NCBI GenBank assembly: GCA_029858505.1
Contig: JAOUEW010000001.1
Coordinates: forward strand, 868,001 to 932,000
Source: Deltaproteobacteria bacterium
GTDB lineage: Bacteria; SAR324; JACQKK01
Length of the DNA: 64,000 nt
Reading direction: 5' to 3'
The notes under the pieces were generated by a model that did no database searches, was not told where the DNA came from, and saw only the letters and a program-made list of their open reading frames with translations. Below are positions 1 through 64,000 of the stretch, piece by piece (positions within the stretch are counted from its first letter, which is position 1; each line of letters starts with the position of its first letter). A program made the translations under genes and the position numbers.

Positions 1-24
1 ATTGTTTCAGATGAGAAAGACAGT

Positions 25-1017
25 ATGACGGGAGGAAAACCGATTGACCTGCGGGGTTACTCCCGCGTGGGCATTATGCTGGCCAGCCGAGTTCTAGCGC
101 GAATGGGGGTGGATCTCTCACCCTTGTTTCAACAACTCCATTTGTTACCGTTGGAGAACTTGTCCACCATGATGGGGGTTCCCCCCTTCGCGGAGGATGC
201 GTTTTATCAACTCGCCATCCGTTTGTCGAAAGACCCGGCGATTTGCCTGAGGCTGGGGGAGTACGTTTTAAAAGAAGACCTGGGGTTGATGTATTCCTAT
301 GTGTCGGCGTATCCAACCTTGTTGGAGGGGCTAAAGACCGGAGAATTATGGCGGCAAATCAACGATTGCGAAGTGCGGTTTGTGGAACAGAAAGATGTGA
401 CCCGTCTGGAATGGCACCCCATCCACCCGCTCATGTGGACCCATGGCATGGCCATGGCGCGCGTAAGCGTGTGCTACCAAATGATGGGCTACATGACAGG
501 GAAACCCGTGTCTTTGGTGGCGGTCCATTTCCGCCAGCCCCAACCTGCCTACCATGCCTCGTGCGAGGAACGCTTTGGGGCGCCGGTTTTGTGGGGCCAG
601 CCTGTCGATGCCCTGGTGTTAACCCATAAGCAGTGGAACCAACCGCTCCCCCAGGTCGACCCAGGGCAGATTCTGGCGTTGAAACCCCATGTGGACTCTC
701 TGCTGCAACCGCCCCCCCTGTTGCCCTGGGCCCAACAAGCCGAGCTTGTCATATGCCAAACCATTTCCCAAGAAGCGTGCACGTTGGAAAACACGGCGAA
801 ACATCTTAACCTTAAGCCCAGCGCCCTGCGGTATTTTTTAAAGCAAGAAGGAACCTCGTTCATGAGAATCTTGTCGGGCTTTCGGCGGAAGGTCTGCCAG
901 GAGAAATTACGGGATGGCTGGACTTTGGATCAAATTTCTCCCCTGTTGGGCTATCAAGATTCTCGCCAGTTGCACCGCGCCAAGAAGGTCTGGGAAGTCC
1001 ACCCCGATGAGGTTTGA
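25..1017 (+). CDS. AraC-family transcriptional regulator
   Basis: A 330-residue DNA-binding regulator. The C-terminal part (about residues 235-328) has the double helix-turn-helix of the AraC/XylS family: a first HTH around ENTAKHLNLKPSALRYFLKQ, then the conserved GTSF turn, then a second HTH around LDQISPLLGYQDSRQLHRA. The N-terminal 200 residues match the arabinose-binding-like sensor domain of the OruR/ArgR-type AraC proteins only in general layout, so the ligand is unknown. The protein stops shortly after the second HTH, as is usual. No catabolic operon is adjacent, so its target cannot be inferred. The next gene is 116 bp downstream on the same strand, with no obvious terminator between. 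The start has only a weak purine-rich ribosome site. Confidence 0.85.
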   Translation: MTGGKPIDLRGYSRVGIMLASRVLARMGVDLSPLFQQLHLLPLENLSTMMGVPPFAEDAFYQLAIRLSKDPAICLRLGEYVLKEDLGLMYSYVSAYPTLLEGLKTGELWRQINDCEVRFVEQKDVTRLEWHPIHPLMWTHGMAMARVSVCYQMMGYMTGKPVSLVAVHFRQPQPAYHASCEERFGAPVLWGQPVDALVLTHKQWNQPLPQVDPGQILALKPHVDSLLQPPPLLPWAQQAELVICQTISQEACTLENTAKHLNLKPSALRYFLKQEGTSFMRILSGFRRKVCQEKLRDGWTLDQISPLLGYQDSRQLHRAKKVWEVHPDEV

Positions 1018-1133
1018 CGGAAAATCCGCGGTTTGTGCGGGCTTGAATCCCCCCTGTTATCCTCCGCTTCCAAATGTGGTAACCTGAATGTTCATCTTTA
1101 GTTTTATAGATTCCCCAACTCACCCTGCGATTC

Positions 1134-1679
1134 ATGGACGAACAAAACAAACCGGGGGAAAACGCCCAGAGCAATGTCATTTCTTTGGATTCCCGCCGCA
1201 AGGAGCGGAAAAAGAAGGAAGCGGAACAAACCGCCGAGTTCCCGCCGGAAACCCTTCACACCCCCCATGCTGAAAACCTGGAGGCCATTCCCGCCAAGCT
1301 GACTTGGCTGTATTGCCCCGTGTGCGACACCCTGGAATACACCGAACTGGTGATGGAAGGGGGGCGGATGCACAAGTGCGGAACGGTGGTGCAGGAACAA
1401 GTGATCGACATCGACGTGCGGGCCGAGGCCACCCTGGCCCTGGCCAATCTGGAGCGGGCGAAGATTATGCAGGCGTATTTAGACAAAACCCGCGCCGCCT
1501 TTGAGGAATACCTGAACCGCCTGACCCTGATGGCTGGGTCCGTGCCAAGTCCCTACCCCCTTACGCCCGACGTGATGAAACACTTGGCCGTGGCCGAAAT
1601 TGACCCCTTTGGCATGATGGTGCCAGAAGTGTTGCACGAACCCCGCCGCCGCTTTCCCAAGCCCGATAAGGAGAAATAA
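1134..1679 (+). CDS. small protein with CxxC and HxC pairs, upstream of tgt
   Basis: A 181-residue protein that I do not recognise. The first 50 residues are charged and probably disordered (a Lys/Arg/Glu-rich run near residues 20-32). The middle holds CPVC (about residues 62-65) and, after about 20 residues, HKCG. This spacing looks like a small zinc ribbon with one ligand replaced by His. The C-terminal half is predicted helical. The stop lies 5 bp before tgt, and the tgt ribosome site (AAGGAG) sits inside the last codons of this gene, so the two are almost certainly co-transcribed and translationally coupled. A role connected with tRNA modification is inference from that coupling only. Confidence 0.7.
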   Translation: MDEQNKPGENAQSNVISLDSRRKERKKKEAEQTAEFPPETLHTPHAENLEAIPAKLTWLYCPVCDTLEYTELVMEGGRMHKCGTVVQEQVIDIDVRAEATLALANLERAKIMQAYLDKTRAAFEEYLNRLTLMAGSVPSPYPLTPDVMKHLAVAEIDPFGMMVPEVLHEPRRRFPKPDKEK

Positions 1680-1684
1680 CCCCC

Positions 1685-2824
1685 ATGACCCTCACCTTTG
1701 AGCGGCTGGCCGTGGATGGCCAAGCCCGGCTGGGGCGGGTGTCTACCCCTCAGGGCACCATCTCCACCCCGGTGTTCATGCCGGTGGCCACCCAGGGGGC
1801 CCTGAAGGCCCTGCCGCCGGAATGGGCCGCCGAGTCTGGCGCCCAGGCCCTGCTGGCCAACGCCTACCACCTGCACCTGAAACCAGGGGAAGGTTTGGTG
1901 GAAAGCCTGGGGGGGCTGCACAAGTTCATGAACTGGCCTGGGCATATCATCACCGACAGCGGGGGCTACCAGGTGTTTTCTCTGCCCGACCGGCAGATTA
2001 CCGAGGAGGGCGCGCGGTTCCGCGTGGGCAAGAAAGGCCAGCCAGAATTGTTCACCCCAGAACTGTCCATGGCCATTCAGCGCCGCCTGGGGGCCGACAT
2101 CATCATGGCCTTTGATGAGTGCGTGGCCTACCCCACCCCCTACAACTACGCCAAGCAGGCCATGGAGCGCACCCTGCGCTGGTTGGAGCGCAGCCGCCAA
2201 GCTTGGCAGAGCGAGGGGACCCCAGAGAAACAAGCCTTGTTCGGCATTGTGCAGGGTTCTACTTTTGCTGACTTGCGAAAAGAAAGCGCCCTGGCCACGG
2301 CGGCCCTGAACCTGCCCGGCATTGCCGTGGGGGGGTTGAGCGTGGGTGAAGGGCTGGAAGTGATGACCGAGGTGTTGGGATATACCATGCCCTATCTGCC
2401 AGAAGACCGCCCCCGCTATTTAATGGGGGTGGGGCTGCCAGAAGACGTGTTGGCGGCGGTGGAGGCGGGGGTGGACATGATGGACTGCGTGATTCCCACC
2501 AAATACGCCCGGGCGGGGGTGGTGTTTACCCGGGTGGGGCGCATGCGGCTGGATAACGCCGAATATCGCAAGGATAAATTCCCCCTGGATACCGCCTGCG
2601 GCTGCCCGGCCTGCACCCATTATTCACGGGCTTACCTGCACCATTTGTTTCAAGCGGGGGAAATTCTGGGCCACATGCTGGCCTCGCTGCACAACGTGCG
2701 GTTTTACATGGACTTGATGACGGGGGCCAGAGAGGCCATTGCCCAGGGCCGGTTCGCCGCCTACAAGCGGGATTTTTTGGAGGTGTACCAGCGCCGCGAC
2801 AAAAAGAACAAACGGGTGGGCTAA
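1685..2824 (+). CDS. tgt: queuine tRNA-ribosyltransferase (tRNA-guanine transglycosylase)
   Basis: A 379-residue cytosolic TIM-barrel enzyme that exchanges guanine-34 of GUN-anticodon tRNAs (Asp, Asn, His, Tyr) for the queuosine precursor preQ1. The first catalytic Asp is D91 in DSGGYQVFSL, where family members carry it. GGLSVGEG and DCVIPTKYARAG, the second Asp region, follow. The C-terminal zinc site is CGCPAC followed about 25 residues later by His. Length matches the bacterial family (370-380). The gene overlaps the stop of the convergent carbonic anhydrase gene by 4 bp. It follows the zinc-ribbon-like gene after 5 bp. No queA or queuosine-synthesis gene is in the window. Confidence 0.97.
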   Translation: MTLTFERLAVDGQARLGRVSTPQGTISTPVFMPVATQGALKALPPEWAAESGAQALLANAYHLHLKPGEGLVESLGGLHKFMNWPGHIITDSGGYQVFSLPDRQITEEGARFRVGKKGQPELFTPELSMAIQRRLGADIIMAFDECVAYPTPYNYAKQAMERTLRWLERSRQAWQSEGTPEKQALFGIVQGSTFADLRKESALATAALNLPGIAVGGLSVGEGLEVMTEVLGYTMPYLPEDRPRYLMGVGLPEDVLAAVEAGVDMMDCVIPTKYARAGVVFTRVGRMRLDNAEYRKDKFPLDTACGCPACTHYSRAYLHHLFQAGEILGHMLASLHNVRFYMDLMTGAREAIAQGRFAAYKRDFLEVYQRRDKKNKRVG

Positions 2825-3465
2825 CCGTTGTCGGCGTCTTTCAGCCGATACACCGGGGGAATCTGCTGGATGGAATCCACCGACACGTTCAGGTTTTTCA
2901 GCAGCCCGTTCTTCAGCCCGTAAATCCACCCGTGCACCGAGATTTCCTGCCCCCGCTCCCAGGCGCCCTGCACAATGTTGGTGCGGCAAACGTTCTGCAC
3001 CTGTTCCATCACGTTCAGTTCGCACAGTTTATCCACCCGTTCTTCTTCTCCTCCGGCTTGGTGCACTTCTTGGCGGCGCAGGTGGTAAATGTCTTTGATG
3101 TGCCGCAGCCAGTAGTCGGAAAGCCCCAGGGTTTCGTTGCCCATGGCCCGCATCACCCCTCCGCAGCCATAATGCCCGCACACGATAATGTGCCGCACCT
3201 TCAGCACCTCTACCCCAAACTGCAGCACCGACAGGCAGTTCAAGTCGGACGGAATGACAATGTTGGCCACGTTGCGGTGAACGAACAGCTCCCCCGGCAT
3301 CAGGTCCACGATTTCATTGGCCGGCACCCGGCTGTCGGCGCAGCCAATCCACAGGTATTGGGGGCTTTGCTGGCTGGACAGGGTTTTGAAAAACAGGGGA
3401 TCTTTGGCCGTGATGTTTGCGGCCCATTTTCGGTTTTTTTCAAACAGGTGGTCCAGTTCCGTCAT
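2821..3465 (-). CDS. can: beta-carbonic anhydrase
   Basis: A 214-residue beta-class carbonic anhydrase that interconverts CO2 and bicarbonate in the cytoplasm. All zinc and active-site residues are visible: C42, D44 and R46 in CADSR, and H98 and C101 in HYGCGGV. The length is typical of the Can/CynT group. It lies 81 bp downstream of the senB-like gene on the same strand. That gap contains the inverted repeat TACGTT-(5)-AACGTA at 3504-3520, so it may have its own promoter or operator. It converges on tgt with a 4 bp overlap. No cyanase or carboxysome gene is nearby, so a general bicarbonate-supply role is most likely. Confidence 0.96.
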   Translation of the reverse strand: MTELDHLFEKNRKWAANITAKDPLFFKTLSSQQSPQYLWIGCADSRVPANEIVDLMPGELFVHRNVANIVIPSDLNCLSVLQFGVEVLKVRHIIVCGHYGCGGVMRAMGNETLGLSDYWLRHIKDIYHLRRQEVHQAGGEEERVDKLCELNVMEQVQNVCRTNIVQGAWERGQEISVHGWIYGLKNGLLKNLNVSVDSIQQIPPVYRLKDADNG

Positions 3466-3503
3466 GGCATGGCCGTTTGAAGGGGGTGAACGTCCATCAT
3501 GGG

Positions 3504-3520
3504 TACGTTTTGTTAACGTA
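3504..3520. promoter_or_regulatory. inverted repeat in the senB-can gap
   Basis: TACGTT and AACGTA form perfect 6 bp arms around a 5-base centre, 39 bp upstream of the carbonic anhydrase start. It could be an operator or part of a weak terminator for senB. No T-run follows on the minus strand, which makes the operator reading slightly better. Confidence 0.35.
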
Positions 3521-3546
3521 GCATATTCCCTGGGGGAGTTGTCATC

Positions 3547-4563
3547 TCAAACACCCTTGCCCATCGAAAGCCATTCGGCCAGCAGGCTGCGCCAGCCCTC
3601 CCGCTCTGCCTGGGGGGTAACCTGGGGGGCCAGGCGGGCCATGGCCGCCCGCAGGGCCCCCAGGAATGCCGGGTCGCCTTCAGCCCGCTCCAACAAACCC
3701 GCCAGGGCCTGGGTGTCTTCCAGGGGAAACAACCCCGGATAGTCCTCTCCCAGCAGCCCCAGGTTGCCCTCCACCGCCGAGGCCAGCACTGGCAGCCCCA
3801 CCACGGCGGCTTCGGACAGCACGTTGGCCCCCCCTTCCATGCGGGAAGATAACACCAGCAGGTCAGCCTGGGCCATGCGTCGCAGGATCTCCCGGTGGGG
3901 ATAGGTTCCCAGCCAAACGTAGCGGGGGTTGGCGGTTTCTTCTGTCCGGGCGGCCTGGGCCATGCCGGGGGCAATGGCCCGGCCCAACTGCCACACCCGA
4001 ATCCGAGACGCCGCGGGGAGCAGGCGGGCCGCCAGGGCGGCCCGGAAGGGGTCCTTCTCTGGCCGCAGGTGCCCCACCACCAGCACATCAAACGAATCGG
4101 CAGGGGACCCCGGCAAGGCTGAGCGATGAAATTCTGAAGAGTGTGTTAGAGAACCGGCGGGGCCGGGCTGAGCCGACTGCAGGATTACCCGCAGCTTGGG
4201 ACGGTTCTCTGCTGGAAGACGCCGCTCCGCTAGGCGGTTCAGGGCCACCAGCCGCCCCGCCAGGGCCAGGGATTCCAACGCCTGGGGGTTGTTCGGCAGG
4301 TCCTGGTACAGGTCGGTTCCAGTCAGGGCCACCAGCAGGGGGCGGCCAGGGCACTGGGCCGCCCAGCGGGCCACTGAGGAATGGCTCTTGCGGGCGTGGA
4401 GGGCAATCAGCAGGTCAGCGGGCTGGCCCTCCCACGTTTGGGCCACCTTTACCCGCCAGCCCAGCCCCCGCAAAATGCCCGCCCAGCGGTTGGCGGTGAC
4501 CCGGTTGCCCAGGCGGCTGCCCGCCGGGGCCGGGGTAACGATAAACGCCAGGGGTTTTTTCAT
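3547..4563 (-). CDS. senB: SenB-type selenosugar synthase (glycosyltransferase)
   Basis: A 338-residue GT-B-fold glycosyltransferase. The N-terminus (GNRVTANRWAGILRGLGWRV at residues 19-38, then ADLLIALHARKS and VALTGTDLYQD at 79-88) follows the TIGR04348 family, now known as SenB. SenB joins selenophosphate to a UDP-sugar to form the selenosugar that SenA uses. The C-terminal nucleotide-sugar domain has LVVGHLRPEKDP and an EGGANVLSEA-type loop (E-x7-E motif). A Ser/Pro-rich insertion lies at about residues 132-157. The ATG at 4563 is preferred to an upstream TTG (4653), because family homology starts at MKKPLAF. It lies 220 bp downstream of the SenA-type gene on the same strand. The substrate assignment is inferred from family and neighbour. 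Confidence 0.85.
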   Translation of the reverse strand: MKKPLAFIVTPAPAGSRLGNRVTANRWAGILRGLGWRVKVAQTWEGQPADLLIALHARKSHSSVARWAAQCPGRPLLVALTGTDLYQDLPNNPQALESLALAGRLVALNRLAERRLPAENRPKLRVILQSAQPGPAGSLTHSSEFHRSALPGSPADSFDVLVVGHLRPEKDPFRAALAARLLPAASRIRVWQLGRAIAPGMAQAARTEETANPRYVWLGTYPHREILRRMAQADLLVLSSRMEGGANVLSEAAVVGLPVLASAVEGNLGLLGEDYPGLFPLEDTQALAGLLERAEGDPAFLGALRAAMARLAPQVTPQAEREGWRSLLAEWLSMGKGV

Positions 4564-4783
4564 CGCTTGAAACCTGGATTCAAATCCGTTCAAAAGAATG
4601 TACCCCGGCGCCGGGTGGTCGCCATCTCCTCGCTCTCTATCTTCCGATTGCAATACTTTAGATCATCATCTGGGGGGCTTTGCCCCCCGGTCTCGCTTTT
4701 CACGGAAAAACACGGGTTATGTTGCGGCTTCATCTTTGGTTTTGAATCTTCATTTTACCCATGTTCCGTTCGCAACCTCTCAA

Positions 4784-6190
4784 TCACAAAGGGCAGGTGC
4801 GAAAGCCCGCCAGCACGTCCCGGCGGTCGGGCAGATAGAAGTTTCTCCAACCCGTGCGGATGGTGCGGGGAGCGGTGGCCCAGCAGCCGCCCTTCAACAC
4901 CTTGCGATAGCCAAACCAGGGGGCGGAGTATTCCCGGTAGGGGCCGGTGACAAAACCAGGAAAGGGATAAAACGCATCGGCGGTCCACTCCCACACGTTG
5001 CCGATCATCTGGCGGCAGCCATGGGGGCTGTCGCCCTCTGGGTGGGCGGCCACGTCCACCGCCCAGCCAGCTTGGTGGTTCAGGTTGGCGGTGGCTACCG
5101 TTGGGGGCGTGTTCCCCCAGGGGTAGGTGTTCCTGGGGGCCAGTTGGCCCGGAGGGTTCGTGAGCGGTGAGTTAGAGGGTGATGGATTGGAAGTCTGCGG
5201 CTCTGGCGGGCTGGCCGCCAGCTCCCATTCGGCCTCGGTGGGCAGGCGCCGGCCAGCCCAGCGGCACCAGGCTTCGGCCTCGAACCAGTTCACAAACATC
5301 ACCGGCTGATGGGGAGCCAGGGGCACCCATTGGTTAAACCGGCGCATGGCCCAGCGCCCCGGCCCTTCCCGGCGCCAGTGCAGGGGCTGCCCTGCCCCCA
5401 CCCGGTGGCGCCAGTTCCACCCGGCCAAGGACCAATGCTGTTCTTGGTCGTAGCCCCCCGCCTCTACAAATTCTAAAAACTGTTCGTTGGTCACCGGGGC
5501 CCGGGCGATGGAAAAGGGCGCCACCCGCACCGGATGGGCCCATTGCTCGTTGTCGAACACAAAGGGTTCTGCTGGCCGGGCCCCCAGCCAAAACTTTTCG
5601 CGGCCCTCCACCGGCACGTCTCCCGGCCAGGGGCCGGCGGCTGGGGGTTCGTGGGCCTTGGGCACATCGGTAATCAGGGGGGCGGGGTAGCCCAGGGTCT
5701 GGCGGGTGTAGGTGTAGGCCTCGATATGCATGTCTTCATGAAACACCGCCAGCCGGTGCAGGAAGGTGGCCCGCTCGTCGGGTTCGGATTGGGCCAGGGC
5801 GGCCAACTCTCCCTCCAGCACTTCGTTCACATAGGCCAGGGTGTCTTCCGGCGAGGGGAGGGGGATGGACCAGCGGGTGGCGTGGTGGGTCTCAAACGAG
5901 TCGTACAGCCTGTCCCCATCGGGCCGCAGGGGGGGCAGCCCCCGCAGCACTTGGCGGGTCCATTTTTCGTGGAACCAGGCCACATGGCCCATTTCCCACA
6001 GCATGGGGTTCACCGTGTCTAGCTGGGGGCCCATCATTTCTCGGTATGTGAGCCCCGCTGTCAGGTCTCGGGAACGGCGGTAGGCGCTTTTCACCCAGGC
6101 TTGGAGTTCTTCTCCCCGAGTGGTCTTGCTAGCCATGAACGGGGGAAGGCCCGGCTGGGCAAGAGACTTGTTTGGAGGGAGATCAGCCAT
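4784..6190 (-). CDS. senA: SenA/EgtB-type non-heme iron enzyme (probable selenoneine synthase)
   Basis: A 468-residue protein with the EgtB architecture: an N-terminal DinB-like domain (about 25-170) and a C-terminal FGE-sulfatase / C-type-lectin-like domain (about 195-465). Iron ligands are visible as H69 (in MGHVAWFHE) and H151/H155 in HEDMHIE, the HX3HXE motif. The pattern NPMLWEMGHVAWF and the partner senB-like gene point to SenA. SenA couples hercynine to a selenosugar on the way to selenoneine, rather than to gamma-Glu-Cys or Cys as EgtB does. A Pro/Ser/Asn-rich insertion (about 327-352) interrupts the FGE domain. Neither egtD (hercynine) nor selD/senC is in the window. The start at 6190 is 5 bp from the antiporter stop, suggesting co-transcription. 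EgtB (ergothioneine) is the main alternative. Confidence 0.82.
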   Translation of the reverse strand: MADLPPNKSLAQPGLPPFMASKTTRGEELQAWVKSAYRRSRDLTAGLTYREMMGPQLDTVNPMLWEMGHVAWFHEKWTRQVLRGLPPLRPDGDRLYDSFETHHATRWSIPLPSPEDTLAYVNEVLEGELAALAQSEPDERATFLHRLAVFHEDMHIEAYTYTRQTLGYPAPLITDVPKAHEPPAAGPWPGDVPVEGREKFWLGARPAEPFVFDNEQWAHPVRVAPFSIARAPVTNEQFLEFVEAGGYDQEQHWSLAGWNWRHRVGAGQPLHWRREGPGRWAMRRFNQWVPLAPHQPVMFVNWFEAEAWCRWAGRRLPTEAEWELAASPPEPQTSNPSPSNSPLTNPPGQLAPRNTYPWGNTPPTVATANLNHQAGWAVDVAAHPEGDSPHGCRQMIGNVWEWTADAFYPFPGFVTGPYREYSAPWFGYRKVLKGGCWATAPRTIRTGWRNFYLPDRRDVLAGFRTCPL

Positions 6191-6195
6191 GGGGG

Positions 6196-8322
6196 TCAGC
6201 GCTTCCGGGTGGGGGGAGATTTCCTGGAGGCAGGTTGTTTGGCGGCCGGTTTTTTCTTGCGGGTTGTTTTCGCGGGGGCGCCAGGTGCTTCGGAGATTTT
6301 TTCCTGCTCCCCAAATTCGGGGTGTTCGGGCAGAAAGCCCAGGGCCATGAAGATCATGGCGCTGGTGACCTGGGCGTGCCCCCCGATCACATACACCGCG
6401 TCGTGGGCCAGGATGGTTTCTTGGGGGCGGGGAGAGTATATCATCTCTCCTCCCCGGTTCAGGGCCACGATGGACACCTGGGTGACCTCTCGCAGTTTGG
6501 ACTCAATCACCTTTTTTCCCACCACCCAGTCATGGTCTCCCACCAAGTAGGAATCCACCCGGATGTCTCGTAACCCCGCGGTGATCTGGGCCAGTTCGGC
6601 GTGGGGGGTCATGTCGAAGGGCTGGTGCTTGGCGATTTCCTCCCGCACTTCGGCAATGCGCCCCGCCACCATGTTCCGGGGAATGCCCAGGCGGCGCATC
6701 ACCCGGGCCATCATCTCAATGCCCGATTCCAACTCCATCACCACCACGTCGCTGGCGCCGTGCTTTTTCAAAGGCCCCGTGTCTCGCAGAAACTGGGCCC
6801 GCACGGTGATAGACACGTTCCGGTCGAATTGGCGAATGGCCGCCACCGACCGCAGGGCCGCGTCGGGGTCGTTGATGGCCAGCACCACCTCGCGGGCCTG
6901 ATGCACCCGCATGTGGGCCAGCACTTCGGGGCTGGAGGCATCGCCATAATAAATGGGCACCCCTTTTTTCCGCTCTTCCCTCACGGTTTCGGGGTTCAGG
7001 TCCAGCACGGCGTAGGGAATGCCCATGGTGGTAAACGCCTTGGCCAGGGTTTTTCCCCCCAGCCCGTACCCGATGATGACCGCGTGGTTTTTCAGCCCGT
7101 GGCTGTCTGGCCCCTCTTCATCGGCCCCCTGGGTGCCCAGGGCGTGTTCCAGGTTACGCATGCGGGTCATGCCGGCGGCAAAATGGGGGGCCATTCTCAC
7201 CAGCAGGGGGGTGACCAGCATGGTGAGCACCGTGGCCGCCAGGAACAATTGGTATTCCTGGGGGTTCATCAGCCCCATGTCTTTGCCCTTCAGGGCCAAC
7301 ACAAACGAAAACTCGCCCACCTGGGCCAGCCCCATGCTGGCCATGATGGCCACCCGCGCGGGAAACTGCATGGCCATGGCACCCAGAAAGGACACCACAA
7401 ACTTCAACAGCAACACCCCGATGAACAGCATCAACACGGTGAGGGGAGCCCCCCACATCAGGGCCGGGTTCAACAACATGCCCACCGAAATAAAGAACAG
7501 ACTGGAGAAGGTGTCTCGGAAGGGGAGAATATCGGCCAGGGCCTGGTGGGCGTAGTCGGAGTCGGCCAGCACCACCCCGGCCAAAAAGGCCCCCAGGGCC
7601 AGGGATAGCCCAGCCAAACTGGTGGCCCAGGCGATGACGATGACCACCAGCAGTACGCTCAGCAAAAACAACTCTCGTTTGCGCTGGCGGGCCACCAGCC
7701 CCAGAAAGGGGGGCACCAGCAGCCGCGATGCCGCCCACACCCCCGACACCACCAGGGCCGCCTTGCCCAGGGCCATGAACACATCCATGGCCCCCCCGCC
7801 CCCGCCCCCCAGCATGGGCAGAATCAGCATGATGGGCACCACGCACAGGTCCTGGAAAATCAGCACCCCAATCACCAGCCGCCCGTGGGGGGCGTTCAAT
7901 TCGTTGCGCTCGGCTAAAATTTTCAACACGATGGCGGTGGAGGACAAGGCCACCAGAAACCCAAAGAACACCCCCTGGTTCAGGCTGTGGCTTCCCCCCG
8001 CGTACAGCAAGGCCGCGGTGGCGGCGGTGGTGGCCCCCACCTGCAAGCCGCCCCCAATCATCACCATGCGCCAAATGCGCTTCAGCCGCTCCAGAGAGAA
8101 CTCCAGGCCGATGGTGAACAACAGCACCACCACCCCCACTTCCGCCAGGGTTTCCACCGCGTGGATGTCTTTCACCAGCCCCAAGCCGTTGGGGCCCAAC
8201 ACCACACCCGCAATCAAGTAACCCGCGATGCTGGGCAAGTTCAGCCGCCCCAGCAACAGCACCACCGCCACCGCCATGGCGAAAATCACCGCGATGTCTT
8301 TTAACAGCGACAGGCCTTCCAT
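6196..8322 (-). CDS. KefB/KefC-type CPA2 monovalent cation:proton antiporter
   Basis: A 708-residue inner-membrane protein. Residues 1-390 form the 12-13 helix CPA2 exchanger core (FxxGLEFSLERL near the start, FQDLCVVPIM, and SLALGAFLAGVVLADSDY). An RCK_N/TrkA-N domain begins near residue 408 with the nucleotide motif GYGLGGKTLA, and a TrkA-C domain occupies about 570-650. The last 40 residues are a Lys/Arg/Pro/Ala tail with no assigned function. The family exchanges K+ or Na+ for H+ and is gated by nucleotide or glutathione ligands. It precedes senA by 5 bp on the same strand, so the three minus-strand genes may form one transcript. Ion specificity cannot be read from sequence. Confidence 0.92.
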   Translation of the reverse strand: MEGLSLLKDIAVIFAMAVAVVLLLGRLNLPSIAGYLIAGVVLGPNGLGLVKDIHAVETLAEVGVVVLLFTIGLEFSLERLKRIWRMVMIGGGLQVGATTAATAALLYAGGSHSLNQGVFFGFLVALSSTAIVLKILAERNELNAPHGRLVIGVLIFQDLCVVPIMLILPMLGGGGGGAMDVFMALGKAALVVSGVWAASRLLVPPFLGLVARQRKRELFLLSVLLVVIVIAWATSLAGLSLALGAFLAGVVLADSDYAHQALADILPFRDTFSSLFFISVGMLLNPALMWGAPLTVLMLFIGVLLLKFVVSFLGAMAMQFPARVAIMASMGLAQVGEFSFVLALKGKDMGLMNPQEYQLFLAATVLTMLVTPLLVRMAPHFAAGMTRMRNLEHALGTQGADEEGPDSHGLKNHAVIIGYGLGGKTLAKAFTTMGIPYAVLDLNPETVREERKKGVPIYYGDASSPEVLAHMRVHQAREVVLAINDPDAALRSVAAIRQFDRNVSITVRAQFLRDTGPLKKHGASDVVVMELESGIEMMARVMRRLGIPRNMVAGRIAEVREEIAKHQPFDMTPHAELAQITAGLRDIRVDSYLVGDHDWVVGKKVIESKLREVTQVSIVALNRGGEMIYSPRPQETILAHDAVYVIGGHAQVTSAMIFMALGFLPEHPEFGEQEKISEAPGAPAKTTRKKKPAAKQPASRKSPPTRKR

Positions 8323-8710
8323 AACCCCTTGGGCAAAGATTTTTTTTTAGTTTCGGTTGAATCGTTATGCTAAGGGTTCAGGCTGCCCTTGGCAAGAAGG
8401 CAAATGGGTGTGATGGAATAAAAAACGATACATGTATTTGTCCTGCAGGCTTCCCCAACCACACCCCTGCCCGCTTTGCGGGCATCCCCATACTCGTATC
8501 CAATAGGTGATGCACTTTCTTCCTTCCAGCCTTCAATAACATACCGGTTGATAAAAGATCACCGTTGGATTCGAGTATCGTCCCTCCACGATGGGGAGGG
8601 ACAGCCGCCTGAAAGGCGGCAGGGAGGGGTGCTGTTGGGGGATGCCCGAAGGCACCAGGGTGGGGTATTGTAAAACGTAACCCGTTGGATTGAACCCATT
8701 GGAGCCTGGC
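8323..8710. other. intergenic region carrying a repeat copy
   Basis: This 388 bp gap separates the divergent antiporter and rtcB genes. Positions 8323-8458 are AT-richer, with a T-run near 8342-8350, and presumably hold the antiporter promoter. Positions 8459-8666 are taken up by repeat copy 1. The rtcB ribosome site GGAG is at about 8701. No convincing ORF lies in it. Confidence 0.6.
8459..8666 (+). repeat. MITE-like palindromic repeat, copy 1
   Basis: An interspersed element of about 208 bp. It begins CACCCCTGCCCGC...GCGGGCATCCCC and ends GGGGATGCCCGAAGG...GGGTGGGG, so the ends are imperfect inverted repeats. Inside is the shared core: CTTCCTTCCAGCC, then GATCACCGTTGGATTCGAGT, then CCCTCCACGATGGGGAGGG, then the hairpin GCCGCCTGAAAGGCGGC. 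The same core recurs at 24294, 27303, 31556 and 39512. It has no coding capacity. Confidence 0.8.
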
Positions 8711-9904
8711 ATGCCCGTGCTATCCGTGTTGGAAGAACGTGTTCCCGTGCAACTGTGGACGCCCCTGGATCAGGTGGAGCCGGATGCCCTGATTCAACTG
8801 CGCAACGTGGCGGCACTGCCTTTTGTGTTCCACCACGTGGCGGTAATGCCCGACGTGCATGTGGGCATAGGGGCCACCATCGGCACGGTGATGGCCACCC
8901 GGGGGGCGGTGGTCCCCTCGGTGGTGGGGGTAGATATTGGCTGCGGCATGATGGCGGTGAAAACCAACCTGCCCGCCCCGGTGGTGCAAGACGCGGCGCG
9001 AGACATCCGCCAGGGCATCGAGGAAGCCATTCCCCTGGGATTTTTCTCCAACCGGCAGGTTACCCCATCGGTAGACGCCTGGGAGGGCTGGAAAGGGGGG
9101 AAGGGGCGCCCTGGTTTGTCTGCTCTGGCCGATGACGAGTTGATTGCCAAGGCTCGTTATCAGTTGGGGTCTTTGGGGGGCGGCAATCACTTCATTGAGG
9201 TGTGCCTCGACGAAGAAAATTCCGTGTGGGTGATGCTGCACTCCGGCTCCAGGCATATTGGCAATGCCCTGGCCAACCGCCATATATCACGGGCCAAGGG
9301 GCAACTCAGGGAGCGGTTGGAAAAACTTCCCGACCCGGATCTGGCATGGCTGACCGAAGGCACCCCGGAATTTCAGGATTACATGAACGACCTGCACTGG
9401 TGCCAGGCCTACGCCAAGGAAAACCGGGAGGAAATGATGCGCCGGGTGCTGGCGGTGCTGGCCCGCCAGGTGAACCAGGGAAACCCGGTGGAATGCCGGC
9501 TGGCCGTGAACTGCCACCACAACTACGCCCAGGAGGAGGAACACTTTGGGCGGAAGGTGCTGGTAACCCGCAAAGGGGCGGTGCGGGCTGGCCGGGGAGA
9601 TTGGGGCATTATCCCAGGGTCCATGGGGGCTAAAAGTTTCATTGTGCGGGGGCTGGGCAACCCCCAGTCGTTCTGTTCGTGTTCCCACGGGGCGGGCCGC
9701 CGCATGAGCCGCACCCAGGCCCGCAAACAGTTTTCCGTGGAGGACCTGCGCGACCAAACCGACGGGGTGGAATGCCGCAAAGACAAGCACGTGTTGGATG
9801 AAATCCCCGGGGCCTACAAAGACATTGACCAGGTGATGGCCAACCAGGTGGACCTGGTGGAGGTGGCGGCCCAACTGCGGCAGATTTTATGCGTGAAGGG
9901 CTAA
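8711..9904 (+). CDS. rtcB: RtcB family RNA-splicing ligase
   Basis: A 397-residue GTP- and Mn-dependent RNA ligase that joins 2',3'-cyclic phosphate or 3'-phosphate ends to 5'-OH ends in RNA repair. Diagnostic motifs are GVDIGCGM (metal-binding Asp and Cys), GSLGGGNHFIE, HSGSRH, NCHHNY, and CSHGAGRRMSR containing the guanylylated His. The ATG at 8711 is chosen because GGAG lies 6 bases upstream; an in-frame TTG at 8690 has no ribosome site. Length fits the shorter bacterial RtcB branch. Neither rtcA nor the sigma-54 activator rtcR lies beside it, so the standard rtcBA arrangement is absent and stress regulation is not evident. Confidence 0.95.
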   Translation: MPVLSVLEERVPVQLWTPLDQVEPDALIQLRNVAALPFVFHHVAVMPDVHVGIGATIGTVMATRGAVVPSVVGVDIGCGMMAVKTNLPAPVVQDAARDIRQGIEEAIPLGFFSNRQVTPSVDAWEGWKGGKGRPGLSALADDELIAKARYQLGSLGGGNHFIEVCLDEENSVWVMLHSGSRHIGNALANRHISRAKGQLRERLEKLPDPDLAWLTEGTPEFQDYMNDLHWCQAYAKENREEMMRRVLAVLARQVNQGNPVECRLAVNCHHNYAQEEEHFGRKVLVTRKGAVRAGRGDWGIIPGSMGAKSFIVRGLGNPQSFCSCSHGAGRRMSRTQARKQFSVEDLRDQTDGVECRKDKHVLDEIPGAYKDIDQVMANQVDLVEVAAQLRQILCVKG

Positions 9905-9921
9905 CCCCCCTGGGCTGGCGG

Positions 9922-9930
9922 TGGTATAAT
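9922..9930 (+). promoter_or_regulatory. extended -10 promoter for the SDR gene
   Basis: TGGTATAAT at 9922-9930 is a perfect extended -10 (TGnTATAAT), 166 bp upstream of the SDR start. No good -35 hexamer is present, which extended -10 promoters do not need. The long leader between it and the gene has no other feature I can support. Confidence 0.5.
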
Positions 9931-10095
9931 AAAAGTGTAGCCAAGCAGGAATTCAACAACGGTGAAGGCCCTGACTGGGCCGGAACACCAGGCTTCGCGC
10001 GGGTTGCCAAAACCATCCCCCATCCTTCCCAGCCGTCCGGTGCCGCCAAGGGTTTTCACCCTCAGGCGGAACCCACGTTTCGCAGGGAGGATGGT

Positions 10096-10854
10096 ATGGA
10101 CAGAGTCAAAGGAAAAACGGCTCTGGTCACTGGCGGGTCCATGGGCATGGGAGAGTCTCACGCCAAACTGTTGGCCCGGGAAGGGGCCAAGGTGGCCGTG
10201 GCCGACGTGTCGGAAGAAAAAGGCAACGCCGTGGCAGAGGCCATTCGCAAAGCGGGGGGCGAGGCCGTGTTCATTCGGCTAGACGTGAGCCGGGAAGACG
10301 AGTGGACGAAAGCCATCCAGGCCGTAGACAAAGCCTTCAAGCGGCTGGATATCTTGGTGAACAACGCGGGCATTCTGCTGATGAAAGACGTGGAGCACAC
10401 CACGTTTGACGAGTGGAAGCGCCTGTTGTCGGTGAACCTGGACGGCGTGTTTCTGGGCATTCACACCGCCATTCCCCTGATGCGTAAAGGCGGTGGCGGC
10501 TCCATCATCAACATTTCCTCCATTTCGGGTATTGTGGGCGATGCCAACTTGGCGGCCTACAACGCCAGCAAGGCCGGTGTGCGGCTGCTCACCAAATCGG
10601 CGGCCCTGTACTGCGCCCGGGAGAAAATGAACATCCGGGTCAACTCGGTTCACCCCGGCGGGGTGGTGACCCCCATGACCCAGCCGCTGTTGAGCAACCC
10701 CGACGTGCAGAAACAACTGGATGCCAGCACCCCCATGGGGCGCATGGCCCAGCCCATCGAAATTTCGTGGGGCGTGTTGTTCCTGGCTTCGGATGAGTCT
10801 TCCTACATGACCGGCAGCGAACTGGTGATGGACGGTGGTATGACGGCTATATAG
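10096..10854 (+). CDS. short-chain dehydrogenase/reductase (SDR)
   Basis: A 252-residue classical SDR. The Rossmann motif TGGSMGMG lies at about residues 12-19, an acidic residue follows the second strand (VADVS), the NNAG motif is present, and the catalytic Ser plus YNASK (Tyr and Lys of YxxxK) come later. The C-terminus (SSYMTGSELVMDGGMTAI) is typical of the NAD(P)-dependent alcohol / 3-ketoacyl / hydroxysteroid group. The substrate cannot be assigned. GGGAGG at 10085-10090 fixes the start at 10096; the same frame runs open upstream to 9889 but lacks any homology there. It stands alone, and the next gene converges on it. Confidence 0.92.
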   Translation: MDRVKGKTALVTGGSMGMGESHAKLLAREGAKVAVADVSEEKGNAVAEAIRKAGGEAVFIRLDVSREDEWTKAIQAVDKAFKRLDILVNNAGILLMKDVEHTTFDEWKRLLSVNLDGVFLGIHTAIPLMRKGGGGSIINISSISGIVGDANLAAYNASKAGVRLLTKSAALYCAREKMNIRVNSVHPGGVVTPMTQPLLSNPDVQKQLDASTPMGRMAQPIEISWGVLFLASDESSYMTGSELVMDGGMTAI

Positions 10855-10921
10855 TCGCCATAATTTTAGTTATAAAAATGTAGTTAAATTGCATTTCGAT
10901 GTAATTCATTTCGTCAGCATG

Positions 10922-10952
10922 CAGCCCGGTCCCCTTGGGGGGGGCCGGGCTG
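10922..10952. terminator. hairpin terminator between SDR and zntB-like genes
   Basis: CAGCCCGG and CCGGGCTG form a perfect 8 bp stem, which can extend through TCCCC/GGGGG. On the plus strand it is followed by TGTTATTTG. It lies between two convergent genes and could serve both directions. Confidence 0.65.
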
Positions 10953-10978
10953 TGTTATTTGTTACGGGGGAATCTGGG

Positions 10979-11956
10979 CTAAATCCACTTGAGGAAGCGC
11001 AGCAGAGCCACTTCCCCCAGAGCCATCACCGCCAGCAACCCCACCACCGCGGCAAAGGCCCAGGGTTCGCCGGAACCGGGAATGCCTGCCACGTTGATGC
11101 CCAGCAGCCCGGTGATCACCGACAGTGGCAGCAGCACCGTGGACACAATGGTGAGCAGGTAAATGGTGCGGTTCAGCCGAAAGGTGAGGCGGCCTTGGAA
11201 TTCGTCTTGCAGCACCCCCGCTCGTTCTCGGGCCGCCGTCAGTTCTTCCACCAAGCGGGTGGTGTGGTTGGACAGATCGGCCAGCTGCTCGTGATGCAAT
11301 TGGGAAATCCAGGGGGTGTGCAGTTGGGCCAGGGCTTCCATCACCAGGGCCTGGGGGGCCAAGTAGCGGCGCAGGGCAATGACCTTGCGGCGAACTTCGG
11401 CCAATTCCGCATGCAGCTGGTTTTCATCGGTATCGGGAAGGGCTTCCTCCAGGTTATCCACGGCTTCTTCCAGGTCATCCACAAAGGGGTTCATCCGGTC
11501 GGTCAGCCTGTCGGACACGAACACCAAGAAGTCCCCCTCATTGCGGGGGCCGTCTCCGGTTTCCAACGACTTGATGAGATCTCGGATGGTGAGCAGGTCG
11601 GTGCGCTGGGCGGTGAGGATTCTCCCCGGCCTAGCCCATATCCGCAAACTGACCATGTCTTCCGGGTCGCTGCCAGGGTTGAAATTTAGCCCCCGCAGGT
11701 TCAACAGCAGGCCTTCCTGCATCCGGGCCAGCCGGGGGCGGGTCTCGTTGCTCACCAGCGATTCCACCACCACCGAGTTGGCGCCGCTTTCCTCCTCCAG
11801 CCATTGGTTGGCCTGGGGGTGGGTGCGGTCCAGGTGCACCCACAGCAGCCCCTGGCGGGGCTTCCAGCGGCGAACGCCAGCCCAGTCCAGGGGTTTTCCG
11901 CCCCCCTTTCCGTTCAGCAGAAAGGCTGCGATCAATCCGTTGGCGGTTGGGGTCAT
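10979..11956 (-). CDS. CorA-superfamily transporter, ZntB-like
   Basis: A 325-residue divalent-metal transporter of the CorA/MIT superfamily. It has a soluble N-terminal funnel domain (about 1-260), including the long coiled helix region around DDLEEAVDNLEEALPDTDENQL, and two C-terminal membrane helices (about 263-285 and 297-318). The signature after the first helix is GLLGINVAGIPG. GxN with Ile and the trailing GIPG resemble ZntB, which carries GVN..GGIPG, more than the GMN of Mg-transporting CorA. Zn2+ transport is therefore more likely than Mg2+, but this is by resemblance. It is a single-gene unit, divergent from the ATPase operon. Confidence 0.88.
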   Translation of the reverse strand: MTPTANGLIAAFLLNGKGGGKPLDWAGVRRWKPRQGLLWVHLDRTHPQANQWLEEESGANSVVVESLVSNETRPRLARMQEGLLLNLRGLNFNPGSDPEDMVSLRIWARPGRILTAQRTDLLTIRDLIKSLETGDGPRNEGDFLVFVSDRLTDRMNPFVDDLEEAVDNLEEALPDTDENQLHAELAEVRRKVIALRRYLAPQALVMEALAQLHTPWISQLHHEQLADLSNHTTRLVEELTAARERAGVLQDEFQGRLTFRLNRTIYLLTIVSTVLLPLSVITGLLGINVAGIPGSGEPWAFAAVVGLLAVMALGEVALLRFLKWI

Positions 11957-12110
11957 GGGGCTTCCAGGGTGGTGGGAGGAAGGATGATGAGAGAATGGAT
12001 TGGGAGCTGGGCCGTTAGCCTAACAAACCCCAAACCAGTCTAGGAAAGCAAGGGGGGAAATGGGAGAGGACAGGTTTTTTTAAGAAACAAGAGCAAGAAA
12101 AATGAAATAG

Positions 12111-13564
<1,454 letters not shown>

Positions 13565-13565
<1 letters not shown>

Positions 13566-13969
13566 TGGCCCACTTTTCCCTGGTGCTGCAAGATGCCACC
13601 CAGCACGAGCGAATCGATGGGGTGGAAAGCTTCGTGGGAGAAAATGCCTCTGGCCAGTTTGGCATTATGGCCGGGCACACCCGCATGCTGACGCACCTGA
13701 CCTTTGGTTTGGCCCGCTACCGTCAGGCGGGGGATACCTGGGTGTATTTGGCCCTGCCGGGGGCCCTGCTGCAGTTCATGAACAATGAAATGGTTCTTTC
13801 CACCACCCACTACCTGCGGGGAACGGATCATCAGGCCCTGGCCCAGGCGCTAGACACACAGTTGCGGGCTGAACAGGATAAAAAGAAAGAGATCAAAGAA
13901 AGTTTGGAACGCCTGGAACAGGAAATGCTGCTGGGATTGCTAAAGGTGGGATATGAGCAGGCGAGTTAG
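13565..13969 (+). CDS. atpC: N-ATPase F1 epsilon subunit
   Basis: A 134-residue epsilon subunit: an N-terminal beta-sandwich (about 1-85, including FGIMAGHTRMLTHL) and a C-terminal helical part (LDTQLRAEQDKKKEIKES). The start codon overlaps the atpD stop in TGATG, so translation is coupled. Epsilon links the rotor to the catalytic head and can inhibit hydrolysis. Order and size match the alternate-ATPase epsilon family (TIGR03166). Confidence 0.88.
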
Positions 13970-14231
13970 CCCCGAACAACTGAAGAAGAAGCTGGAGGAA
14001 CAAACCCGGCGCATGGTGCAGGCCGAGAAAGACCGCCCCACCCTGCTGGCCCAGACGGCCTTTCTGGGAATGTTGGGGGTGCTGTTCGCCCTGCCTATTG
14101 TGGTGGGGGCCTATCTGGGCAACTGGCTCGACACCCGCTCCGAGGGATACTCGATGGTGTGGACCATGTCGCTGCTGGTGGTGGGGGCCATTTCTGGCTT
14201 TGTGAACGTGTATCTGTTTTTACGGGATTAA
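13953..14231 (+). CDS. atpQ: N-ATPase AtpQ subunit (AtpI-like)
   Basis: A 92-residue membrane protein with a charged N-terminal helix (about 1-28) and two hydrophobic segments (about 32-54 and 65-88, the first ending in GAYLGNWLD). This is the AtpI/AtpQ layout found in N-ATPase operons between epsilon and the Fo genes; such proteins aid c-ring assembly or ion uptake. It overlaps the end of atpC by 17 bp. Only 11 bp separate it from atpB, so the usual next gene, atpR, is missing. Confidence 0.85.
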   Translation: MSRRVSPEQLKKKLEEQTRRMVQAEKDRPTLLAQTAFLGMLGVLFALPIVVGAYLGNWLDTRSEGYSMVWTMSLLVVGAISGFVNVYLFLRD

Positions 14232-14242
14232 CAGGAGAACCC

Positions 14243-14935
14243 ATGGAAGGCGCGGAAGCCCAAGGATTTGAACTCTACGGCGTGGAAATCTCCCCAGAGG
14301 TGACGACCACCTGGGGCATCATGGCGTTTCTGGTGGTGGTGGGGTTCATCGCCGGCAGGCTGCGCTCCAATTTCCCCGGGCGGTTCCAAACCGTAACCGA
14401 AGGGGCCGTGCTGGCGTTTTACGAGTCGGTAGAGGCCGTGCTGCCCGGCCGCGGCCGGGAGATTATGCCCCTGGTGGCCACGGCATGGTTGTTCATTGGG
14501 GCGGCCAACCTGTTGGGGTTAATTCCTGGGCTGCACTCTCCCACCGCCCACCTGTCGGTCACCGCCGCCCTGGCGGTGATTGTGTTCGTGTCGGTGCATT
14601 ACCTGGGCATTAAGCACTCGGGTCTGCGGGCTTACCTGAAGCATTATTTGTCGCCCAGCCCCATTCTGCTGCCCTTTCATATCGTCTCTGAAATCAGCCG
14701 CACCCTGGCCCTGGCGGTTCGGTTGTTTGGCAACATGATGAGCTTGGAGATGGCCGCCCTGATGGTGTTTTTGGTGGCGCCGCTGTTGGTGGACGTGCCC
14801 GTGTTGTTCCTGCACATCATCGAAGCCCTGGTGCAGGCCTACATTTTTGGCGTGTTGACGCTGATTTACATTGCCGGGGCCATTCAGGCCCATGATTTGA
14901 AGAAAACCTCCCAACCCTCCCCCCAAAAGGAGTGA
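14243..14935 (+). CDS. atpB: N-ATPase Fo subunit a
   Basis: A 230-residue inner-membrane stator subunit that forms the two ion half-channels beside the c-ring. The essential Arg is seen in LALAVRLFGNMMS, and the last helix carries EALVQAYIFGVLTLIYI. Five to six hydrophobic segments are evident. The ATG at 14243 is set by AGGAG at 14233-14237; the frame stays open upstream to 14159 only inside atpQ. The length is shorter than standard subunit a (about 270), as is normal in N-ATPases. Confidence 0.92.
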   Translation: MEGAEAQGFELYGVEISPEVTTTWGIMAFLVVVGFIAGRLRSNFPGRFQTVTEGAVLAFYESVEAVLPGRGREIMPLVATAWLFIGAANLLGLIPGLHSPTAHLSVTAALAVIVFVSVHYLGIKHSGLRAYLKHYLSPSPILLPFHIVSEISRTLALAVRLFGNMMSLEMAALMVFLVAPLLVDVPVLFLHIIEALVQAYIFGVLTLIYIAGAIQAHDLKKTSQPSPQKE

Positions 14936-14940
14936 TTTGC

Positions 14941-15198
14941 ATGGAAAGCATCATTTTATTTTCCACCGTGGCGGCCGTGGTGGCCATTGCCATCGGCACC
15001 ATGGGTCCGGCCCTGGCCATGGGCCGCTCCATTGCCCAGGCGCTGGAATCCCTGGCCCGGCAGCCTGAAGCCGAAAAGGCCATTACCCGCACCTTGTTCA
15101 TTGGCTTGGCCATGATCGAGTCTTTGGCCATTTACTGCTTGGTCATCGTGTTGATTGTGTTGTTCCGCAACCCGCTGTTTCAGTATTTGGGAAAGTAA
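14941..15198 (+). CDS. atpE: N-ATPase Fo subunit c (rotor ring)
   Basis: An 85-residue hairpin of two transmembrane helices joined by the ARQPEA loop (residues 39-44). The ion-binding carboxylate is E60 in AMIESLAIYC, followed by S61 and Y65, as in Na+-binding c rings. The helix-1 ligand position, 33 residues before the Glu (Gln32 in Ilyobacter numbering, often Glu in N-ATPases), is M27 here (GPALAMGRS). The Na+ site is therefore incomplete by this alignment, and proton coupling is possible. The ATG at 14941 follows AGGAG at 9 bases; a GTG at 14932 is less likely. A 182 bp gap follows before atpF. Confidence 0.93.
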   Translation: MESIILFSTVAAVVAIAIGTMGPALAMGRSIAQALESLARQPEAEKAITRTLFIGLAMIESLAIYCLVIVLIVLFRNPLFQYLGK

Positions 15199-15200
15199 GC

Positions 15201-15221
15201 CATCCCACCGCCGGTGGATGG
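15201..15221 (+). other. hairpin in the atpE-atpF gap
   Basis: The atpE-atpF gap (15199-15380) has no ORF I can support. At its start, CATCC-C-ACCG-C-CGGT-GGATG can fold into a 9 bp stem with one bulge and a very tight loop. It directly follows the atpE stop and could protect the c-subunit transcript end or dampen read-through. No T-run follows, so it is not a standard terminator. Confidence 0.35.
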
Positions 15222-15380
15222 CGATGATCCTTCGGGCTTCACAAGGCGAATGGATTCGTCATTCGGCGGCGATCCAGCCCCATTTCCAATGGAGAGGGGC
15301 GATGGGGTGCTGGGGATGGTCGCCCGGCAGTTTGAAAGAACATCATTCATTGGCCCGTGAACGGGCCGGGAGAAACCACC

Positions 15381-16142
15381 GTGGATTTTCAGATTCCCAC
15401 CTTTGCCTTCGAGATCATCAACTTTCTGGCGCTGGTGTGGCTGCTCCAGCGGTTTTTCTACAAGCCAGTGCTGGGCGTCATCGACCGCCGCAAGGCCATG
15501 GTGGATAAAATCATGTCCGATGCCCAAGATATTCAGCGCCAAGCGGAAGAGTTGGAAAGCCAGTACAAGCAAAAATTGCAGATTTGGCAGGATGAAAAAA
15601 CCGAGGCCCGCAAAGCCCTGAAGGAAGAGATGGACAACGAACGGGCCCGGGCCTTGGCGGATCTGGAGGAGCGCCTGTCGCGGGAGGAAGCCAAACTGAA
15701 AACCCGCGTGGAAAGCAAGATGCGGGAATTGACCCGCGACGCGGAGGTGTCGGCCCTGGAAATGGCCGGGGGATTCATGAGCCATTTGCTCAGCCGGGTG
15801 ACCGGCCCCCAGCTGGAAGAAGCCCTGGTGGCCATGGCCATTGAAGACTTGGGCAAACTGGATGAAGAGAAAAAGCGGGAGTTGACCAAAACCCTGGCTG
15901 AGGGCACCGCCGAGGTGGCCACGGCCTATCCCCTGCCAGCCAAAAGCCGCCAGGCGCTGGAAGCCGCCCTGGGGGCCCTGGGGAAGGCCACCCCCAAAAC
16001 CCGTTACCAAGAAGACCCCGCCCTGGTGGCGGGGATGCGAATCAATCTGGCCCATTGGGTACTAAAGGCCAATCTGGCCGATGAACTGAAGTTTTTCCAG
16101 GAGGAGGCCCATGGCCAAAGCCGGCGAATTACCAACGGTTGA
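15381..16142 (+). CDS. atpF: N-ATPase subunit b with delta-like C-terminal part
   Basis: A 253-residue stator subunit. One N-terminal membrane helix ([18 protein letters not shown]) is followed by a long charged coiled coil (about 45-150). A C-terminal part (about 175-250, with [25 protein letters not shown]) resembles the end of the delta/OSCP subunit. N-ATPases lack a separate delta gene, and this fused form (TIGR03321) takes its place. The GTG start at 15381 has GGGAG upstream; a GTG at 15357 is in frame but lacks a ribosome site. It overlaps atpA by 32 bp. Confidence 0.88.
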
Positions 16143-17607
16143 CCCCCCTTTTGCCCACAGCGCACAATTGTTTCGGGCCTACCAGCCCGCCCTGCGGGTG
16201 CAAGAACAAGGCCGCCTGATTTCCGTGGGCGACGGCGTGGCCTGGATTGAGGGCCTTCCCTCTGCCGCCATGGAAGAAATTTTGGTGATGGACGATGGCT
16301 CGACGGCCATGGTGTATCACCTCAGCGAGCGCCACGTGGGGGCCATTTTGCTGCGCCAAACCGAACGGCTGTCGGCTGGCACCCTGGTGCGGGGCACGGG
16401 CAAGCGCTTGCAAATTCCGGTGGGAGACCCCCTGCTGGGCCGGGTGATTGACCCCATGGGAAACCCCTTAGACGGCGAGCCCCCGGCGGAGGCCCACACC
16501 CGCTGGGTGCTGGACAACCCCGCTCCGGCCATTGTGGTGCGCGACTACGTGCAAACCCCCCTGTACACTGGCAGCAAAATCGTAGATACCATGATTCCCA
16601 TTGGCCGGGGCCAGCGCCAGCTGGTGCTGGGCGACAACGGGGTGGGAAAGTCTACCTTTGCCCTAGACACCATCATCCACCAAAAGGACCAGGGCGTGTT
16701 GTGCGTGCTGGTGCTGATCGGCCAGAAGCGCTCCTCGGTGGTGGATGCCATCAAGACCCTGCGGGAAAACGGCGCCATGGGCCACACGGTGGTGGTGGTG
16801 GCCGAGGCAACCTCCATGCCGGGCTTGAAGTACATGGCCCCCTACGCGGGCTGCGAAATTGCCGAGGCCTGGATGCACCAAGGGAAGGATACCCTGGTGA
16901 TTTACGATGACCTGTCTACCCACGCCCAGGCTTACCGCGAGCTGTCTTTGCTGCTGCGCCGCCCGCCAGGCCGCGAGGCCTATCCGGGGGATATTTTCTA
17001 TTTGCACGCCCGGCTGCTGGAGCGCTCTACCCGTTTGGCCCCGGCCCACGGCGGGGGTTCCATGACGGCCTTGCCGCTGGTGGAAACCAAACAGGGAGAG
17101 GTGTCTTCCTACATTCCCACCAACCTGATTTCCATCACCGATGGCCAGATTATTCTGGACCAAAAACTGTTTGCCGCGGGCTTTCTGCCGGCGGTCGACA
17201 TCCGGCGCAGCGTGTCTCGCATTGGGGGCAAGGCCCAGCACCCTCGGGTGATGAAAGAAGCCGGGCGCATGAAGTTGGACTACCTGCAGTTTTTGGAGCT
17301 GGAGGTGTTCACCCGCTTCGGTTCCAGGTTGGAGCCGGTGATGGCCAAAAAAATTCAACGGGGGCGGATTTTGCGGGAGGCCCTGAAGCAAGAGCAGTTG
17401 TCGACCAAGGCCCCTGGGTTTCACATGGCCTGGCTGGTGGCCTTTAACGAGGGCATGCTGGACGACCTGCCCCCGGACCGCATTCATTCCGCCCTGGATA
17501 AGCTAGAGGCCGAAGTGCGGGGGGCCAACCCCAGTCTGGAATCCTCTCGGGAGGAATGGCTGGGCTGGGTGAAGGGGTGGATGACCGCCATCCGGGAAAA
17601 CCCATGA
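16111..17607 (+). CDS. atpA: N-ATPase F1 alpha subunit
   Basis: A 498-residue nucleotide-binding, non-catalytic alpha subunit. It has an N-terminal beta-barrel (about 30-95), the P-loop GDNGVGKS at 174-181 (with Asn-Gly where standard alphas have R-x-T/G), then [16 protein letters not shown] around the Walker B strand, and the arginine-finger region [15 protein letters not shown]. Length and divergence fit the alternate alpha family (TIGR03324). The N-terminal delta-binding tail typical of ordinary alphas is different. It overlaps atpF by 32 bp and atpG by 4 bp (ATGA). Confidence 0.94.
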
Positions 17608-18476
17608 GCCGCCGAAAGGTTCTGGAGCATCGTCTCCATCAATACCGGGAGTTGAACAACATTCTGACGGCCATGAAGAACCTTTCCCTCATGGAGTCGG
17701 CCAAGCTCTCCCGCTATCAAGAGACCCAGAACCGAGTGGTGGAATCCATTCAAGAAGCCTCCACCGATTTCCACGATCATTTCCCTCAATTTCGCCTGCC
17801 GGAAGGGCTGCCGCCGGGGCCGTTGGTGTTGATCGGCTCCGAGCGGGGTTTTTGCGGCGACTTCAACGAAAAAGTGGTGACGGCCATGGACATGACCCTG
17901 GCCATCCATCCCCAGCCCAACCCCGACATCATTGCCGTGGGGCGGCGGCTGGCCCAGCGGCTGGAGGGAGACCCCCGGCTGGTCGAGGCCCTGGACGGCC
18001 CGAGCGTGCTGGAAGACCTGGACCACACCCTGCTGGAACTGGTAAACGCCCTGGTGAACCTGTGCCGCAAGCGGGGGGTGAACCCCCTGTCCATCACGGT
18101 GTTTTATCACCAGGTAGAGCCCCACCACATGGTGGAGGCGGGGGTGAAGGTGTACCGTCCCGCCGAGCATTTCATCCGCCACGCCCCCAAGCACCCCTAC
18201 CCGCCGCTGCTGGAGATGGACCCCGCCCTGTTTCACACCCAGTTGGTGGATGACTACCTGTTTGCCGTGCTGCATGGCCTGTTTTACACCACCCTGATGG
18301 CCGAGAACCTGCGCCGCCAGCAGCAAATGCAGTCGGCGCTGCAGCAGATGGACAAAAAGATTGCCGAATGGCAGATGCGGCTGAACAGCGTGCGCCAAGA
18401 AGAAATTACCGAGGAGATTGAGGAGATCATGCTCTCGGCGGAACACCTGTTGCGTAAGCAGCGGGAACAAATGTAG
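17604..18476 (+). CDS. atpG: N-ATPase F1 gamma subunit
   Basis: A 290-residue central-shaft subunit. The N-terminal helix ([29 protein letters not shown]) and the C-terminal helix (about 230-288) would form the coiled coil that turns inside the alpha/beta ring. Between them is a Rossmann-like domain starting at [15 protein letters not shown], which contains the conserved GLCG-like element as GFCGDFN. ATGA overlap with atpA shows coupling. It is the last gene of the operon, with 8 bp to the next ORF, which starts on the same strand. Confidence 0.9.
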
Positions 18477-18484
18477 GCACGCCC

Positions 18485-19516
18485 ATGGCCCCCCGCCGTC
18501 CGTCTTTCCCCCCCCAAAAGCCTGCCCGCAAGAAACGCCCCGCCGGGGGAAGGCCGGCCCATGGGCCAAAATCGGGCCAAAAACACGGCTCAAAACCTGG
18601 TGCAGGCCATGGTTCAAGCCCTGGCTCAGGCCATGCTGGCCGGGAACATCCTAAACAAGTGAAAAGACACGGGCAGGGGGAAGAACAACCGCCGAGAGAA
18701 GAATACAAGCGTGAAAGCCGGGAGGAAACCGCGCGAGACTTTGCGCGCGAGGTGAGGATTGTTCACCTGGAGCGGAGTTTCGTGGTGGTGGAGAAACCCG
18801 CCGGGCTTTCCACCGTGCTGCACCCAGAAGACCGGGAGCGGCTGCCCAAACCCCAATGGCCCCCCACCCTGGAGCGCCTGCTGCCCCCCCTCATCAAGCG
18901 CCGGGAGGGGGCCAGGGCCCCCAAGGGGCCTGCTCGCCCGGTGCGGGTGGTGCAGCGGCTAGACATTGGCACCAGCGGCCTGCTGGTGTTTGCCCGCACC
19001 CCGGCGGCGGAGCGGGCCCTGGGCCAACAGTTTCGCCAGCACACGGTGCATCGGCGCTACTTGGCCCTGGTGCGGGGGAACCTGGAGCGCCCAAGGCGGT
19101 TGGAGTCGCTGCTGGTGGACGACCGGGGAGACGGCTTGCGGGGCAGCCACCCCAGCCGGGGCAAACGGGCGGTGACCCACGCGGCGCCGTTGGAGGCCCT
19201 AAGCGGCGGCACCCTGGTGGAGTGCCGTCTGGAAACGGGCCGCACCCACCAAATTCGCATTCACCTGGCGGAGGCAGGTTTTCCCCTGTGGGGAGAAACC
19301 CTCTACCACCGACCGTTCCATGGCCAGCCGTTCCATGGTCACTTATTACACAGCCCCGTTCAGCCCGATGACGCCCCCAGGGTCATGCTCCATGCCGGAG
19401 AGCTGGGGTTTAACCACCCAGAAACAGGCAAACCCATGCGGTTCGCCGTGGAGCCGCCAGAGGACTTTATGTTGTTTTTGGAAAAGAAAAGAAAGCAGAC
19501 CCCTCCTTCACGATAG
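18485..19516 (+). CDS. RluA-family pseudouridine synthase
   Basis: A 343-residue enzyme that isomerises uridine to pseudouridine in rRNA or tRNA. The catalytic motif is QRLDIGTSG (D160) in place of the common HRLDxxTSG, followed by ARTPAAERAL and RRYLALVRG. The C-terminal part has the RTHQIRIHL motif. The first 85 residues are a low-complexity Lys/Arg/Pro/Gly/His tail, not part of the catalytic domain and probably RNA-binding. No S4 domain is visible. The site specificity (RluA, RluC, RluD or TruC) cannot be read. It starts 8 bp after atpG and may be carried on the ATPase transcript. Confidence 0.88.
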   Translation: MAPRRPSFPPQKPARKKRPAGGRPAHGPKSGQKHGSKPGAGHGSSPGSGHAGREHPKQVKRHGQGEEQPPREEYKRESREETARDFAREVRIVHLERSFVVVEKPAGLSTVLHPEDRERLPKPQWPPTLERLLPPLIKRREGARAPKGPARPVRVVQRLDIGTSGLLVFARTPAAERALGQQFRQHTVHRRYLALVRGNLERPRRLESLLVDDRGDGLRGSHPSRGKRAVTHAAPLEALSGGTLVECRLETGRTHQIRIHLAEAGFPLWGETLYHRPFHGQPFHGHLLHSPVQPDDAPRVMLHAGELGFNHPETGKPMRFAVEPPEDFMLFLEKKRKQTPPSR

Positions 19517-19741
19517 GCCGAGTGAGCCATATCGTGCGCGCGAGATTTTAGAATTGTGCCGGGTGAGAAAAAGCAAATGCTCAGAAATTCAGAAACGGAG
19601 GACTCAAACGGGATTTGAAAGCGGGAATTCAACCGTTTATGAAGAAGAAACAGGAGGGTCTTTCGCCCGGATGTGAAATCCAAAACGCTGAGCATCTCAA
19701 TACGCCATGGATTCAGGCCGGGGCCGGGTAACCCAGGCTTG

Positions 19742-20467
19742 CTAGACCATGTTGGGGCGGCGCTTCATGCTCTGCCGAACCACCCAATCACTTACCGCTT
19801 TGAAACGAGGCTTTAACTCCAGGGGGAGGCTGTCTTTGTCTGGCTCCAGGGCGTCGACCAGTTTCGACAACTGATCGGGTTTGTAGGAGGCTAGGTTTCT
19901 CAAGTTTACCTGGGCCAGCACTTTGCGAAAGTGCTCTGGGTTGTCTTTCAGCGGGTTGGGGGCGGCAGGGGCCGCCGTGGCCCCGGCAGAAGACCGGGCG
20001 GATTCTGGCTGGGGGCTTTGTTCTCCCTTGCCTTGGAGAACCTGGGTTAACCGGGCCAGCCGTTGTTCCAACTGCCCTTCCATCCGCTCTCCGCCATACA
20101 GCACCACGGCTTTCATCACTGGGCTGCCGGGGTTTTGCACGCGAACCACCAGGGTGTTGCGGGGGAGCCCCAGGGTATCGTTCATCACCTGCACCACCCC
20201 TGGCAACCCGTAGGGCATCAGGCCTTCTTCACTCTTAAACAGGTTTTCAAAGGTCTTGGCGTTAAAGTTGCGCCCGATGTATTCGGTGATTTCCTTGTGA
20301 GGAAATATGCGGTTCATGCGGCTGCGCAGAGAACTGCCAAAGGTGCTTTTTTCTACCGATACGGAGCCAATGCCGAACTTCGACCCCTCGACCCCCTGAT
20401 AATACAATTCGGATGACAACTGGGTCCAGTCGGAGCGGCGAGTGGTGAGGACTTCGGAATGGGACAT
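19742..20467 (-). CDS. protein of unknown function
   Basis: A 241-residue protein I cannot assign. It has no signal peptide or membrane segment. The first 135 residues look like a folded domain with alternating strands (for example NTLVVRVQNPG and MKAVVLYGG). A Ser/Ala/Pro/Gln linker (about 150-175) follows, then a basic helical C-terminal domain (about 178-241, with HFRKVLAQVNLRNLASYKPDQLSKLVDAL). Codon use and third-position GC match the surroundings, which supports a real gene. It converges on the pseudouridine synthase gene, with a featureless 225 bp gap between them. Confidence 0.65.
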   Translation of the reverse strand: MSHSEVLTTRRSDWTQLSSELYYQGVEGSKFGIGSVSVEKSTFGSSLRSRMNRIFPHKEITEYIGRNFNAKTFENLFKSEEGLMPYGLPGVVQVMNDTLGLPRNTLVVRVQNPGSPVMKAVVLYGGERMEGQLEQRLARLTQVLQGKGEQSPQPESARSSAGATAAPAAPNPLKDNPEHFRKVLAQVNLRNLASYKPDQLSKLVDALEPDKDSLPLELKPRFKAVSDWVVRQSMKRRPNMV

Positions 20468-20629
20468 GATGGCTTCTCCGGGTGCGAAAGGTCATCGGTC
20501 CAGGTGGGAGAAACATGGAACGGTTCCCCCTTTGCCCCCCGATGCGTTTCCATTTTCAAATTCTATGTTCATAATATCAAAAACACCCTAACCTGACAAG
20601 GGGTGCGGAGTCAATTTTCTAGGATATTC

Positions 20630-20821
20630 CTAGAGAACGTCTTTTGGATTTTCTACCATCAATCCAGGATGATGGTCCTGTAAGTGTTTTAAAAGAATTC
20701 GATACGTCAAATGAGACAGGGTGCGGTCTTCTTGGGCAGCCAGGGTTTCCAGGGCTGTTTTCATTCGGGCGGGGACCCTAATTCCAATCAATTCCCCTTT
20801 TTTTTCTTTTTTTCCTCTCAT
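20630..20821 (-). CDS. ribbon-helix-helix (Arc/CopG-like) small protein
   Basis: A 63-residue protein from the ATG at 20821; a TTG at 20854 would add 11 residues. The pattern GELIGIRVPARMKTALETL (beta strand then helix A) and a second helix ending in RILLKHLQDHH fit the RHH DNA-binding fold. Such proteins act as dimeric repressors, often as antitoxins or plasmid-type regulators. No toxin gene sits behind it. It is divergent from the gene at 20921, and the -35 box of that gene's promoter lies just upstream of the ATG at 20821, so repression of the neighbour or of itself is plausible. Confidence 0.6.
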   Translation of the reverse strand: MRGKKEKKGELIGIRVPARMKTALETLAAQEDRTLSHLTYRILLKHLQDHHPGLMVENPKDVL

Positions 20822-20837
20822 GAGGGTTCCGTAGTCC

Positions 20838-20865
20838 TTGACATGGTCTACCAATTAGGTATGTT
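20838..20865 (+). promoter_or_regulatory. sigma-70-like promoter for the DUF488-like gene
   Basis: A perfect TTGACA (20838-20843) and TATGTT (20860-20865, 4/6) are separated by 16 bp, about 55 bases upstream of the GTG at 20921. It overlaps the 5' region of the divergent RHH gene, an arrangement suited to repression by the RHH protein. Confidence 0.5.
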
Positions 20866-20920
20866 AACGTTGTTGCAGAGTGAGCATTTTATATAACGAT
20901 AATTTTAAGGTGGGGGCGCA

Positions 20921-21496
20921 GTGACACATTCAAATCCACCGGCCGAGTTCCAGCCGGCGAGTCGCCGGAAAAATGCTTTTATATTTCACATGGGAACCTA
21001 CCCCCAGGATGTTTCTGGACTGGTGAGCCGACTCAAGCAATCTTCCACCTATCTGACGGTGGACATGCGTTGCCCCCTGGTCACCAGGGAAAAGGCCCCT
21101 AGTCCAGATCAAATGTATGCGTCTTTAAGAAGAGAAAAAATTCTATACACATACCTGGGTGAAATGGTTTGCCAATATGCCCCGGGGCACCCGGAGGTTG
21201 AGTTTCAATCCCCGCATAGCACCATGTTAAATCCCCAGGAGCGTTTTCAAATGACCCTGGAAGCCATGGTGGATTTGCTAGAGCAAGGCAACGATCACGA
21301 AGGGATCGCCTTTTTATGCACCATTCCTGGTCAGGAACACTGCCCCTGTGGAATGGACGCACAAATGACTTCCGTTTTGCACCAAATTGGGGTGCATGTC
21401 ATGGAAAGTCCTGCGGATAGCCTAGAAAACTCCTCGTCCACCCTCCAGGTGATTTCACCTTCCGTTTCAAAAATAAAAACACCGTCAGATAAATAA
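20921..21496 (+). CDS. DUF488-like protein
   Basis: A 191-residue soluble protein starting at GTG with AAGGTGG about 8 bases upstream. The plan resembles DUF488: an early strand with an acidic-basic motif (TVDMRCPLVTRE), a region like YTYLGE where the family has HLG, then GIAFLCTIPGQEHCPCG, where DUF488 proteins usually have LLCxExxxxxCHR. Here the CHR element is CPCG, so the usual basic residue is missing. The last 35 residues are Ser-rich and look disordered. The family function is unknown. It is divergent from the RHH gene and followed by a hairpin. The assignment rests on pattern resemblance only. Confidence 0.6.
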   Translation: MTHSNPPAEFQPASRRKNAFIFHMGTYPQDVSGLVSRLKQSSTYLTVDMRCPLVTREKAPSPDQMYASLRREKILYTYLGEMVCQYAPGHPEVEFQSPHSTMLNPQERFQMTLEAMVDLLEQGNDHEGIAFLCTIPGQEHCPCGMDAQMTSVLHQIGVHVMESPADSLENSSSTLQVISPSVSKIKTPSDK

Positions 21497-21505
21497 CCCA
21501 TATCA

Positions 21506-21551
21506 ACACCATGCTTCCGATCCTCCGAAACCATGGCGGAGGATGCGGTGT
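21506..21551 (+). terminator. hairpin after the DUF488-like gene
   Basis: ATCCTCCG (21520-21527) pairs perfectly with CGGAGGAT (21537-21544), with outer ACACC/GGTGT arms extending it. It lies 10-55 bases after the stop codon. No clear T-run follows, so it may be a factor-dependent terminator or an mRNA end stabiliser. Confidence 0.4.
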
Positions 21552-21688
21552 CACATGATATTGGGAAGACTATGAGCGTAAATGATCCAGATGACAACGG
21601 TTGTCATAAATACAATATTATTGTTACATTCATGGATTTGAAAGTAAAGTGACTAGCTTTGGGATGTCTGCCGTACTTAAGGGCGGAT

Positions 21689-22450
21689 TTAGTCGCCCTT
21701 GAGCACGCGGCCCAAGGCCGCCAGAGGATCATAAAACCGACCCGCCAAACGTTCTTTGAGTGGAATGATGGCGTTGTCGGTGATGTGAATTTCCTCTGGG
21801 CACACCTCGGTGCAGCACTTGGTGATGTTGCAGTACCCCAGGTTGAATTTGTCTTTCAGGTCGGGCAGGCGGTCTTCGGTGTCCAGTGGGTGCATGCAAA
21901 GCGCGGCGTTGCGCACCAAAAAGCGGGGGCCGGCAAAGTCTTCGGCTTTGTGGTTGCGCAGAATATGGCAGACGTCTTGGCACAGAAAACATTCGATGCA
22001 CTTGTGGAACTCTTGCACCCGGTCAATGTCCATCTGGGCCATGCGATACGTGCCATCGGCTTCGCGGGGCTTGGGGTTCAAGGGGGGAATGGTTTTGTTC
22101 ACCTGAAAATTCCAAGACACGTCCGTCACCAGATCGCGCAGGTGAGGAAAGGTCTGCAAGGGCTCGATGGTTACCGGTTGGTCCTGGGGCAGGGTATCCA
22201 TGCGGGTCATGCACATGAGCTTGGGTTTGCCGTTCACTTCGGCGGCGCAGGAACCGCATTTGCCTGCCTTGCAGTTCCAGCGGGCGGCTAGGTCGCCAGA
22301 ATCGGCGGCCTGGATATGGTGCACGGCGTCTAGCACCACCATGCCGGGGGTCACCGGCACGTCGTGTTCCTTCAGGGCTCCCTGGCCGCCTTCGCCGCGA
22401 AACACCCGTACCTTCACTGTTTTTCCCATTTGTTCGTGATTCCCGCTCAT
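21689..22450 (-). CDS. sdhB: succinate dehydrogenase / fumarate reductase iron-sulfur subunit
   Basis: A 253-residue electron-transfer subunit. The ferredoxin-like N-terminal domain carries C60, C65, C68 and C80 for the 2Fe-2S cluster. The C-terminal domain carries C151-x2-C154-x2-C157-x3-C161 for one cluster, then C207, C212/C213 and C217 for the 3Fe-4S region. It passes electrons between the flavin subunit and quinone at the inner membrane. The start overlaps the sdhA stop by 4 bp. It is the last gene of the sdhC-sdhA-sdhB set. Direction (succinate oxidation or fumarate reduction) cannot be told from sequence. Confidence 0.95.
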   Translation of the reverse strand: MSGNHEQMGKTVKVRVFRGEGGQGALKEHDVPVTPGMVVLDAVHHIQAADSGDLAARWNCKAGKCGSCAAEVNGKPKLMCMTRMDTLPQDQPVTIEPLQTFPHLRDLVTDVSWNFQVNKTIPPLNPKPREADGTYRMAQMDIDRVQEFHKCIECFLCQDVCHILRNHKAEDFAGPRFLVRNAALCMHPLDTEDRLPDLKDKFNLGYCNITKCCTEVCPEEIHITDNAIIPLKERLAGRFYDPLAALGRVLKGD

Positions 22451-24249
22451 TTCAGCAGCTCCTTCAGTTCATCGGGCATGGTGGGCCGTGCCTCTTTCTT
22501 CCAGGCTAGGCCGCCGTCTTTCAGGTTAACCACCGTGGTCACTTTTTCCAAGTCGGAGGAAGATGTGGGGAAGTCAACCCGGGTGTGTCCCCCGCGGCTT
22601 TCTTCCCGGTGCAGGGCCGATACCATGATGGCTTCGGCCACCAGCAGCATGTTGTGCAGGTCCACCGCGTAGTTCCAGGCGGGGTTGTAGGCCCGGCCAC
22701 CGGCCACGCTTAAATGGCTGGCTCGTTCCTTCAGGGTGTTCAGTTCTTGCAGGCCTTTTTCCAGGCCCTCTTGGGTGCGCCAGATGCCGGCCCTAGCTTC
22801 CATCATGGTGCGCAGGTCGGCCAGCAGTTGGTAGGGGTTTTCGGTTTTCTCCCCTTGGGCGGCCTGATGGAAGGGAATCAGGGATTCTTGCTGGGCGGTT
22901 TCGATTTGCTTGGGGTCTATGGCGGCGAACCCGTTTTGCCCGGCGGCGAATTGGGCGGCGTGCAACCCCGCTCGTCGGCCAAACACCAGCAGGTCCGACA
23001 GGGAGTTGCCTCCCAGGCGGTTGGCGCCATGCATGCCGCCGGTCACTTCTCCCGCGCCGAACAGACCCGGCACCCGGCTGTGGGCGGTTTCGGCGTCTAC
23101 CCGCATGCCGCCCATGATGTAATGACAGGTGGGGTGAACCTCCATGGGTTCTTTGGTGATGTCTAGGTTGGCCAGCTTCATGAACTGGTGGTACATGCTG
23201 GGCAGCTTGCGCCGGATGTAGTCGGGCGTTCGCTGGGAGGCAATGTTTAAGAAGGCCCCCCCGTGGGGGCTGCCCCGGCCCTGGTCAACCTCGGAGCGGA
23301 TGGCCCTGGCCACCACGTCGCGGGTCAGCAGCTCTGGGGGCCGCCGGGCGGTGCTGTCGCCCGCCAGCCAGCGGCTGGCTTCCTCTGGGGTAGAGGCCAC
23401 GTCGGCGGCGAACATTTCTGGAATATAGCGGAACATGAAACGCTCGCCCTGGCTGTTCAGCAGCACCCCGCCTTCGCCCCGCACCCCTTCGGTCACCAGC
23501 ACGCCCCGCACGCTGGGGGGCCACACCATGCCCGTGGGGTGAAACTGGATGAATTCCATGTCAATGATCTCGGCCCCGGCCCGCATGGCCAGGGCGTGGC
23601 CGTCGCCGGTGCATTCCCACGAGTTAGAGGTAAAGTTGAACACCCGCCCCACCCCGCCGGTGGCCAAAACCACCGCCTTGGCCTGAAACAGCACGAACTT
23701 GCCGCTGGTGCGCCAATAGCCAAAGGCCCCGGCCAGCCGGTCGCCGTCTTTCAGCAGGTGGGTGATCACGCACTCGGTATGGATGCCGAACCCCTGGTGG
23801 ATGGAGTGGTTTTGCAGGGTGCGGATCATCTCCAGCCCGGTGCGGTCCCCCACGTGCACCAGCCGGGGGTATTGGTGCCCGCCAAAGGGCCGTTGCAAAA
23901 TCCGCCCATCGGCGGTGCGGTCGAACACGGCGCCCCACTCCTCCAGTTCTTTCACCCGGTCGGGGGCTTCCATGGCGTGAATGTGGGCCATTTTCCAGTT
24001 GTTCACCATTTTGCCGCCCCGCATGGTGTCTCGGAAGTGGACCTTCCAGTTGTCGCGGGAGTCTACGTTGCCCATGGCGGCGGCCAGGCCCCCTTCGGCC
24101 ATCACGGTGTGGGCCTTGCCCAGCAGAGACTTGGACACCAGGCCAGTGCGGGCCCCTTGGGCGGCCGCTTCGGTGGCGGCCCGCAGGCCCGCCCCCCCGG
24201 CGCCGATGACCAGCACATCGTATTGAATGGTTTCGTAGGATTCAGTCAT
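22447..24249 (-). CDS. sdhA: succinate dehydrogenase / fumarate reductase flavoprotein subunit
   Basis: A 600-residue flavoprotein. The FAD dinucleotide motif GAGGAG lies at residues 16-21, and the His for covalent FAD attachment is H47 in GKAHTVMAEGGLAAA. Conserved substrate-site elements include FIQFHPTG, the RGEGG loop and HxMGG (HYIMGGMRVD), followed by GLFGAGEVTGGMHGANRLGGNSL. It is longer than enterobacterial SdhA by roughly a dozen residues but full-length for the family. Upstream, toward sdhC, is a 335 bp gap filled largely by a repeat copy, so the operon is physically split. It overlaps sdhB by 4 bp. Confidence 0.97.
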   Translation of the reverse strand: MTESYETIQYDVLVIGAGGAGLRAATEAAAQGARTGLVSKSLLGKAHTVMAEGGLAAAMGNVDSRDNWKVHFRDTMRGGKMVNNWKMAHIHAMEAPDRVKELEEWGAVFDRTADGRILQRPFGGHQYPRLVHVGDRTGLEMIRTLQNHSIHQGFGIHTECVITHLLKDGDRLAGAFGYWRTSGKFVLFQAKAVVLATGGVGRVFNFTSNSWECTGDGHALAMRAGAEIIDMEFIQFHPTGMVWPPSVRGVLVTEGVRGEGGVLLNSQGERFMFRYIPEMFAADVASTPEEASRWLAGDSTARRPPELLTRDVVARAIRSEVDQGRGSPHGGAFLNIASQRTPDYIRRKLPSMYHQFMKLANLDITKEPMEVHPTCHYIMGGMRVDAETAHSRVPGLFGAGEVTGGMHGANRLGGNSLSDLLVFGRRAGLHAAQFAAGQNGFAAIDPKQIETAQQESLIPFHQAAQGEKTENPYQLLADLRTMMEARAGIWRTQEGLEKGLQELNTLKERASHLSVAGGRAYNPAWNYAVDLHNMLLVAEAIMVSALHREESRGGHTRVDFPTSSSDLEKVTTVVNLKDGGLAWKKEARPTMPDELKELLK

Positions 24250-24584
24250 GGCTCGTAAAAAAAAGATGGTGAAAAAAATGGGATGGCATAACTACACCCC
24301 TGCTCCCTGGGCATCCCCTCCCTGGTTGTGTGGCCCGTGGAGAGGGGGACAGCTTAAACAAATCGAAAAGTTGGGCGCTTCCTTCCGGCGTTACCCTCCG
24401 CACGGATTCTATCTCTACCTTTCGGTCTAAGCCGTATTGTCCCGACGGGGAGGGACAGGCACCGAAGGTGCCAGGGGTGCGGTGAAACCGAGTGGAGATG
24501 CCTCCCAACTCTCCGGCCCTATGCCGTTCCCGGTCCCCCACAAAGAGCAGCGAGAGAAATAGAGAGACGAGATGTCTGGTGACT
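24250..24584. other. 335 bp gap inside the sdh gene set
   Basis: This gap separates sdhC from sdhA, which run in the same direction. It holds repeat copy 2 (24294-24480). Positions 24481-24584 form the sdhC-proximal flank, where I see no supported feature. The short A-rich stretch at 24255-24290 is the sdhA leader. Confidence 0.6.
24294..24480 (+). repeat. MITE-like palindromic repeat, copy 2
   Basis: It starts ACACCCCTGCTCCCTGGGCATCCCC-like and ends GGCACCGAAGGTGCCAGGGGTG. The interior has GCTTCCTTCCGGCG and TATTGTCCCGACGGGGAGGGAC, the same order as copy 1. The centre is the most diverged of the five: the GGATTCGAGT motif is degraded to GGATTC. It lies between sdhC and sdhA. Confidence 0.65.
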
Positions 24585-25334
24585 TTACAACAGCCTAAAG
24601 TCCGTGATCATCCCCATGGCCAGCAGCCGGATGTACAGATCGGTGAACCCCACCCACACCAGGCTGACCCAAGCCCACCCCCGATGATGCAGGTTGAAGC
24701 GGGTGGTGATTTTCCAAGCGTTATGGCGGGTGTGGCCAAACGACGCGCAGGAAAAGCAGTTGAGGTTCCCCCCCACCAAGTGCCGCAGAGAGTTGCATCC
24801 AAAGATGTACGCCCCCAGGAACAGCACGTCGAACAGAATGACCAGGGTGCCAACCCCCACCCCAAACCCGTTATGGAACCAAAAAGCGTGGTACAAATCG
24901 TACAGGTGAACCCCCAGAAACACCAGGGCTAGGTACAGAAAATACCGGTGCAGGTTCTGGAACAGGAAGAAGGCTTTTTCTCCACGGTAGCGCTGGGGCC
25001 GGGCACCCACCGCGCAGGCGGGGGGGGTGAGCAGCAGCGAGCGATAGTAGGCCTTGCGGAAGTAGTAACAGGTGAGGCGGAATCCCGCGGGGATCCAGAT
25101 AATCAGGAATGCCGGAGAAATGGGCCACCAGTCCAGCACGATTAACGGTGAGTAAAACGGCGAATGATAGGGCCCCCACTGAAAATCTTTGCCCTGAAAG
25201 GCCGCCCAGGTGGCGTACACGATGAACAGCAGCAGCCCCACACTCGTTCCCAGGGGGGCCATCCACCACGCATCGTCACGCTGGGTGGCGAGCACGGCCT
25301 GGGTGCGGGGAGAAAATCCGGAGGGGGTGGTCAT
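24585..25334 (-). CDS. sdhC: succinate dehydrogenase cytochrome b / membrane anchor (actinobacterial-type)
   Basis: A 249-residue inner-membrane protein with about five hydrophobic segments and several membrane His residues. The blocks YHSPFYSPL, FRLTCYYFRKAYYRS, LTPPACAV and FFLFQNLHRYFLYLALV closely follow the single-anchor subunits of the mycobacterial Sdh1 group rather than the short SdhC/SdhD pair of enterobacteria or the FrdC of epsilonproteobacteria. It would bind heme and quinone and hold SdhAB to the membrane. The ATG at 25334 is preferred over a TTG at 25376. It is the first gene of the set, and upstream there is a 253 bp gap for the promoter. Confidence 0.88.
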   Translation of the reverse strand: MTTPSGFSPRTQAVLATQRDDAWWMAPLGTSVGLLLFIVYATWAAFQGKDFQWGPYHSPFYSPLIVLDWWPISPAFLIIWIPAGFRLTCYYFRKAYYRSLLLTPPACAVGARPQRYRGEKAFFLFQNLHRYFLYLALVFLGVHLYDLYHAFWFHNGFGVGVGTLVILFDVLFLGAYIFGCNSLRHLVGGNLNCFSCASFGHTRHNAWKITTRFNLHHRGWAWVSLVWVGFTDLYIRLLAMGMITDFRLL

Positions 25335-25587
25335 GGCGGACCGGAGGCTGGGGTGGAAGATGGCCAGGGAGGGCAACGGGTTGGGAAAAACCCTCTCACG
25401 TTCAGTATTTTAGAACGCAGGCCATTCGTCAAGGGTTTCATTGGATGGCATATCCAATTCTCGCGCCCTTTAGGTATCGAAATCCTGAATCAGCTATCTT
25501 GCGTGAACGGCCACCCTGGGGGCAGGAATCCGGTCGAGTCAACCGTTCCGAAGAAGATCTCCCAGGGTGTATTCCGGGGCTTGGGTT

Positions 25588-26232
25588 TTAACGAGGTTCC
25601 ATCCCCGCGGCGCCCTCGACCTGTTGCCATTGAAACTGGCCCAGCAGTTCCAGGTCATCGGGCAGATTGGCAATGAACCCCCCAGGGCCAATGTTTTCCA
25701 CGGGAATTTCCAACACAGAGAAACGGGCGGGGGCGGAGGCAGAAATCAGGGTGCTGCCGTCTTTGGACTGAATGCTAAGGGCGAAGGTGATGGGCTTGGC
25801 CTTACCCCGCACCGTCAGTTCCCCCTCCAGGTTCATCTTCCCCGCGCGCAGGGCCCCGGAGATTTCCGCCGACGTCAACGGGCGGCTGGTGAACAATATG
25901 TCTGGGTGGTTTTGGGCGTCCATCCATTCCCTCACTTTGCTGTCCCGTCTGCCGGTGCCAGAATCAAATTCAGCCACGGGGATGGTCACCACCACCTGCC
26001 AGTGCTTTCCGTCGCGGGTTTGCTTCAAGGCGGTTTTGACCTTGCAGTTTCGGCCGATCACCTCGGCCTTGGAAACGTACAACGTGCCTTTGGTCACCCG
26101 ATAGGCCACGCAATGCTCGGCGGGGGTGAACACGGTCTGGGGTTCGGCCCAGGCGGGGGTAATCCCCACCAGCATCCACAACCATACAGCGGCCATAATC
26201 AAAGAAGAAAAACGGCGACCAGATGTACGCAT
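25588..26232 (-). CDS. YceI-family periplasmic protein
   Basis: A 214-residue secreted protein. Residues 1-29 are a signal peptide (basic start, hydrophobic core, AWA-E cleavage). The rest has the YceI lipocalin-like pattern: AYRVTKGTLYVSKAEV near the start, REWMDAQNHPDILFTS in the middle, and the MNLEGELTVRGKAKPITF strand typical of the family. YceI proteins bind isoprenoids or amphiphiles in the periplasm. AGGAGG 5 bases upstream of the ATG at 26232 fixes the start; the open frame beyond it is antisense to miaA. It is divergent from miaA. Confidence 0.88.
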   Translation of the reverse strand: MRTSGRRFSSLIMAAVWLWMLVGITPAWAEPQTVFTPAEHCVAYRVTKGTLYVSKAEVIGRNCKVKTALKQTRDGKHWQVVVTIPVAEFDSGTGRRDSKVREWMDAQNHPDILFTSRPLTSAEISGALRAGKMNLEGELTVRGKAKPITFALSIQSKDGSTLISASAPARFSVLEIPVENIGPGGFIANLPDDLELLGQFQWQQVEGAAGMEPR

Positions 26233-26341
26233 AGAGCCTCCTGAGAAAGTTTGAGTGGGGAGAGGGATGAGATAGGCTGGCAGGGAGAAGATCGGGCGGG
26301 CAACCCAGCGAATATCACCCACGAATATTATCCGAGGAACC

Positions 26342-27301
26342 ATGGCCGAAAGCATACACCCGGTGCGGGGTAAAATTCCACCGGATAAAATCCTGGTGGT
26401 GGCGGGGCCCACCGCCAGCGGCAAAAGCCAGCTGGCCCTGACCCTGGCCCTGGAACTTGGGGGAGAGATCATCAATGCCGATGCCATGCAGGTGTATCGG
26501 GGGCTGGACATTGGCACGGCCAAGCCAGGGCCGGAGGACAGGGCCCGGGTGCCCCACCATCTGTTGGATGTGGCGGACCCCTGGGCACCCTACAACGCCA
26601 AACAATACGCGGAAGATGCCGGGGCGGTGTTGGGCCGGCTGCTGGCGGCGGGGCGCGTGCCGATTTTGTGCGGGGGCACGGGGTTGTATTTGAGCGCCTT
26701 GCTGGGGGGGTTGTCTCCGGTGCCCCCCACCGAGGATAGAGTGCGCCAAGCCGTGGCGGAGGAGATTGCCCGTCGGGGGCTGCCCTGGGCCTGGCAAGAA
26801 CTGGCCCGGCTGGACCCCCCCGCCGCCAACCGGCTGCACCCCAGCGATGCCCAACGCATTCACCGGGCCCTGGAAGTCATCCGGGCCACAGGGCAGCGGT
26901 TTAGCGAATTGCAGGCCTTGCCCCGCCAAGGGGGGCGGCCAGAACCGGTGCTATGGCTGGGGTTGGACTGGCCCCGGGCGGAACTCCACCGGCGAATCCA
27001 CGCCCGCACCCTGGCCATGCTGCGGGGGGGCTGGGTGGAGGAAACCCGCCGGGTGCTGGCCGCGGGGACCTCTCCCCAGGCCAAGTCTCTTCAGGCCATC
27101 GGTTATCGGCAGATTGTGGCCTGGCTGGCGGCGGGAGCGCCGGGGGACCCCATGGACTTGGCAGAATCCATCGCGTTGCGTACCCGCCAATACGCCAAGC
27201 GGCAGATGACTTGGTTTCGTGGGGTGGAAGGCTTTGCATGGGGGCCGCCCCAGGGGGAGAAAGACTTGTTGGAGACCGCCCGGCGGTTTGTGGAGGGGTA
27301 A
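26342..27301 (+). CDS. miaA: tRNA dimethylallyltransferase
   Basis: A 319-residue enzyme that adds a dimethylallyl group to N6 of A37 in tRNAs reading U-starting codons. The P-loop GPTASGKS is at 22-29. Further markers are INADAMQVYRGLDIGTAKP, the HHLLD motif and GGTGLYLSALL. The C-terminal region TRQYAKRQMTWFRG is the family signature for tRNA binding. Full length. Hfq and the mut genes that often follow miaA are not here; instead repeat copy 3 begins 2 bp after the stop. Confidence 0.97.
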   Translation: MAESIHPVRGKIPPDKILVVAGPTASGKSQLALTLALELGGEIINADAMQVYRGLDIGTAKPGPEDRARVPHHLLDVADPWAPYNAKQYAEDAGAVLGRLLAAGRVPILCGGTGLYLSALLGGLSPVPPTEDRVRQAVAEEIARRGLPWAWQELARLDPPAANRLHPSDAQRIHRALEVIRATGQRFSELQALPRQGGRPEPVLWLGLDWPRAELHRRIHARTLAMLRGGWVEETRRVLAAGTSPQAKSLQAIGYRQIVAWLAAGAPGDPMDLAESIALRTRQYAKRQMTWFRGVEGFAWGPPQGEKDLLETARRFVEG

Positions 27302-27302
27302 T

Positions 27303-27490
27303 GGCACCCCTCCCTGCGGCCTTGCAGGCGGCTGTCCCTCCCCATCGTGGAGGGACAATGCTCGAATCCTCCAGTTATTCTATTCATCCATTCGGATGAA
27401 TCAGCCGGACGGAAGCAAGCGCATCACTTTTCGGCTTCGAGTTGTTCCCAACAGCACTCCTCCCCAACGCCCGCAGGGCAGGGGTGCTGT
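27303..27490 (-). repeat. MITE-like palindromic repeat, copy 3
   Basis: The reverse complement reads GCTTCCGTCCGGCT, then ATCCGAATGGATGAATAG, then GGATTCGAGCATTGTCCC, GATGGGGAGGGACAGCC and GGGAGGGGTGCC, in the same order as copy 1. It fills the space between convergent miaA and the CPBP gene, ending 7 bp from the latter's stop. Confidence 0.75.
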
Positions 27491-27496
27491 ACAGCC

Positions 27497-28288
27497 TTAA
27501 CCCCCCAGCATGACCTGCAGGTCGTACAGGGCGTGGGTGCAGGCGGTTACCCCAAAACCCCGGTGCCAATACAGCACGGAGAACACCACCCCCGCCAGCA
27601 ACCGGAACCAGAACCCGTACCAATCAAACCGATAGGCCTCGGGCCCCAGGTAATGGGCCAGGGAGAAGGCCAGGGCCCCCAAACCCACGGCCAGGGCCAT
27701 GGCGGCCTTGCGGTGGGTCCAGCGGCTGAAGGCCCAGGCCAGCCCCCCCACGATCATCACCCGGAACACCAGTTCTTCAAACAGCCCCGCCCCCAAAGAC
27801 TGGCTGAGCAGCCGGGCCGTCATTCTAGCTTCCTCTCCCCCCAGGGGGCCTGCCAACCAAAGCCCAAGGGCTGGGGGCGCGACAGACACTGCCGCCAGCA
27901 CGGCACCCAGCCCCACCCCCAGGGCCAGGCTGTACATCCAGGCCTCCAGGGCCATGAACAGCCAGTATCGGGGGCGCACCGGGCGGCTGGCTGGATAGGT
28001 GAAGGGGATGGCGATCATCAACCCAAACAGCATGGCCAGAAAGGCTTGGTGGGCCGACAGCCCAAAGGCCTGCAGCAGGGCCCGCAGCCACACATCGCCC
28101 GCGTTACGCAGGTCTCCCTGGGCGGTTCCCCCATACAGCACCAGCCCTTCATATAGCACCAGCAGCGGCAGGCACAGGGTCAGGGAGTAAAAGGGGCGGC
28201 GGGTGGAGGCCAAATAGGCGCCAACCCCCCCTGGGCGGGAGGCACCGGACGATTCGGGTGCACTGGAGGATTGGGAGGGGGAGTTCAT
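27497..28288 (-). CDS. CPBP-family intramembrane metalloprotease
   Basis: A 263-residue multi-helix membrane protein. The CPBP (Abi/CAAX protease and bacteriocin-processing) motifs are visible: the first as FEELVFR (Glu-Glu and Arg of EExxxR) near residue 165, and the second as FSLAHYLG (FxxxH). A third His motif near the C-terminus (ACTHALYDL) completes the set. About eight hydrophobic segments are present. The family includes CAAX prenyl endopeptidase Rce1 homologues and immunity proteins; the substrate is unknown. It is divergent from rsmD. Confidence 0.85.
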   Translation of the reverse strand: MNSPSQSSSAPESSGASRPGGVGAYLASTRRPFYSLTLCLPLLVLYEGLVLYGGTAQGDLRNAGDVWLRALLQAFGLSAHQAFLAMLFGLMIAIPFTYPASRPVRPRYWLFMALEAWMYSLALGVGLGAVLAAVSVAPPALGLWLAGPLGGEEARMTARLLSQSLGAGLFEELVFRVMIVGGLAWAFSRWTHRKAAMALAVGLGALAFSLAHYLGPEAYRFDWYGFWFRLLAGVVFSVLYWHRGFGVTACTHALYDLQVMLGG

Positions 28289-28405
28289 GGCGGGTGGCGT
28301 GGGCCTAGCGGAAACGGGGTAACAACATGCATCATGGATTTAGGTATCATGGTTGGGCGGTGAGAAGCCAATTCGGCAGAACGAGAAACCAGGAAGGAGC
28401 CAGTC

Positions 28406-28969
28406 ATGCTGCGCGTTGTGGGGGGGCAATGGAAGGGCCGTCGGGTGCCGGTGCCCAAGGGGAGAAACACCCGCCCGGCCCTGGAGCGGGTGCGAGAGGC
28501 GGTGTTTAGCGCCTTGGAGCATCGGGGGTTGGTGGAGGGGCGGGAGGTGGTGGACTTGTACGCCGGGTCGGGTTCTTTGGGCATAGAGGCCCTGAGCCGG
28601 GGGGCCGCCCGGGCGGTGTTCGTGGAGTATGATGAACGCACCGCCCAGGCCTTGCGTAAAACCCTGGAGGGGTTGGAACCCGACCGGGAACGTTGGCGGG
28701 TAACGCGCGCCAAGGTGGAAACGTGGCTGGGTCAGGGGCCCTGGTCCCCTGGCCCCCTGTTGATTCTGATGGACCCCCCCTTTCCGTTATGGGATGGGGG
28801 GAAACTGGTGGCTGATTTGTTTGGCGAGCATGGGCTTCCGGCCGATGCCGTTTTGGTGTCGGAGCTTCCCAGCCGGGTAGAACCGGTGATTCCCCCCAAT
28901 CTTGAACTGTGGGAGTCAAAACGTTATGGTGACAGCAGGGTATTGTTTCTGTCTTCCAAAACTTCCTGA
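28406..28969 (+). CDS. rsmD: 16S rRNA (guanine-966 N2)-methyltransferase
   Basis: A 187-residue class I methyltransferase acting on 16S rRNA during 30S assembly. RVVGGQWKGRRVPVPKG opens the protein, then TRPALERVREAVF (RPT/ALxRVREAxF signature), the SAM-binding DLYAGSGSLGIEAL at 50-63 and the catalytic DPPF at 123-126. Length fits RsmD. No coaD follows, unlike in many genomes. GGAG upstream of the ATG supports the start. Confidence 0.93.
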   Translation: MLRVVGGQWKGRRVPVPKGRNTRPALERVREAVFSALEHRGLVEGREVVDLYAGSGSLGIEALSRGAARAVFVEYDERTAQALRKTLEGLEPDRERWRVTRAKVETWLGQGPWSPGPLLILMDPPFPLWDGGKLVADLFGEHGLPADAVLVSELPSRVEPVIPPNLELWESKRYGDSRVLFLSSKTS

Positions 28970-28993
28970 ACTCAAATTGTCCTTGGAGAACTC

Positions 28994-29737
28994 GTGAACC
29001 GGACGGTGTGGCTGGTGTTTCTCTGGGGGGTTGCGTTTGCCGGGTCGGCGTTTGGCCAGGACCTGGGCACCGTGATTTTGCAAAAAAACTCCTATGCCTA
29101 TTTAGAAGGCCCTGAAGCGGGCAATCGTTTTCTGGTGAAAAAGGGCCAGGTGTTGGCCGTGGTGGCCTCCGATACCTTTCAGGGGGACCTATGGCTGAGA
29201 GTGAAGGACCCCTCCCAAACCACCCGGATCACGGGGGAAGGTTGGACGCCCATGCTTCCCCAAGAAATTCAGGAGAAGGGCGATCAACCGGTGATGGTGT
29301 TTGAAGCCCCCGTGGAGGACAGGAAGAAACTCAGCGCGGCCCGCTGGATGCCCGCCGCCCATCTGCGCCCCCAAGCGGAAACCCGTTCCAGCGAAGTGTA
29401 CCCGCTGATTACCTGGCAAAAAGTGTCTTACCGCACCCGTGTACCCTCTGAGGGGTGGATTCGAGGGAACACGGGCATATACCGCCCGGCCATGGCCCCG
29501 GCTCACCTGGAAAAAACGCAGAAAGAAATGAACTCCGCCGGCATTCCGAAAACGGACCAAATCCGGTTGTTGAGCGGAGTGGTCCAACCGGGAGACGACC
29601 CCCAGCGGGTGCGGTGGGCCTTGGGGGAACCCACCGGGATGGAAAACGATGCCTCCTCTTCGCTGCGGGCCGTGTGGACCTATCCCGGTGTGATGTTGGA
29701 ATTTGAAAACAACCTATTGAAAACCATCCGCCGTTGA
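28994..29737 (+). CDS. secreted SH3-like protein of unknown function
   Basis: A 247-residue protein starting at GTG with TTGGAGA 8 bases upstream. Residues 1-21 are a signal peptide (FGQ cleavage region). The next 150 residues are beta-rich and could hold bacterial SH3-like repeats (for example VKKGQVLAVVASDTFQGDLWLRV). The C-terminal 50 residues (GVVQPGDDPQRVRWALGEPTG...MLEFENNLLKTIRR) look like a BamE/SmpA-type small domain, which is my best guess for that end. It is followed after 37 bp by a TPR gene and then an RDD gene on the same strand, a probable operon. No function is assigned. Confidence 0.7.
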   Translation: MNRTVWLVFLWGVAFAGSAFGQDLGTVILQKNSYAYLEGPEAGNRFLVKKGQVLAVVASDTFQGDLWLRVKDPSQTTRITGEGWTPMLPQEIQEKGDQPVMVFEAPVEDRKKLSAARWMPAAHLRPQAETRSSEVYPLITWQKVSYRTRVPSEGWIRGNTGIYRPAMAPAHLEKTQKEMNSAGIPKTDQIRLLSGVVQPGDDPQRVRWALGEPTGMENDASSSLRAVWTYPGVMLEFENNLLKTIRR

Positions 29738-29774
29738 CCCCGAATTCAACCCTAGCCCCTTGGAGAATTCCCTC

Positions 29775-30653
29775 ATGACCTTTTCCACCGCCCAACTACT
29801 GCTGGACATGATCCGCCATGGGAACAGCATCGAAGGGATCCGCGGTTTCAAGGATCAGCCCATGACGGACCCCCTGGTTTTGGTGAACCAGATTTTGTAC
29901 GGGGCCCCCACCGGAACGAACCCCACCATCTCCGCCGAGAAAGACCGGCACATGGCCATGCTGTCTTCGGCCAAGGGGCAGGAAAAAACCGTGCTGTTGT
30001 ATAACCTGGGGTGCTTCTCGTTGTTTCTGGACGACGTGCGGGAGGCCCGGCAGTTTTTTACCCAGGCCCTGGCCTTGGAACCCTCGCTGATCGAGGCCCG
30101 CCATAACCTGGCCTATGCCCACGAGTTGATGGCCGAACCGGTGGAAGCCATTCGGCTGTACGAAGAAGTTTTGGCGGCGGACCCTAACTTTCAACTGAGC
30201 CGGATGAACCTTTGCTTGTTGGAAATTCAAGAAGGCAACCGGGAGCAAGGGTTGGCGGAACTGCGGAGGATGGCGGTGGAGTTCCCCGAAAACAAGGGGT
30301 TGGTTTATCACCTGGGAACGGCCCTGCTTACACCCCCCAACAAAGCCCAGGCCGAAGAAACCCTGAAATTGATTGAGCGCCTGCCCGGCTGGCAGGATTA
30401 CCCAGAGTTCGCCCGGATGCGGGCGGCGGCCTTGATTTTCGCGGAACGCGCTCCAGAAGCCATGGAAACGCTGAACAACATGATTGATCAAAACCCAGAC
30501 GACGTGTTTGCCCTGGCCGGGCTGATTCGGGCCAAGGCCCAAACGGGGGCCTTTGAGGGATTGGCCGTGCTGGCCCAGCGGATGGATGAATTGAGCCCCA
30601 ACCATGGGGCCGATGGGTTGTTGAATGTGCTGGAGGAGAAAGGAATTCGTTAA
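29775..30653 (+). CDS. TPR-repeat protein
   Basis: A 292-residue soluble protein with a TPR solenoid in its middle (about 70-270). The clearest units are NLGCFSLFLDDVREARQFFTQALALEPS and NLAYAHELMAEPVEAIRLYEEVLAADPN, and more degenerate units follow. No signal peptide is seen. The ATG at 29775 is chosen with GGAG 10 bases upstream; a TTG at 29760 is the alternative. Its stop overlaps the next gene's ATG (TAATG), so it is translated together with the RDD membrane protein and probably scaffolds it or a partner. Confidence 0.8.
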   Translation: MTFSTAQLLLDMIRHGNSIEGIRGFKDQPMTDPLVLVNQILYGAPTGTNPTISAEKDRHMAMLSSAKGQEKTVLLYNLGCFSLFLDDVREARQFFTQALALEPSLIEARHNLAYAHELMAEPVEAIRLYEEVLAADPNFQLSRMNLCLLEIQEGNREQGLAELRRMAVEFPENKGLVYHLGTALLTPPNKAQAEETLKLIERLPGWQDYPEFARMRAAALIFAERAPEAMETLNNMIDQNPDDVFALAGLIRAKAQTGAFEGLAVLAQRMDELSPNHGADGLLNVLEEKGIR

Positions 30654-31516
30654 TGGGGGAGCATACCCAACCCGTGGCAGAACCCGGAGACCCAGCTCCG
30701 TTGTCTTTGGCTCAGCACCATCTGCGGCTGCTGGCCCTGGTGCTGGATTACATCGCGGCGTTGCTGGCGGTGAAATTCTTTTTGATCGCGGTGACCGGTA
30801 ATCATTGGGACCTGGCCCTGGCCGATGGCGGCCAGGATTGGACCCTGGCCCAGACCATGGGGGCAACCCTGGGGCTGCTGGCCCTGCGGGATGTGTGGGG
30901 GGGAAAAAGCCTGGGCAAACGCCTGACTGGCATTGCCGTGGTGCGGGCCCGCCAACCCGGCCGGGGGCCAGCCCCCTGGTCGGCCGTGGTGCGGGGGGTG
31001 GCCTTGGCGCTGTTCCCCGTAGAAGCCGTGCTGGTGTTTGCCGATCCTTACTGCCGCCGGGTGGGGGACCATCTGGCCGGAACGGTGGTGATCCAAAATC
31101 CCCACGCGCCTTCTTTAGCCCGGCGGTTGTTGTTGCTGTCTAGTTTGTTCCTGCTGATTGGTCTGCTGGCCCTCACCTTTCCCCGCTGGTATTACACCCG
31201 CTCGGCGGCCTATCAAACCGCCCTGGCGGCGCTGCAAGCCCGCCCCCTGGAGCCCGTGGTGGGGGCCGACCCCGATGTGGAGCGGTTTACGTTCGATATG
31301 ACGCCGGAGGGAGACAGCTACCGGGCGGTGGTGGTGTTTGAATTGAAAGGAGACGGGGGCGAGGGCAGCGCAAAGGTAGAGATGCGGCTCGACAAACTTC
31401 GCAAGCAGTGGGATGTGACCGGGCTTTCGCTGGAGAAAATTTCCAAAGAAGAGAAAGAAAAGAAAGACCGGGACAGCAAACGCATTCTCCCCGCCCCCGC
31501 AGAACCTCCGCGATAA
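30653..31516 (+). CDS. RDD-family membrane protein
   Basis: A 287-residue protein. The RDD domain is at about 20-145, with LRLLALVLDYIAALLAVKF at its start, GKSLGKRLTGIAVVRA, and the closing RRVGDHLAGTVVI. A further hydrophobic helix (about 160-182) is followed by a periplasmic or cytoplasmic beta-rich tail (about 195-260) and a final charged, Lys/Glu-rich stretch. RDD proteins are poorly characterised; some act as Na+(Li+)/H+ antiporters or as transport-linked factors. It shares one base with the preceding TPR gene. Confidence 0.82.
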   Translation: MGEHTQPVAEPGDPAPLSLAQHHLRLLALVLDYIAALLAVKFFLIAVTGNHWDLALADGGQDWTLAQTMGATLGLLALRDVWGGKSLGKRLTGIAVVRARQPGRGPAPWSAVVRGVALALFPVEAVLVFADPYCRRVGDHLAGTVVIQNPHAPSLARRLLLLSSLFLLIGLLALTFPRWYYTRSAAYQTALAALQARPLEPVVGADPDVERFTFDMTPEGDSYRAVVVFELKGDGGEGSAKVEMRLDKLRKQWDVTGLSLEKISKEEKEKKDRDSKRILPAPAEPPR

Positions 31517-31555
31517 ATATATTTCTTTTCACGGCGAAAGTGTTGGGAGCTGTGT

Positions 31556-31772
31556 TTGCTTCCTTCCAGCCTCCTTATCCGAACGGATGAATAGGATCAC
31601 CGATGGATTCGAGTATTGCCCCTGATGGGGAGGGGTCCATTCTCCTCTTGATGAGACCTCACCCCCCGCCCCCTCTCCCGAAGAGAGGGGGAGTTCAAGT
31701 ACGCTGGGGCGTTGCTTCACTTTCAGCTTCCTCATCCGAACGGATGAATTGGATCACCGATGGATTCGAGTG
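31556..31772. repeat. MITE-like repeat, copy 4 (doubled core)
   Basis: Two copies of the core, at about 31558-31637 and 31713-31772, share ATCCGAACGGATGAAT and GGATCACCGATGGATTCGAG exactly or nearly so. Between them lies a separate hairpin, CCCCTCTC...GAGAGGGG at about 31670-31692. The arrangement suggests one element inserted into or recombined with another. It fills the 261 bp gap (31517-31777) between the RDD gene and dxs, where no ORF is supported. Confidence 0.7.
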
Positions 31773-31777
31773 ATGGA

Positions 31778-33841
31778 TTATCCCGTGGCCTGTTGGCTGC
31801 CCCGGCCGCCTTGCTTCTGGGCGTTGTTGGCCAGCTCACGGGCGGCTTGCAGAATGGACGGCAGGTCCAGCCCGCAGGCGGCCAGTTGGCTGCCATGGCT
31901 GCCGAACGGAATGAAGCGGTCGGGGATGGCCAGCAGCCGGGCCGGGCGCTGCAAACCGGCCTCGGCCAGCAGGGCCAGCACGCCTTCTCCCAATCCGCCG
32001 GGCGCACAGTTTTCCTCCAGGGTCATCACGGCCTGGGCCCGGGCGGCCTGGGCCAAAATCAGGTCGGCATCCAGGGGTTTCACAAACCGGGCATTCACCA
32101 CGTTGCACAAAATACCTTCGGCCCGCAGTAAACTGGCTGCCCTGAGCGCCGGGGCGGTCATGGAGCCGATGGCGATGAGCACCAGCTGGGGGTGGGGGTG
32201 GTTCACCAGCACTTCGGCTTCTCCCAGGGGAATGGGCGTCAGTTCCTCCGGTGTCCAGTTCATGGCGGGGGTTTCTCCGCGGGGATAGCGGATGGCCATG
32301 GGGCCGTCTTGGTGCCCGTGGGCGGTCAAGAGCATCCGGCGAAATTCCAGTTCGTCCTTGGGGGCCATGTGCGCAAACCCCGGAATCAATCGAATGTAGC
32401 TAAGGTCGTAGGCCCCGTGGTGGGTGGGGCCGTCGCCCCCCACCAAGCCTCCCCGGTCCATCATCACCCGCACCGGCAGCCGCTGCAGGGCAATGTCGTG
32501 GATCAACTGGTCGAAGGCCCGCTGGGTGAAGGTGGAATACACCGCCACGAAGGGCTTTAACCCCCCCGCGGCCATTCCCGCCGCCGAGCAGTAGGCGTTG
32601 GCCTCGGCAATGCCCACGTCCATCACACGCCGGGGGTAGCGCTCTCGCAGCGGGGCCAGCCCAGTGCTGGAACACATGGCGGCGGTGAGGGCCACCACGG
32701 TGGGGTCCTGGGCCATCAGCTGGGCCATGCCTTCGCTGAACACCCGGGTCCAGCTTTTCATGGGCACCTGGACCCCTGGTTCGCCTGGATGGTTTGGATG
32801 ATCTGGCGGGGGAGCGGTTTCGGGCACGGCGTGGGCCGCCAGGGAATTCTCCACCTGTGGCCCCAGCCCTTTTCCCTTCACGGTGAGGACGTGCAGCAGC
32901 ACCGGCCCCCTCAGCTGCTTCACCAGCCCCGTTACCCGCAGCAACTCGTGCAGGTCGTGGCCGTTCACCGGGCCAATGTAATTGAACCCCAGCGATTCAA
33001 AGAACGCCGCCTGGGGGCTGGCGTAGTCTTTCACGCTGCGCTCCATCAGTTTTAGCCATTGCAGGATGCGCCGCCCAAAGGGCACCCGCCCTGACACCCG
33101 TTTAACTTCCCGCCGCAGGGCGTTGTAGGAGTCGGAGGAGGTAATGCGTGACACGGTGCGGCTGATGGCCCCCACGTTTTGGTCAATGCTCATGCCGTTG
33201 TCGTTCAGCACCACCAGCAGGTTTAAGTCCAGGTGCCCGGCCATGTTCAGGGCCTCATAGGCCAAGCCCCCGGTCATGGCCCCATCGCCAATCACGGCCA
33301 TCACGTGGCGGTGGGGAGTGTTGGGCGCGGGGGCCGAAGGCATTGCGGTAGCAGACAGGGCCGCCGAAGTCAGGGACTCGGGAGAACTGGGCGTTAGGTG
33401 CTGGTTCAGGTTCTGGGGAAAGCCGTGGGTCAGGTCACGGGCCAGGGCCAGCCCCAGGGCTGCCGAAATGGAGGTAGACGCATGCCCCGCGCCGATGTGG
33501 TCGTAGGGGCTTTCTTCCCGGTCGAGAAACTTGGACAGCCCCCCCCACTGGCCATATTGGGGGAACCGCCCGGCCCGGCCCGTGAGCAGCTTGTGGGTGT
33601 GAGCTTGGTGGCCCACGTCCCACACAATGGCGTCTTGAGAAAAGTTGAAATGGTGGAACAGAGCGATGGTGAGTTCAACCACCCCCAGGGCCGCCCCCAG
33701 GTGGCCCCCGGTCCGCCCGATGGACTCAATCAAAAAGGCTCGGCATTCCTCGGCCAGCCCCGCCAACTGCTCGGCGGGCATGGCGTGGAGCGCCTCTGGA
33801 GATTCCAGGGCGGTTAGAATCGGGTATTTGGTTGAATCCAT
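31778..33841 (-). CDS. dxs: 1-deoxy-D-xylulose-5-phosphate synthase
   Basis: A 687-residue thiamine-diphosphate enzyme that joins pyruvate and glyceraldehyde 3-phosphate at the start of the MEP isoprenoid pathway. Markers are GRTGGHLGAALGVVELTIALH-like text near residue 43, YDHIGAGHASTSISAALG, the ThDP motif GDGAMTGG (185-192) ending in NDNGMSID, and the transketolase pyrimidine-binding domain (VGIAEANAYCSAAGMA). It is about 60 residues longer than usual: a Ser/Pro/Ala-rich insertion lies at about 139-178, just before GDGAMTGG, and a Pro/His linker lies near 340. Divergent from dapD. Functional unless the insertion disturbs the cofactor site. Confidence 0.95.
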   Translation of the reverse strand: MDSTKYPILTALESPEALHAMPAEQLAGLAEECRAFLIESIGRTGGHLGAALGVVELTIALFHHFNFSQDAIVWDVGHQAHTHKLLTGRAGRFPQYGQWGGLSKFLDREESPYDHIGAGHASTSISAALGLALARDLTHGFPQNLNQHLTPSSPESLTSAALSATAMPSAPAPNTPHRHVMAVIGDGAMTGGLAYEALNMAGHLDLNLLVVLNDNGMSIDQNVGAISRTVSRITSSDSYNALRREVKRVSGRVPFGRRILQWLKLMERSVKDYASPQAAFFESLGFNYIGPVNGHDLHELLRVTGLVKQLRGPVLLHVLTVKGKGLGPQVENSLAAHAVPETAPPPDHPNHPGEPGVQVPMKSWTRVFSEGMAQLMAQDPTVVALTAAMCSSTGLAPLRERYPRRVMDVGIAEANAYCSAAGMAAGGLKPFVAVYSTFTQRAFDQLIHDIALQRLPVRVMMDRGGLVGGDGPTHHGAYDLSYIRLIPGFAHMAPKDELEFRRMLLTAHGHQDGPMAIRYPRGETPAMNWTPEELTPIPLGEAEVLVNHPHPQLVLIAIGSMTAPALRAASLLRAEGILCNVVNARFVKPLDADLILAQAARAQAVMTLEENCAPGGLGEGVLALLAEAGLQRPARLLAIPDRFIPFGSHGSQLAACGLDLPSILQAARELANNAQKQGGRGSQQATG

Positions 33842-33992
33842 GGAAAAACTTTAGACCCAAACGCCCCACGACGCAAGACAGGCCCGGATAGGACCCCACC
33901 GTGCCAGGGCTGGAACAAAACATGGGTCTGGGGTATAAAGGGATTCCAAAACGTTCACCCTTCTCTTAAACACTTTTGATAGGTTGCCCCCC

Positions 33993-35102
33993 ATGAGCCG
34001 CGATGCCGTGTTGAACAAATTTGAACCCACTGGAAACTTGGTGCTGGTGCGCGTGTTGGACGCCAAGGGCGACCTGCGGGCGGTGCTGCCCAACCTGGCC
34101 CCCCACCAAGATGCCCTGCGGGTGTTCCATGGCTCGGCAGATCGAGACAACAAGATCGGGAAAGCTGAAGCCCAGAAGGCCTTAGACGCCCTGGCGGCCA
34201 TGAACAACGATGGGGGGCCGGTGCGCGCCCTGCTGGAATCTGCCCCCCAGGATGGGCCCTACTCCCTGTGGGTGGTGGCTTCTCCGGTGGAGGATTTGCT
34301 GTCGAAGATGTCGGTGCGGGGGGGAACCCTGGCGGAGTGTGAGGCCTTTGTGGAACTGCTGGACAAGGGCGAGGTGCGGGCCGCGGAAAAAGTGGCGGGC
34401 TTGTGGCAGCCCCAGCCCTATGTGATCGACGGCATTTTGAATTTCTTCAAGGTGCGGGAGAACAGCCAACTGGAGCCTGGATACTGGGACAAAATTCCCC
34501 TGAAGACCGCCGGATGGAGCGAGGCCCACTTTCAGGCCTCTGGGGTGCGCTTTGCCCCTGGATGCAAGGTTCGGGTGGGGGCCCATATTGGCCCCGGCAC
34601 GGTGATTATGAACCAAGCCTTCGTGAACATTGGGGCCTACATCGCGGGCCAGGGGGTAATGATTGACGGCGCCTCCCGGGTGGCCTCCGCCGCCCAGATT
34701 GGCAAGAACGTGAAGTTCGGCGCGGGGTCTGGCATCGAGGGCATTCTAGAGCCCGCCGGGCGGCTGCCTTCCATCGTGGAAGACCACGTGAAGGTGGGGG
34801 CCATGTGCGAAATTTCCGGCATCGTGGGCGAGGGGTCCGTCATCGCCAGCGGGGTCATCATGGCTTCGGGGAAGAAAATTTTCGATGAAGCCACCGGCGA
34901 ACTGGTGCCGCCTTTGGAAATTACGGTGGGAGACAAAATTTTTCAGGTGCCGGTGATTCCCCCCTACCGGTTGGTGGTGGGGGGCTCGCTGCTGGCCAAG
35001 GGCGGTCGCCACGCCACCGATGCCATTATCCTTAAACCTGGGGACCTGCGAGAAAAAGACACGCTTAAGCACTTTGAGAAGCAGGGAATTTTGTATTCGT
35101 AG
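33993..35102 (+). CDS. dapD: tetrahydrodipicolinate N-succinyltransferase
   Basis: A 369-residue acyltransferase of the succinylase lysine / meso-diaminopimelate pathway. The C-terminal half is a left-handed beta-helix made of hexapeptide repeats (VRVGAHIGPGTVIMNQAFVN, VASAAQIGKNVKFGAGSGI, EDHVKVGAMCEISGIVGEGS, VIASGVIMASG). The N-terminal 150 residues are the longer regulatory or trimerising domain seen in the large DapD form rather than the 274-residue enterobacterial one. The ATG at 33993 is preferred over a TTG at 33984. No other dap genes are adjacent. It ends in a perfect hairpin shared with convergent secA. Confidence 0.9.
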   Translation: MSRDAVLNKFEPTGNLVLVRVLDAKGDLRAVLPNLAPHQDALRVFHGSADRDNKIGKAEAQKALDALAAMNNDGGPVRALLESAPQDGPYSLWVVASPVEDLLSKMSVRGGTLAECEAFVELLDKGEVRAAEKVAGLWQPQPYVIDGILNFFKVRENSQLEPGYWDKIPLKTAGWSEAHFQASGVRFAPGCKVRVGAHIGPGTVIMNQAFVNIGAYIAGQGVMIDGASRVASAAQIGKNVKFGAGSGIEGILEPAGRLPSIVEDHVKVGAMCEISGIVGEGSVIASGVIMASGKKIFDEATGELVPPLEITVGDKIFQVPVIPPYRLVVGGSLLAKGGRHATDAIILKPGDLREKDTLKHFEKQGILYS

Positions 35103-35127
35103 GAAAAGTTTTTTGGAGGTAAGGGAA

Positions 35128-35146
35128 TGGGGGGCGAAGCCCCCCA
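35128..35146. terminator. hairpin between dapD and secA
   Basis: TGGGGGGC-GAA-GCCCCCCA is a perfect 8 bp stem with a three-base loop in the 80 bp gap between convergent genes. Neither side has a full T-run, but the position and stability make it the likely shared transcript end. Confidence 0.55.
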
Positions 35147-35182
35147 CTCATCACAACAAAGCATCTCTCGTTCATCCTGCGT

Positions 35183-37903
35183 TTAGCCGCCGTCCTTTGC
35201 CATGTGGCAGTTCTTGTACTTCTTGCCCGACCCACAGTGGCAGGGGTCGTTGCGCCCCAGTTTTTCGGCCTTGCGGCGGGCGGGCTCTGGTGCCGGGGCT
35301 GCGGCAGCGCTCCCTGAATCGAGGCGCAGCCCTCCGGCGTTGTCGGGGTGCAAAAATTCCAGGTCGGGGGGGGGCTGGCGCTGGGGCTGGGGGGCCTCTA
35401 CTCCAAAATGGGCGCGGAAAAAGGTGGTCACCGCTTCCTGGCTGATCCGGGCCATCAGGTCGGTGAACAGGGCAAAGCCAGACCGCTTGTATTCATCAAT
35501 GGGTTTCTTTTGGGCATACCCCACCAAGCCAATGCCCTCCCGCAGGTGATCCATGGACAGCAAGTGATCCTTCCACTGGCTGTCGGTGACGTTTAGCAGC
35601 ACATGGCGCTCAAAATCGTGGAATACGCCGTCCACCTCTTCCTTGGTGGGGGCCGAGCCTTTCGATTCTTCCATCATGCGGGCCATGTCTTGGCGCTTGG
35701 CCAGGTAAATGTTTTCCACCTGGGTCATCAGTTTCTGGCGGATGTCTTGCAGGGTCAGGGTGGAATCGTTCCACGAAACCTCAGGGGGGTGGCCAAACGC
35801 CGCCATGAACTGGGTGTTCATTCCCTCCACGTCCCACTCTTCCCGGTGGGGCAGGTCCAGGTGCAGCGAAACCATTTCCTCCAGGGTTTCGTCGGCCATG
35901 TCGAGCAGCACGTTTTCCACCTCTCCGCCCAGAATTTCCAGCCGCTGGCCATAGATGATCTCTCGCTGCTTGTTCATCACGTCGTCGTATTCTAGCACGT
36001 GTTTCCGCAGCTCGAAGTTGTGGGCTTCCACCTTCTTTTGGGCGTTTTCAATGGCCCGAGAAATGAGCATGTGGGTAATGGCTTCATCGTCGGCCACCCG
36101 CATGCGGGTCATCAGGTTGGCAATGCGCTCTCCGCCAAAAATGCGCATCAGGTCGTCTTCCAGCGAAAGGAAGAACCGGCTGGCGCCGGGGTCTCCCTGG
36201 CGGCCCGAGCGGCCCCGCAGTTGGTTGTCAATCCGCCGGCTTTCGTGGCGTTCTGTGCCCAAAATAAACAGCCCCCCCCGGTCGGCGGCGCCGGGCCCTA
36301 GCTTGATGTCGGTGCCCCGGCCCGCCATGTTGGTGGCAATGGTCACCCGCCCCACTTCTCCGGCGTGGGCGATGATTTCGGCTTCTTGCTCGTGGTGCTT
36401 GGCGTTTAGCACGGTGTGGGGCACTTTGCTTTTTTCCAGGGCTCGCGAAAGTTCTTCCGAGGCCTCGATGGAAATGGTGCCCACCAGCACTGGCTGGCTG
36501 GCGGCGTGCAGGGCTTTGATTTCCTCCACGATGGCGTTCTTTTTGGCGGCTTTGGTCTTGTAAATCACGTCGGGCAGATCCTGGCGGATCATGCTCCGGT
36601 TGGTGGGAATCACCAGCACCTCCATGCCGTAGATTTTGATGAATTCGTCTTCTTCCGTCTTGGCCGTTCCGGTCATGCCGGACAGCTTTTTGTACATGCG
36701 GAAATAGTTTTGGAACGTAATGGTGGCGTAGGTTTGGCTTTCCCTCTCGATGGTGACGCCCTCTTTGGCTTCTAGGGCCTGGTGCAGGCCATCGGAGAAC
36801 CGCCGCCCCGGCATCAGCCGCCCGGTGAATTCATCCACGATCACCACTTTGTTGTCTTTCACCACATAGTCCACGTCTAGCCGGAACATGTAATTGGCCT
36901 TCAGGGCCTGGTTCACGTGGTGGAGGACATCCATGTTTTCGAAATCGAACAGCCCCCCTTGAGTGAGCAGCCGGTTTTTGCGCAGGCGGTCTTCCAGCAG
37001 TTCCCCCCCCTGCTCGGTGAGAGAGATGGTGCGGGATTTTTCATCCAGGTTATAGTCGCCCGCGATGACCACGGCGTTTTCTTCCAGGCCTTCCCAGCCC
37101 GGCTGCAATCCCTTCAGTTGGTCGGGGTTCAGCTTGTTCACTTCCTCGCGGCGGACTTCTCTCTTCAGGCCGCCCATGATCCGTTGAATTTGATAGTACT
37201 TATCGGTGGATTCCTCGGCGGGGCCGGAAATGATGAGGGGGGTGCGGGCTTCGTCCACCAGAATGCTGTCCACTTCGTCTACGATGGCGAAGTGAAAGCC
37301 CCGCTGAACGTAGTCTTCCAGGCGGAACTTCATGTTGTCCCGCAGGTAATCGAACCCAAACTCGTTGTTGGTGCCGTAGGTGATGTCGGCGGCGTAGGCC
37401 TGGCGGCGCTCGTCGTCGGTCTGGCCATGCTGCACCAATCCCACGGTCAGCCCCAGAAACTGGTACACCCGGCCCATCCAATGGGCGTCGCGGCGGGCCA
37501 GGTAGTCGTTGGGGGTAACCACGTGCACCCCCTTGCCCGTCAGGGCGTTCAGATAGGCGGGCGAGGTACAGGCCAGGGTCTTCCCTTCACCGGTTTTCAT
37601 TTCAGAAATTTGCCCGTTGTGCAGGGCCATCCCTCCAATCAACTGCACGTCGAAATGCCGCTCGTTGTTCACCCGGCGGCTGGCTTCGCGGGTCAGGGCA
37701 AAGGCCTCTGGCAGCAGATCGTCCAGAGACTCCCCGGCGGCCAGCCTTTTTTTCAGGTTTTGGGTGACCTCCGGGAAGGCGCTGTCTGCCAACTGCTGCA
37801 TCTGGGGTTCCAGGGCGTTTACCACCAGCACCAGCTGGTTGTATTTTTTCAGCAGCTTGTCGTTACGAGAGGTATAAAACAACCTGAACAGAGATTTCAG
37901 CAT
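35183..37903 (-). CDS. secA: preprotein translocase ATPase SecA
   Basis: A 906-residue motor that drives unfolded proteins through SecYEG. It is full length. Landmarks are the first nucleotide-binding fold ([11 protein letters not shown], then [20 protein letters not shown]), [13 protein letters not shown], the second fold ([31 protein letters not shown]), and the helical scaffold. The C-terminal zinc motif is [13 protein letters not shown] for SecB and phospholipid contact, preceded by a Pro/Gln-rich linker. Single-gene unit, convergent with dapD and divergent from the NhaD-type antiporter. Confidence 0.98.
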
Positions 37904-37990
37904 GGGTTCCAGCCGGGAAAGGTCGGGGAGTGGGAGGGTGAATCATCCGGACCAGTCTGGGCAAAACAGGGCCTTTCGTCAAGGCTTGGG

Positions 37991-38036
37991 GGGAAGATGG
38001 GGGAAGATGGGGGAAGATGGAGGAAAATAGGGAAAA
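37991..38036. repeat. short tandem repeat, 10 bp unit
   Basis: Three perfect copies of GGGAAGATGG stand at 37991-38020, followed by degenerate units AGGAAAATAG and GGAAAATC. The array lies in the 257 bp gap between secA and the antiporter gene, where the secA promoter must be. It may be a variable-number tract; no function is evident. Confidence 0.75.
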
Positions 38037-38160
38037 TCAGATACACCAGGAAAAGCCTGCGTAAAGGCGGAGAAAAACCCTGCGCCCAGGGGTACCCAGA
38101 GAAGCCATCAGAAGAATTTGGGAAATGCGCCTTTTCATAAACTTAAGGATGGGGTAGCCT

Positions 38161-39444
38161 ATGGTCATGATTCCTTCGCTTCCCACCATGCTGCCCTTCG
38201 CGGGCATTCTCCTCTCCATTGCCCTGTTTCCCCTGCTGGCTCACCGGTTTTGGGAGCACCATTACGGCAAGGTCAGCGCCTTTTGGGGGCTGGCCGCCCT
38301 GGCCCTGATGGCGGCCCTGCTGCCCACGGGGGTTTCGTTCAGCGAGGTCTACGGCCACCGGCTTGTTTCCACGGCTGAGGAATACCTGTCGTTCATTGTG
38401 CTGTTGGGCACGCTGTTTGTGATTACCGGGGGCATTCATGTGTCGGGCCGCCATGTGGGCAGCCCCCTGCACAACACCGAATTGCTGGGGGTGGGGGCCC
38501 TGCTGGCCAGCCTGATCGGCACCACAGGGGCGGCCATGCTGTTGATTCGCCCCTTGTTGCGGGCCAACCATCACCGCCCACGGCAGGTGCATGTGTATGT
38601 GTTCTATATATTTCTGGTCTGCAACACCGGCGGTCTGCTCACCCCCATCGGGGACCCCCCGTTGTTCCTGGGGTTCCTGCAGGGCATTCCGTTTGCCTGG
38701 ACGCTCCAACTGTTCCCGGAGTGGTTGTTTGTGAACGGCGCGTTGTTGGTGTTGTTTTTCCTGTGGGACCGTCGGTTGTATGCCCTGGAACCCTCCCAAG
38801 ACAGAGAGCCCCCCGGCCGCCTGACGGTAAAGGGCTGGGTGAACTTTCCGCTGCTGATGGCTGTGGTGGCGGCGGTGATTCTGAGCGGGGGATGGCCAGA
38901 ACCCTGGGGCGGGTTTGCCCGTGACGGCATTTTGCTGGCGCTGGCGGGGTTGTCGCTGTGGGTGACCCCTTCCTATATTCACCATGCCAACCAATTCAAC
39001 TTTGCCCCCATCCGAGAGGTGGCCATTCTGTTCGCCGGAATTTTCACCGCCATGGTGCCAGCCCTGATGGTGCTGAACGCCCGTGGAGGAGAATTAGGGC
39101 TGTCCACTCCAGCGGAGTATTTCTGGGCCGCCGGAACACTGTCTAGCTTTTTAGACAACGCCCCCACCTACCTGGCGTTTCTCTCTGCCGCCATGGGGGC
39201 CCTGGGGTTAACCCATGCGGTGGAGATGACCCTGACCCCTGGCCCCGCGGGCATTCTGGCGGGAATTTCGGTGGGGGCCGTGTACATGGGGGCCATGACC
39301 TACATTGGCAACGGGCCGAACTTCATGGTGAAAACCATGGTGGAGCAAAGCCGCGTTTCCATGCCATCCTTCTTTGGCTACATGGCTTATTCGGTGGGGA
39401 TTCTCCTTCCCTTGTTTCTGCTGCTGACCCTGTTGTTTTTCTAA
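38161..39444 (+). CDS. NhaD-type sodium:proton antiporter (ion-transporter superfamily)
   Basis: A 427-residue inner-membrane protein with about eleven hydrophobic helices. The pattern matches NhaD/ArsB-like members of the IT superfamily: FVITGGIHVSG early, then CNTGGLLTPIGDPPLFLGF, and LSSFLDNAPTYLAF in the second half (the paired NxGG..TPxGDP and DNAP motifs). Na+/H+ exchange is the likely activity, though citrate or arsenite relatives share the fold. Alone on its strand, with its own upstream gap; a repeat copy lies about 70 bp downstream. Confidence 0.87.
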   Translation: MVMIPSLPTMLPFAGILLSIALFPLLAHRFWEHHYGKVSAFWGLAALALMAALLPTGVSFSEVYGHRLVSTAEEYLSFIVLLGTLFVITGGIHVSGRHVGSPLHNTELLGVGALLASLIGTTGAAMLLIRPLLRANHHRPRQVHVYVFYIFLVCNTGGLLTPIGDPPLFLGFLQGIPFAWTLQLFPEWLFVNGALLVLFFLWDRRLYALEPSQDREPPGRLTVKGWVNFPLLMAVVAAVILSGGWPEPWGGFARDGILLALAGLSLWVTPSYIHHANQFNFAPIREVAILFAGIFTAMVPALMVLNARGGELGLSTPAEYFWAAGTLSSFLDNAPTYLAFLSAAMGALGLTHAVEMTLTPGPAGILAGISVGAVYMGAMTYIGNGPNFMVKTMVEQSRVSMPSFFGYMAYSVGILLPLFLLLTLLFF

Positions 39445-39511
39445 CTGTCCCCCCGGTTCCCCTCCCCCCATCTTTGTTGTATTTTCCAGTATTTCCTAGG
39501 GCATCCCAATA

Positions 39512-39655
39512 GCACCCCTCCCCTGCCCCCTTGCGGGGGCATCCCCTCCCCTTCGTGGAGGGGTAATGAATCGAGGCCGAGAAGTTATGCGCTTGCTTCC
39601 GTCCGGTTTCACCATCCAAAAAGATGAAGAGATGTAGCCTATGGATTCGATTAAA
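39512..39655. repeat. MITE-like repeat, copy 5 (rearranged)
   Basis: The left part (CACCCCTCCCCTGCCCCC, GCATCCCCTCC, CGTGGAGGGG, ATCGAG) is in the reverse orientation relative to the right part (GCTTCCGTCCGGTTTC, ATGGATTCGAT), which reads forward. The copy therefore looks like two half-elements joined head to head, unlike copies 1 and 3. Confidence 0.6.
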
Positions 39656-39675
39656 TGGCTGGTTGGGGAGAAGGG

Positions 39676-39720
39676 CTTGGCAAAAAAAAGCCAAGGCAAA
39701 CAGGCTGATCAAAGCCTGTT
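39676..39720. other. two tandem stem-loops
   Basis: CTTGGC-(A8)-GCCAAG (39676-39695) is followed directly by AACAGGCT-GATCAA-AGCCTGTT (39699-39720). The first has an all-A loop; read on the minus strand it gives a T-loop but no tail. They could form a regulatory leader or end a transcript from the antiporter gene. Confidence 0.4.
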
Positions 39721-39853
39721 GCTATATGGCATATAAACCTGATAATCCATGGGATAGGTGTCGTATGATGATGCGCGGCAGGAAGAAGGAGGACCATGAG
39801 ATTTCCCCCGCGTGTTTTCATTCTCCCATCCCATTCATTTCAGCGAGGTCCCC

Positions 39854-41185
39854 ATGGGCACGTTTCAGAAAATATTCCGGAGAACCTGTTTCTCCATGGC
39901 GGCGGCCATGGTGGTGGGGTTGCTGCTAACCCCCGCCCCCGCCAGCGCCAAAGATACCGATGAGTTGTGGGAAATGACCCAAACCATGGAAGGGGCGGGC
40001 ATTCCCGCCGGCATGGGGGCCATGACCAACCGGGTGTGTTCTCCCAAGGGCGATAACACCAGCATGGCCAAGGGCGGTGGCGAGTGCGAGGTGAAGGACA
40101 TGAAGGTGAAGGGAGACACCGTAACCTGGACTTCCGTGTGCAAAGACTCCACCAGCCAGGGAGAAATGACCCGCTCTGGCAAAACCCTGAAGGGCACCGT
40201 TCATAGCACCCAGAAGAACGGGCAAAAGATAACCATGAAGTTATCTGGAAAGGTGGTCGGCACCTGTAACGCGCAGGCTGAAAAAAGCAAGCGTGACCAG
40301 GAGCAAAGCCAGATGCGGGAGCGAATGGCCGCGCCAGGTCGAGAAGCCGCCAAACAGGAACAGGCCCAATGCGAAGCCGCCATCAATAACCTAAAAAAGG
40401 GCACGGTAGAGAACGGCAACCCAAACGCCTTCCTGGCCGAAGGGGCGATATGTTTTTCTCAGAAAAAACAGTTCTGCGCCGTGCTGGCCAATCAGCCGCT
40501 GGGCTTTAAGCTGCTGAACGAGTTCGAATACGGTGCGATTTCTCGTTCTTCTGATAGCCAGCGGAAAATACAACTAAGCGGAGCCAAACCCGGGGTGAAT
40601 GAACTGATGTTTGTTTCTCCCGTCGTTCATAATAAAAAAGAAACGTACAAAGCCTGCGGGTTGGAATTGGAGAAAGCCCGGATTGCCTGGTGCGGTGCCA
40701 AGGAAAAGGGGGCGAAATTCCCTAAAAATGGAGAAGGGGTTGGCGGGATTGATCTTGGCCGAGTCTATTATAATTCTTGCCCTTCCAGCCGGGTCACGGC
40801 CTTTTTGAAAGCCAGCAAGGCCTGCGATGGCATTGAAGCCTATTACAAGAAGCACGGCTATGATTATTCTTACGGCCATTGGCGCATGGACCCGCCGCAA
40901 GACGGAGACCACTGCTTGAGCTATTTGAGCCACAGGAAGAAGTATGTCAAGGTGGGCGGCTTGTCTTATGTCTATGAATACATGCTAGAGAAGGGTGAAA
41001 AAGAAGACTATATCGGGGATGATGGATCCACGGGAAGTGCCGCCGCGGCCCAGCCTGCTCCGGCTGCCAAACCTGAGCCAGCAGCTCAACCTGCGCCAGC
41101 GGCTCAGCCAGCCCCCAAGCCAGCGGCCCCCAACCCCGCCGACTTGCTAAAGAAGAAGGGGGGCATTCCCAAGCTGCCGTTCTAG
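39854..41185 (+). CDS. secreted DUF3617 protein with Cys-rich C-terminal region
   Basis: A 443-residue exported protein. Residues 1-35 are a signal peptide (core AAAMVVGLLLTPAPASA). A DUF3617 domain follows (about 38-135): ELWEMTQTMEG, a Cys-bearing CSPKG, CEVKDMKVKGDTVTW and KTLKGTVHST. The next 250 residues are unlike anything I recognise but have many Cys (over ten), suggesting disulfides. The last 50 residues are an Ala/Pro/Gln tail (PAPAAKPEPAAQPAPAAQ) ending in LLKKKGGIPKLPF. The ATG at 39854 is favoured because the signal peptide begins there. A strong terminator follows. Function unknown; DUF3617 proteins are small periplasmic proteins of gammaproteobacteria and relatives. Confidence 0.8.
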   Translation: MGTFQKIFRRTCFSMAAAMVVGLLLTPAPASAKDTDELWEMTQTMEGAGIPAGMGAMTNRVCSPKGDNTSMAKGGGECEVKDMKVKGDTVTWTSVCKDSTSQGEMTRSGKTLKGTVHSTQKNGQKITMKLSGKVVGTCNAQAEKSKRDQEQSQMRERMAAPGREAAKQEQAQCEAAINNLKKGTVENGNPNAFLAEGAICFSQKKQFCAVLANQPLGFKLLNEFEYGAISRSSDSQRKIQLSGAKPGVNELMFVSPVVHNKKETYKACGLELEKARIAWCGAKEKGAKFPKNGEGVGGIDLGRVYYNSCPSSRVTAFLKASKACDGIEAYYKKHGYDYSYGHWRMDPPQDGDHCLSYLSHRKKYVKVGGLSYVYEYMLEKGEKEDYIGDDGSTGSAAAAQPAPAAKPEPAAQPAPAAQPAPKPAAPNPADLLKKKGGIPKLPF

Positions 41186-41205
41186 CGTTTGCGGTGTGAG
41201 TTCTC

Positions 41206-41239
41206 AAGCCTCCTCCCTGAAAAGGGAGGGGGCTTTTTT
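41206..41239 (+). terminator. strong intrinsic terminator of the DUF3617 gene
   Basis: AAGCCTCCTCCCT-GAAA-AGGGAGGGGGCTT forms a long stem and is followed by TTTTTT. It lies 20 bases after the stop, in the gap before convergent purQ. Confidence 0.9.
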
Positions 41240-41245
41240 CTTGTT

Positions 41246-42088
41246 TCAGGCGAAGGTGCTTTGCAGGTAACGGTAGCCGTTTTTGAATAGGGCCAGCCCC
41301 TGGCCCTCTCCGGTGCCTGGGGTGCCGGGCTGCCGGGTCCAGCCGGGGTGGTTGGTGGCGTCCCAGAAGGCTTCCGGGTGGGGCATCAGCCCCATCACGG
41401 TGCCGGTCTTGTTGCACAGGGCCGCCGCCCCCAGGGGTGACCCGTTGGGGTTGTGGGGATAGGTTTCAGTGGGAGCGCCTTGGGCGTTGGCATAGCGCAG
41501 GGGAACCAAGCCCTGCCGCACCAGGGCGGCCACGCCCTCACCTTGGGCGGCTAGGCGGCCTTCTCCGTGGCGCACGGGCAGTTCCAGCCCGGTCATTCCC
41601 TGGGTGAACACGCAGGGGGAGTGGGACTCCACCGCCAGCCGCACCCAGCGGTCTTCAAACCGGTTGTTGGCGTTTTTGGCCAGCGACACGGTTTGGGCCG
41701 GGGGCCCCCCAGCGGGGCGCTCTCCGTTGCCCGGCAGCAGGCCCATCTTGGTCAGCAGCTGAAACCCATTGCAAATGCCCAGCATCAGCCGCCCGGAATC
41801 GGCGTAGCGCCACAGGTCCTCCAAAAACGTTCCGCCGCCGGGCAGGGGGCGGTAACGGAACCGATTGGCGCAGGCCCGCCCCGACCCCAAATCGTCGCCG
41901 TCCAGAAACCCCCCAATGAACACGATGAAGTGATAGGGATCCAGGGACAGTCCCTCCTGGTAGATGCGGCTCATGTGCGCCACCTCCACGCCGTCGCCCC
42001 CCCCGGCCAGGCGGCAGGCGTGGGCGGTCTCTTGCTCGCAGTTGGTGCCGTAGCCGGAAAGAATCAGGGTCTTGAAGGGGGAGGACAT
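41246..42088 (-). CDS. purQ: phosphoribosylformylglycinamidine synthase, glutaminase subunit
   Basis: A 280-residue class I glutamine amidotransferase supplying ammonia for step four of purine synthesis. The nucleophile is C106 in LGICNGFQLL, and the His/Glu pair is in MGLMPHPEAF near the C-terminus. FIGGFLDGDDLGSGRACANRFR is characteristic of PurQ. It is longer than the 220-residue Gram-positive PurQ and matches the about 270-residue form that pairs with a separate large PurL. purL and purS are not in the window. The ATG at 42088 follows family homology; the open frame continues upstream without similarity. Divergent from the first barrel gene. Confidence 0.9.
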   Translation of the reverse strand: MSSPFKTLILSGYGTNCEQETAHACRLAGGGDGVEVAHMSRIYQEGLSLDPYHFIVFIGGFLDGDDLGSGRACANRFRYRPLPGGGTFLEDLWRYADSGRLMLGICNGFQLLTKMGLLPGNGERPAGGPPAQTVSLAKNANNRFEDRWVRLAVESHSPCVFTQGMTGLELPVRHGEGRLAAQGEGVAALVRQGLVPLRYANAQGAPTETYPHNPNGSPLGAAALCNKTGTVMGLMPHPEAFWDATNHPGWTRQPGTPGTGEGQGLALFKNGYRYLQSTFA

Positions 42089-42253
42089 GAGCGGATGTTT
42101 GGAGAGGAGGTAGAGAACCAGGGAAAAACAAGGATACAGGTGACAGGGGTTAGAATGCCATGCCAAGATTGTAACCCTGGAGGGGAGGGGAAGGGCAAGG
42201 GGGGGGCGGACTCCATGATGGACAATGGAAACAAAACACTGGAAGGGAATGAC

Positions 42254-43546
42254 ATGAAAACGATCGGTGGAATTTGGGGGTTGTTGCTGGCGGTTGGGCT
42301 GTTTCCCGCCCTGGCCTGGGGCCAAGAAACTGAACCCCCGGTGGAGCAGGTCAGTGCCCCCACGGGTGATCTCACATGGGTGCCCGATCGCCGACGGAAT
42401 CAGTTCTACCGGCAGTTTGGGTATTTTGCCGTCCCGGCCCCCTACAACATCGAGGGAGTAGGGGGCGGCGTGGTGGTGGGGGGCTCGGTGTCGAACATTG
42501 CCGATTCCACTACAGACGTTGCGCTGGCCGGGTTTACGGGGGCCATGACGGGCTGGGCCGCCATGGTGACCGAATACCATATCGTGGAAGAGCGGCTGCT
42601 GCTGGATGTGATCGGCAACCGATGGAACCGCTTGACGGTGAATGTGTACCCGGATCGTGGCATGGCCTCTGGTGCCAAGGACTACCAAATCGCTGGCGTA
42701 CGGGAAATGGATTTTACCGGTGCCCGTACCACCCTAACGTTTTGGGAGCGGCGGTTGGAGTTTTTTCTCAGTTATTCCACCTTTCAAATGTCCATGAGCA
42801 AGATGATGGACAACCAGGGGGTCTTGATTGCGGACCTTACAGGCACACCTCCTCATAAATCCATTTCTGGAGCCATGGGTTTATTCGCCGACTTTACCGA
42901 TGACTACCAGGACCCCCGAAAAGGGTTCCGGTTTTTTCTGGGGAATTATCACCACCCCCGGCAAAACCCCGATGCCCCCGTTTTTTATATTGTAGACGCC
43001 AACCTGACCGGCTATGTTTCGGTGGGAGAACAATCGACCTGGGTGGTGAACTTGTTTCAATCCCAGGCCAACGTGATTTCGCTTGGTTTGACCGACTTGG
43101 CCGCCTTGGCCAATCAAACCGGCTGTCCTGGCCAGCAGCCCGCTTGCATGGGCTTGGCCAACAATACCCTGCTGGCCAACCAGCACGGCACGGCGACCTC
43201 GTTGGGGGGATTAAGCCGCCTGCGGGCCTATCCCATCAACCGGTTTAACGGAGGGGCCACGGCCTTTGCTGGCACCGAGTTGCGTTTCAATTTTTCCGGT
43301 GACCCGGAACCCATTGATATCTTCATCATGAAAGACGTCAAAATGGCCCTGCAATGGGCCTTGTTCTGCGAAACGGGAAGCGTGGCGGAAACGGCGGATA
43401 GATTGTGGAAGCGCTCTCGGACGGACTGCGGAACAGGCGTGCGGATGGTGGGGGGGTCTGGCTTGGTGTACCGGATGGATTACGCGGTGGGCGATGAGGG
43501 CGGCGGGTTGGTGATGCTGGTGGGCTATCCTTGGGAGAACCTCTAG
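42254..43546 (+). CDS. POTRA-less Omp85-like outer-membrane barrel, paralogue 1
   Basis: A 430-residue protein with signal peptide (residues 1-23, AWG-Q). The mature part is beta-rich throughout. Elements of the BamA/TamA surface-antigen barrel are visible: DFTDDYQDPRKGFRFFLG, where Omp85 members have a DPR-G-R motif, and SRLRAYPINRFNGGATAFAGTELRFNF, which matches the GS-RGYP..R-RG region. No POTRA repeats precede the barrel. Cys pairs at CPGQQPAC and around FCETG...DCGTG suggest disulfides in loops. It ends in WENL, not the usual terminal Phe. ATG 42254 has GGAAGGGA upstream. It is followed after 334 bp by a close paralogue. Confidence 0.8.
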   Translation: MKTIGGIWGLLLAVGLFPALAWGQETEPPVEQVSAPTGDLTWVPDRRRNQFYRQFGYFAVPAPYNIEGVGGGVVVGGSVSNIADSTTDVALAGFTGAMTGWAAMVTEYHIVEERLLLDVIGNRWNRLTVNVYPDRGMASGAKDYQIAGVREMDFTGARTTLTFWERRLEFFLSYSTFQMSMSKMMDNQGVLIADLTGTPPHKSISGAMGLFADFTDDYQDPRKGFRFFLGNYHHPRQNPDAPVFYIVDANLTGYVSVGEQSTWVVNLFQSQANVISLGLTDLAALANQTGCPGQQPACMGLANNTLLANQHGTATSLGGLSRLRAYPINRFNGGATAFAGTELRFNFSGDPEPIDIFIMKDVKMALQWALFCETGSVAETADRLWKRSRTDCGTGVRMVGGSGLVYRMDYAVGDEGGGLVMLVGYPWENL

Positions 43547-43880
43547 ATCCTTGGATGATAGGCAAACAAGAGCAAGACACCCACACGAGATGGACGCAGG
43601 CCTTACCATGAGGACCATCGGGATTGTACTCTGATGCCCAGTTGCTAGCCCACCACAGGTTATTTTCTCCTCCAATACCCCCCTTCATTCAAAAAAAACG
43701 TAATCATTCCAAAACTGAACCACCTTATTTACTCCCTGAACCCATCCAATCTTCTCTCCCCTATTGCCAAAATAATTAGTTATAAGCATAATTACTTTCG
43801 CCGAAGAAATTATTAGGGCGAATAACTATATTATTTTAGGAAAACTACGCTTGATCCAATCTTTTTGGAGAATCCAGACC
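43547..43880. other. AT-rich intergenic region between the barrel genes
   Basis: This 334 bp stretch is much more AT-rich than the rest of the window, especially 43680-43850. It contains the long inverted repeat at 43769-43837 and presumably the promoter of the second barrel gene. No ORF is supported. Confidence 0.6.
43769..43837. promoter_or_regulatory. long imperfect inverted repeat upstream of barrel 2
   Basis: AAAATAATTAGTTAT (43769-43783) is the near-complement of ATAACTATATTATTTT (43822-43837). Nested inside are TTCGCC (43797-43802) and GGCGAA (43817-43822). The 69 bp structure ends 44 bases before the chosen ATG (43881). It could be a double operator for one of the TetR proteins encoded downstream, or an RNA hairpin. 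Confidence 0.45.
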
Positions 43881-45185
43881 ATGTCCCCTTGCATGAAGGC
43901 CTTTCCTGGAATCGTGGGTGTTCTGCTGTTGATGGTGGTGATCGTGTTCTTTCCGGGGGCGGCCCGTGCCCAGCAATCCACGCGGGCTTTTCAAAACAAT
44001 TCATCTTCCTCTGGGTGGGTGCCGAACCGGCGGCGGGACCAGTTCTACAAGCAGTTTGGGTATTACATGGTTCCCGCCCCCTATAATATTGAAGGGCTTG
44101 GCCAGGGGGTTGTGGCCGCGGGCTCCATTTCTAACATTGGAGATACCCCCACGGACTTAGGCTTGGTCGGATTCAGCGGCGCCTTGAAGGGCTGGTCGGC
44201 CACCATGATGGAGTATGAACTGCTGGAAGAACACCTGCTTCTTGACCTGATGAACACCGACTGGAAGGACTTTGCCGTGAACATTTACCCCACCCGCGGC
44301 ATGAATACGGTTCAAAAAGATTATGTAAACGTGGCCATTCCCCAGTACAACGCCGCCGCTGGCCGGTTGACCCTGACCTTTTGGGAGCGACGGATTGAAC
44401 TTTCTGCCTACATTTTAAAAATTCAAATGAAGCAGGGTGTGGTCAAAGACAGCGCGGGTGTTCAATTGCAAGACCTTTCCCTAAACGCTCCCTTCAAGGT
44501 TGAATCCCAGAATTTGGGCTTGTTTCTAGACTTTACCGATGACTACCAAGACCCGCGGAAAGGCGTTCGCCTGTATGTGGGAAATGCCTTTCACCCGAGG
44601 ATGCGGGCTGGTGATCCGGAGTTTGGGATTGTGGATGCCAACCTGACCGGTTACTTTCCCCTTGGTAAAAAATCCACATGGGTGTTCAACTTGTTTCAAT
44701 CCCAGGCCAATGTCACTTCACCGGGAGAAACCAACCTAGCCACCCTGGCCAACCAACTGGGCTGCCCCGGCCAACAAGCCGCTTGCATGGGCGTTGTGTA
44801 CAACACCCTGGCCGCGAATCAAAATGGAACGGCCACCAGTTTGGGGGGGCAAAGCCGCTTGCGCAGTTATTCCATGGGGCGATTCAACGGCGGGGTTTCG
44901 GCTTTTGTGGGAAGCGAAATGAGGTTGAATTTTTCCGACGAACCAGAGCCCATGGATATCTTCATCATCCGAGACGTGAAGCTGGCCATGCAATGGGCCC
45001 TGTTTTGTGAAGCCGGTTCCGTGGCGGAAACCGCCAAAGAGTTGTGGCAGCGGTCTCGTTCCAGCTGCGGAACAGGTCTGCGGATCGTGGCGGGATCTGG
45101 CTTGGTTTACCGGATGGACTATGCGGCGGGGAACGAAGGTGGGGGCATGACCATGCTGGTAGGATATCCTTGGGAAAACCTGTAA
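43881..45185 (+). CDS. POTRA-less Omp85-like outer-membrane barrel, paralogue 2
   Basis: A 434-residue protein, clearly a duplicate of the gene before it. Shared blocks include WVPNRRRDQFYKQFGYYMVP, APYNIEG, DFTDDYQDPRKG, IVDANLTGY, WVFNLFQSQANV, LGCPGQQAACMG, GTATSLGGQSRLRSY and the C-terminal LVGYPWENL. Residues 1-31 are a signal peptide ending ARA-Q. Divergence is greatest in the middle, where surface loops are expected. The ATG at 43881 has TTGGAG 10 bases upstream; a TTG at 43851 is the alternative. A TetR gene follows after 59 bp containing a perfect palindrome. Confidence 0.8.
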   Translation: MSPCMKAFPGIVGVLLLMVVIVFFPGAARAQQSTRAFQNNSSSSGWVPNRRRDQFYKQFGYYMVPAPYNIEGLGQGVVAAGSISNIGDTPTDLGLVGFSGALKGWSATMMEYELLEEHLLLDLMNTDWKDFAVNIYPTRGMNTVQKDYVNVAIPQYNAAAGRLTLTFWERRIELSAYILKIQMKQGVVKDSAGVQLQDLSLNAPFKVESQNLGLFLDFTDDYQDPRKGVRLYVGNAFHPRMRAGDPEFGIVDANLTGYFPLGKKSTWVFNLFQSQANVTSPGETNLATLANQLGCPGQQAACMGVVYNTLAANQNGTATSLGGQSRLRSYSMGRFNGGVSAFVGSEMRLNFSDEPEPMDIFIIRDVKLAMQWALFCEAGSVAETAKELWQRSRSSCGTGLRIVAGSGLVYRMDYAAGNEGGGMTMLVGYPWENL

Positions 45186-45195
45186 GGTGAGATAT

Positions 45196-45214
45196 AACGT
45201 ATTAAATATACGTT
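45196..45214. promoter_or_regulatory. palindromic operator before tetR 1
   Basis: AACGTAT-TAAAT-ATACGTT is a perfect 7 bp inverted repeat 31 bases upstream of the TetR start. Size and symmetry fit a TetR-family operator, so autoregulation is likely. A partly similar stretch, TTAAATATTCACGTTT, lies upstream of the LolA-like gene near 46559. Confidence 0.6.
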
Positions 45215-45244
45215 TAAGATCAACCCTTACCGAGAACCCCCCCC

Positions 45245-45781
45245 ATGGCGCGAAGTGATGAGACCAAATTGAAATTGCTCCAGGCGGCCAAGGAAATTCT
45301 GGTTGAACAAGGCCATGTGGCCGCCACGGTACTCACCATCGCCCAGCGGGCCGGAGTCAACCATGGGTTGATTCACCACTATTTTGGGTCCAAAGAGGGG
45401 TTGTTTGTGGCCCTGGAAAAACAAAAAAACGAAGAACTTCGACAGGTTGTGGTGGACATGGTGAAGTCCGGAGAGTCTAAAACATTTCTGAAGGGGTTTA
45501 CCTCCGACACGGACGCGTTATATCTGCGGCAGGAACTGGTGGTGATGTCTCGTTCTATGCCAGAGTTATTGGCCTCGCTGCAAATTAGTCTGCGGGAATA
45601 CCGCAAAACCTTGGTCGAGCAGTTGCAGTTTCCGTCGGAAGCCCATGCGGCGCTGGCCATGGCGGCGGCGGTGGGGCTGGCGCTGCATGCCAAGGCCGAC
45701 CCGGAGCTACCCTTGGAAAAAACGGTTGAATTGCTCCACGAGTGGGTTGAGTCCATGTTGAAGCCTCCTGGTCAGCCATGA
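45245..45781 (+). CDS. TetR/AcrR-family regulator, paralogue 1
   Basis: A 178-residue repressor. The N-terminal HTH domain (about 8-55) is clear: AAKEILVEQGHVAATVLTIAQRAGVNHGLIHHYFGSKEGL, with the YFGSKEGL turn that ends the family motif. The C-terminal ligand domain (about 60-175) is helical and not assignable. It follows the second barrel gene and precedes a very similar second TetR gene. A perfect palindrome upstream suggests self-control. Ligand and targets are unknown; the surrounding envelope genes are the natural candidates. Confidence 0.92.
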   Translation: MARSDETKLKLLQAAKEILVEQGHVAATVLTIAQRAGVNHGLIHHYFGSKEGLFVALEKQKNEELRQVVVDMVKSGESKTFLKGFTSDTDALYLRQELVVMSRSMPELLASLQISLREYRKTLVEQLQFPSEAHAALAMAAAVGLALHAKADPELPLEKTVELLHEWVESMLKPPGQP

Positions 45782-45832
45782 TCAGCACCCTTCTCTCACT
45801 TTTCTCCTTGGTTTTTGTTTCAACGCCATGCG

Positions 45833-45843
45833 GCATGTCATGC
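45833..45843. promoter_or_regulatory. palindrome before tetR 2
   Basis: GCATG-T-CATGC is a perfect 11-base palindrome 66 bases upstream of the second TetR start, within a region of related CATGC words. A possible operator, different in sequence from that of tetR 1. Confidence 0.35.
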
Positions 45844-45909
45844 AGCACGCGTTCATTTCTTTTGTGCTGAAGAAGTGGTTTGCCTGAACCAAGCATAGAG
45901 CCGAAACCC

Positions 45910-46443
45910 ATGGCGCGAAGCGACGAAACCAAACGAAAACTGCTCCAGGCGGCCAAGGAAATTCTGATTGAACAAGGTCACGCCGCCGCCACGGTGATGG
46001 CCATCGCCCGCCGGGCTGGGGTGAACCATGGGTTGATTATCCACTATTTCGGTTCGAAAGAAGGATTGTTCGTTGCCTTGGAGAAACAAACGAACGAGGC
46101 GTTTCGGCAGGTGATGGTGGATTTACTGCAAGCAGGAGAAGGTTTGGCTTTCATGAAGGGATTTATGCTGGACACCAACGCCATTACTCTGCGGCAGGAA
46201 TTGGAGTATATGGGCTGCACCATGCCAGCGCTGCAAAAGGCCACACAGACAACCCTGCAAGCCTTCCGCAAAACCATGGTGGAGCAGCTAGGCTTCCCGT
46301 CGGTTCCTCACGCGTCGTTGATCATGGCCACCACGTCGGGGCTGGCTCTGCAGTCTACTCTCGACCCGGAACTGCCGCGGGAAAAAGCGGTTGAACTGCT
46401 GGACGAATGGGTGATGAGCCAGTGGCCAAAACCCACCCCCTAA
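45910..46443 (+). CDS. TetR/AcrR-family regulator, paralogue 2
   Basis: A 177-residue repressor, a tandem duplicate of the preceding one. The first 60 residues are nearly the same (MARSDETKRKLLQAAKEIL, AATVMAIARRAGVNHGLIIHYFGSKEGLFVALEKQ), while the ligand-binding half is less alike, which suggests changed ligand specificity with retained or similar DNA contacts. The ATG at 45910 aligns with the paralogue's start; a TTG at 45880 is in frame. It is followed 142 bp later by the LolA-like and DUF1302-type genes. Confidence 0.92.
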   Translation: MARSDETKRKLLQAAKEILIEQGHAAATVMAIARRAGVNHGLIIHYFGSKEGLFVALEKQTNEAFRQVMVDLLQAGEGLAFMKGFMLDTNAITLRQELEYMGCTMPALQKATQTTLQAFRKTMVEQLGFPSVPHASLIMATTSGLALQSTLDPELPREKAVELLDEWVMSQWPKPTP

Positions 46444-46585
46444 CGCCATGGGCTCCCGCGTTTCCTTTTTTTGTGGTTTTTTGGTTGTATAAGAAACTTC
46501 CCTGTGCCGCGCTGTTTGTTGATTTTCACGCCCCTTTCATCAGCCATTCTTCACGCCTTAAATATTCACGTTTCGGAGACCTGCC

Positions 46586-47422
46586 ATGAATGCTTACGCT
46601 GACCTTCGCTCCATTCGTTCTGTTTGGATGTTCTCCCTGCTGGTGGTGGGTTTGGGGGCCGGGCTAACCGCCCAGCCCGCCCGGGCCGATGACCCCAAGG
46701 CCCGCAAAATCATGGAGCAGGTGCGGGACCGGGACGACGGCGCCACGGCCAGCAGCGACATGGAAATGGTGCTGATCGACAAGCGGGGAAATCAACGGGT
46801 GCGGGCCGTTCGCACTTATCGCCGCAAAGAGGGTAAAGACAAGCATTCCATTATGTTCTTTTTGTCTCCGGCCGATGTGAAGGGCACGGGCTTTTTAACC
46901 TACGATTACGACCAAGAGAAAAAAGACGATGACCAATGGCTGTATTTGCCAGCCTTGAAAAAAACCAAGCGCATCGCCAGCGGAGACAAGTCCGGAAGTT
47001 TCATGGGGTCCGACATGAACTATTCAGACATGACCACCCCCAACCTGAATGACTTTGACTATACCCTGGTGAAGGAAGAAGACGTGGATGGCCAGAAAAC
47101 CTGGCGGATTGAAGCGGTTCCTCGCAATGAAACCGTGATGGATGAAACGGGCTATTCCAAACGGGTCATTTGGGTGCGGCAAGACAACTTCATGGTCATT
47201 CGCTCGGTGGGGTATATTTATAAAAGTGAAGACATGAAGTTCATGCAGGTGGTGAAACTTGAAAAAATTGACGGGGTGTGGGCCCCGGTGGAAATGCATG
47301 TGGCCACCAAACGGGGAGCAGACACCCTGCACCAAACCATTCTGCGGTTCACCAACATCCACCACAACAAACCTCTTCCCGCGGAGATGTTCACTCAGCG
47401 CAAGCTGGAGAAGGGCCTGTAA
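46586..47422 (+). CDS. LolA-like outer-membrane lipoprotein-sorting family protein
   Basis: A 278-residue periplasmic protein. Residues 1-35 are a signal peptide (core MFSLLVVGLGAGLTAQPARA). The mature part follows the COG2834 LolA-like pattern: ARKIMEQVRDRDDG, SDMEMVLIDKRGNQRVR, FLSPADVKGTGFLTYDY, DQWLYLPALKKTKRI and FMGSDMNYSDM. Such proteins often sit with an RND (MMPL-type) exporter and a DUF1302-type barrel and are thought to carry lipids between membranes. Here the barrel gene follows after 1 bp, but no RND gene is present. Transcribed with the barrel gene and probably under the adjacent TetR proteins. Confidence 0.88.
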   Translation: MNAYADLRSIRSVWMFSLLVVGLGAGLTAQPARADDPKARKIMEQVRDRDDGATASSDMEMVLIDKRGNQRVRAVRTYRRKEGKDKHSIMFFLSPADVKGTGFLTYDYDQEKKDDDQWLYLPALKKTKRIASGDKSGSFMGSDMNYSDMTTPNLNDFDYTLVKEEDVDGQKTWRIEAVPRNETVMDETGYSKRVIWVRQDNFMVIRSVGYIYKSEDMKFMQVVKLEKIDGVWAPVEMHVATKRGADTLHQTILRFTNIHHNKPLPAEMFTQRKLEKGL

Positions 47423-47423
47423 G

Positions 47424-48833
47424 ATGAGGATGCTCCAGCGGAAAATAGGGGTGTTTGGGCTGGCCCTGGTGGCCATGGGATTGGGATTTCCTGCGGCGTC
47501 TTGGGCCCAGGATGACCTGTTGCAAGGATTCGACTCCCCGCCCACGGTGAGCCAACCCCCCAAGGATGCCGACACGGAGGAAGACCAAGGCCCCAAGGAA
47601 GACCAAACCTCGTGGGTGGAGCTGGACGGGTCTCTGTCTATTCAGGGGTCTTACAATTACGCGCATCAGGCCCCCCCGCCGGGAATGCCCGACTGGCGGG
47701 GGCTTTCTCGCTTAAAGCTGGTGGGCCGGGCCGACCTGAAAATGACGTTTTCAGAAAACTGGAAAGCCCAGTTGGGCGGCTACGGCTTTTACGATTGGAC
47801 CTACGAAATTCGCGGCTTGGGGCAATACCCAGACCCCCTGCTGGCCCTGTATCGGCAAGAGCTTGAGCCCCGGGAAGCCTGGGTGTCTGGCAAGATGGGG
47901 CCCGTGGATGTGAAGTTGGGGCGGCAGATTGTTTCTTGGGGGAAATCCAACTTTCTGCGGGTGGTGGACGTGTTTAACCCCATCGATAACCGGGAGCCGG
48001 GGCTGGTGGATGTGGGAGACCTGAAACTGCCGATGACCATGTCTCGGGTGGATGTGTATTGGGGAGACTGGCAGTTCACCGCTGTGGGGGTTCACGAAAT
48101 CAAGTTCAATAAAAACCCGGTGCTGGGGTCCGATTTCTATCCGGCACCCTTCACCCTGCCGGAGGAAATTCCCCTGAGCAACGGGGAGAATACCGAATAC
48201 GGCGGGGCCATCACCGCGACCTTGGGAGCCTGGGAGCTGGGGTTTTACGGGGCCAACCATTTCAACGACGCGGGGCACGCCGAACCGCTGACGGCACCGC
48301 CTGGGGCGTTTGTTCTGCGCCACGAGCGGCTGTTGACCCGTGGGTTTTCGGTGAGTCTAACCAGCGGCAGCTGGGTGATGAAACTGGAGGGGGCCCAGGT
48401 GCAGGGCTTGACCTTCATGCCTTCGCCAACGCAGACCCTTCGGTTGACTCGTTACGACCTGCTGGCGGGGGTGGAATATTACGGCTGGTCCGACACCACC
48501 CTGATGGTGGAGACCGCGGCTCAACAGTACCCGGGGTGGACCGCCGCTTTGAACAATACCCTGGAAAAACCCGCGGAACTGTCGGGCCAAACGGTGGTGG
48601 CCCTGACCCGAGACTTCTCCAACAAAACCGTTCACGCCATGGCGGCGCTGTTCTTCTTTGGGCCAACCCTGCAAAACGGGGGGTTGCAGCGCTATTCCCT
48701 GGGATACGACCTCGCCGATGCGCTTGTGGTGACGGGCGGGGTGTTGATGTACCAGCCGGGCCAACCCGGTGACCTGCTGACCCGGGCCAGCGACAACGAC
48801 CGGGTGTTCTTCGACGTGAAGTGGAGTTTTTAA
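47424..48833 (+). CDS. DUF1302-type outer-membrane beta-barrel protein
   Basis: A 469-residue protein with a signal peptide (residues 1-28, SWA-Q) followed by an acidic, Pro-rich linker (about 30-62). The rest is a run of amphipathic strands starting at WVELDGSLSIQGSYNYAH. The block LREAWV..LGRQIVSWGKSNFLRVVDVFNPIDNRE is the signature of DUF1302/porin-like channels linked to RND lipid exporters (here EPREAWVSGKMGPVDVKLGRQ). The protein ends in aromatic Phe (VKWSF), as outer-membrane barrels recognised by BAM do. It starts 1 bp after the LolA-like gene, so the two are coupled. Substrate unknown. Confidence 0.85.
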   Translation: MRMLQRKIGVFGLALVAMGLGFPAASWAQDDLLQGFDSPPTVSQPPKDADTEEDQGPKEDQTSWVELDGSLSIQGSYNYAHQAPPPGMPDWRGLSRLKLVGRADLKMTFSENWKAQLGGYGFYDWTYEIRGLGQYPDPLLALYRQELEPREAWVSGKMGPVDVKLGRQIVSWGKSNFLRVVDVFNPIDNREPGLVDVGDLKLPMTMSRVDVYWGDWQFTAVGVHEIKFNKNPVLGSDFYPAPFTLPEEIPLSNGENTEYGGAITATLGAWELGFYGANHFNDAGHAEPLTAPPGAFVLRHERLLTRGFSVSLTSGSWVMKLEGAQVQGLTFMPSPTQTLRLTRYDLLAGVEYYGWSDTTLMVETAAQQYPGWTAALNNTLEKPAELSGQTVVALTRDFSNKTVHAMAALFFFGPTLQNGGLQRYSLGYDLADALVVTGGVLMYQPGQPGDLLTRASDNDRVFFDVKWSF

Positions 48834-48842
48834 TGGGTCAGG

Positions 48843-48868
48843 GTACCCCCGTGATTCATCGGGGGTAT
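48843..48868. terminator. hairpin between the DUF1302-type gene and obgE
   Basis: GTACCCCC (48843-48850) pairs with GGGGGTAT (48861-48868) around a 10-base loop, between convergent genes 52 bp apart. It can serve both directions; the T-run is weak on either side. Confidence 0.6.
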
Positions 48869-48885
48869 CTGTGAATCTTTGCCGC

Positions 48886-49992
48886 CTAGGATTCGTCGGG
48901 GGATTCCCATGGCGTGCCCGGGCTGGGGTCTTCCAGCGTGTGGGTTTCACCGGATTCACCAGACTTCTGTTGGTCTTGTTGTGCCCGTTCTTTTTCCCGC
49001 AATTGGGCAACCTCTTGGGCAAGGCGATTCACCAGTTCTTCTACTCCCTTCCCACTCACAGCAGACAGGGCAAACACGGTTTCCCCCTTTTCGGCCAGTT
49101 GTTTTTTCAGGGGCTCCAGGGTGGTTTCATCGGCCACCAGGTCCATTTTGGTCAGGGCCACCAAGCGGGGTTTGTTCAGCAGCGCGGCAGAAAATTGCTC
49201 CATCTCCGACAGCAGCACTTGGTATTCCTCCCAGGGGTCCATGGTCACCCCCGACACGTCCAGCATCAGCAACAGCAGGGCGGTGCGCTCGATGTGCCGC
49301 AGAAATTGCAGCCCCAGGCCCACGCCGTCGTGGGCGCCCTGGATGATGCCGGGGATATCGGCCACCACGAAGGTGCTGTATCCCTGGCCCTGCACCACCC
49401 CCAGGTTCGGCACCAGGGTGGTGAAGGGGTAGTCGGCAATTTTGGGGCGGGCCTTGGATATGCGGCTGATGAAGGTGGATTTTCCCACGTTGGGGTAGCC
49501 CACCAGCCCCACGTCGGCCATCAGTTTTAATTCCAGAATCACCCAGCGCAGTTGGCCGTCTTCCCCCGGAGTGGATTCCATGGGCACCCGGTTGGTAGAC
49601 GACCGAAAGGTAGCGTTGCCCCGGCCGCCCCGGCCCCCCGTCATCAGCAGCCGGGGGGTTTCATCCATCACTTCCATCAGCAGTTCATCGGTTTCGGCGT
49701 CTTTCAGGGTGGTGCCCAGGGGAAGTTCCAATACCAGGTCATCGCCCCGCTTTCCGTGGCGGTCTTTGCCCATGCCCCCGCCGCCAGTGCCTGCGTGAAA
49801 GTGCTGCTTAAATTTAAAGTCGAGCAGGGTGGAGCGGCGGGTAGAACCCTTCACGTACACCGCCCCGCCGTCGCCCCCGTTGCCGCCGTCCGGGCCCCCA
49901 AAGGGGATGAATTTTTCTCGGCGGAACGAGCAACAGCCGTTGCCGCCCTTCCCCGAGCGGATTTCCACCTTGGCGTAGTCTACGAATTTCAT
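48886..49992 (-). CDS. obgE: GTPase ObgE/CgtA
   Basis: A 368-residue ribosome-associated GTPase that acts in 50S assembly and stress signalling. The glycine-rich Obg fold (about 1-158: GKGGNGCCSFRREKF, PDGGNGGDGG, GKDRHGKRGDD, GGRGGRGNATF) precedes the G domain: G1 GYPNVGKS at 165-172, switch region FTTLVPNLGVV, G3 DIPG and G4 TKMD. The C-terminus is an acidic, Ser/Glu/Pro tail, as usual. The ATG at 49992 is set by family alignment. The usual rplU-rpmA neighbours are absent. It lies 28 bp downstream of the large TPR gene on the same strand. Confidence 0.96.
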   Translation of the reverse strand: MKFVDYAKVEIRSGKGGNGCCSFRREKFIPFGGPDGGNGGDGGAVYVKGSTRRSTLLDFKFKQHFHAGTGGGGMGKDRHGKRGDDLVLELPLGTTLKDAETDELLMEVMDETPRLLMTGGRGGRGNATFRSSTNRVPMESTPGEDGQLRWVILELKLMADVGLVGYPNVGKSTFISRISKARPKIADYPFTTLVPNLGVVQGQGYSTFVVADIPGIIQGAHDGVGLGLQFLRHIERTALLLLMLDVSGVTMDPWEEYQVLLSEMEQFSAALLNKPRLVALTKMDLVADETTLEPLKKQLAEKGETVFALSAVSGKGVEELVNRLAQEVAQLREKERAQQDQQKSGESGETHTLEDPSPGTPWESPDES

Positions 49993-50020
49993 GGGTGGAG
50001 TTCTCCAGGCGTAGCCGTCA

Positions 50021-52408
50021 TCATTTCTTTTTTTCCTGGCGGGTTTGTTCCAGCAGTTTACCTTTTTGGCGCAGGGTGGTTTCCAGCTCAATGACCACAT
50101 CTACCGTCGAAACTTCCGCCGATACTTTCCCTCCCCCCAGCTCTTTCGAACGCTTCATGCAGCGGTCGGCTTGTTGCGTTTTTCCCATGCGGCGGTACAC
50201 CAAGCCCAGGTTGTTCCAGGCGTTGGCGTTGGCGCGGTCTTTGGCCACCGCCCGCACCAGGCAGCGCCGGGCGGATGTATCGTTCTTCTGGCGGAAGTGG
50301 GCCACCCCCAGGGCGTTCCAGGCCGCGGCCAAGCCTCGGTTCAGCGACAAGGCTTTTTCATAATGGCCCATGGCTTTGCGTAGGTCTCCCAATTCATCCA
50401 GGGCCAGCCCCAGGTTGTACCAAATTTTCCCCTCCCTCGGGTTGAGCTTCAGGGCCGACTCCATGGCCCGCTGGGCATCCGCCGCGCGCTTCAGGCGGAA
50501 GTACACGTTCCCCAAGTTAAACCACCCCCGGAAGTCTCCGGGGTCCAGGGCCACCAGCCGTTCCAGGGCGGCCATGGCGTCTTCCAGCCGCCCCATGCGG
50601 TAAACCAAATCGGCTCGCTCCCGCCAATAGCGGGGGTCGTGGCTAAATTCGCCCTGCAGCCGATTCAACACGTCCAGGGCATCGTCCAGTTTGTTTTTGG
50701 TCAGGAACTCACGGGCCAGGGCCAGGTCGGTTTCCAGGTAGCCTTTGTCCCAGGCGCTCAGGCGGTTCATGCAGCGGTCGGCGTCTTGGTTCATGCCCGC
50801 ATCCCGATACATCTGGGCCATGTCTTGCCAAGTACGGGGGGGCAGCAGCCCCCGTTCCAACAACCGTTCCAGCTGGGCCAAAAATTCTTTGGCCCGCCCC
50901 GCCGCCAGATACACAGGGTAAAACTCCTTCCAGGATGCCGGTAGATAGGCCAAGTGTTGGCGCAGGTTGTCCAGGCATTCGGCAGCCTTGGCAAATTCTC
51001 GGTGGGCGTGAAAGTAGTCGGCCAGGGGCTTCCAGGTGCTCCACTCGTTTTGGTTCACCGTTTTGGCCCGGGCGTAACGTTCAAAGGCCAAATCCATCTG
51101 TTCCCGAGAATGGGCGATTTCTCCCAAGTGCTGCCAAGCGTTCACCCGGTCGTCTTGGTGGTTCACCACGGTGAGAAAACAATTTTCGGCTTCATCGGGC
51201 TTGCTGTTCAGCAGCAGCCGTTGGCCTAGTTGCTCCCACAGGTCAATCACCTGGCCGGTGGTGCTTTTCACTTTGCCCAGGTGGCTGTAGGCCTCTAACG
51301 GGTAGCCTTGAGAAAGAGACAGCCGGGCCAGCAGCAGCCGGGAGTCCTCATCCTCCGGCTCCAGGGTAAGCAGGTGGCGCAGTAGCCGGATGGCATCGCT
51401 GGCGGCATGGGTGCGCTGGTGAATCAACGCCAATTCCCGCAGCAGTGCTTTATCTTCGGGGTTTGCTTTCAGCATCACCGCCACGGCTTGCTTCCACTTG
51501 TGGTAGTTGGGGTCGGCAGAGCGGGCATATATTTGACGCAGCAGGGACCAGGCTTCGGTGTCTCCAGGGTTCAGTTCCACCACCCGCAGCAGGCATTTTT
51601 CGGCCTCGTTGCGCCCCTGCTGGTGATAGTATTCTCCCAGGTTAAACCAGATATCCGGGTCGGTGGAGTCTAGGGAGGCGGCTTTTTCGTAGGCTTCTTC
51701 TCCGGCGGAACCCTGCCCCATTTTGACGAAGGCATTGCCCAGGTTGTTCCAGGCTTGGGCAAACTGGTTGTTCCACTGGATGGCTTTCAGGTAATAATCG
51801 CGGGCTTCCTCGTATTTTTCCTGGCGGGCGGCCACCAACCCCAGGTTGTTCCAGGCTTCAAAGTCGGTTTGGTCCAAATCCACCGCTTGAGAAAACGTTT
51901 CCCTGGCCAGATCCAGCTCTCCCCGCCGCAGGTGGTGCATGCCCACCCGCCGCCGTGCTTCATACTCGGTGGGGTCCAGGGCCATGGCTTTGCGAAAGCA
52001 CTCGACCGCCTCATCTCCTCGGCCGCGCTGCTCCATCACCCCGCCCAAATTGGCCCAGGCTCGGTGATCGTTGGGTTCTAGCCGCACCACGGTGCGATAG
52101 GCTTCCTCGGCCCGTTCCCATTGGCTGGTCTGGCTGAGGGTTTGCCCCAGCTGGTACCAGACTTCCTTAAATTCGGGGGCCAGTTCCACCGCGGCGGTGA
52201 AGCACTGAATGGATTCGTCCAGGTCCCCCAGCCGATAGGTAATCATGCCCAACAGGTAATGGTTGGAGGGATTGGCGGGGTCTTCATCCAGCATGGCCAG
52301 CACCTTGCGCAGCATGGTGCGCAGACCCAGATCATCGGTGGGCAAATCGGCAAACCAATCCGGTTCGGAATGGGCTGATGGGGCAGACACCTGGGGGTCC
52401 ATGGTCAT
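50021..52408 (-). CDS. large tetratricopeptide-repeat protein
   Basis: A 795-residue soluble protein made almost wholly of TPR units from about residue 45 to 775, at least fifteen 34-residue repeats. Clear units include VWYQLGQTLSQTSQWERAEEAYRT, AWNNLGLVAARQEKYEEARDYYLKA, GWFNLGNVYFRLKRAADAQRAMESAL and AWNALGVAHFRQKNDTSARRCLVRA. The first 30 residues are acidic and the last 25 are Lys/Gln-rich. No signal peptide, catalytic domain or O-GlcNAc-transferase domain is seen. It is transcribed with obgE and divergent from the flagellar block, so a scaffold role in flagellar placement or in ribosome assembly is possible but unproven. Confidence 0.85.
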   Translation of the reverse strand: MTMDPQVSAPSAHSEPDWFADLPTDDLGLRTMLRKVLAMLDEDPANPSNHYLLGMITYRLGDLDESIQCFTAAVELAPEFKEVWYQLGQTLSQTSQWERAEEAYRTVVRLEPNDHRAWANLGGVMEQRGRGDEAVECFRKAMALDPTEYEARRRVGMHHLRRGELDLARETFSQAVDLDQTDFEAWNNLGLVAARQEKYEEARDYYLKAIQWNNQFAQAWNNLGNAFVKMGQGSAGEEAYEKAASLDSTDPDIWFNLGEYYHQQGRNEAEKCLLRVVELNPGDTEAWSLLRQIYARSADPNYHKWKQAVAVMLKANPEDKALLRELALIHQRTHAASDAIRLLRHLLTLEPEDEDSRLLLARLSLSQGYPLEAYSHLGKVKSTTGQVIDLWEQLGQRLLLNSKPDEAENCFLTVVNHQDDRVNAWQHLGEIAHSREQMDLAFERYARAKTVNQNEWSTWKPLADYFHAHREFAKAAECLDNLRQHLAYLPASWKEFYPVYLAAGRAKEFLAQLERLLERGLLPPRTWQDMAQMYRDAGMNQDADRCMNRLSAWDKGYLETDLALAREFLTKNKLDDALDVLNRLQGEFSHDPRYWRERADLVYRMGRLEDAMAALERLVALDPGDFRGWFNLGNVYFRLKRAADAQRAMESALKLNPREGKIWYNLGLALDELGDLRKAMGHYEKALSLNRGLAAAWNALGVAHFRQKNDTSARRCLVRAVAKDRANANAWNNLGLVYRRMGKTQQADRCMKRSKELGGGKVSAEVSTVDVVIELETTLRQKGKLLEQTRQEKKK

Positions 52409-52551
52409 GGCAAACCGCTATGGGCCGGGGGGAACCAATTGAACAAGCAGGACAGGAAAATCCACTTGAGAGATAAAAAATCTGTTTGAAAATCAATCTC
52501 CAGCATAAGGAACTTCCAGGGTGGGGTCAAGCCAGGAGGCCTGGATGCCTG

Positions 52552-52588
52552 CCCTTGTTCCCTTTCCCGCATGGGAACAAGGGGTTTT
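52552..52588 (+). terminator. terminator-like hairpin upstream of flgF
   Basis: CCCTTGTTCCC and GGGAACAAGGG form an 11 bp perfect stem around a 10-base loop, followed by GTTTTCT. No plus-strand gene ends here, so it probably insulates the flagellar promoter just downstream or stops stray transcripts starting in the divergent gap. Confidence 0.6.
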
Positions 52589-52614
52589 CTCTATTCTGGG
52601 GGTTCTTAGAAAAC

Positions 52615-52630
52615 TGGCATAGCCTCTGCA
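52615..52630 (+). promoter_or_regulatory. sigma-54-type promoter of the flg block
   Basis: TGGCATAGCCTCTGCA matches the -24/-12 layout TGGCAC-N5-TTGCW: GG and GC are exactly 12 bases apart, with TGGCA and TGCA kept. The start site would be near 52642, 48 bases before flgF. Rod and ring genes are classic RpoN targets in many polarly flagellated bacteria. Confidence 0.6.
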
Positions 52631-52689
52631 TTCATTTGGGGTGTGAGTTCCGCCCTTGGGCGGCCCAGCCACCCCCATCGGGATAGACC

Positions 52690-53469
52690 ATGAGACCCCA
52701 AGCTTCGTTTCCCCTGGTTTCCTACGGCAAGGCCTTGGAACGTCAGATGGAAGCCATTTCCAACAACTTGGCCAACATTGACACCAACGGCTACAAACAA
52801 GACCAGCCCAGCTTTCAGGCGGTGTTTGCCCAAACCATGGGTACCCCCAATATGTCGGATGAGGAAGGATTCTTCGACATGGAGCACCTGCCCCCTTACA
52901 GCGGGGTGGGGCAAAGCTTCGTGACGGTGGCCGACATGGGCAAAGATTACACCCCCGGCCGTCTGGTGACCACCAACAACCAACTGGATTTTGCCCTGCC
53001 CGACAAAGAGTCTTTCTTTTCGGTGAATACCCCCCAGGGAGAGCGGTATACCCGTGCCGGGGCTTTCCGGCTGAACCCGGACAATAAACTGGTGACCGTG
53101 GAGGGTTTTCAGGTCAACGGGAAAGACGGCCCTATTACCCTGGATGGCCAAGACATTCAAGTGAGCGAAGACGGTTTGTTTACCGTGGATGGCAAGAAAA
53201 TGGGCGGGTTCAAGATTGTGACCTTTCCCAACCCCGACCGGCTGCAAAAACTGGGTTATGGCCTGTTTGCCCCGGTGGATGAAGCCAACCCGGCCCGGGT
53301 GCAAGAAACCGTGAAAGTGATGCAGGGGGTTACCGAGTCCTCCAACGTGAACGCCATGAAGGAAATGGCCAAAATGATCGAGGCCAACCATGCCTACACG
53401 GCCATGCAAAAGGCCATTGGGTCTGAAGACGACATGAACAAAAAGGCCATTAGTTTGGCCCAGGTGTAA
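52690..53469 (+). CDS. flgF: flagellar basal-body rod protein FlgF
   Basis: A 259-residue rod protein exported by the flagellar type III system. The N-terminal rod signature is EAISNNLANIDTNGYKQDQ (flagellar basal-body rod domain), a D1 beta domain follows (GRLVTTNNQLDFAL, YTRAGAFRLNPDNKLVTVEGF), and the C-terminal helix SSNVNAMKEMAKMIEANHAYTAMQKAI completes the coiled core. It is more diverged from the consensus than the next gene, FlgG, as FlgF usually is. It is first in the block and preceded by a sigma-54-like site. Confidence 0.93.
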   Translation: MRPQASFPLVSYGKALERQMEAISNNLANIDTNGYKQDQPSFQAVFAQTMGTPNMSDEEGFFDMEHLPPYSGVGQSFVTVADMGKDYTPGRLVTTNNQLDFALPDKESFFSVNTPQGERYTRAGAFRLNPDNKLVTVEGFQVNGKDGPITLDGQDIQVSEDGLFTVDGKKMGGFKIVTFPNPDRLQKLGYGLFAPVDEANPARVQETVKVMQGVTESSNVNAMKEMAKMIEANHAYTAMQKAIGSEDDMNKKAISLAQV

Positions 53470-53514
53470 TCCACAAGCTTTTTCACACACTCATCCACCT
53501 TTGGAGAACCTGCC

Positions 53515-54303
53515 ATGATGCGCTCCCTGTATACCTCGGCTACCGGCATGGGCGTTCAACAACGCCAGATTGACACCGTGGCCAACAACTTGGCCAACGT
53601 AGACACCGCGGGCTACAAGAAAAGCCGAAACAATTTTGAAGACCTGCTGTATCAAATCGACAAGATGGCCGGCGCCCAATCTTCCCAAAACACCACGGTT
53701 CCCGTGGGGATTCACTCCGGCCATGGCGCCACCCACGTGTCCACCGAGAAAATTTTTACCCAAGGGAACATGCGCAACACCGGCATTGAGCTGGACGTGG
53801 CGGTGGAGGGCAACGGGTTCTTTCAGATTCTTCAGCCTTCCGGCGCCATTGCCTACAGCCGGGCGGGGAACTTTCAACGCGATCAACAGGGCCGCTTGGT
53901 GACCCAGGAGGGCTTTCCCCTGGAGCCAGAAATTAACATTCCCAAAGACGCCCGCAAGGTGCAGATCAACCGCGACGGGTCGGTGATGGTGTGGGTGGGG
54001 GATGAAGCCCAGCCCACCACCGTGGGAACCATTCAGCTGGCCCGCTTTGTGAACCCGGCGGGGCTCACCCCCCTGGGCCACAACTTGTATGCCCCGTCGG
54101 TGGCCTCGGGCAATGCCGTGGTAGAAAACCCCGGTCAGAACGGCATGGGGGCTCTGCTGCAAGGCTTCTTGGAGATGTCGAACGTGAGCGTGGTGGATGA
54201 AATGATCAACATGATCGTGGCCCAACGGGCCTACGAGGTGAACTCCAAAGCCATTCAAACCTCGGACGACATGCTGAAGACGGCCAACAACATTATTCGT
54301 TAA
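53515..54303 (+). CDS. flgG: flagellar distal rod protein FlgG
   Basis: A 262-residue distal rod subunit. MMRSLYTSATGMGVQQRQID and VANNLANVDTAGYKKSR at the N-terminus, the VEGNGFFQI strand, AYSRAGNFQRDQQGRLVTQEGFPLEP, and the C-terminal QGFLEMSNVSVVDEMINMIVAQRAYEVNSKAIQTSDDML are the FlgG signatures. Length is exactly that of the family (about 260). The FlgG-specific insertion near residue 55 (MAGAQSSQNTTVPVGIHSGHGA) is present and sets rod rather than hook character. 45 bp follow FlgF, with TTGGAG before the ATG. Confidence 0.97.
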   Translation: MMRSLYTSATGMGVQQRQIDTVANNLANVDTAGYKKSRNNFEDLLYQIDKMAGAQSSQNTTVPVGIHSGHGATHVSTEKIFTQGNMRNTGIELDVAVEGNGFFQILQPSGAIAYSRAGNFQRDQQGRLVTQEGFPLEPEINIPKDARKVQINRDGSVMVWVGDEAQPTTVGTIQLARFVNPAGLTPLGHNLYAPSVASGNAVVENPGQNGMGALLQGFLEMSNVSVVDEMINMIVAQRAYEVNSKAIQTSDDMLKTANNIIR

Positions 54304-54365
54304 TCGCGCAGTTGAACCCTAAGCCGTTCACCTTTGACCACTGGATGTGACCAAGGGATACCCAT

Positions 54366-55424
54366 ATGAAAAAGCCTTCTCATCACCAGCATCACCATTC
54401 GCATCATCCTTCCCCTCGCATTGGGCTGGCCTTGTTCATTTTGGCCCTGACCTGGGTGGCTCCCCTGTTTGCCCATGGAGAGCCTGTCTCTCAAGACCCC
54501 GCCGCCCCAGAGATGGTGGAGATTCACCTGTCTGAGCGGGCCGAGGTCACCCGGGATCAATACACCCTGGGAGAAGTGGCCACCCTGTCGGGAGCGGATG
54601 AAAGCACCTTAGAGGCGCTGCGGTCGGTGCCCATGGGCCGCTCTCCTCAGCCGGGGAAAACCGCCCAACTGAACGGCGCCACGGTGATCAACCGCCTGCG
54701 GGGCAGCTTGCTGCCGGAGCGGATTCGGCTGGACCGGGCCGCCCAGGTGACCATCGTTCGCCGGGCCAACCGGGTTTCGGGGGATGTGATTGCCCGGCAG
54801 GTGCTGGCCAAGGCCGCCCAAGAAACCGCCGCCGAGACGGGGGTGGTGAACGTCGAGGATTTGACCCAGGAGGTGGTGACCGTTTTGGCCCCCCTGGACC
54901 TGCCAGAGGGTGATTTGGAATGGCGGGTGGAGCGCCAAGGACGTGGAGAACCGGGGGGAGACCGGAGTTACTTGGTGGAGGCCGTGGTGGCAGGACGGGT
55001 GGAGTGGCGCCAGCCAGTGCGGGTGCGCCAACAAATTCATCAGACCGTGGCCGTGGCGGCCCGGCCGGTGCGGCTGGGAGATATTCTCCAGCCGGCAGAC
55101 ATTACTCAAAAACGCGTGGTGGTACGGGCGCTACCCGCTGGGGCCCGTTATATCACCAACCTCACCGAGGCCGTGGGGCAGAAGGCCTTGGCCCCCCTGG
55201 CGGAAGGAACCCCCCTGCAAACCACCATGGTGGAAAAACCCATGACGGTGAAAGAGGGAAGCAAGGTGACTTTGGTGTATGAAACCCCCAATCTGCTGCT
55301 GTCGGTGCCGGGGGTGGCGTTGTCGAACGGCGGCCCAGGAGATTTTATCCCGGCCCGCAATCTGGAATCGGGCAAAGTGGTGTATGGCGTGGTGAGCCCG
55401 GGCGAACGGCTGAAAGTGAACTAA
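54366..55424 (+). CDS. flgA: flagellar P-ring assembly chaperone FlgA
   Basis: A 352-residue periplasmic protein needed for P-ring formation. The start is unusual: MKKPSHHQHHHSHHPSPRIG, a His cluster before the hydrophobic signal core (about 21-35). The mature part has the SAF-type beta-clip domain toward the C-terminus: VAARPVRLGDILQPADITQ, VGQKALAPLAEGTPLQ, and VTLVYETPNLLLSVPGVALSNG, followed by the GDFIPARNLESGKVVYGVV motif. It is longer than the enterobacterial protein (219) and fits the larger form with an N-terminal domain. 62 bp after flgG. Confidence 0.88.
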   Translation: MKKPSHHQHHHSHHPSPRIGLALFILALTWVAPLFAHGEPVSQDPAAPEMVEIHLSERAEVTRDQYTLGEVATLSGADESTLEALRSVPMGRSPQPGKTAQLNGATVINRLRGSLLPERIRLDRAAQVTIVRRANRVSGDVIARQVLAKAAQETAAETGVVNVEDLTQEVVTVLAPLDLPEGDLEWRVERQGRGEPGGDRSYLVEAVVAGRVEWRQPVRVRQQIHQTVAVAARPVRLGDILQPADITQKRVVVRALPAGARYITNLTEAVGQKALAPLAEGTPLQTTMVEKPMTVKEGSKVTLVYETPNLLLSVPGVALSNGGPGDFIPARNLESGKVVYGVVSPGERLKVN

Positions 55425-55445
55425 CCCAACCCTATTGAACAACCC

Positions 55446-56327
55446 ATGAGCTGCCAGATGAAAACAGATCGGATGAAAAAGAATCAAACCCTGGCTTTGT
55501 TGTTAGCGCTGGGCGCGGGGCTGGCCGGATGCTCCAGTCTGCTGGAATTTCCCCCCACGGCGGAAGAAAGGGCCGCCTTGGAGCAGGCCCAAGCCGCCAA
55601 AGAAAAACGTGAACCCGTGGCTCCCCAGCATGATCCCCGGTTCCGGCCTCGGCCGCCGGTGAACACCAACCGCTACCAATATGAAGGCACCCTGTGGCGG
55701 GGGGCGTCTTCGTGGGGGAATTTGATGCGCGACCACCGGGCCCGCTACACGGGTGACCTGCTGACCATCAAAGAACTGAGTAAGGTGATCAAGGTGGCCG
55801 ATTTGGGCGCCGCCGGGAAAAACGAGACCCCGCCTCCTCCGCCCCCTGACATGAGCAAAAACCCCGAGTTGGCCATGGCCTATATGCGGGAAATGGTGAG
55901 GGCAAAACTGGATCAGGAACAAAATGAAATCCTCCGCTCGATTGATTCTGTGGAGGTGGAGGTGGTGCAGGTGCTGCCCAATGGCAACATGGTGGTGAGG
56001 GGAATGCACCCGCCCATTTATCGGGACCGAAACCGGGTGAAATACCTGTTTACCCTGCAGGGGGTGGTGGCGCCATCGGATGTGATGGATGACAACACCA
56101 TGTCGGCCACCAAGTTGTCCAAGGCGCAATACAAGATCCGCCGGATGGTGCGGGGCGATTTCCTGCGCCGCCCCAAATCGGGAGCTGGAGGGTCGGGGCA
56201 GGAAGGAAGTTCCGGGTCGGCCATGGGCCGGTTCGCAGACTTTTTGACGGCGCCCTCTCCCTCGGCAGGTCAGGCTGAAGCCCCCGCTGGCAACTCACAA
56301 CCCGCGGCCCAGCCCGCCGCAAAATAA
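55446..56327 (+). CDS. flgH: flagellar L-ring lipoprotein FlgH
   Basis: A 293-residue outer-membrane L-ring protein. The lipobox is LAGC followed by SSLL (near residue 29 from the first ATG), showing lipoprotein processing. GTLWRGASSWGNLMRDHRAR, the TGDLLTI element and VEVVQVLPNGNMVVRG then MHPPIYRDRNRVKYLFTLQGVVAPSDV are family blocks. The start may be 55446 or the in-frame ATG at 55473 (MKKNQTLALL), which gives a shorter, more typical signal peptide; neither has a good ribosome site. It carries an extra C-terminal Pro/Ala/Ser tail of about 50 residues. 13 bp before flgI. Confidence 0.92.
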   Translation: MSCQMKTDRMKKNQTLALLLALGAGLAGCSSLLEFPPTAEERAALEQAQAAKEKREPVAPQHDPRFRPRPPVNTNRYQYEGTLWRGASSWGNLMRDHRARYTGDLLTIKELSKVIKVADLGAAGKNETPPPPPPDMSKNPELAMAYMREMVRAKLDQEQNEILRSIDSVEVEVVQVLPNGNMVVRGMHPPIYRDRNRVKYLFTLQGVVAPSDVMDDNTMSATKLSKAQYKIRRMVRGDFLRRPKSGAGGSGQEGSSGSAMGRFADFLTAPSPSAGQAEAPAGNSQPAAQPAAK

Positions 56328-56340
56328 GGAACAGGCACCC

Positions 56341-57513
56341 ATGAACACAGCAAACGCTCACCTCATGCGCTCGAAACGGTTTCGCTGGCCGGTGCTGGCC
56401 CTGTTGCTGACGGGGCTGGCCATGCCTGCCCAGGCCATTCGGGTGAAGGACGTGGCCTACCTGCGGGGGGCCCGGGACAACCAGCTGATTGGTTACGGCC
56501 TGGTGGTGGGGTTGGATGGCACCGGCGATTCTCCGGAAAGCCTGATGGCCCGCAAGCCCCTGGCCAACGCCCTGGAGCGGATGGCCATCAATCTGCCGCC
56601 CAAAGAAATTCGGGGCCGGGGCATCGCGGCGGTGCTGGTGACCGCCACCCTGCCTCCCTTCGCCAAGTCGGGGAACCGGTTGGACGTGACGGTGGACGTG
56701 TTGGGAGACGCGGTCTCGTTGCGGGGGGGAACCCTGATGCTGACACTGCTGCACGGCCCCGACCAAGTGGTGTACGCCACCGCCCAGGGCCCCATTACGG
56801 GTATTCCCAAAGGCATTGAGCGGGAGGACTTGGGGGGCGGGCAAGCCCAGGCGGCCGCGACCGATATGGTGAACCCCAAGTCTAGCTTGTTGGCCACCAA
56901 GGGCCATGTCATCGGCGGAGCCCTGGTGGAGCGGGAGGTGAACCTAAACCTGAACACCCGCTCGCGGATTTTCGTGAACCTGAAACGGGCCGATTTCACC
57001 ACCTCGTTTCGGCTGGCCAAACTGATCAATCGTGAACTGGGCGATGGCTCCTCCAAGGCCAAAGACGCCGGCACGGTGGAAGTCTCTGTGCCTGAAAGTT
57101 ACCTGGGAAAAACCGTGGAGTTGATGGCCCGGATTGAAAACCTGGAAATCAACCCCGATTCGGTGGCCAAGGTGGTGCTGGATGAGCGCACGGGCACCAT
57201 TGTGATGGGGCAGAATGTGCGAATTTCGCCCATTGCCATTTCCCTGGGGAAAATGACCATCGAAGTGCGGCCCACGGCGGCCAACCCGGCTCCGGCAGCG
57301 GCGGCAGCCCCGGGGGAGGAAAACCCCCAGGAAACCGCCCTCACCCGGCTGGAAAACGAAGAACCCGCCATCATCTTGTTCAAGGGGGAAGTGGACTTGA
57401 AAGAGGTGGTGGATGGACTCAACAAAATCGGCGCATCTAGCCATGATTTGGTACAAGTCTTGAAGTCTATTAAGACAGCCGGTGCTTTGCATGCCGACCT
57501 GGAAATCCGCTAA
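56341..57513 (+). CDS. flgI: flagellar P-ring protein FlgI
   Basis: A 390-residue periplasmic ring subunit. A signal peptide (residues 1-32, AQA-I) leads into IRVKDVAYLRGARDNQLIGYGLVVGLDGTGD, the best-kept region of FlgI. KPLANALERMAINLPPKEIRGRGIAAVLVTATLPPFAKSGNRLDVTV and FTTSFRLAKLINREL follow. The C-terminal NPAPAAAAAPGEENPQ linker is a lineage insertion before VDLKEVVDGLNKIGAS, the typical end. Full length. Part of the flgAHIJ order common to many proteobacteria. Confidence 0.97.
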   Translation: MNTANAHLMRSKRFRWPVLALLLTGLAMPAQAIRVKDVAYLRGARDNQLIGYGLVVGLDGTGDSPESLMARKPLANALERMAINLPPKEIRGRGIAAVLVTATLPPFAKSGNRLDVTVDVLGDAVSLRGGTLMLTLLHGPDQVVYATAQGPITGIPKGIEREDLGGGQAQAAATDMVNPKSSLLATKGHVIGGALVEREVNLNLNTRSRIFVNLKRADFTTSFRLAKLINRELGDGSSKAKDAGTVEVSVPESYLGKTVELMARIENLEINPDSVAKVVLDERTGTIVMGQNVRISPIAISLGKMTIEVRPTAANPAPAAAAAPGEENPQETALTRLENEEPAIILFKGEVDLKEVVDGLNKIGASSHDLVQVLKSIKTAGALHADLEIR

Positions 57514-57571
57514 CCGCGGAGGATTCGGTTGTTACGGATAAGTCGCTGTTATATAAAGAGAAGGAGATGCC

Positions 57572-57952
57572 ATGCGGTTCAACGCCAACCTTCCCGTCCT
57601 GTCGGACGAGCGGACGATCCGGAATCAAATGAAGGCCGAGGGGCAAAAAACTGCCCTCTCTGCCCAGGAAATGCAACGGTTGAAAGACACCGCCCAGGAG
57701 TTTGAAGCCCTGCTGCTGGAGCGGATGGTGAAAGACATGCGGCTGTCCATTCCCCGGGCAGATTTGTTTGGAGACAGCCAAGCTCAAGACCTGTTCCAGG
57801 AAATGCTGGACGGAGAATATTCCCGGTTGATGACCCGCCGGGGGGGCATTGGGGTGGCCGACTTCATGGTTTCCCGGATGAGCCCCCACGCCGCGAACGC
57901 GGACAAGGGGAAAACCGGCCTCAAGTTCCAGGCCGCTCTGCCGATACGGTAA
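57572..57952 (+). CDS. flgJ: FlgJ rod-binding protein (N-terminal domain only)
   Basis: A 126-residue protein equal to the rod-capping half of FlgJ: LKDTAQEFEALLLERMVKDMRLSIPRADLFGDSQAQDLFQEMLDGEYSRLM. The muramidase half found in enterobacterial FlgJ is absent, as is common outside beta- and gammaproteobacteria, so another enzyme must open the peptidoglycan. AAGGAG is 5 bases before the ATG. The 58 bp gap after flgI includes an AT-rich block. Confidence 0.9.
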   Translation: MRFNANLPVLSDERTIRNQMKAEGQKTALSAQEMQRLKDTAQEFEALLLERMVKDMRLSIPRADLFGDSQAQDLFQEMLDGEYSRLMTRRGGIGVADFMVSRMSPHAANADKGKTGLKFQAALPIR

Positions 57953-58034
57953 ACAGGAGGGCTCTATCCTGCCTCTGGCCGATTGACCGGCCAGCCCAGG
58001 CGCCCCCCGAGCGGAACATTTGGAGGATGATCCG

Positions 58035-58337
58035 ATGAAAGTACAAGGAAACGACCCGGCCAAAGTCACCGATTTGTCGGTGAACCACGCCAAAGGCCGA
58101 GATCAGGTTCCGGCCAAAGGAACCGCCATCGGCCAATATCGGGAAGATGGCGTGTTGGTGAACCGCCAATCCCTCACCATTCATAAGGTGCGGGAGGCGA
58201 TTAAGGCCGAACCTGAAGTGCGGGCCGACAAGGTGGCCCAACTGAAGGACCAGGTGAGGAAAGGGAACTACCAGGTGGATTCGGCCAAACTGGCCGAGCG
58301 GATGCTCACGGCTTCCCTGCGGGAAGACATTGAGTAG
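58035..58337 (+). CDS. flgM: anti-sigma-28 factor FlgM
   Basis: A 100-residue regulator that holds FliA (sigma-28) inactive until it is secreted through the finished hook. The N-terminus is polar and disordered (MKVQGNDPAKVTDL). The C-terminal helices contain the FlgM pattern VRADKVAQLKDQVRKGNYQVDSAKLAERML. GGAGG 9 bases upstream supports ATG 58035; a TTG at 58020 is rejected. Position between flgJ and flgN fits the usual checkpoint arrangement. No clear sigma-28 promoter is seen in front of it. Confidence 0.9.
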   Translation: MKVQGNDPAKVTDLSVNHAKGRDQVPAKGTAIGQYREDGVLVNRQSLTIHKVREAIKAEPEVRADKVAQLKDQVRKGNYQVDSAKLAERMLTASLREDIE

Positions 58338-58375
58338 CCCTGATGGTTTCTGACCGTCTCCCCGGAGGACATCCC

Positions 58376-58870
58376 ATGGACGTATTGTTCGACAACTTAT
58401 TGGATTTGCTGGCCCGTGAAACGGACCGCCACACCCGGCTGTACGCGCTGCTGAACCGCGAGTCGGAAGAGGACGGTCGAATGCCGGGCCGTGACCTATT
58501 GACGGTTCAACTGGAAAAAGAAAAATACGTGGCGGCCATTCGTGCCCTGGAACAAGAACGGATTGTGGTGGTGAAGGAACTGGCCCGGACCTGGAACACC
58601 CCTTGGGAAGAACTGACCCTGCGGGCCATTGCCGCCAAGGCGCCGGAAAGCATGGCCCAGGCCCTGCTGAACGCCCACCGGGAACTGGTGGCGCTGGTGG
58701 AGAAAATCCACGATTTGGCCACCCACACCAGCCGAAACGCCAAGGCCCGGCTGAAGGCGGTGAACGCCACCCTGGATATGGTGCGAGAGGCCCTGGACGG
58801 TCATTCGACCTACTCGGATAAAGGGAAGATACATAAGCCCCAGGCGTCCATGAAGCACATAGAGGTTTAA
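58376..58870 (+). CDS. flgN: FlgN-type flagellar export chaperone
   Basis: A 164-residue helical protein that would escort FlgK and FlgL to the export gate. The sequence is a chain of amphipathic helices (NLLDLLARETDRHTRLYALLNRE, VQLEKEKYVAAIRALEQERI, AHRELVALVEKIHDLATHTSRNAKARLKAVNATLDMV) consistent with the FlgN family, and it lies directly before flgK. GGAGG 8 bases before ATG 58376 fixes the start. Two bases separate its stop from flgK. Confidence 0.87.
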   Translation: MDVLFDNLLDLLARETDRHTRLYALLNRESEEDGRMPGRDLLTVQLEKEKYVAAIRALEQERIVVVKELARTWNTPWEELTLRAIAAKAPESMAQALLNAHRELVALVEKIHDLATHTSRNAKARLKAVNATLDMVREALDGHSTYSDKGKIHKPQASMKHIEV

Positions 58871-58872
58871 GC

Positions 58873-60558
58873 ATGAACAGCTTGTTCAGCCAATTAAACT
58901 TGGGGAAACGAGCCCTCTTTGCCCAGCAATCGGGGATGAGTGTGGCGGGGCATAACATTGCCAACGTGAACAATGAAAATTACACCCGGCAGCGGCTGGA
59001 CCTGGAAGAGCAGCACCCGCGAAAAAGCCGCTTTGGCATGGGGGTAGATGTTCAGGGCGTCAGCCGGATGACCGATCAGTTTACCACCAAGCGGTTGATT
59101 GCCGAGCACGCCATGCAGGGCTCGTTGCAATTGCGGGAAGAAACCTACGTGCGGCTGGAGCGGATTTTCTCCGAAATGGAGGGCAACGGCCTGCGGCAAT
59201 CGATGAACGAATTTTGGAACTCCTGGGCCGATCTTTCCACCCAGCCGGAATCCCAGGTGTACCGCCAAGAATTGGTGTCGAAAAGCCGGGGGATGACCGA
59301 TAAATTTCAGGGAATCAGCCAAGACCTGATTCAATCCCGCCGGGATTTGAACGGCCGGATTTCGGAAAAGGTGGAGCGGGTGAACCAATTGGCCATGCAG
59401 CTGGCCCGGCAGAACGAAGCCGTGCAGCAAACGGACCGGGGAGAAGGCCAGGCCAACGACCTGAAAGACGAGCGGGAGCGGACACTGACCGAATTAAGCA
59501 AGCTGGTGGCCATTGACTGGGTGGAAAACGAAAACAAAACCATTCAGGTGCAGATGGGGGGCGGTTGGCAGTTGGTGAATGGCCGGAAATCCTACAAGCT
59601 GGAGGCCTCCTACATCAACGAAGAAGCGGGGATGTTTTCCATTCGCGGACTGGATGCCCATGGCCTGTCTACCGACATGACCCACGCCCTGCGGGCTGGA
59701 GAAGTGGGCGAATTGGTGCGGCTGCGGGATGAGGTGGTGGCGGGCTACAAGAAAAAGCTGGATACCCTGGCCAGCGAGTTGGCCTTCAAGGTCAACCGCC
59801 TGCACGCGGTGGGTACCGGCATGGATTCTTCGGTGCAGGAAATGCATTCATCGTTTGCCCTGAAACCCGAAGCGCAGCGAATGCCCCTGCCCTTTATTAA
59901 AAGCGGGCGGTTTGAGGCCAAATTGGTGGACAACGACAACCACATCACCAAGGTGATCTCGGTGAATATCGAGGCCGGGAAGGACACCCTGGCCGACATT
60001 GTGGCCAAGATGAACCAGGCCGCGGGAGAAAACCCCAACTTCTCGGCCAAGTTGAACACCGATGGCTCGGTGACCCTGGAATCGGTGAAAGAGCGCTTTA
60101 TTTTGGGAGACGACGAAACCGAATTCGGCGCGGTGATGGGGTTCAACAACTTTTTTGAAACCCTGAAAGGGGCGGAAGACCTGCGGGTGAGCCCACGGCT
60201 GGTGGAGGAGCCGCTGAAAATTTCCACCGGAAAAAATTTGATTCCCGGCGACAATCAGGTGGCGTTGGCCGTGCATGGCCTGCAATTTGAACCGAACATG
60301 GAAGGGGATACGATCACCTTCGATGAGTATTACAACGGGGTGCTGGCCCAATTGGGGCTGGAAACCCAGCGCAGCCAGAACGACCGCAAAAGCCAAGACC
60401 TGGTGGTGGACCAATTCCAAAAGATACGCCACCAAATGAGTTCGGTGAACATGGATGAAGAGGTGGCCGACATGGTTCAGTATCAACGCGGTTACGAGGC
60501 CGCCGCCAAGTTCATCAGCACGGTGGACGACATGACCAAGACGGTCATTCACATGTAA
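58873..60558 (+). CDS. flgK: flagellar hook-associated protein 1 (FlgK)
   Basis: A 561-residue hook-filament junction protein. The N-terminus GKRALFAQQSGMSVAGHNIANVNNENYTRQRLDLEEQ and the C-terminus VNMDEEVADMVQYQRGYEAAAKFISTVDDMTKTVIHM are the paired FlgK terminal helices. The central part (about 170-480) is the variable exposed domain, with DLKDERERTLTELSKLVAIDW in the conserved segment. Length is normal. It follows its chaperone gene by 2 bp. Confidence 0.96.
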   Translation: MNSLFSQLNLGKRALFAQQSGMSVAGHNIANVNNENYTRQRLDLEEQHPRKSRFGMGVDVQGVSRMTDQFTTKRLIAEHAMQGSLQLREETYVRLERIFSEMEGNGLRQSMNEFWNSWADLSTQPESQVYRQELVSKSRGMTDKFQGISQDLIQSRRDLNGRISEKVERVNQLAMQLARQNEAVQQTDRGEGQANDLKDERERTLTELSKLVAIDWVENENKTIQVQMGGGWQLVNGRKSYKLEASYINEEAGMFSIRGLDAHGLSTDMTHALRAGEVGELVRLRDEVVAGYKKKLDTLASELAFKVNRLHAVGTGMDSSVQEMHSSFALKPEAQRMPLPFIKSGRFEAKLVDNDNHITKVISVNIEAGKDTLADIVAKMNQAAGENPNFSAKLNTDGSVTLESVKERFILGDDETEFGAVMGFNNFFETLKGAEDLRVSPRLVEEPLKISTGKNLIPGDNQVALAVHGLQFEPNMEGDTITFDEYYNGVLAQLGLETQRSQNDRKSQDLVVDQFQKIRHQMSSVNMDEEVADMVQYQRGYEAAAKFISTVDDMTKTVIHM

Positions 60559-60583
60559 CACCCGTTGACCGGGTGGAGGCATC

Positions 60584-61828
60584 ATGCGCGTGACGGATTT
60601 AACCAAGCAGCATGCCGTGGTCCGCAACATGAACAACAACGCGGAGCGGCTGCAGAATCTCCAGGAGAGCCTGGCATCCGGCCGCAGGATTAACCGGCTG
60701 TCGGACGACCCCATGGGGGCCACCCGGTCGCAGGATTACCGGACGGAGTTGTCTTATGCCGAAAACATCGTGCGGAACATCGAAAGTAATTACGTGTGGT
60801 TGGATCGCTCCGAGGCCGAATTGGCCCACGCGGCCGACTTGGTGAAAGATGCCAAGACCCTGGCGCTGGCTCAGGCCAACGACTCGGCGGATGATTCGAC
60901 CCGGCGGCTGTCGGCCAAGGAAATGGAAGGCATTATAGACGGGGCCCTGCAGTCGGCCAACGCCAAACTAGGCAAACTTTTCCTGTTTTCCGGAACCATG
61001 ACCCTCACCCGGCCCATGGAGCTGAACGGAATCAGCCAGAAGGCCCGGGTGGAGTTGGCCCAAACAGACAACGAGGAAAGCGGCCCCCAAAATCCAGAGG
61101 CATTCAAGGCCGATTTCGATGGGTTTTCCTCTCACCCCTATGTGGTGAAGATCACCCGCCCCGGGGCCCTGGGAGAGGCAAGGTTCGTGGTATCGGATGA
61201 CGGCGGGAAAACCTGGGGCCGGGAAAAAACCCTGCTGCAAAAGGTAGAGGTGGTGAACGATGAGGGGGCACCCAGCGATAAGGTGTATTTAAAATTCGAC
61301 GCGGGGCAAACCGGCCCGGATGGCAAGCCTCTTGCCTATCCTACGGGTATGACCCTGAGTTTTACCCCGAACCCCCCGGTGGCTTACCGGGGCAACGATG
61401 AAAAGCGGATGGTGCCCGCGGGAGATGGCAGCCTGCTGCCGCTCAACGTTACCGGGCGGGAAGCGTTCTTTCCCAACCCCAAGATTGCCGATTCGTTGGA
61501 TGTGTTTGGGGTGCTGAACACGGTGAAACGGGCCATGGAGGAAAACGACCAGCGGGTGATTCAAGACCGCTTGGGCGACCTGGACCGGGCCCACGACCAG
61601 CTGCTGATGGCCAGGGCCAACCTGGGAGAAACCCGTCGGGAGATGGAATCGCACCTGAATAAGATGGAAGACCATAAGGTCACCACAACCCACCAGTTGT
61701 CCGAGGTGGAAGACCTGAACGTTCCTGAGGCGGTGGTGGAAATGAACACCGCCGATGTGCGGCACAAGGCCGCCTTGGACACCAGCGGCAGGCTCATTCA
61801 GCCCTCGCTGCTCCAGTTTTTAAGATAA
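60584..61828 (+). CDS. flgL: flagellar hook-associated protein 3 (FlgL)
   Basis: A 414-residue junction protein between FlgK and flagellin. MRVTDLTKQHAVVRNMNNNAERLQNLQESLASGRRINRLSDDP is the flagellin-like N-terminal helix with the typical SGKRI..SDDP pattern. The C-terminal helix ends LEVEDLNVPEAVVEMNT-like. The middle domain (about 180-290, including RFVVSDDGGKTWGREKTLLQ) is larger than in the 317-residue enterobacterial protein. GGGTGGAGG precedes the ATG. It is followed by the csrA leader. Confidence 0.93.
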   Translation: MRVTDLTKQHAVVRNMNNNAERLQNLQESLASGRRINRLSDDPMGATRSQDYRTELSYAENIVRNIESNYVWLDRSEAELAHAADLVKDAKTLALAQANDSADDSTRRLSAKEMEGIIDGALQSANAKLGKLFLFSGTMTLTRPMELNGISQKARVELAQTDNEESGPQNPEAFKADFDGFSSHPYVVKITRPGALGEARFVVSDDGGKTWGREKTLLQKVEVVNDEGAPSDKVYLKFDAGQTGPDGKPLAYPTGMTLSFTPNPPVAYRGNDEKRMVPAGDGSLLPLNVTGREAFFPNPKIADSLDVFGVLNTVKRAMEENDQRVIQDRLGDLDRAHDQLLMARANLGETRREMESHLNKMEDHKVTTTHQLSEVEDLNVPEAVVEMNTADVRHKAALDTSGRLIQPSLLQFLR

Positions 61829-61838
61829 CGCGATAAAA

Positions 61839-61874
61839 GGGGCTGGAAGCGCCCCCTGGAGGAAAGGATTCCTC
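61839..61874 (+). promoter_or_regulatory. csrA leader hairpins with GGA loops (possible CsrA sites)
   Basis: Two neighbouring stem-loops, GGGGC-(TGGAAGC)-GCCCC (61839-61855) and GAGGAA-(AGGA)-TTCCTC (61859-61874), both present GGA in the loop, which is what CsrA binds. The csrA ribosome site itself is ATGGAGGG near 61930. This suggests CsrA represses its own translation. The first hairpin may also help end the flgL transcript. Confidence 0.5.
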
Positions 61875-61882
61875 TCGCTTCC

Positions 61883-61909
61883 ATGGATGATTTTGCATCC
61901 ATTTATTTT
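61883..61909 (+). terminator. hairpin with T-rich tail after flgL
   Basis: ATGGATG (61883-61889) pairs with CATCCAT (61896-61902), followed by TTATTTT. It is a weak terminator candidate that would allow partial read-through from flgL into csrA-fliW. Confidence 0.45.
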
Positions 61910-61942
61910 CAATGTAGTAAATATTAGCCATGGAGGGCTGAC

Positions 61943-62176
61943 ATGCTGATTCTGACCCGGAAGGCCGGTGAGAGCATCACCATTGGTGACGACATCAAGA
62001 TTCACGTCATCGAGATTAAGGGCAAGCAGGTGCGGTTGGGGATTGAAGCCCCCAAGAAGTACGCCATCCATCGTGAAGAGGTGTACATCCGCATCCATGA
62101 AGAGAATAAGAGAGCCGCTTCCAAAGCACCGCTCTCTTTGAAGTCCATCGGCGATTTCTTGAAAAAGAGAAATTAA
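61943..62176 (+). CDS. csrA: carbon storage regulator CsrA
   Basis: A 77-residue RNA-binding dimer. [48 protein letters not shown] is nearly canonical, including the L4/R44-type RNA contacts (the GIEAP and HREEVY elements). The C-terminal extension of about 15 residues is the part that FliW contacts in other species. It blocks ribosome sites such as that of flagellin until FliW binds it. Adjacent fliW completes the partner switch. The upstream leader has GGA-loop hairpins, suggesting autoregulation. Confidence 0.96.
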
Positions 62177-62193
62177 CGGCCGATGGGGGCAGG

Positions 62194-62224
62194 ACAAGCG
62201 GGTTCTATGTTCAGGCCCGTTTGT
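62194..62224 (+). other. stem-loop between csrA and fliW
   Basis: ACAAGCGGG (62194-62202) and CCCGTTTGT (62216-62224) form a 9 bp stem with one G-T pair. It lies within the 74 bp gap, 27 bases before the fliW start (62251), and may set the ratio of the two products. No T-run follows. Confidence 0.4.
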
Positions 62225-62250
62225 AAACGCAACACTATGAGGAAACAACC

Positions 62251-62757
62251 ATGAAAGTCGAAACAACCCGTTTCGGAACCCTGGATATTCAGGAAGACCA
62301 GGTGGTGACCTTGGTGGAAGGGATGCTCGGATTTTCCGAATGCACCCGCTTCACCATGCTAACCGAAGACCTGGGGGAGCCCTTCGCCTGGCTGCAGTCG
62401 CTGGACGATCCCTCCCTGGCCTTCGTGGTGGTCGACCCCGCCAAGATTCTTCCGGAGTACCAGTTTTCCGTGAAGAAGGAAAAAGTAAAGGCGCTGGAAG
62501 TGAAATCGGTGGATGACCTGCAGGTGTATGTCATCGTGACCATGGCCGCCAATGTGGTGGACGTGACGGTGAATCTGCAAGGCCCCATCATGGTGAACCG
62601 GAAAAACCGGGTGGGCATTCAGACCGTGTTGAATGACCCTCAGTTCAGCACCCGTCACCCGCTGTTCACCGATGCCCCGGAAAACGAGGTGGAGTTCAAG
62701 GACGCCATCACGAAAGAAAACCGGTTGGCATCTATTCGCTTCGCCGCCGCGGGCTGA
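62251..62757 (+). CDS. fliW: flagellar assembly factor FliW
   Basis: A 168-residue protein that binds CsrA and, in the classical circuit, also flagellin, releasing flagellin mRNA once secretion begins. The pattern TRFGTLDIQEDQVVTLVEGMLGFSECTRFTML, the WLQSLDDPSLAFVVVDPAKILPEYQF block and NLQGPIMVNRKNRVGIQTVLND are the family signatures. The C-terminal tail of about 20 residues is a lineage extension. AGGA precedes the ATG. CsrA-FliW pairs are usual in Firmicutes, spirochaetes, epsilon- and deltaproteobacteria, which helps to place the organism. Confidence 0.96.
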   Translation: MKVETTRFGTLDIQEDQVVTLVEGMLGFSECTRFTMLTEDLGEPFAWLQSLDDPSLAFVVVDPAKILPEYQFSVKKEKVKALEVKSVDDLQVYVIVTMAANVVDVTVNLQGPIMVNRKNRVGIQTVLNDPQFSTRHPLFTDAPENEVEFKDAITKENRLASIRFAAAG

Positions 62758-62879
62758 CCGGCCCGCGGAGACAACAGCGGCCAAAGCCCGCGCGCGGCCC
62801 CATGCCCATCTCTCCCCGGGAGTTTCCCCGGGAGAAGGGCCGGGACCCCGCGCGTGGTATTTCGCCCGAAGGGAAAGCC

Positions 62880-63683
62880 ATGTGCTTGGTGCTGCTGGCC
62901 TATGGTGTTCACCCAGACACCCCCGTGCTGCTGGCTGGGAACCGGGACGAGCGGTATGACCGCCCTTCCAGTCCTCCAGCGTTGCGCTCTCGGAACCCGC
63001 CCATTTGGGCCGGGCTGGACGAACAAGACCATGGAACCTGGATGGGGCTGAACAGCCATGGATTGACCGCCGTTCTAACGAATTACTATCGCGCAGGAAC
63101 GTTCCCCCCTGGCTCGTCTGAGCCTGGGTTGCAGTCTCGCGGCCAAATTGTGATGGCCTTGCTGGCTCATGCCACCCCCCAGCAGGCAGCTCATTGGGCT
63201 GCTGGCCTAAATCCCTCTCAATACCGTCCGTTCTCCCTGTTGTTTGGTTCCCCGCAAGGTTTCTACTATCATTCCTCTGAACGTCCTGGCCCCCCAGAGC
63301 CCCTGGCTCCTGGTTATTATGCGTTGTCCAACGCCGGGTTGAACGACCGTTCCTGGCCCAAGGTAGAGAAATCTCTGAATTTTTGGCAACGCTGCGGCAG
63401 CCTGCCGGGAGAGCGTTTGATTGAGCAAATTCAATGGTTTCTTCGGGACTCAGCACCCCCGGACCCCCTATGGGAGGACATCCCTGGTCGGGAGTTGCAC
63501 GGCCCCATGGGGGCGGTGTTCATCCGCACCCCCCGCTTTGGAACCCGATCCTCGGCGGTCATCACCGTGGGGGGGGGCCTTGGCACCCGCTACCTGTTTG
63601 CCGATGAGAATGACCTGTACCGCACCTTGGAAACCCCTCATGAAAACCCGTTTCATCCGGTCAATCTAACCCTGCCTTCCTGA
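62880..63683 (+). CDS. NRDE (TANGO2-like) family protein
   Basis: A 267-residue protein. It opens [30 protein letters not shown], where Cys2 and the NRDE motif define the family; Cys2 could act as an N-terminal nucleophile after Met removal. [27 protein letters not shown] follows. The C-terminal portion ([12 protein letters not shown] and LYRTLETP) is also typical. TANGO2-like proteins have been linked to heme or lipid handling in eukaryotes; the bacterial role is unknown. The frame is open upstream to 62802, but homology begins at 62880. It follows fliW after 122 bp and is probably a separate gene functionally. Confidence 0.88.
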
Positions 63684-63862
63684 AGGCCCTCCCCCGGCTT
63701 TTCCCCTTGATGAGGCACCTCTGGCGTGTTTTGTTCGTTTCACTCCCATGGATTGCTCTACGGACCAATTTGTGGTTTCCTGGATCATTCCCTAAAGACG
63801 GGTTTTTTCCCGGCTTTCCGGCCAACCTGGCCGACATATCAACACTATCCGTGGAGCATTCA

Positions 63863-64000
63863 ATGCCTCTGGTGACCATGCGGCAACTGTTGGATCACGC
63901 CGCCGAACATAGTTACGGCCTGCCCGCCTTCAACGTGAACAACATGGAACAGGTCCATGCCATCATGCAGGCGGCCCAGGAGACCAACAGCCCGGTGATC
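63863..64000 (+). CDS. fba: fructose-bisphosphate aldolase class II (N-terminal part)
   Basis: The first 46 codons of a gene cut by the window end. [36 protein letters not shown] is the standard class II aldolase beginning (substrate-phosphate-side NVNN element), ending [10 protein letters not shown] at the boundary. The enzyme cleaves fructose 1,6-bisphosphate in glycolysis or works in reverse in gluconeogenesis. TGGAG lies 7-8 bases upstream of the ATG. The 179 bp before it holds no ORF that I can support. Confidence 0.92.

Follow-up and report, generated by a model that had tools for sequence, protein, structure and literature searches.

A probable selenoneine biosynthesis gene pair, senA-senB, in a SAR324-related bacterial genome

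Two adjacent minus-strand genes, senA and senB, in a 64,000-nucleotide stretch of a SAR324-related genome (the whole of which is referred to here as the window) very probably form a selenoneine biosynthesis module, with the reactions and the product assigned from characterised homologues. Found directly were members of the SenA, SenB, EgtD and SelD families, the catalytic residues of SenA and SenB, the lack of EgtB, and a conserved pairing of the two genes; judged from sequence, the pathway looks complete but dispersed in the genome, and is of a kind already known. Selenoneine, a selenium antioxidant, is the principal form of organic selenium in ocean fish, and its microbial sources matter. 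The pair adds a well-assembled SAR324-related genome to the organisms likely to make this compound.

In the characterised pathway, selenophosphate from SelD/SenC is used by SenB to form a selenosugar, which SenA joins to hercynine; elimination and reduction following the SenA step yield selenoneine (PMC9814287, PMC10702425). By analogy, SelD, encoded elsewhere in the present genome, would form selenophosphate from selenide and ATP, and SenB would combine selenophosphate with a UDP-sugar to give a 1-seleno-sugar. Histidine would be trimethylated to hercynine by EgtD, encoded 82 kb away, whereupon SenA, acting as a non-haem iron oxygenase with O2, would couple hercynine, at its C2, with the selenosugar to give a selenoxide. 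The selenoxide would then lose its sugar by elimination and be reduced to selenoneine.

The gene pair and its neighbours

The senA gene (4784..6190, minus strand) encodes a predicted selenoneine synthase of 468 amino acids, which is recognised by the NF041186 and TIGR04373 profiles, by its residues, and by a fold match to SenA, OvsA and EgtB structures. The protein consists of DinB_2 and FGE-sulfatase domains, in agreement with the FGE-like domain described in an earlier, sequence-only reading of this DNA. Its iron ligands are H69, H151 and H155, located in the motifs WEMGH (H69) and H151-EDM-H155-I-E157, and H69, H151, H155 and E157 are without variation across a 36-sequence alignment of SenA homologues. 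The AlphaFold model of SenA (mean pLDDT 89.5) matches the crystal structures of OvsA, EgtB and SenA. Profile E-values for the pair (6.6e-140 and 1.9e-113) are far beyond chance.

The adjoining senB gene (3547..4563, minus strand) encodes a predicted selenosugar synthase that scores 378.6 bits against the SenB model TIGR04348 (cut-off 300) and 199 bits against Variovorax paradoxus SenB (VpSenB, 8fbx), and that aligns over its full length with SenBs of known crystal structure. All of the VpSenB residues N20, T23, H58, D86, R155, K158, E231 and E239 are kept. Mutagenesis of V. paradoxus SenB showed that N20, T23, K158, E231 and E239 matter (PMC10891094), and these correspond to N50, T53, K200, E273 and E281 in the numbering of the window ORF. 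The motif EGGANV stands in place of EGGAHV, and EGGANV is found in 62 of 65 aligned SenBs. The senB reading frame extends as far as a TTG at 4653, yet the ATG at 4563 is more likely to be the true start, as VpSenB begins near frame residue 31 (MKKPLAFIVTP...).

The sequence-only reading had placed both ORFs on the correct strand, with the right coordinates for the pair (3547-6190) and the right numbering for the HX3HXE motif (residues 151-157) and H69, and it had correctly taken the glycosyltransferase for SenB; the start of senB is the point that is better revised, to 4563. It had also described a KefB/C-type antiporter and a carbonic anhydrase next to the pair, and both are indeed there.

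The gap between senA and senB is 220 nt long (4564-4783) and contains, on reading the sequence, a 9-bp G+C-rich hairpin at 4670..4690 with a T-rich tail after it on the plus strand and none on the minus strand. Given this hairpin, senB may be expressed from signals of its own.

Upstream of senA lies a gene for a Kef-type CPA2 monovalent cation:proton antiporter with TrkA_N/TrkA_C domains (6196..8322, minus strand; PF00999/PF02254/PF02080), whose stop codon is 5 nt before the senA start. Elsewhere this adjacency is encountered only in the closest relative, G003 (L136, 62% identity), which also has the most similar SenA. Because the arrangement persists in the nearest related genus, it was considered that the antiporter might function within the selenoneine system, through efflux, say, or through a pH/K+ response to selenoneine or selenol stress; such a role is unlikely. 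In G003 the antiporter gene is directly upstream of senA (L136:2958-6466, plus strand), and senA itself is broken by a frame break near 5930 that is perhaps an assembly error. The co-directional neighbour on the other side encodes a beta carbonic anhydrase (2821..3465, minus strand; PF00484; NF007756 at 266 bits, above 251). A link between this gene and the sen pathway was rejected, since a carbonic anhydrase is near sen genes at no other SenA-like locus compared, and the enzyme is probably unrelated to selenoneine.

Separation of SenA from EgtB and OvsA

The window SenA passes both the SenA model NF041186 (466.8 bits, cut-off 420) and the TIGR04373 signature (81.6 bits, cut-off 71), and scores 125.7 bits against the OvoA-N model (cut-off 400). 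Against the EgtB model TIGR03440 it reaches 300.5 bits, short of the cut-off of 360, so that the comparison of SenA and EgtB profiles proposed in the sequence-only reading came out in favour of SenA, the sole one of these two cut-offs that is passed. It is extremely improbable that the synthase is a plain EgtB making ergothioneine with an incidental glycosyltransferase beside it. Such an enzyme would be in keeping with the presence of egtD, with the lack of any other EgtB in the genome and with an iron-site fold common to both families, but it is opposed by the failed EgtB profile, by the replacement of the C-terminal RNWD of EgtB with RNFY, and by the presence of senB at 57 of 80 homologous loci. 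The phylogeny argues the same way. In a 30-row SenA/OvsA/EgtB tree, used here as a 64-row quick tree proved unreliable (constrained searches found better trees), the EgtB sequences form a separate branch, split from SenA/OvsA with support of 100/100, and forcing the window protein among them is weakly rejected (p = 0.04). Within the same tree the window SenA clusters with two SenAs of its own family (97/94) and not with OvsA, which itself branches within the SenA family.

The closeness of OvsA brings in a second alternative, namely that the synthase places selenium on C5 of histidine and, together with the methyltransferase OvsM, leads to ovoselenol and not to selenoneine. The best full-length PDB match, by sequence and by fold, is indeed the OvsA of Halomonas utahensis, and senB is common to the selenoneine and ovoselenol pathways. 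Moreover, the OvsA of another genome, G012, passes NF041186 as well (423 vs 420 bits), which means that this model alone cannot separate SenA from OvsA. The TIGR04373 signature, by contrast, gives the G012 OvsA 58 bits, under the cut-off of 71 that the window SenA exceeds. At the positions where native OvsA (8u41/8u42) and the G012 OvsA have M/Q/A, the window protein has Y421/N450/F451, and V. paradoxus SenA agrees with it there (window numbering). According to its PDB title, 8ux5 is an OvsA variant, M401Y/Q430N/A431F, that binds hercynine and has selenoneine-biosynthetic activity; its substitutions are at the same three positions and introduce the same letters as those of the window SenA, these details of OvsA being taken from PDB titles and sequences. 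No match to OvsM (TIGR04345) was obtained within the 64-kb window, whereas in G012 the gene sits between ovsA and senB; egtD is present in the window genome and lacking from the 95%-complete genome of G012; and a tree with the window protein and OvsA forced together is rejected (AU p = 0.005). An ovoselenol synthase is therefore very unlikely.

A SenA of the selenoneine pathway is thus the preferred assignment, and the three pocket residues, Y/N/F versus M/Q/A, separate SenA from OvsA, a call with which gene context and tree agree. This discrimination is the most useful by-product of the analysis, as three residues together with the egtD/ovsM context tell the two enzymes apart.

Other members of the same order were also observed to carry related systems. 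The G012 cluster (L126:8881-12004, minus strand) is of the ovoselenol type, with the order ovsA-ovsM (TIGR04345)-senB and an M/Q/A pocket, and it illustrates that the NCBI SenA model can mislabel OvsA as SenA. At L137 (G024) and L138 (G032) an EgtB-like protein with a HEQQH motif is encoded adjoining or near egtD. Ergothioneine, ovoselenol and selenoneine pathways seem to be spread over different members of one order.

The remaining pathway genes and conservation of the pair

Profile searches were carried out on the contigs of the window genome (2.79 Mb, 97% complete). The sequence-only reading had noted no selD/senC and no egtD, which holds for the window but not for the genome, where the search it proposed located both. 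The selD gene (C2:215-1141; L003:116-1162, minus strand; 362.3 bits) is on a different contig from senA-senB, and egtD (C4:791021-791926; 352.6 bits, cut-off 290.9) is 82 kb from senA. Together with the profiles and residues, these two genes support the earlier view of the pair as senA-senB of selenoneine synthesis. Directly upstream of egtD is a gene that by eye resembles gamma-glutamyltranspeptidase (L005:61-1320 and 1363-2421, plus strand).

The selD gene has an in-frame TGA in a CGUAAK context, and SelD is apparently itself a selenoprotein, with selenocysteine at this motif; an in-frame TGA in selD is general across this class. A hairpin with a GGUCU loop follows the TGA and resembles a bacterial SECIS, while Rfam detected no RNA family, SECIS included, in either the selD locus or the window, and ARAGORN no tRNA in the selA/selD stretch. 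Both selA and mnmH/selU are encoded, and the genome appears to support the use of selenium in selenocysteine and selenouridine in addition to selenoneine. As SelD supplies the selenocysteine and 2-selenouridine routes too, its presence alone does not show selenoneine.

Genome-wide, neither an EgtB nor a second SenA was detected; the only other match is partial (about 70 bits), and the best place for the EgtB model reaches 299.9 bits, again under 360. With no egtB in the genome, hercynine has no visible use other than selenoneine. Clustering of senC/selD with senA-senB is typical but not required; in the window genome neither selD nor egtD is clustered with the pair. No match in this genome was obtained for TIGR04553, a putative selenate ABC transporter that accompanies many sen clusters.

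The 80 SenA-like loci come from named genomes across many phyla and, besides senB at 57, have egtD at 17 and selD at 16 or more; senA, senB, egtD and selD are all present at L039, L050, L053 and L067, and some loci also carry TIGR04553. In three close homologous loci (L012, L013, L021) senA, senB and egtD are side by side, and in the relative G004 senA, senB and selD are together. Nine of the 10 genomes from the window's family have senB, and eight of these nine also have egtD, counts that include partial matches at contig ends (two for senB, one for egtD). Class-wide, senB is found in 11 genomes, egtD in 13 and both in 9 (Fisher p = 9e-6), an association that comes mostly from one family and is not significant outside it (p = 0.23). 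One genome, G005 (L134, L124), has two SenA copies: one is paired with senB close to a TIGR04553 gene, and the second stands by itself on a short contig.

These distributions also bear on whether the pair, though real, is chiefly used to make a different selenium- or thio-sugar product, with hercynine not being the natural acceptor. SenB is promiscuous and uses six UDP-sugars (PMC10891094), and the relative G002 (91% complete) has senAB with no egtD detected, both of which fit such a product. It is nonetheless exceedingly unlikely, given that the egtD of the window genome has no other evident role, and given the side-by-side senA-senB-egtD arrangements noted above.

Comparison with known systems

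The window system shares EgtD and the iron-enzyme fold with the EgtB/EgtD ergothioneine pathway, and differs from it in that the genome has no EgtB above cut-off. The OvsA cluster of H. utahensis (8u41, 8u42, 8ux5) is like the window SenA in fold (TM 0.83-0.85), with 38% identity and a SenB partner in both systems; unlike OvsA, the window SenA has hercynine-type pocket residues, no ovsM in the window, and an egtD in its genome. The sen cluster of V. paradoxus, reportedly described by Kayrouz et al. in 2022, encodes SenA, SenB and SenC. It agrees with the window in the families of SenA and SenB, in the catalytic residues, in the iron site and in the hercynine-type residues, but the window cluster has no selD/senC, the genomic selD (Sec, CGUAAK) being on another contig. 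The window SenA keeps a loop (about residues 327-396) that is shortened in VpSenA, and the window SenB reads EGGANV where that of V. paradoxus reads EGGAHV.

Follow-up and report, generated by a model that had tools for sequence, protein, structure and literature searches.

Methionine at the helix-1 ion-ligand position marks a large atpR-less clade of N-ATPases with a putative proton-coupled ring

The c subunit encoded by atpE (14941..15198, forward strand) of the stretch analyzed here (the window, 64,000 nucleotides in full) shares the helix-2 Glu, Ser and Tyr of the Ilyobacter and Fusobacterium Na+ rings (PMC2359735, PMC3692424; here and below, papers are cited for their passages on these enzymes). 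The Gln/Glu32 and Thr67 of those rings are replaced by Met27 and Leu62. Is this a peculiarity of one genome, and does it describe a switch to proton coupling, a reduced sodium site or a ring that accepts neither ion?

The operon and the ion site of its c subunit

The window holds a full and intact operon on the forward strand with the order atpD-C-Q-B-E-F-A-G, which is the N-ATPase order atpDCQRBEFAG minus R. It consists of atpD for the beta subunit (12153..13565; TIGR03305 581 bits, cut-off 752; TIGR01039 577 bits, cut-off 463), atpC for epsilon (13565..13969), atpQ (13953..14231; ATPase_gene1, PF09527), atpB for the a subunit (14243..14935), atpE, atpF for the b subunit (15381..16142), atpA for alpha (16111..17607) and atpG for gamma (17604..18476), with profile matches for atpC, atpA and atpG. 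A separate delta gene (atpH) is absent among the operon genes; the b subunit matches PF00430 and also PF00213, its residues 170-240 forming a fused C-terminal delta/OSCP stretch. The NCBIfam models for the alternate ATPase (TIGR03305, 03322, 03321, 03306 and 03324) all match, each below its cut-off, including TIGR03321 for atpF. atpB follows directly on atpQ, and the 11 bases between them (14232-14242) leave no space for atpR. No match to AtpR (PF12966) was found in the whole genome, which is 97.43% complete. The same genome carries a standard F-type enzyme, with a second c gene at C4:617311 and an F-type atpD at C5:65071.

The reading frame of atpE runs from an ATG at 14941 to a stop at 15198 and specifies 85 amino acids that match PF00137, with PRK13468 as the best NCBIfam model (114 bits, cut-off 116). 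AlphaFold predicted the monomer as a two-helix hairpin (mean pLDDT 82.6). In a phmmer comparison with the Ilyobacter ring (1yce), residues 5-84 aligned to 10-89 with equal spans (80 and 80), so that positions 27, 60, 61, 62 and 65 correspond without gaps to Ilyobacter 32, 65, 66, 67 and 70. Met27 (codon 15019..15021, +) takes the place of Ilyobacter Gln32 and Fusobacterium Glu32. Glu60, the ion carboxylate, is followed by Ser61 and Leu62 (15118..15126, +), and Tyr65 (15133..15135, +) is the equivalent of Tyr70. A preliminary description of this DNA had named E60, S61 and Y65, which we could read directly, and had placed M27 at the Gln32 position, which the equal spans bear out. It had overlooked a second change in the sodium site, the hydrophobic Leu62 where Ilyobacter has Thr67. 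With Met27 and Leu62 the ring lacks the complete sodium motif (Gln/Glu32, Glu65, Ser/Thr66, polar 67, Tyr70).

In the Fusobacterium ring Na+ is contacted by Glu32, the Val63 carbonyl oxygen, Glu65, Ser66 and a water held by Thr67 and the Ala64 carbonyl oxygen (PMC3692424). Two of these five contacts are removed or weakened here: Met27 deletes one ligand, and Leu62 takes away half the support of the Na+-site water.

A shift of the alignment that brings a different polar residue into the ion site, an objection raised in the preliminary description, was ruled out by aligning 90 relatives. Positions 24 and 26 are Ala in almost all of these, position 20 is Val, Thr, Ile, Ala or Met, position 22 is Leu, Phe, Gly and others, and no conserved polar helix-1 residue near the ion site was found among them. 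An assembly or gene error was ruled out as well, the identical motif being present in four same-family genomes. Positions 24, 26 and 28 form the AxAxG pattern that has been discussed for a c17 ring, which makes a large c ring plausible here.

The spacer between atpE and atpF (15199-15380, +) has 182 bases, is present in a single copy in the genome and folds stabler than its shuffles (z -2.8 to -3.3). Several relatives have long atpE-atpF spacers, mostly without comparable folding, and between the c stop codon and the match to the b subunit lies a median of 16 bases in Met-type loci versus 3 in Glu/Gln-type loci. No Rfam match was found within the 64-kb window.

Distribution of the Met27/Leu62 type

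N-type c genes were found in five of ten same-family genomes, this one included, and all five have Met. A scan of named genomes, with a query that itself contained Met, gave 80 loci, of which a first script read 64, all with Met; the other 16 were taken in afterwards. The titles of the scan records with Met include Thiohalocapsa, Legionella, Nitrosomonas, Nitrospira, Geobacter, Acidithiobacillus and others. TIGR03322 profile searches were run in 398, 297, 247, 198 and 369 genomes (overlapping sets), and their hits, merged with those from the same family, gave 107 distinct c sequences. The 35 MIESLAIY loci of the profile-search set comprised 29 with Met, 5 with Gln and 1 with Glu, at least five of the 35 being F-type (L237 among those with Met, and no fewer than four of those with Gln). 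L237 is a Nitrospirota F-type c subunit with Met where its relatives carry Gln. Altogether 238 c hits yielded 195 unique sequences, 188 of which were used in a tree of joined a and c subunits, and the final comparison set had 200 distinct rows with residues read by alignment.

Met27/Leu62 without atpR is the mark of a large clade inside the N-ATPases and not peculiar to this genome; Met27, which the preliminary description had treated as an exception, is the rule within its clade. The Met clade has 103 distinct loci, with record titles that include Pseudomonadota, Nitrospira and Geobacter. The counts of 90 and 103 were selected by Met plus ESL..Y, which makes Met, Glu60, Ser61, Leu62 and Tyr65 circular in them; the non-circular checks are the loci from the NCBI profile searches, whose profiles were not built here, and Glu248 of the a subunit.

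Upstream of the c gene, atpR was matched in 0/103 Met-clade loci compared to 63/69 loci of the EST/ESI type (the classical N-ATPases) and 12/13 of the ETM type. The helix-1 residue of the 69 EST/ESI-type enzymes is Glu in 61, Gln in 5 and Met in 3. Six of them had no upstream atpR hit (L159, L202, L211, L216, L193 and L295). An AtpR-like reading frame was found by eye in L159, the atpR of L202 lies at another place in the genome, and the sequences of L211 and L216 end early upstream.

Neighboring genes were considered as a clue to function and discarded. The clusters of reading frames round Met-type loci are mostly ATPase genes and their antisense shadows, and other neighbor families are common to few Met-type loci only, e.g., the Legionella loci.

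The a subunit and the order of changes

The stator is altered alongside the rotor. In the a subunit of this operon Arg160 is the equivalent of E. coli aArg210, Glu169 (14747..14749, +) that of aGlu219, and the stretch from His191 to Glu194 (14813..14824, +), at E. coli aHis245 to aIle248, carries residues specific to the clade. In E. coli numbering, Arg210, Asn214, Gln252, His245 and Glu248 are present in 101/101 a subunits of the Met clade, and position 219 is Glu in 88, Gln in 9 and Asp in 4. Outside the clade, Glu248 is missing from all 94 a subunits of the set, and His245 occurs only in two Leu-type relatives. This pair lacks the helix-1 acid, atpR and Glu248. The classical N-ATPases have Gly245 in 64/67, usually Thr, Ala or Ser at 219 and mostly Thr at 248, and position 245 of ETM-type a subunits is Asp or Glu in 10/12. 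The presence of His245 and Glu248 across the clade is the contribution of the present analysis. The relevant passages of three papers on atpR-less enzymes (PMC12342949, PMC6688271, PMC4154653) make no mention of these stator residues or of an invariant Met, and a literature search on N-ATPase, methionine and ion site found no paper.

In E. coli aHis245 hands protons on directly, and Gly, Ser or Cys at this position abolishes function (PMC11121307). Since the F-type a subunits compared here, taken as proton enzymes, have Gly245 (22/22; His219 in 20/22), His245 is supportive of proton coupling and not diagnostic.

In the a+c tree the Met clade lies within a group of 92 members (support 1.0) that also holds two Nitrospirota sequences with Glu and atpR and two with Leu and no atpR. 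This group adjoins the ETM group (0.978) inside the N-ATPases (0.815). AtpD trees, which are independent of the c site, united the Met clade and the Leu pair with support 1.0 and placed the enzyme with N-ATPases and not with F-type enzymes; support for the split between N-type and F-type was 0.14 in the first tree and 0.901 in the second. The second tree added E. coli and one ESV-type sequence; of the two ESV-type loci, just one had a usable atpD. Here L218, a relative with Glu and atpR, was sister to the Met clade plus the Leu pair (0.719); some deep nodes were low (0.335-0.719), and the split between Met clade and Leu pair was weak (0.335). Taken together, the trees suggest as the simplest history an ancestor with Glu and atpR followed by changes on about one branch. 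On approximately the same branch of the AtpD tree, the acid of helix 1 and atpR would have disappeared and a-His245 would have been acquired.

How these changes hang together can be read in several ways. That proton coupling is older than Met27, the common ancestor with the ETM type having been proton-coupled already and Met27 being a later refinement, has in our judgment a somewhat less than even chance. The ETM group, in which Thr62/Met63 follow Glu61 in the Burkholderia pseudomallei type, keeps the helix-1 Glu in a ring measured as H+-specific; an acid occupies position 245 of most of its a subunits, and it joins the Met clade in the a+c tree and in one AtpD tree (0.984). The second AtpD tree, however, puts the ETM group elsewhere (0.433).

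All 101 enzymes with stator Glu248 have the rotor Met. On this basis Met27, instead of leaving the site vacant, might have been selected as a component of a distinct proton site. The rotor Met, the stator His245/Glu248 and the loss of AtpR would then have arisen nearly together, as one rotor-stator conversion from an N-ATPase with two carboxylates to a proton pump with one, in which an E. coli-like inlet evolved separately. We put this forward tentatively, its chances being clearly below even.

A mechanistic tie between the disappearance of atpR and that of the helix-1 acid, with AtpR handling the second carboxylate during ring assembly so that neither could persist alone, is unlikely. It would fit the distribution of upstream atpR given above, the absence of both features in the Leu pair and the case of genome G649, where atpR (L252:1437-1773) lies separate from the N-ATPase operon and the helix-1 Glu is retained. 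Exception loci already weaken this explanation. Met occurs together with atpR in L198, L200 and L201, which shows that neither Met nor atpR loss needs the other, and L203 has Gln yet no atpR in operon or genome. Nitrosomonas communis carries an orphan atpR (L255 / L280:5136-5522) apart from its Met-type operon. From these exceptions Met and loss of atpR are associated and not obligately linked. Met at the helix-1 position arose at least three times. The preliminary description had the ligand lost jointly with atpR and proposed to map both on a tree: both are absent here and map to about the same branch, but the coupling between them is partial.

The coupling ion and described variants

We consider it most likely that the operon encodes a working, proton-coupled N-ATPase. 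At roughly 80% probability, it is a complete N-type rotary ATPase, the second in this genome, with a rotor subunit from a large, atpR-less and proton-coupled clade, as judged from residues and gene content. Position 67 is polar in predicted sodium rings (Mulkidjanian, 2008; PMC2359735), and in single-hairpin c subunits the loss of one ligand likely hampers Na+ binding (PMC2359735). ProAD scores rings that lack any one of the sodium ligands as H+-specific and predicts 893 of 1807 N-type enzymes to use H+ and 914 Na+ (PMC11738941). The B. pseudomallei N-ring, with both glutamates, was found H+-specific by NCD-4 labeling; there, sequence-based prediction had failed in the opposite direction (PMC5376962). 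Retention of Ser61 and Tyr65 from the sodium set counts against the proton reading.

In such an enzyme H+ would bind Glu60, held by Ser61 and Tyr65, while the Met27 side chain, Gln-like in shape, would fill the helix-1 slot. The entry route of protons may lead by a-Glu169 and a-His191, as it does in E. coli, and AtpR would be dispensable for this ring. Beside the normal F-type enzyme, the main task of this one may be ATP-driven proton pumping that serves to control pH or potential.

That Na+ coupling is kept by a reduced site of Glu60, Ser61, a backbone carbonyl and waters is improbable. Ser61, Tyr65 and Met58 match N-ATPases predicted to use sodium, but the helix-1 Gln/Glu and the Thr67 hydroxyl are gone, the predicted sodium rings in PMC2359735 are all polar at position 67, and the stator is of the proton type. 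A non-functional ring is still harder to credit, the existence of one decayed relative (L168) being set against an intact operon, the invariant a-Arg210, Asn214 and Gln252 equivalents and a widespread, conserved clade. L168 (L283:4257-4526 in genome G098) is an orphan gene for a c-like protein akin to the Met type, with no essential Glu and no other ATPase genes nearby.

The switch to proton coupling suggested in the preliminary description is thus retained as the best reading, in line with the published rules and the stator His, while two claims made around it need revision. A ring tolerating neither standard site is unlikely because the whole clade conserves the ion site and its partners, and the premise of a sodium set kept by N-ATPases as a rule is outdated in view of the ProAD numbers and the B. 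pseudomallei ring.

The feature is real and has been described before; the stator residues are the additional clue. Most Nitrospiraceae N-type ATPases lack E32 and atpR, have Leu for T67 and may move H+ (PMC12342949, ISME J 2025). The present enzyme resembles them in these three features, in an atpQ of family PF09527 and in its gene set; it differs in coming from another group, and the relevant passages of that paper do not mention the wider clade. Methylacidiphilum strains Kam1, SolV and V4 have an atpDCQBEF:HAG operon that lacks both atpR and ESTxxY, for which a role in pH homeostasis was proposed (PMC6688271, 2019). It is atpR-less like the present one, lies outside our sampled set, and the passage on it does not give the helix-1 residue. 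Both N-ATPases of Nitrosococcus halophilus also lack atpR (Koumandou and Kossida; PMC4154653). In light of these published atpR-less variants the present enzyme is a further member of a described variant.

The B. pseudomallei N1No-ATPase (c17; PMC5376962) is likewise an N-type second ATPase with the AxAxG helix-1 packing motif and an H+-specific ring; it differs in having two carboxylates (Glu30 and Glu61) and Thr62/Met63, and its sampled ETM relatives mostly have atpR. E. coli FoF1 shares a hydrophobic helix-1 residue (Ile28) and the a-Glu219/a-His245 pair, whereas its Asp61-Ala62, separate delta subunit and gene order are different. The view of N-ATPases as sodium pumps by default needs correcting, and the proton-type variant known from Nitrospiraceae represents a broad clade.

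Marinobacterium lutimaris (G058) and genome G171 each have three atpD genes, of F-type, classical N-type and Met-type. This co-occurrence offers a natural test of how rotor and stator change jointly with the coupling ion. In an N-ATPase operon on an Acaryochloris plasmid, a cation:proton antiporter gene (L247:7632-8861) is located between atpQ and atpR.
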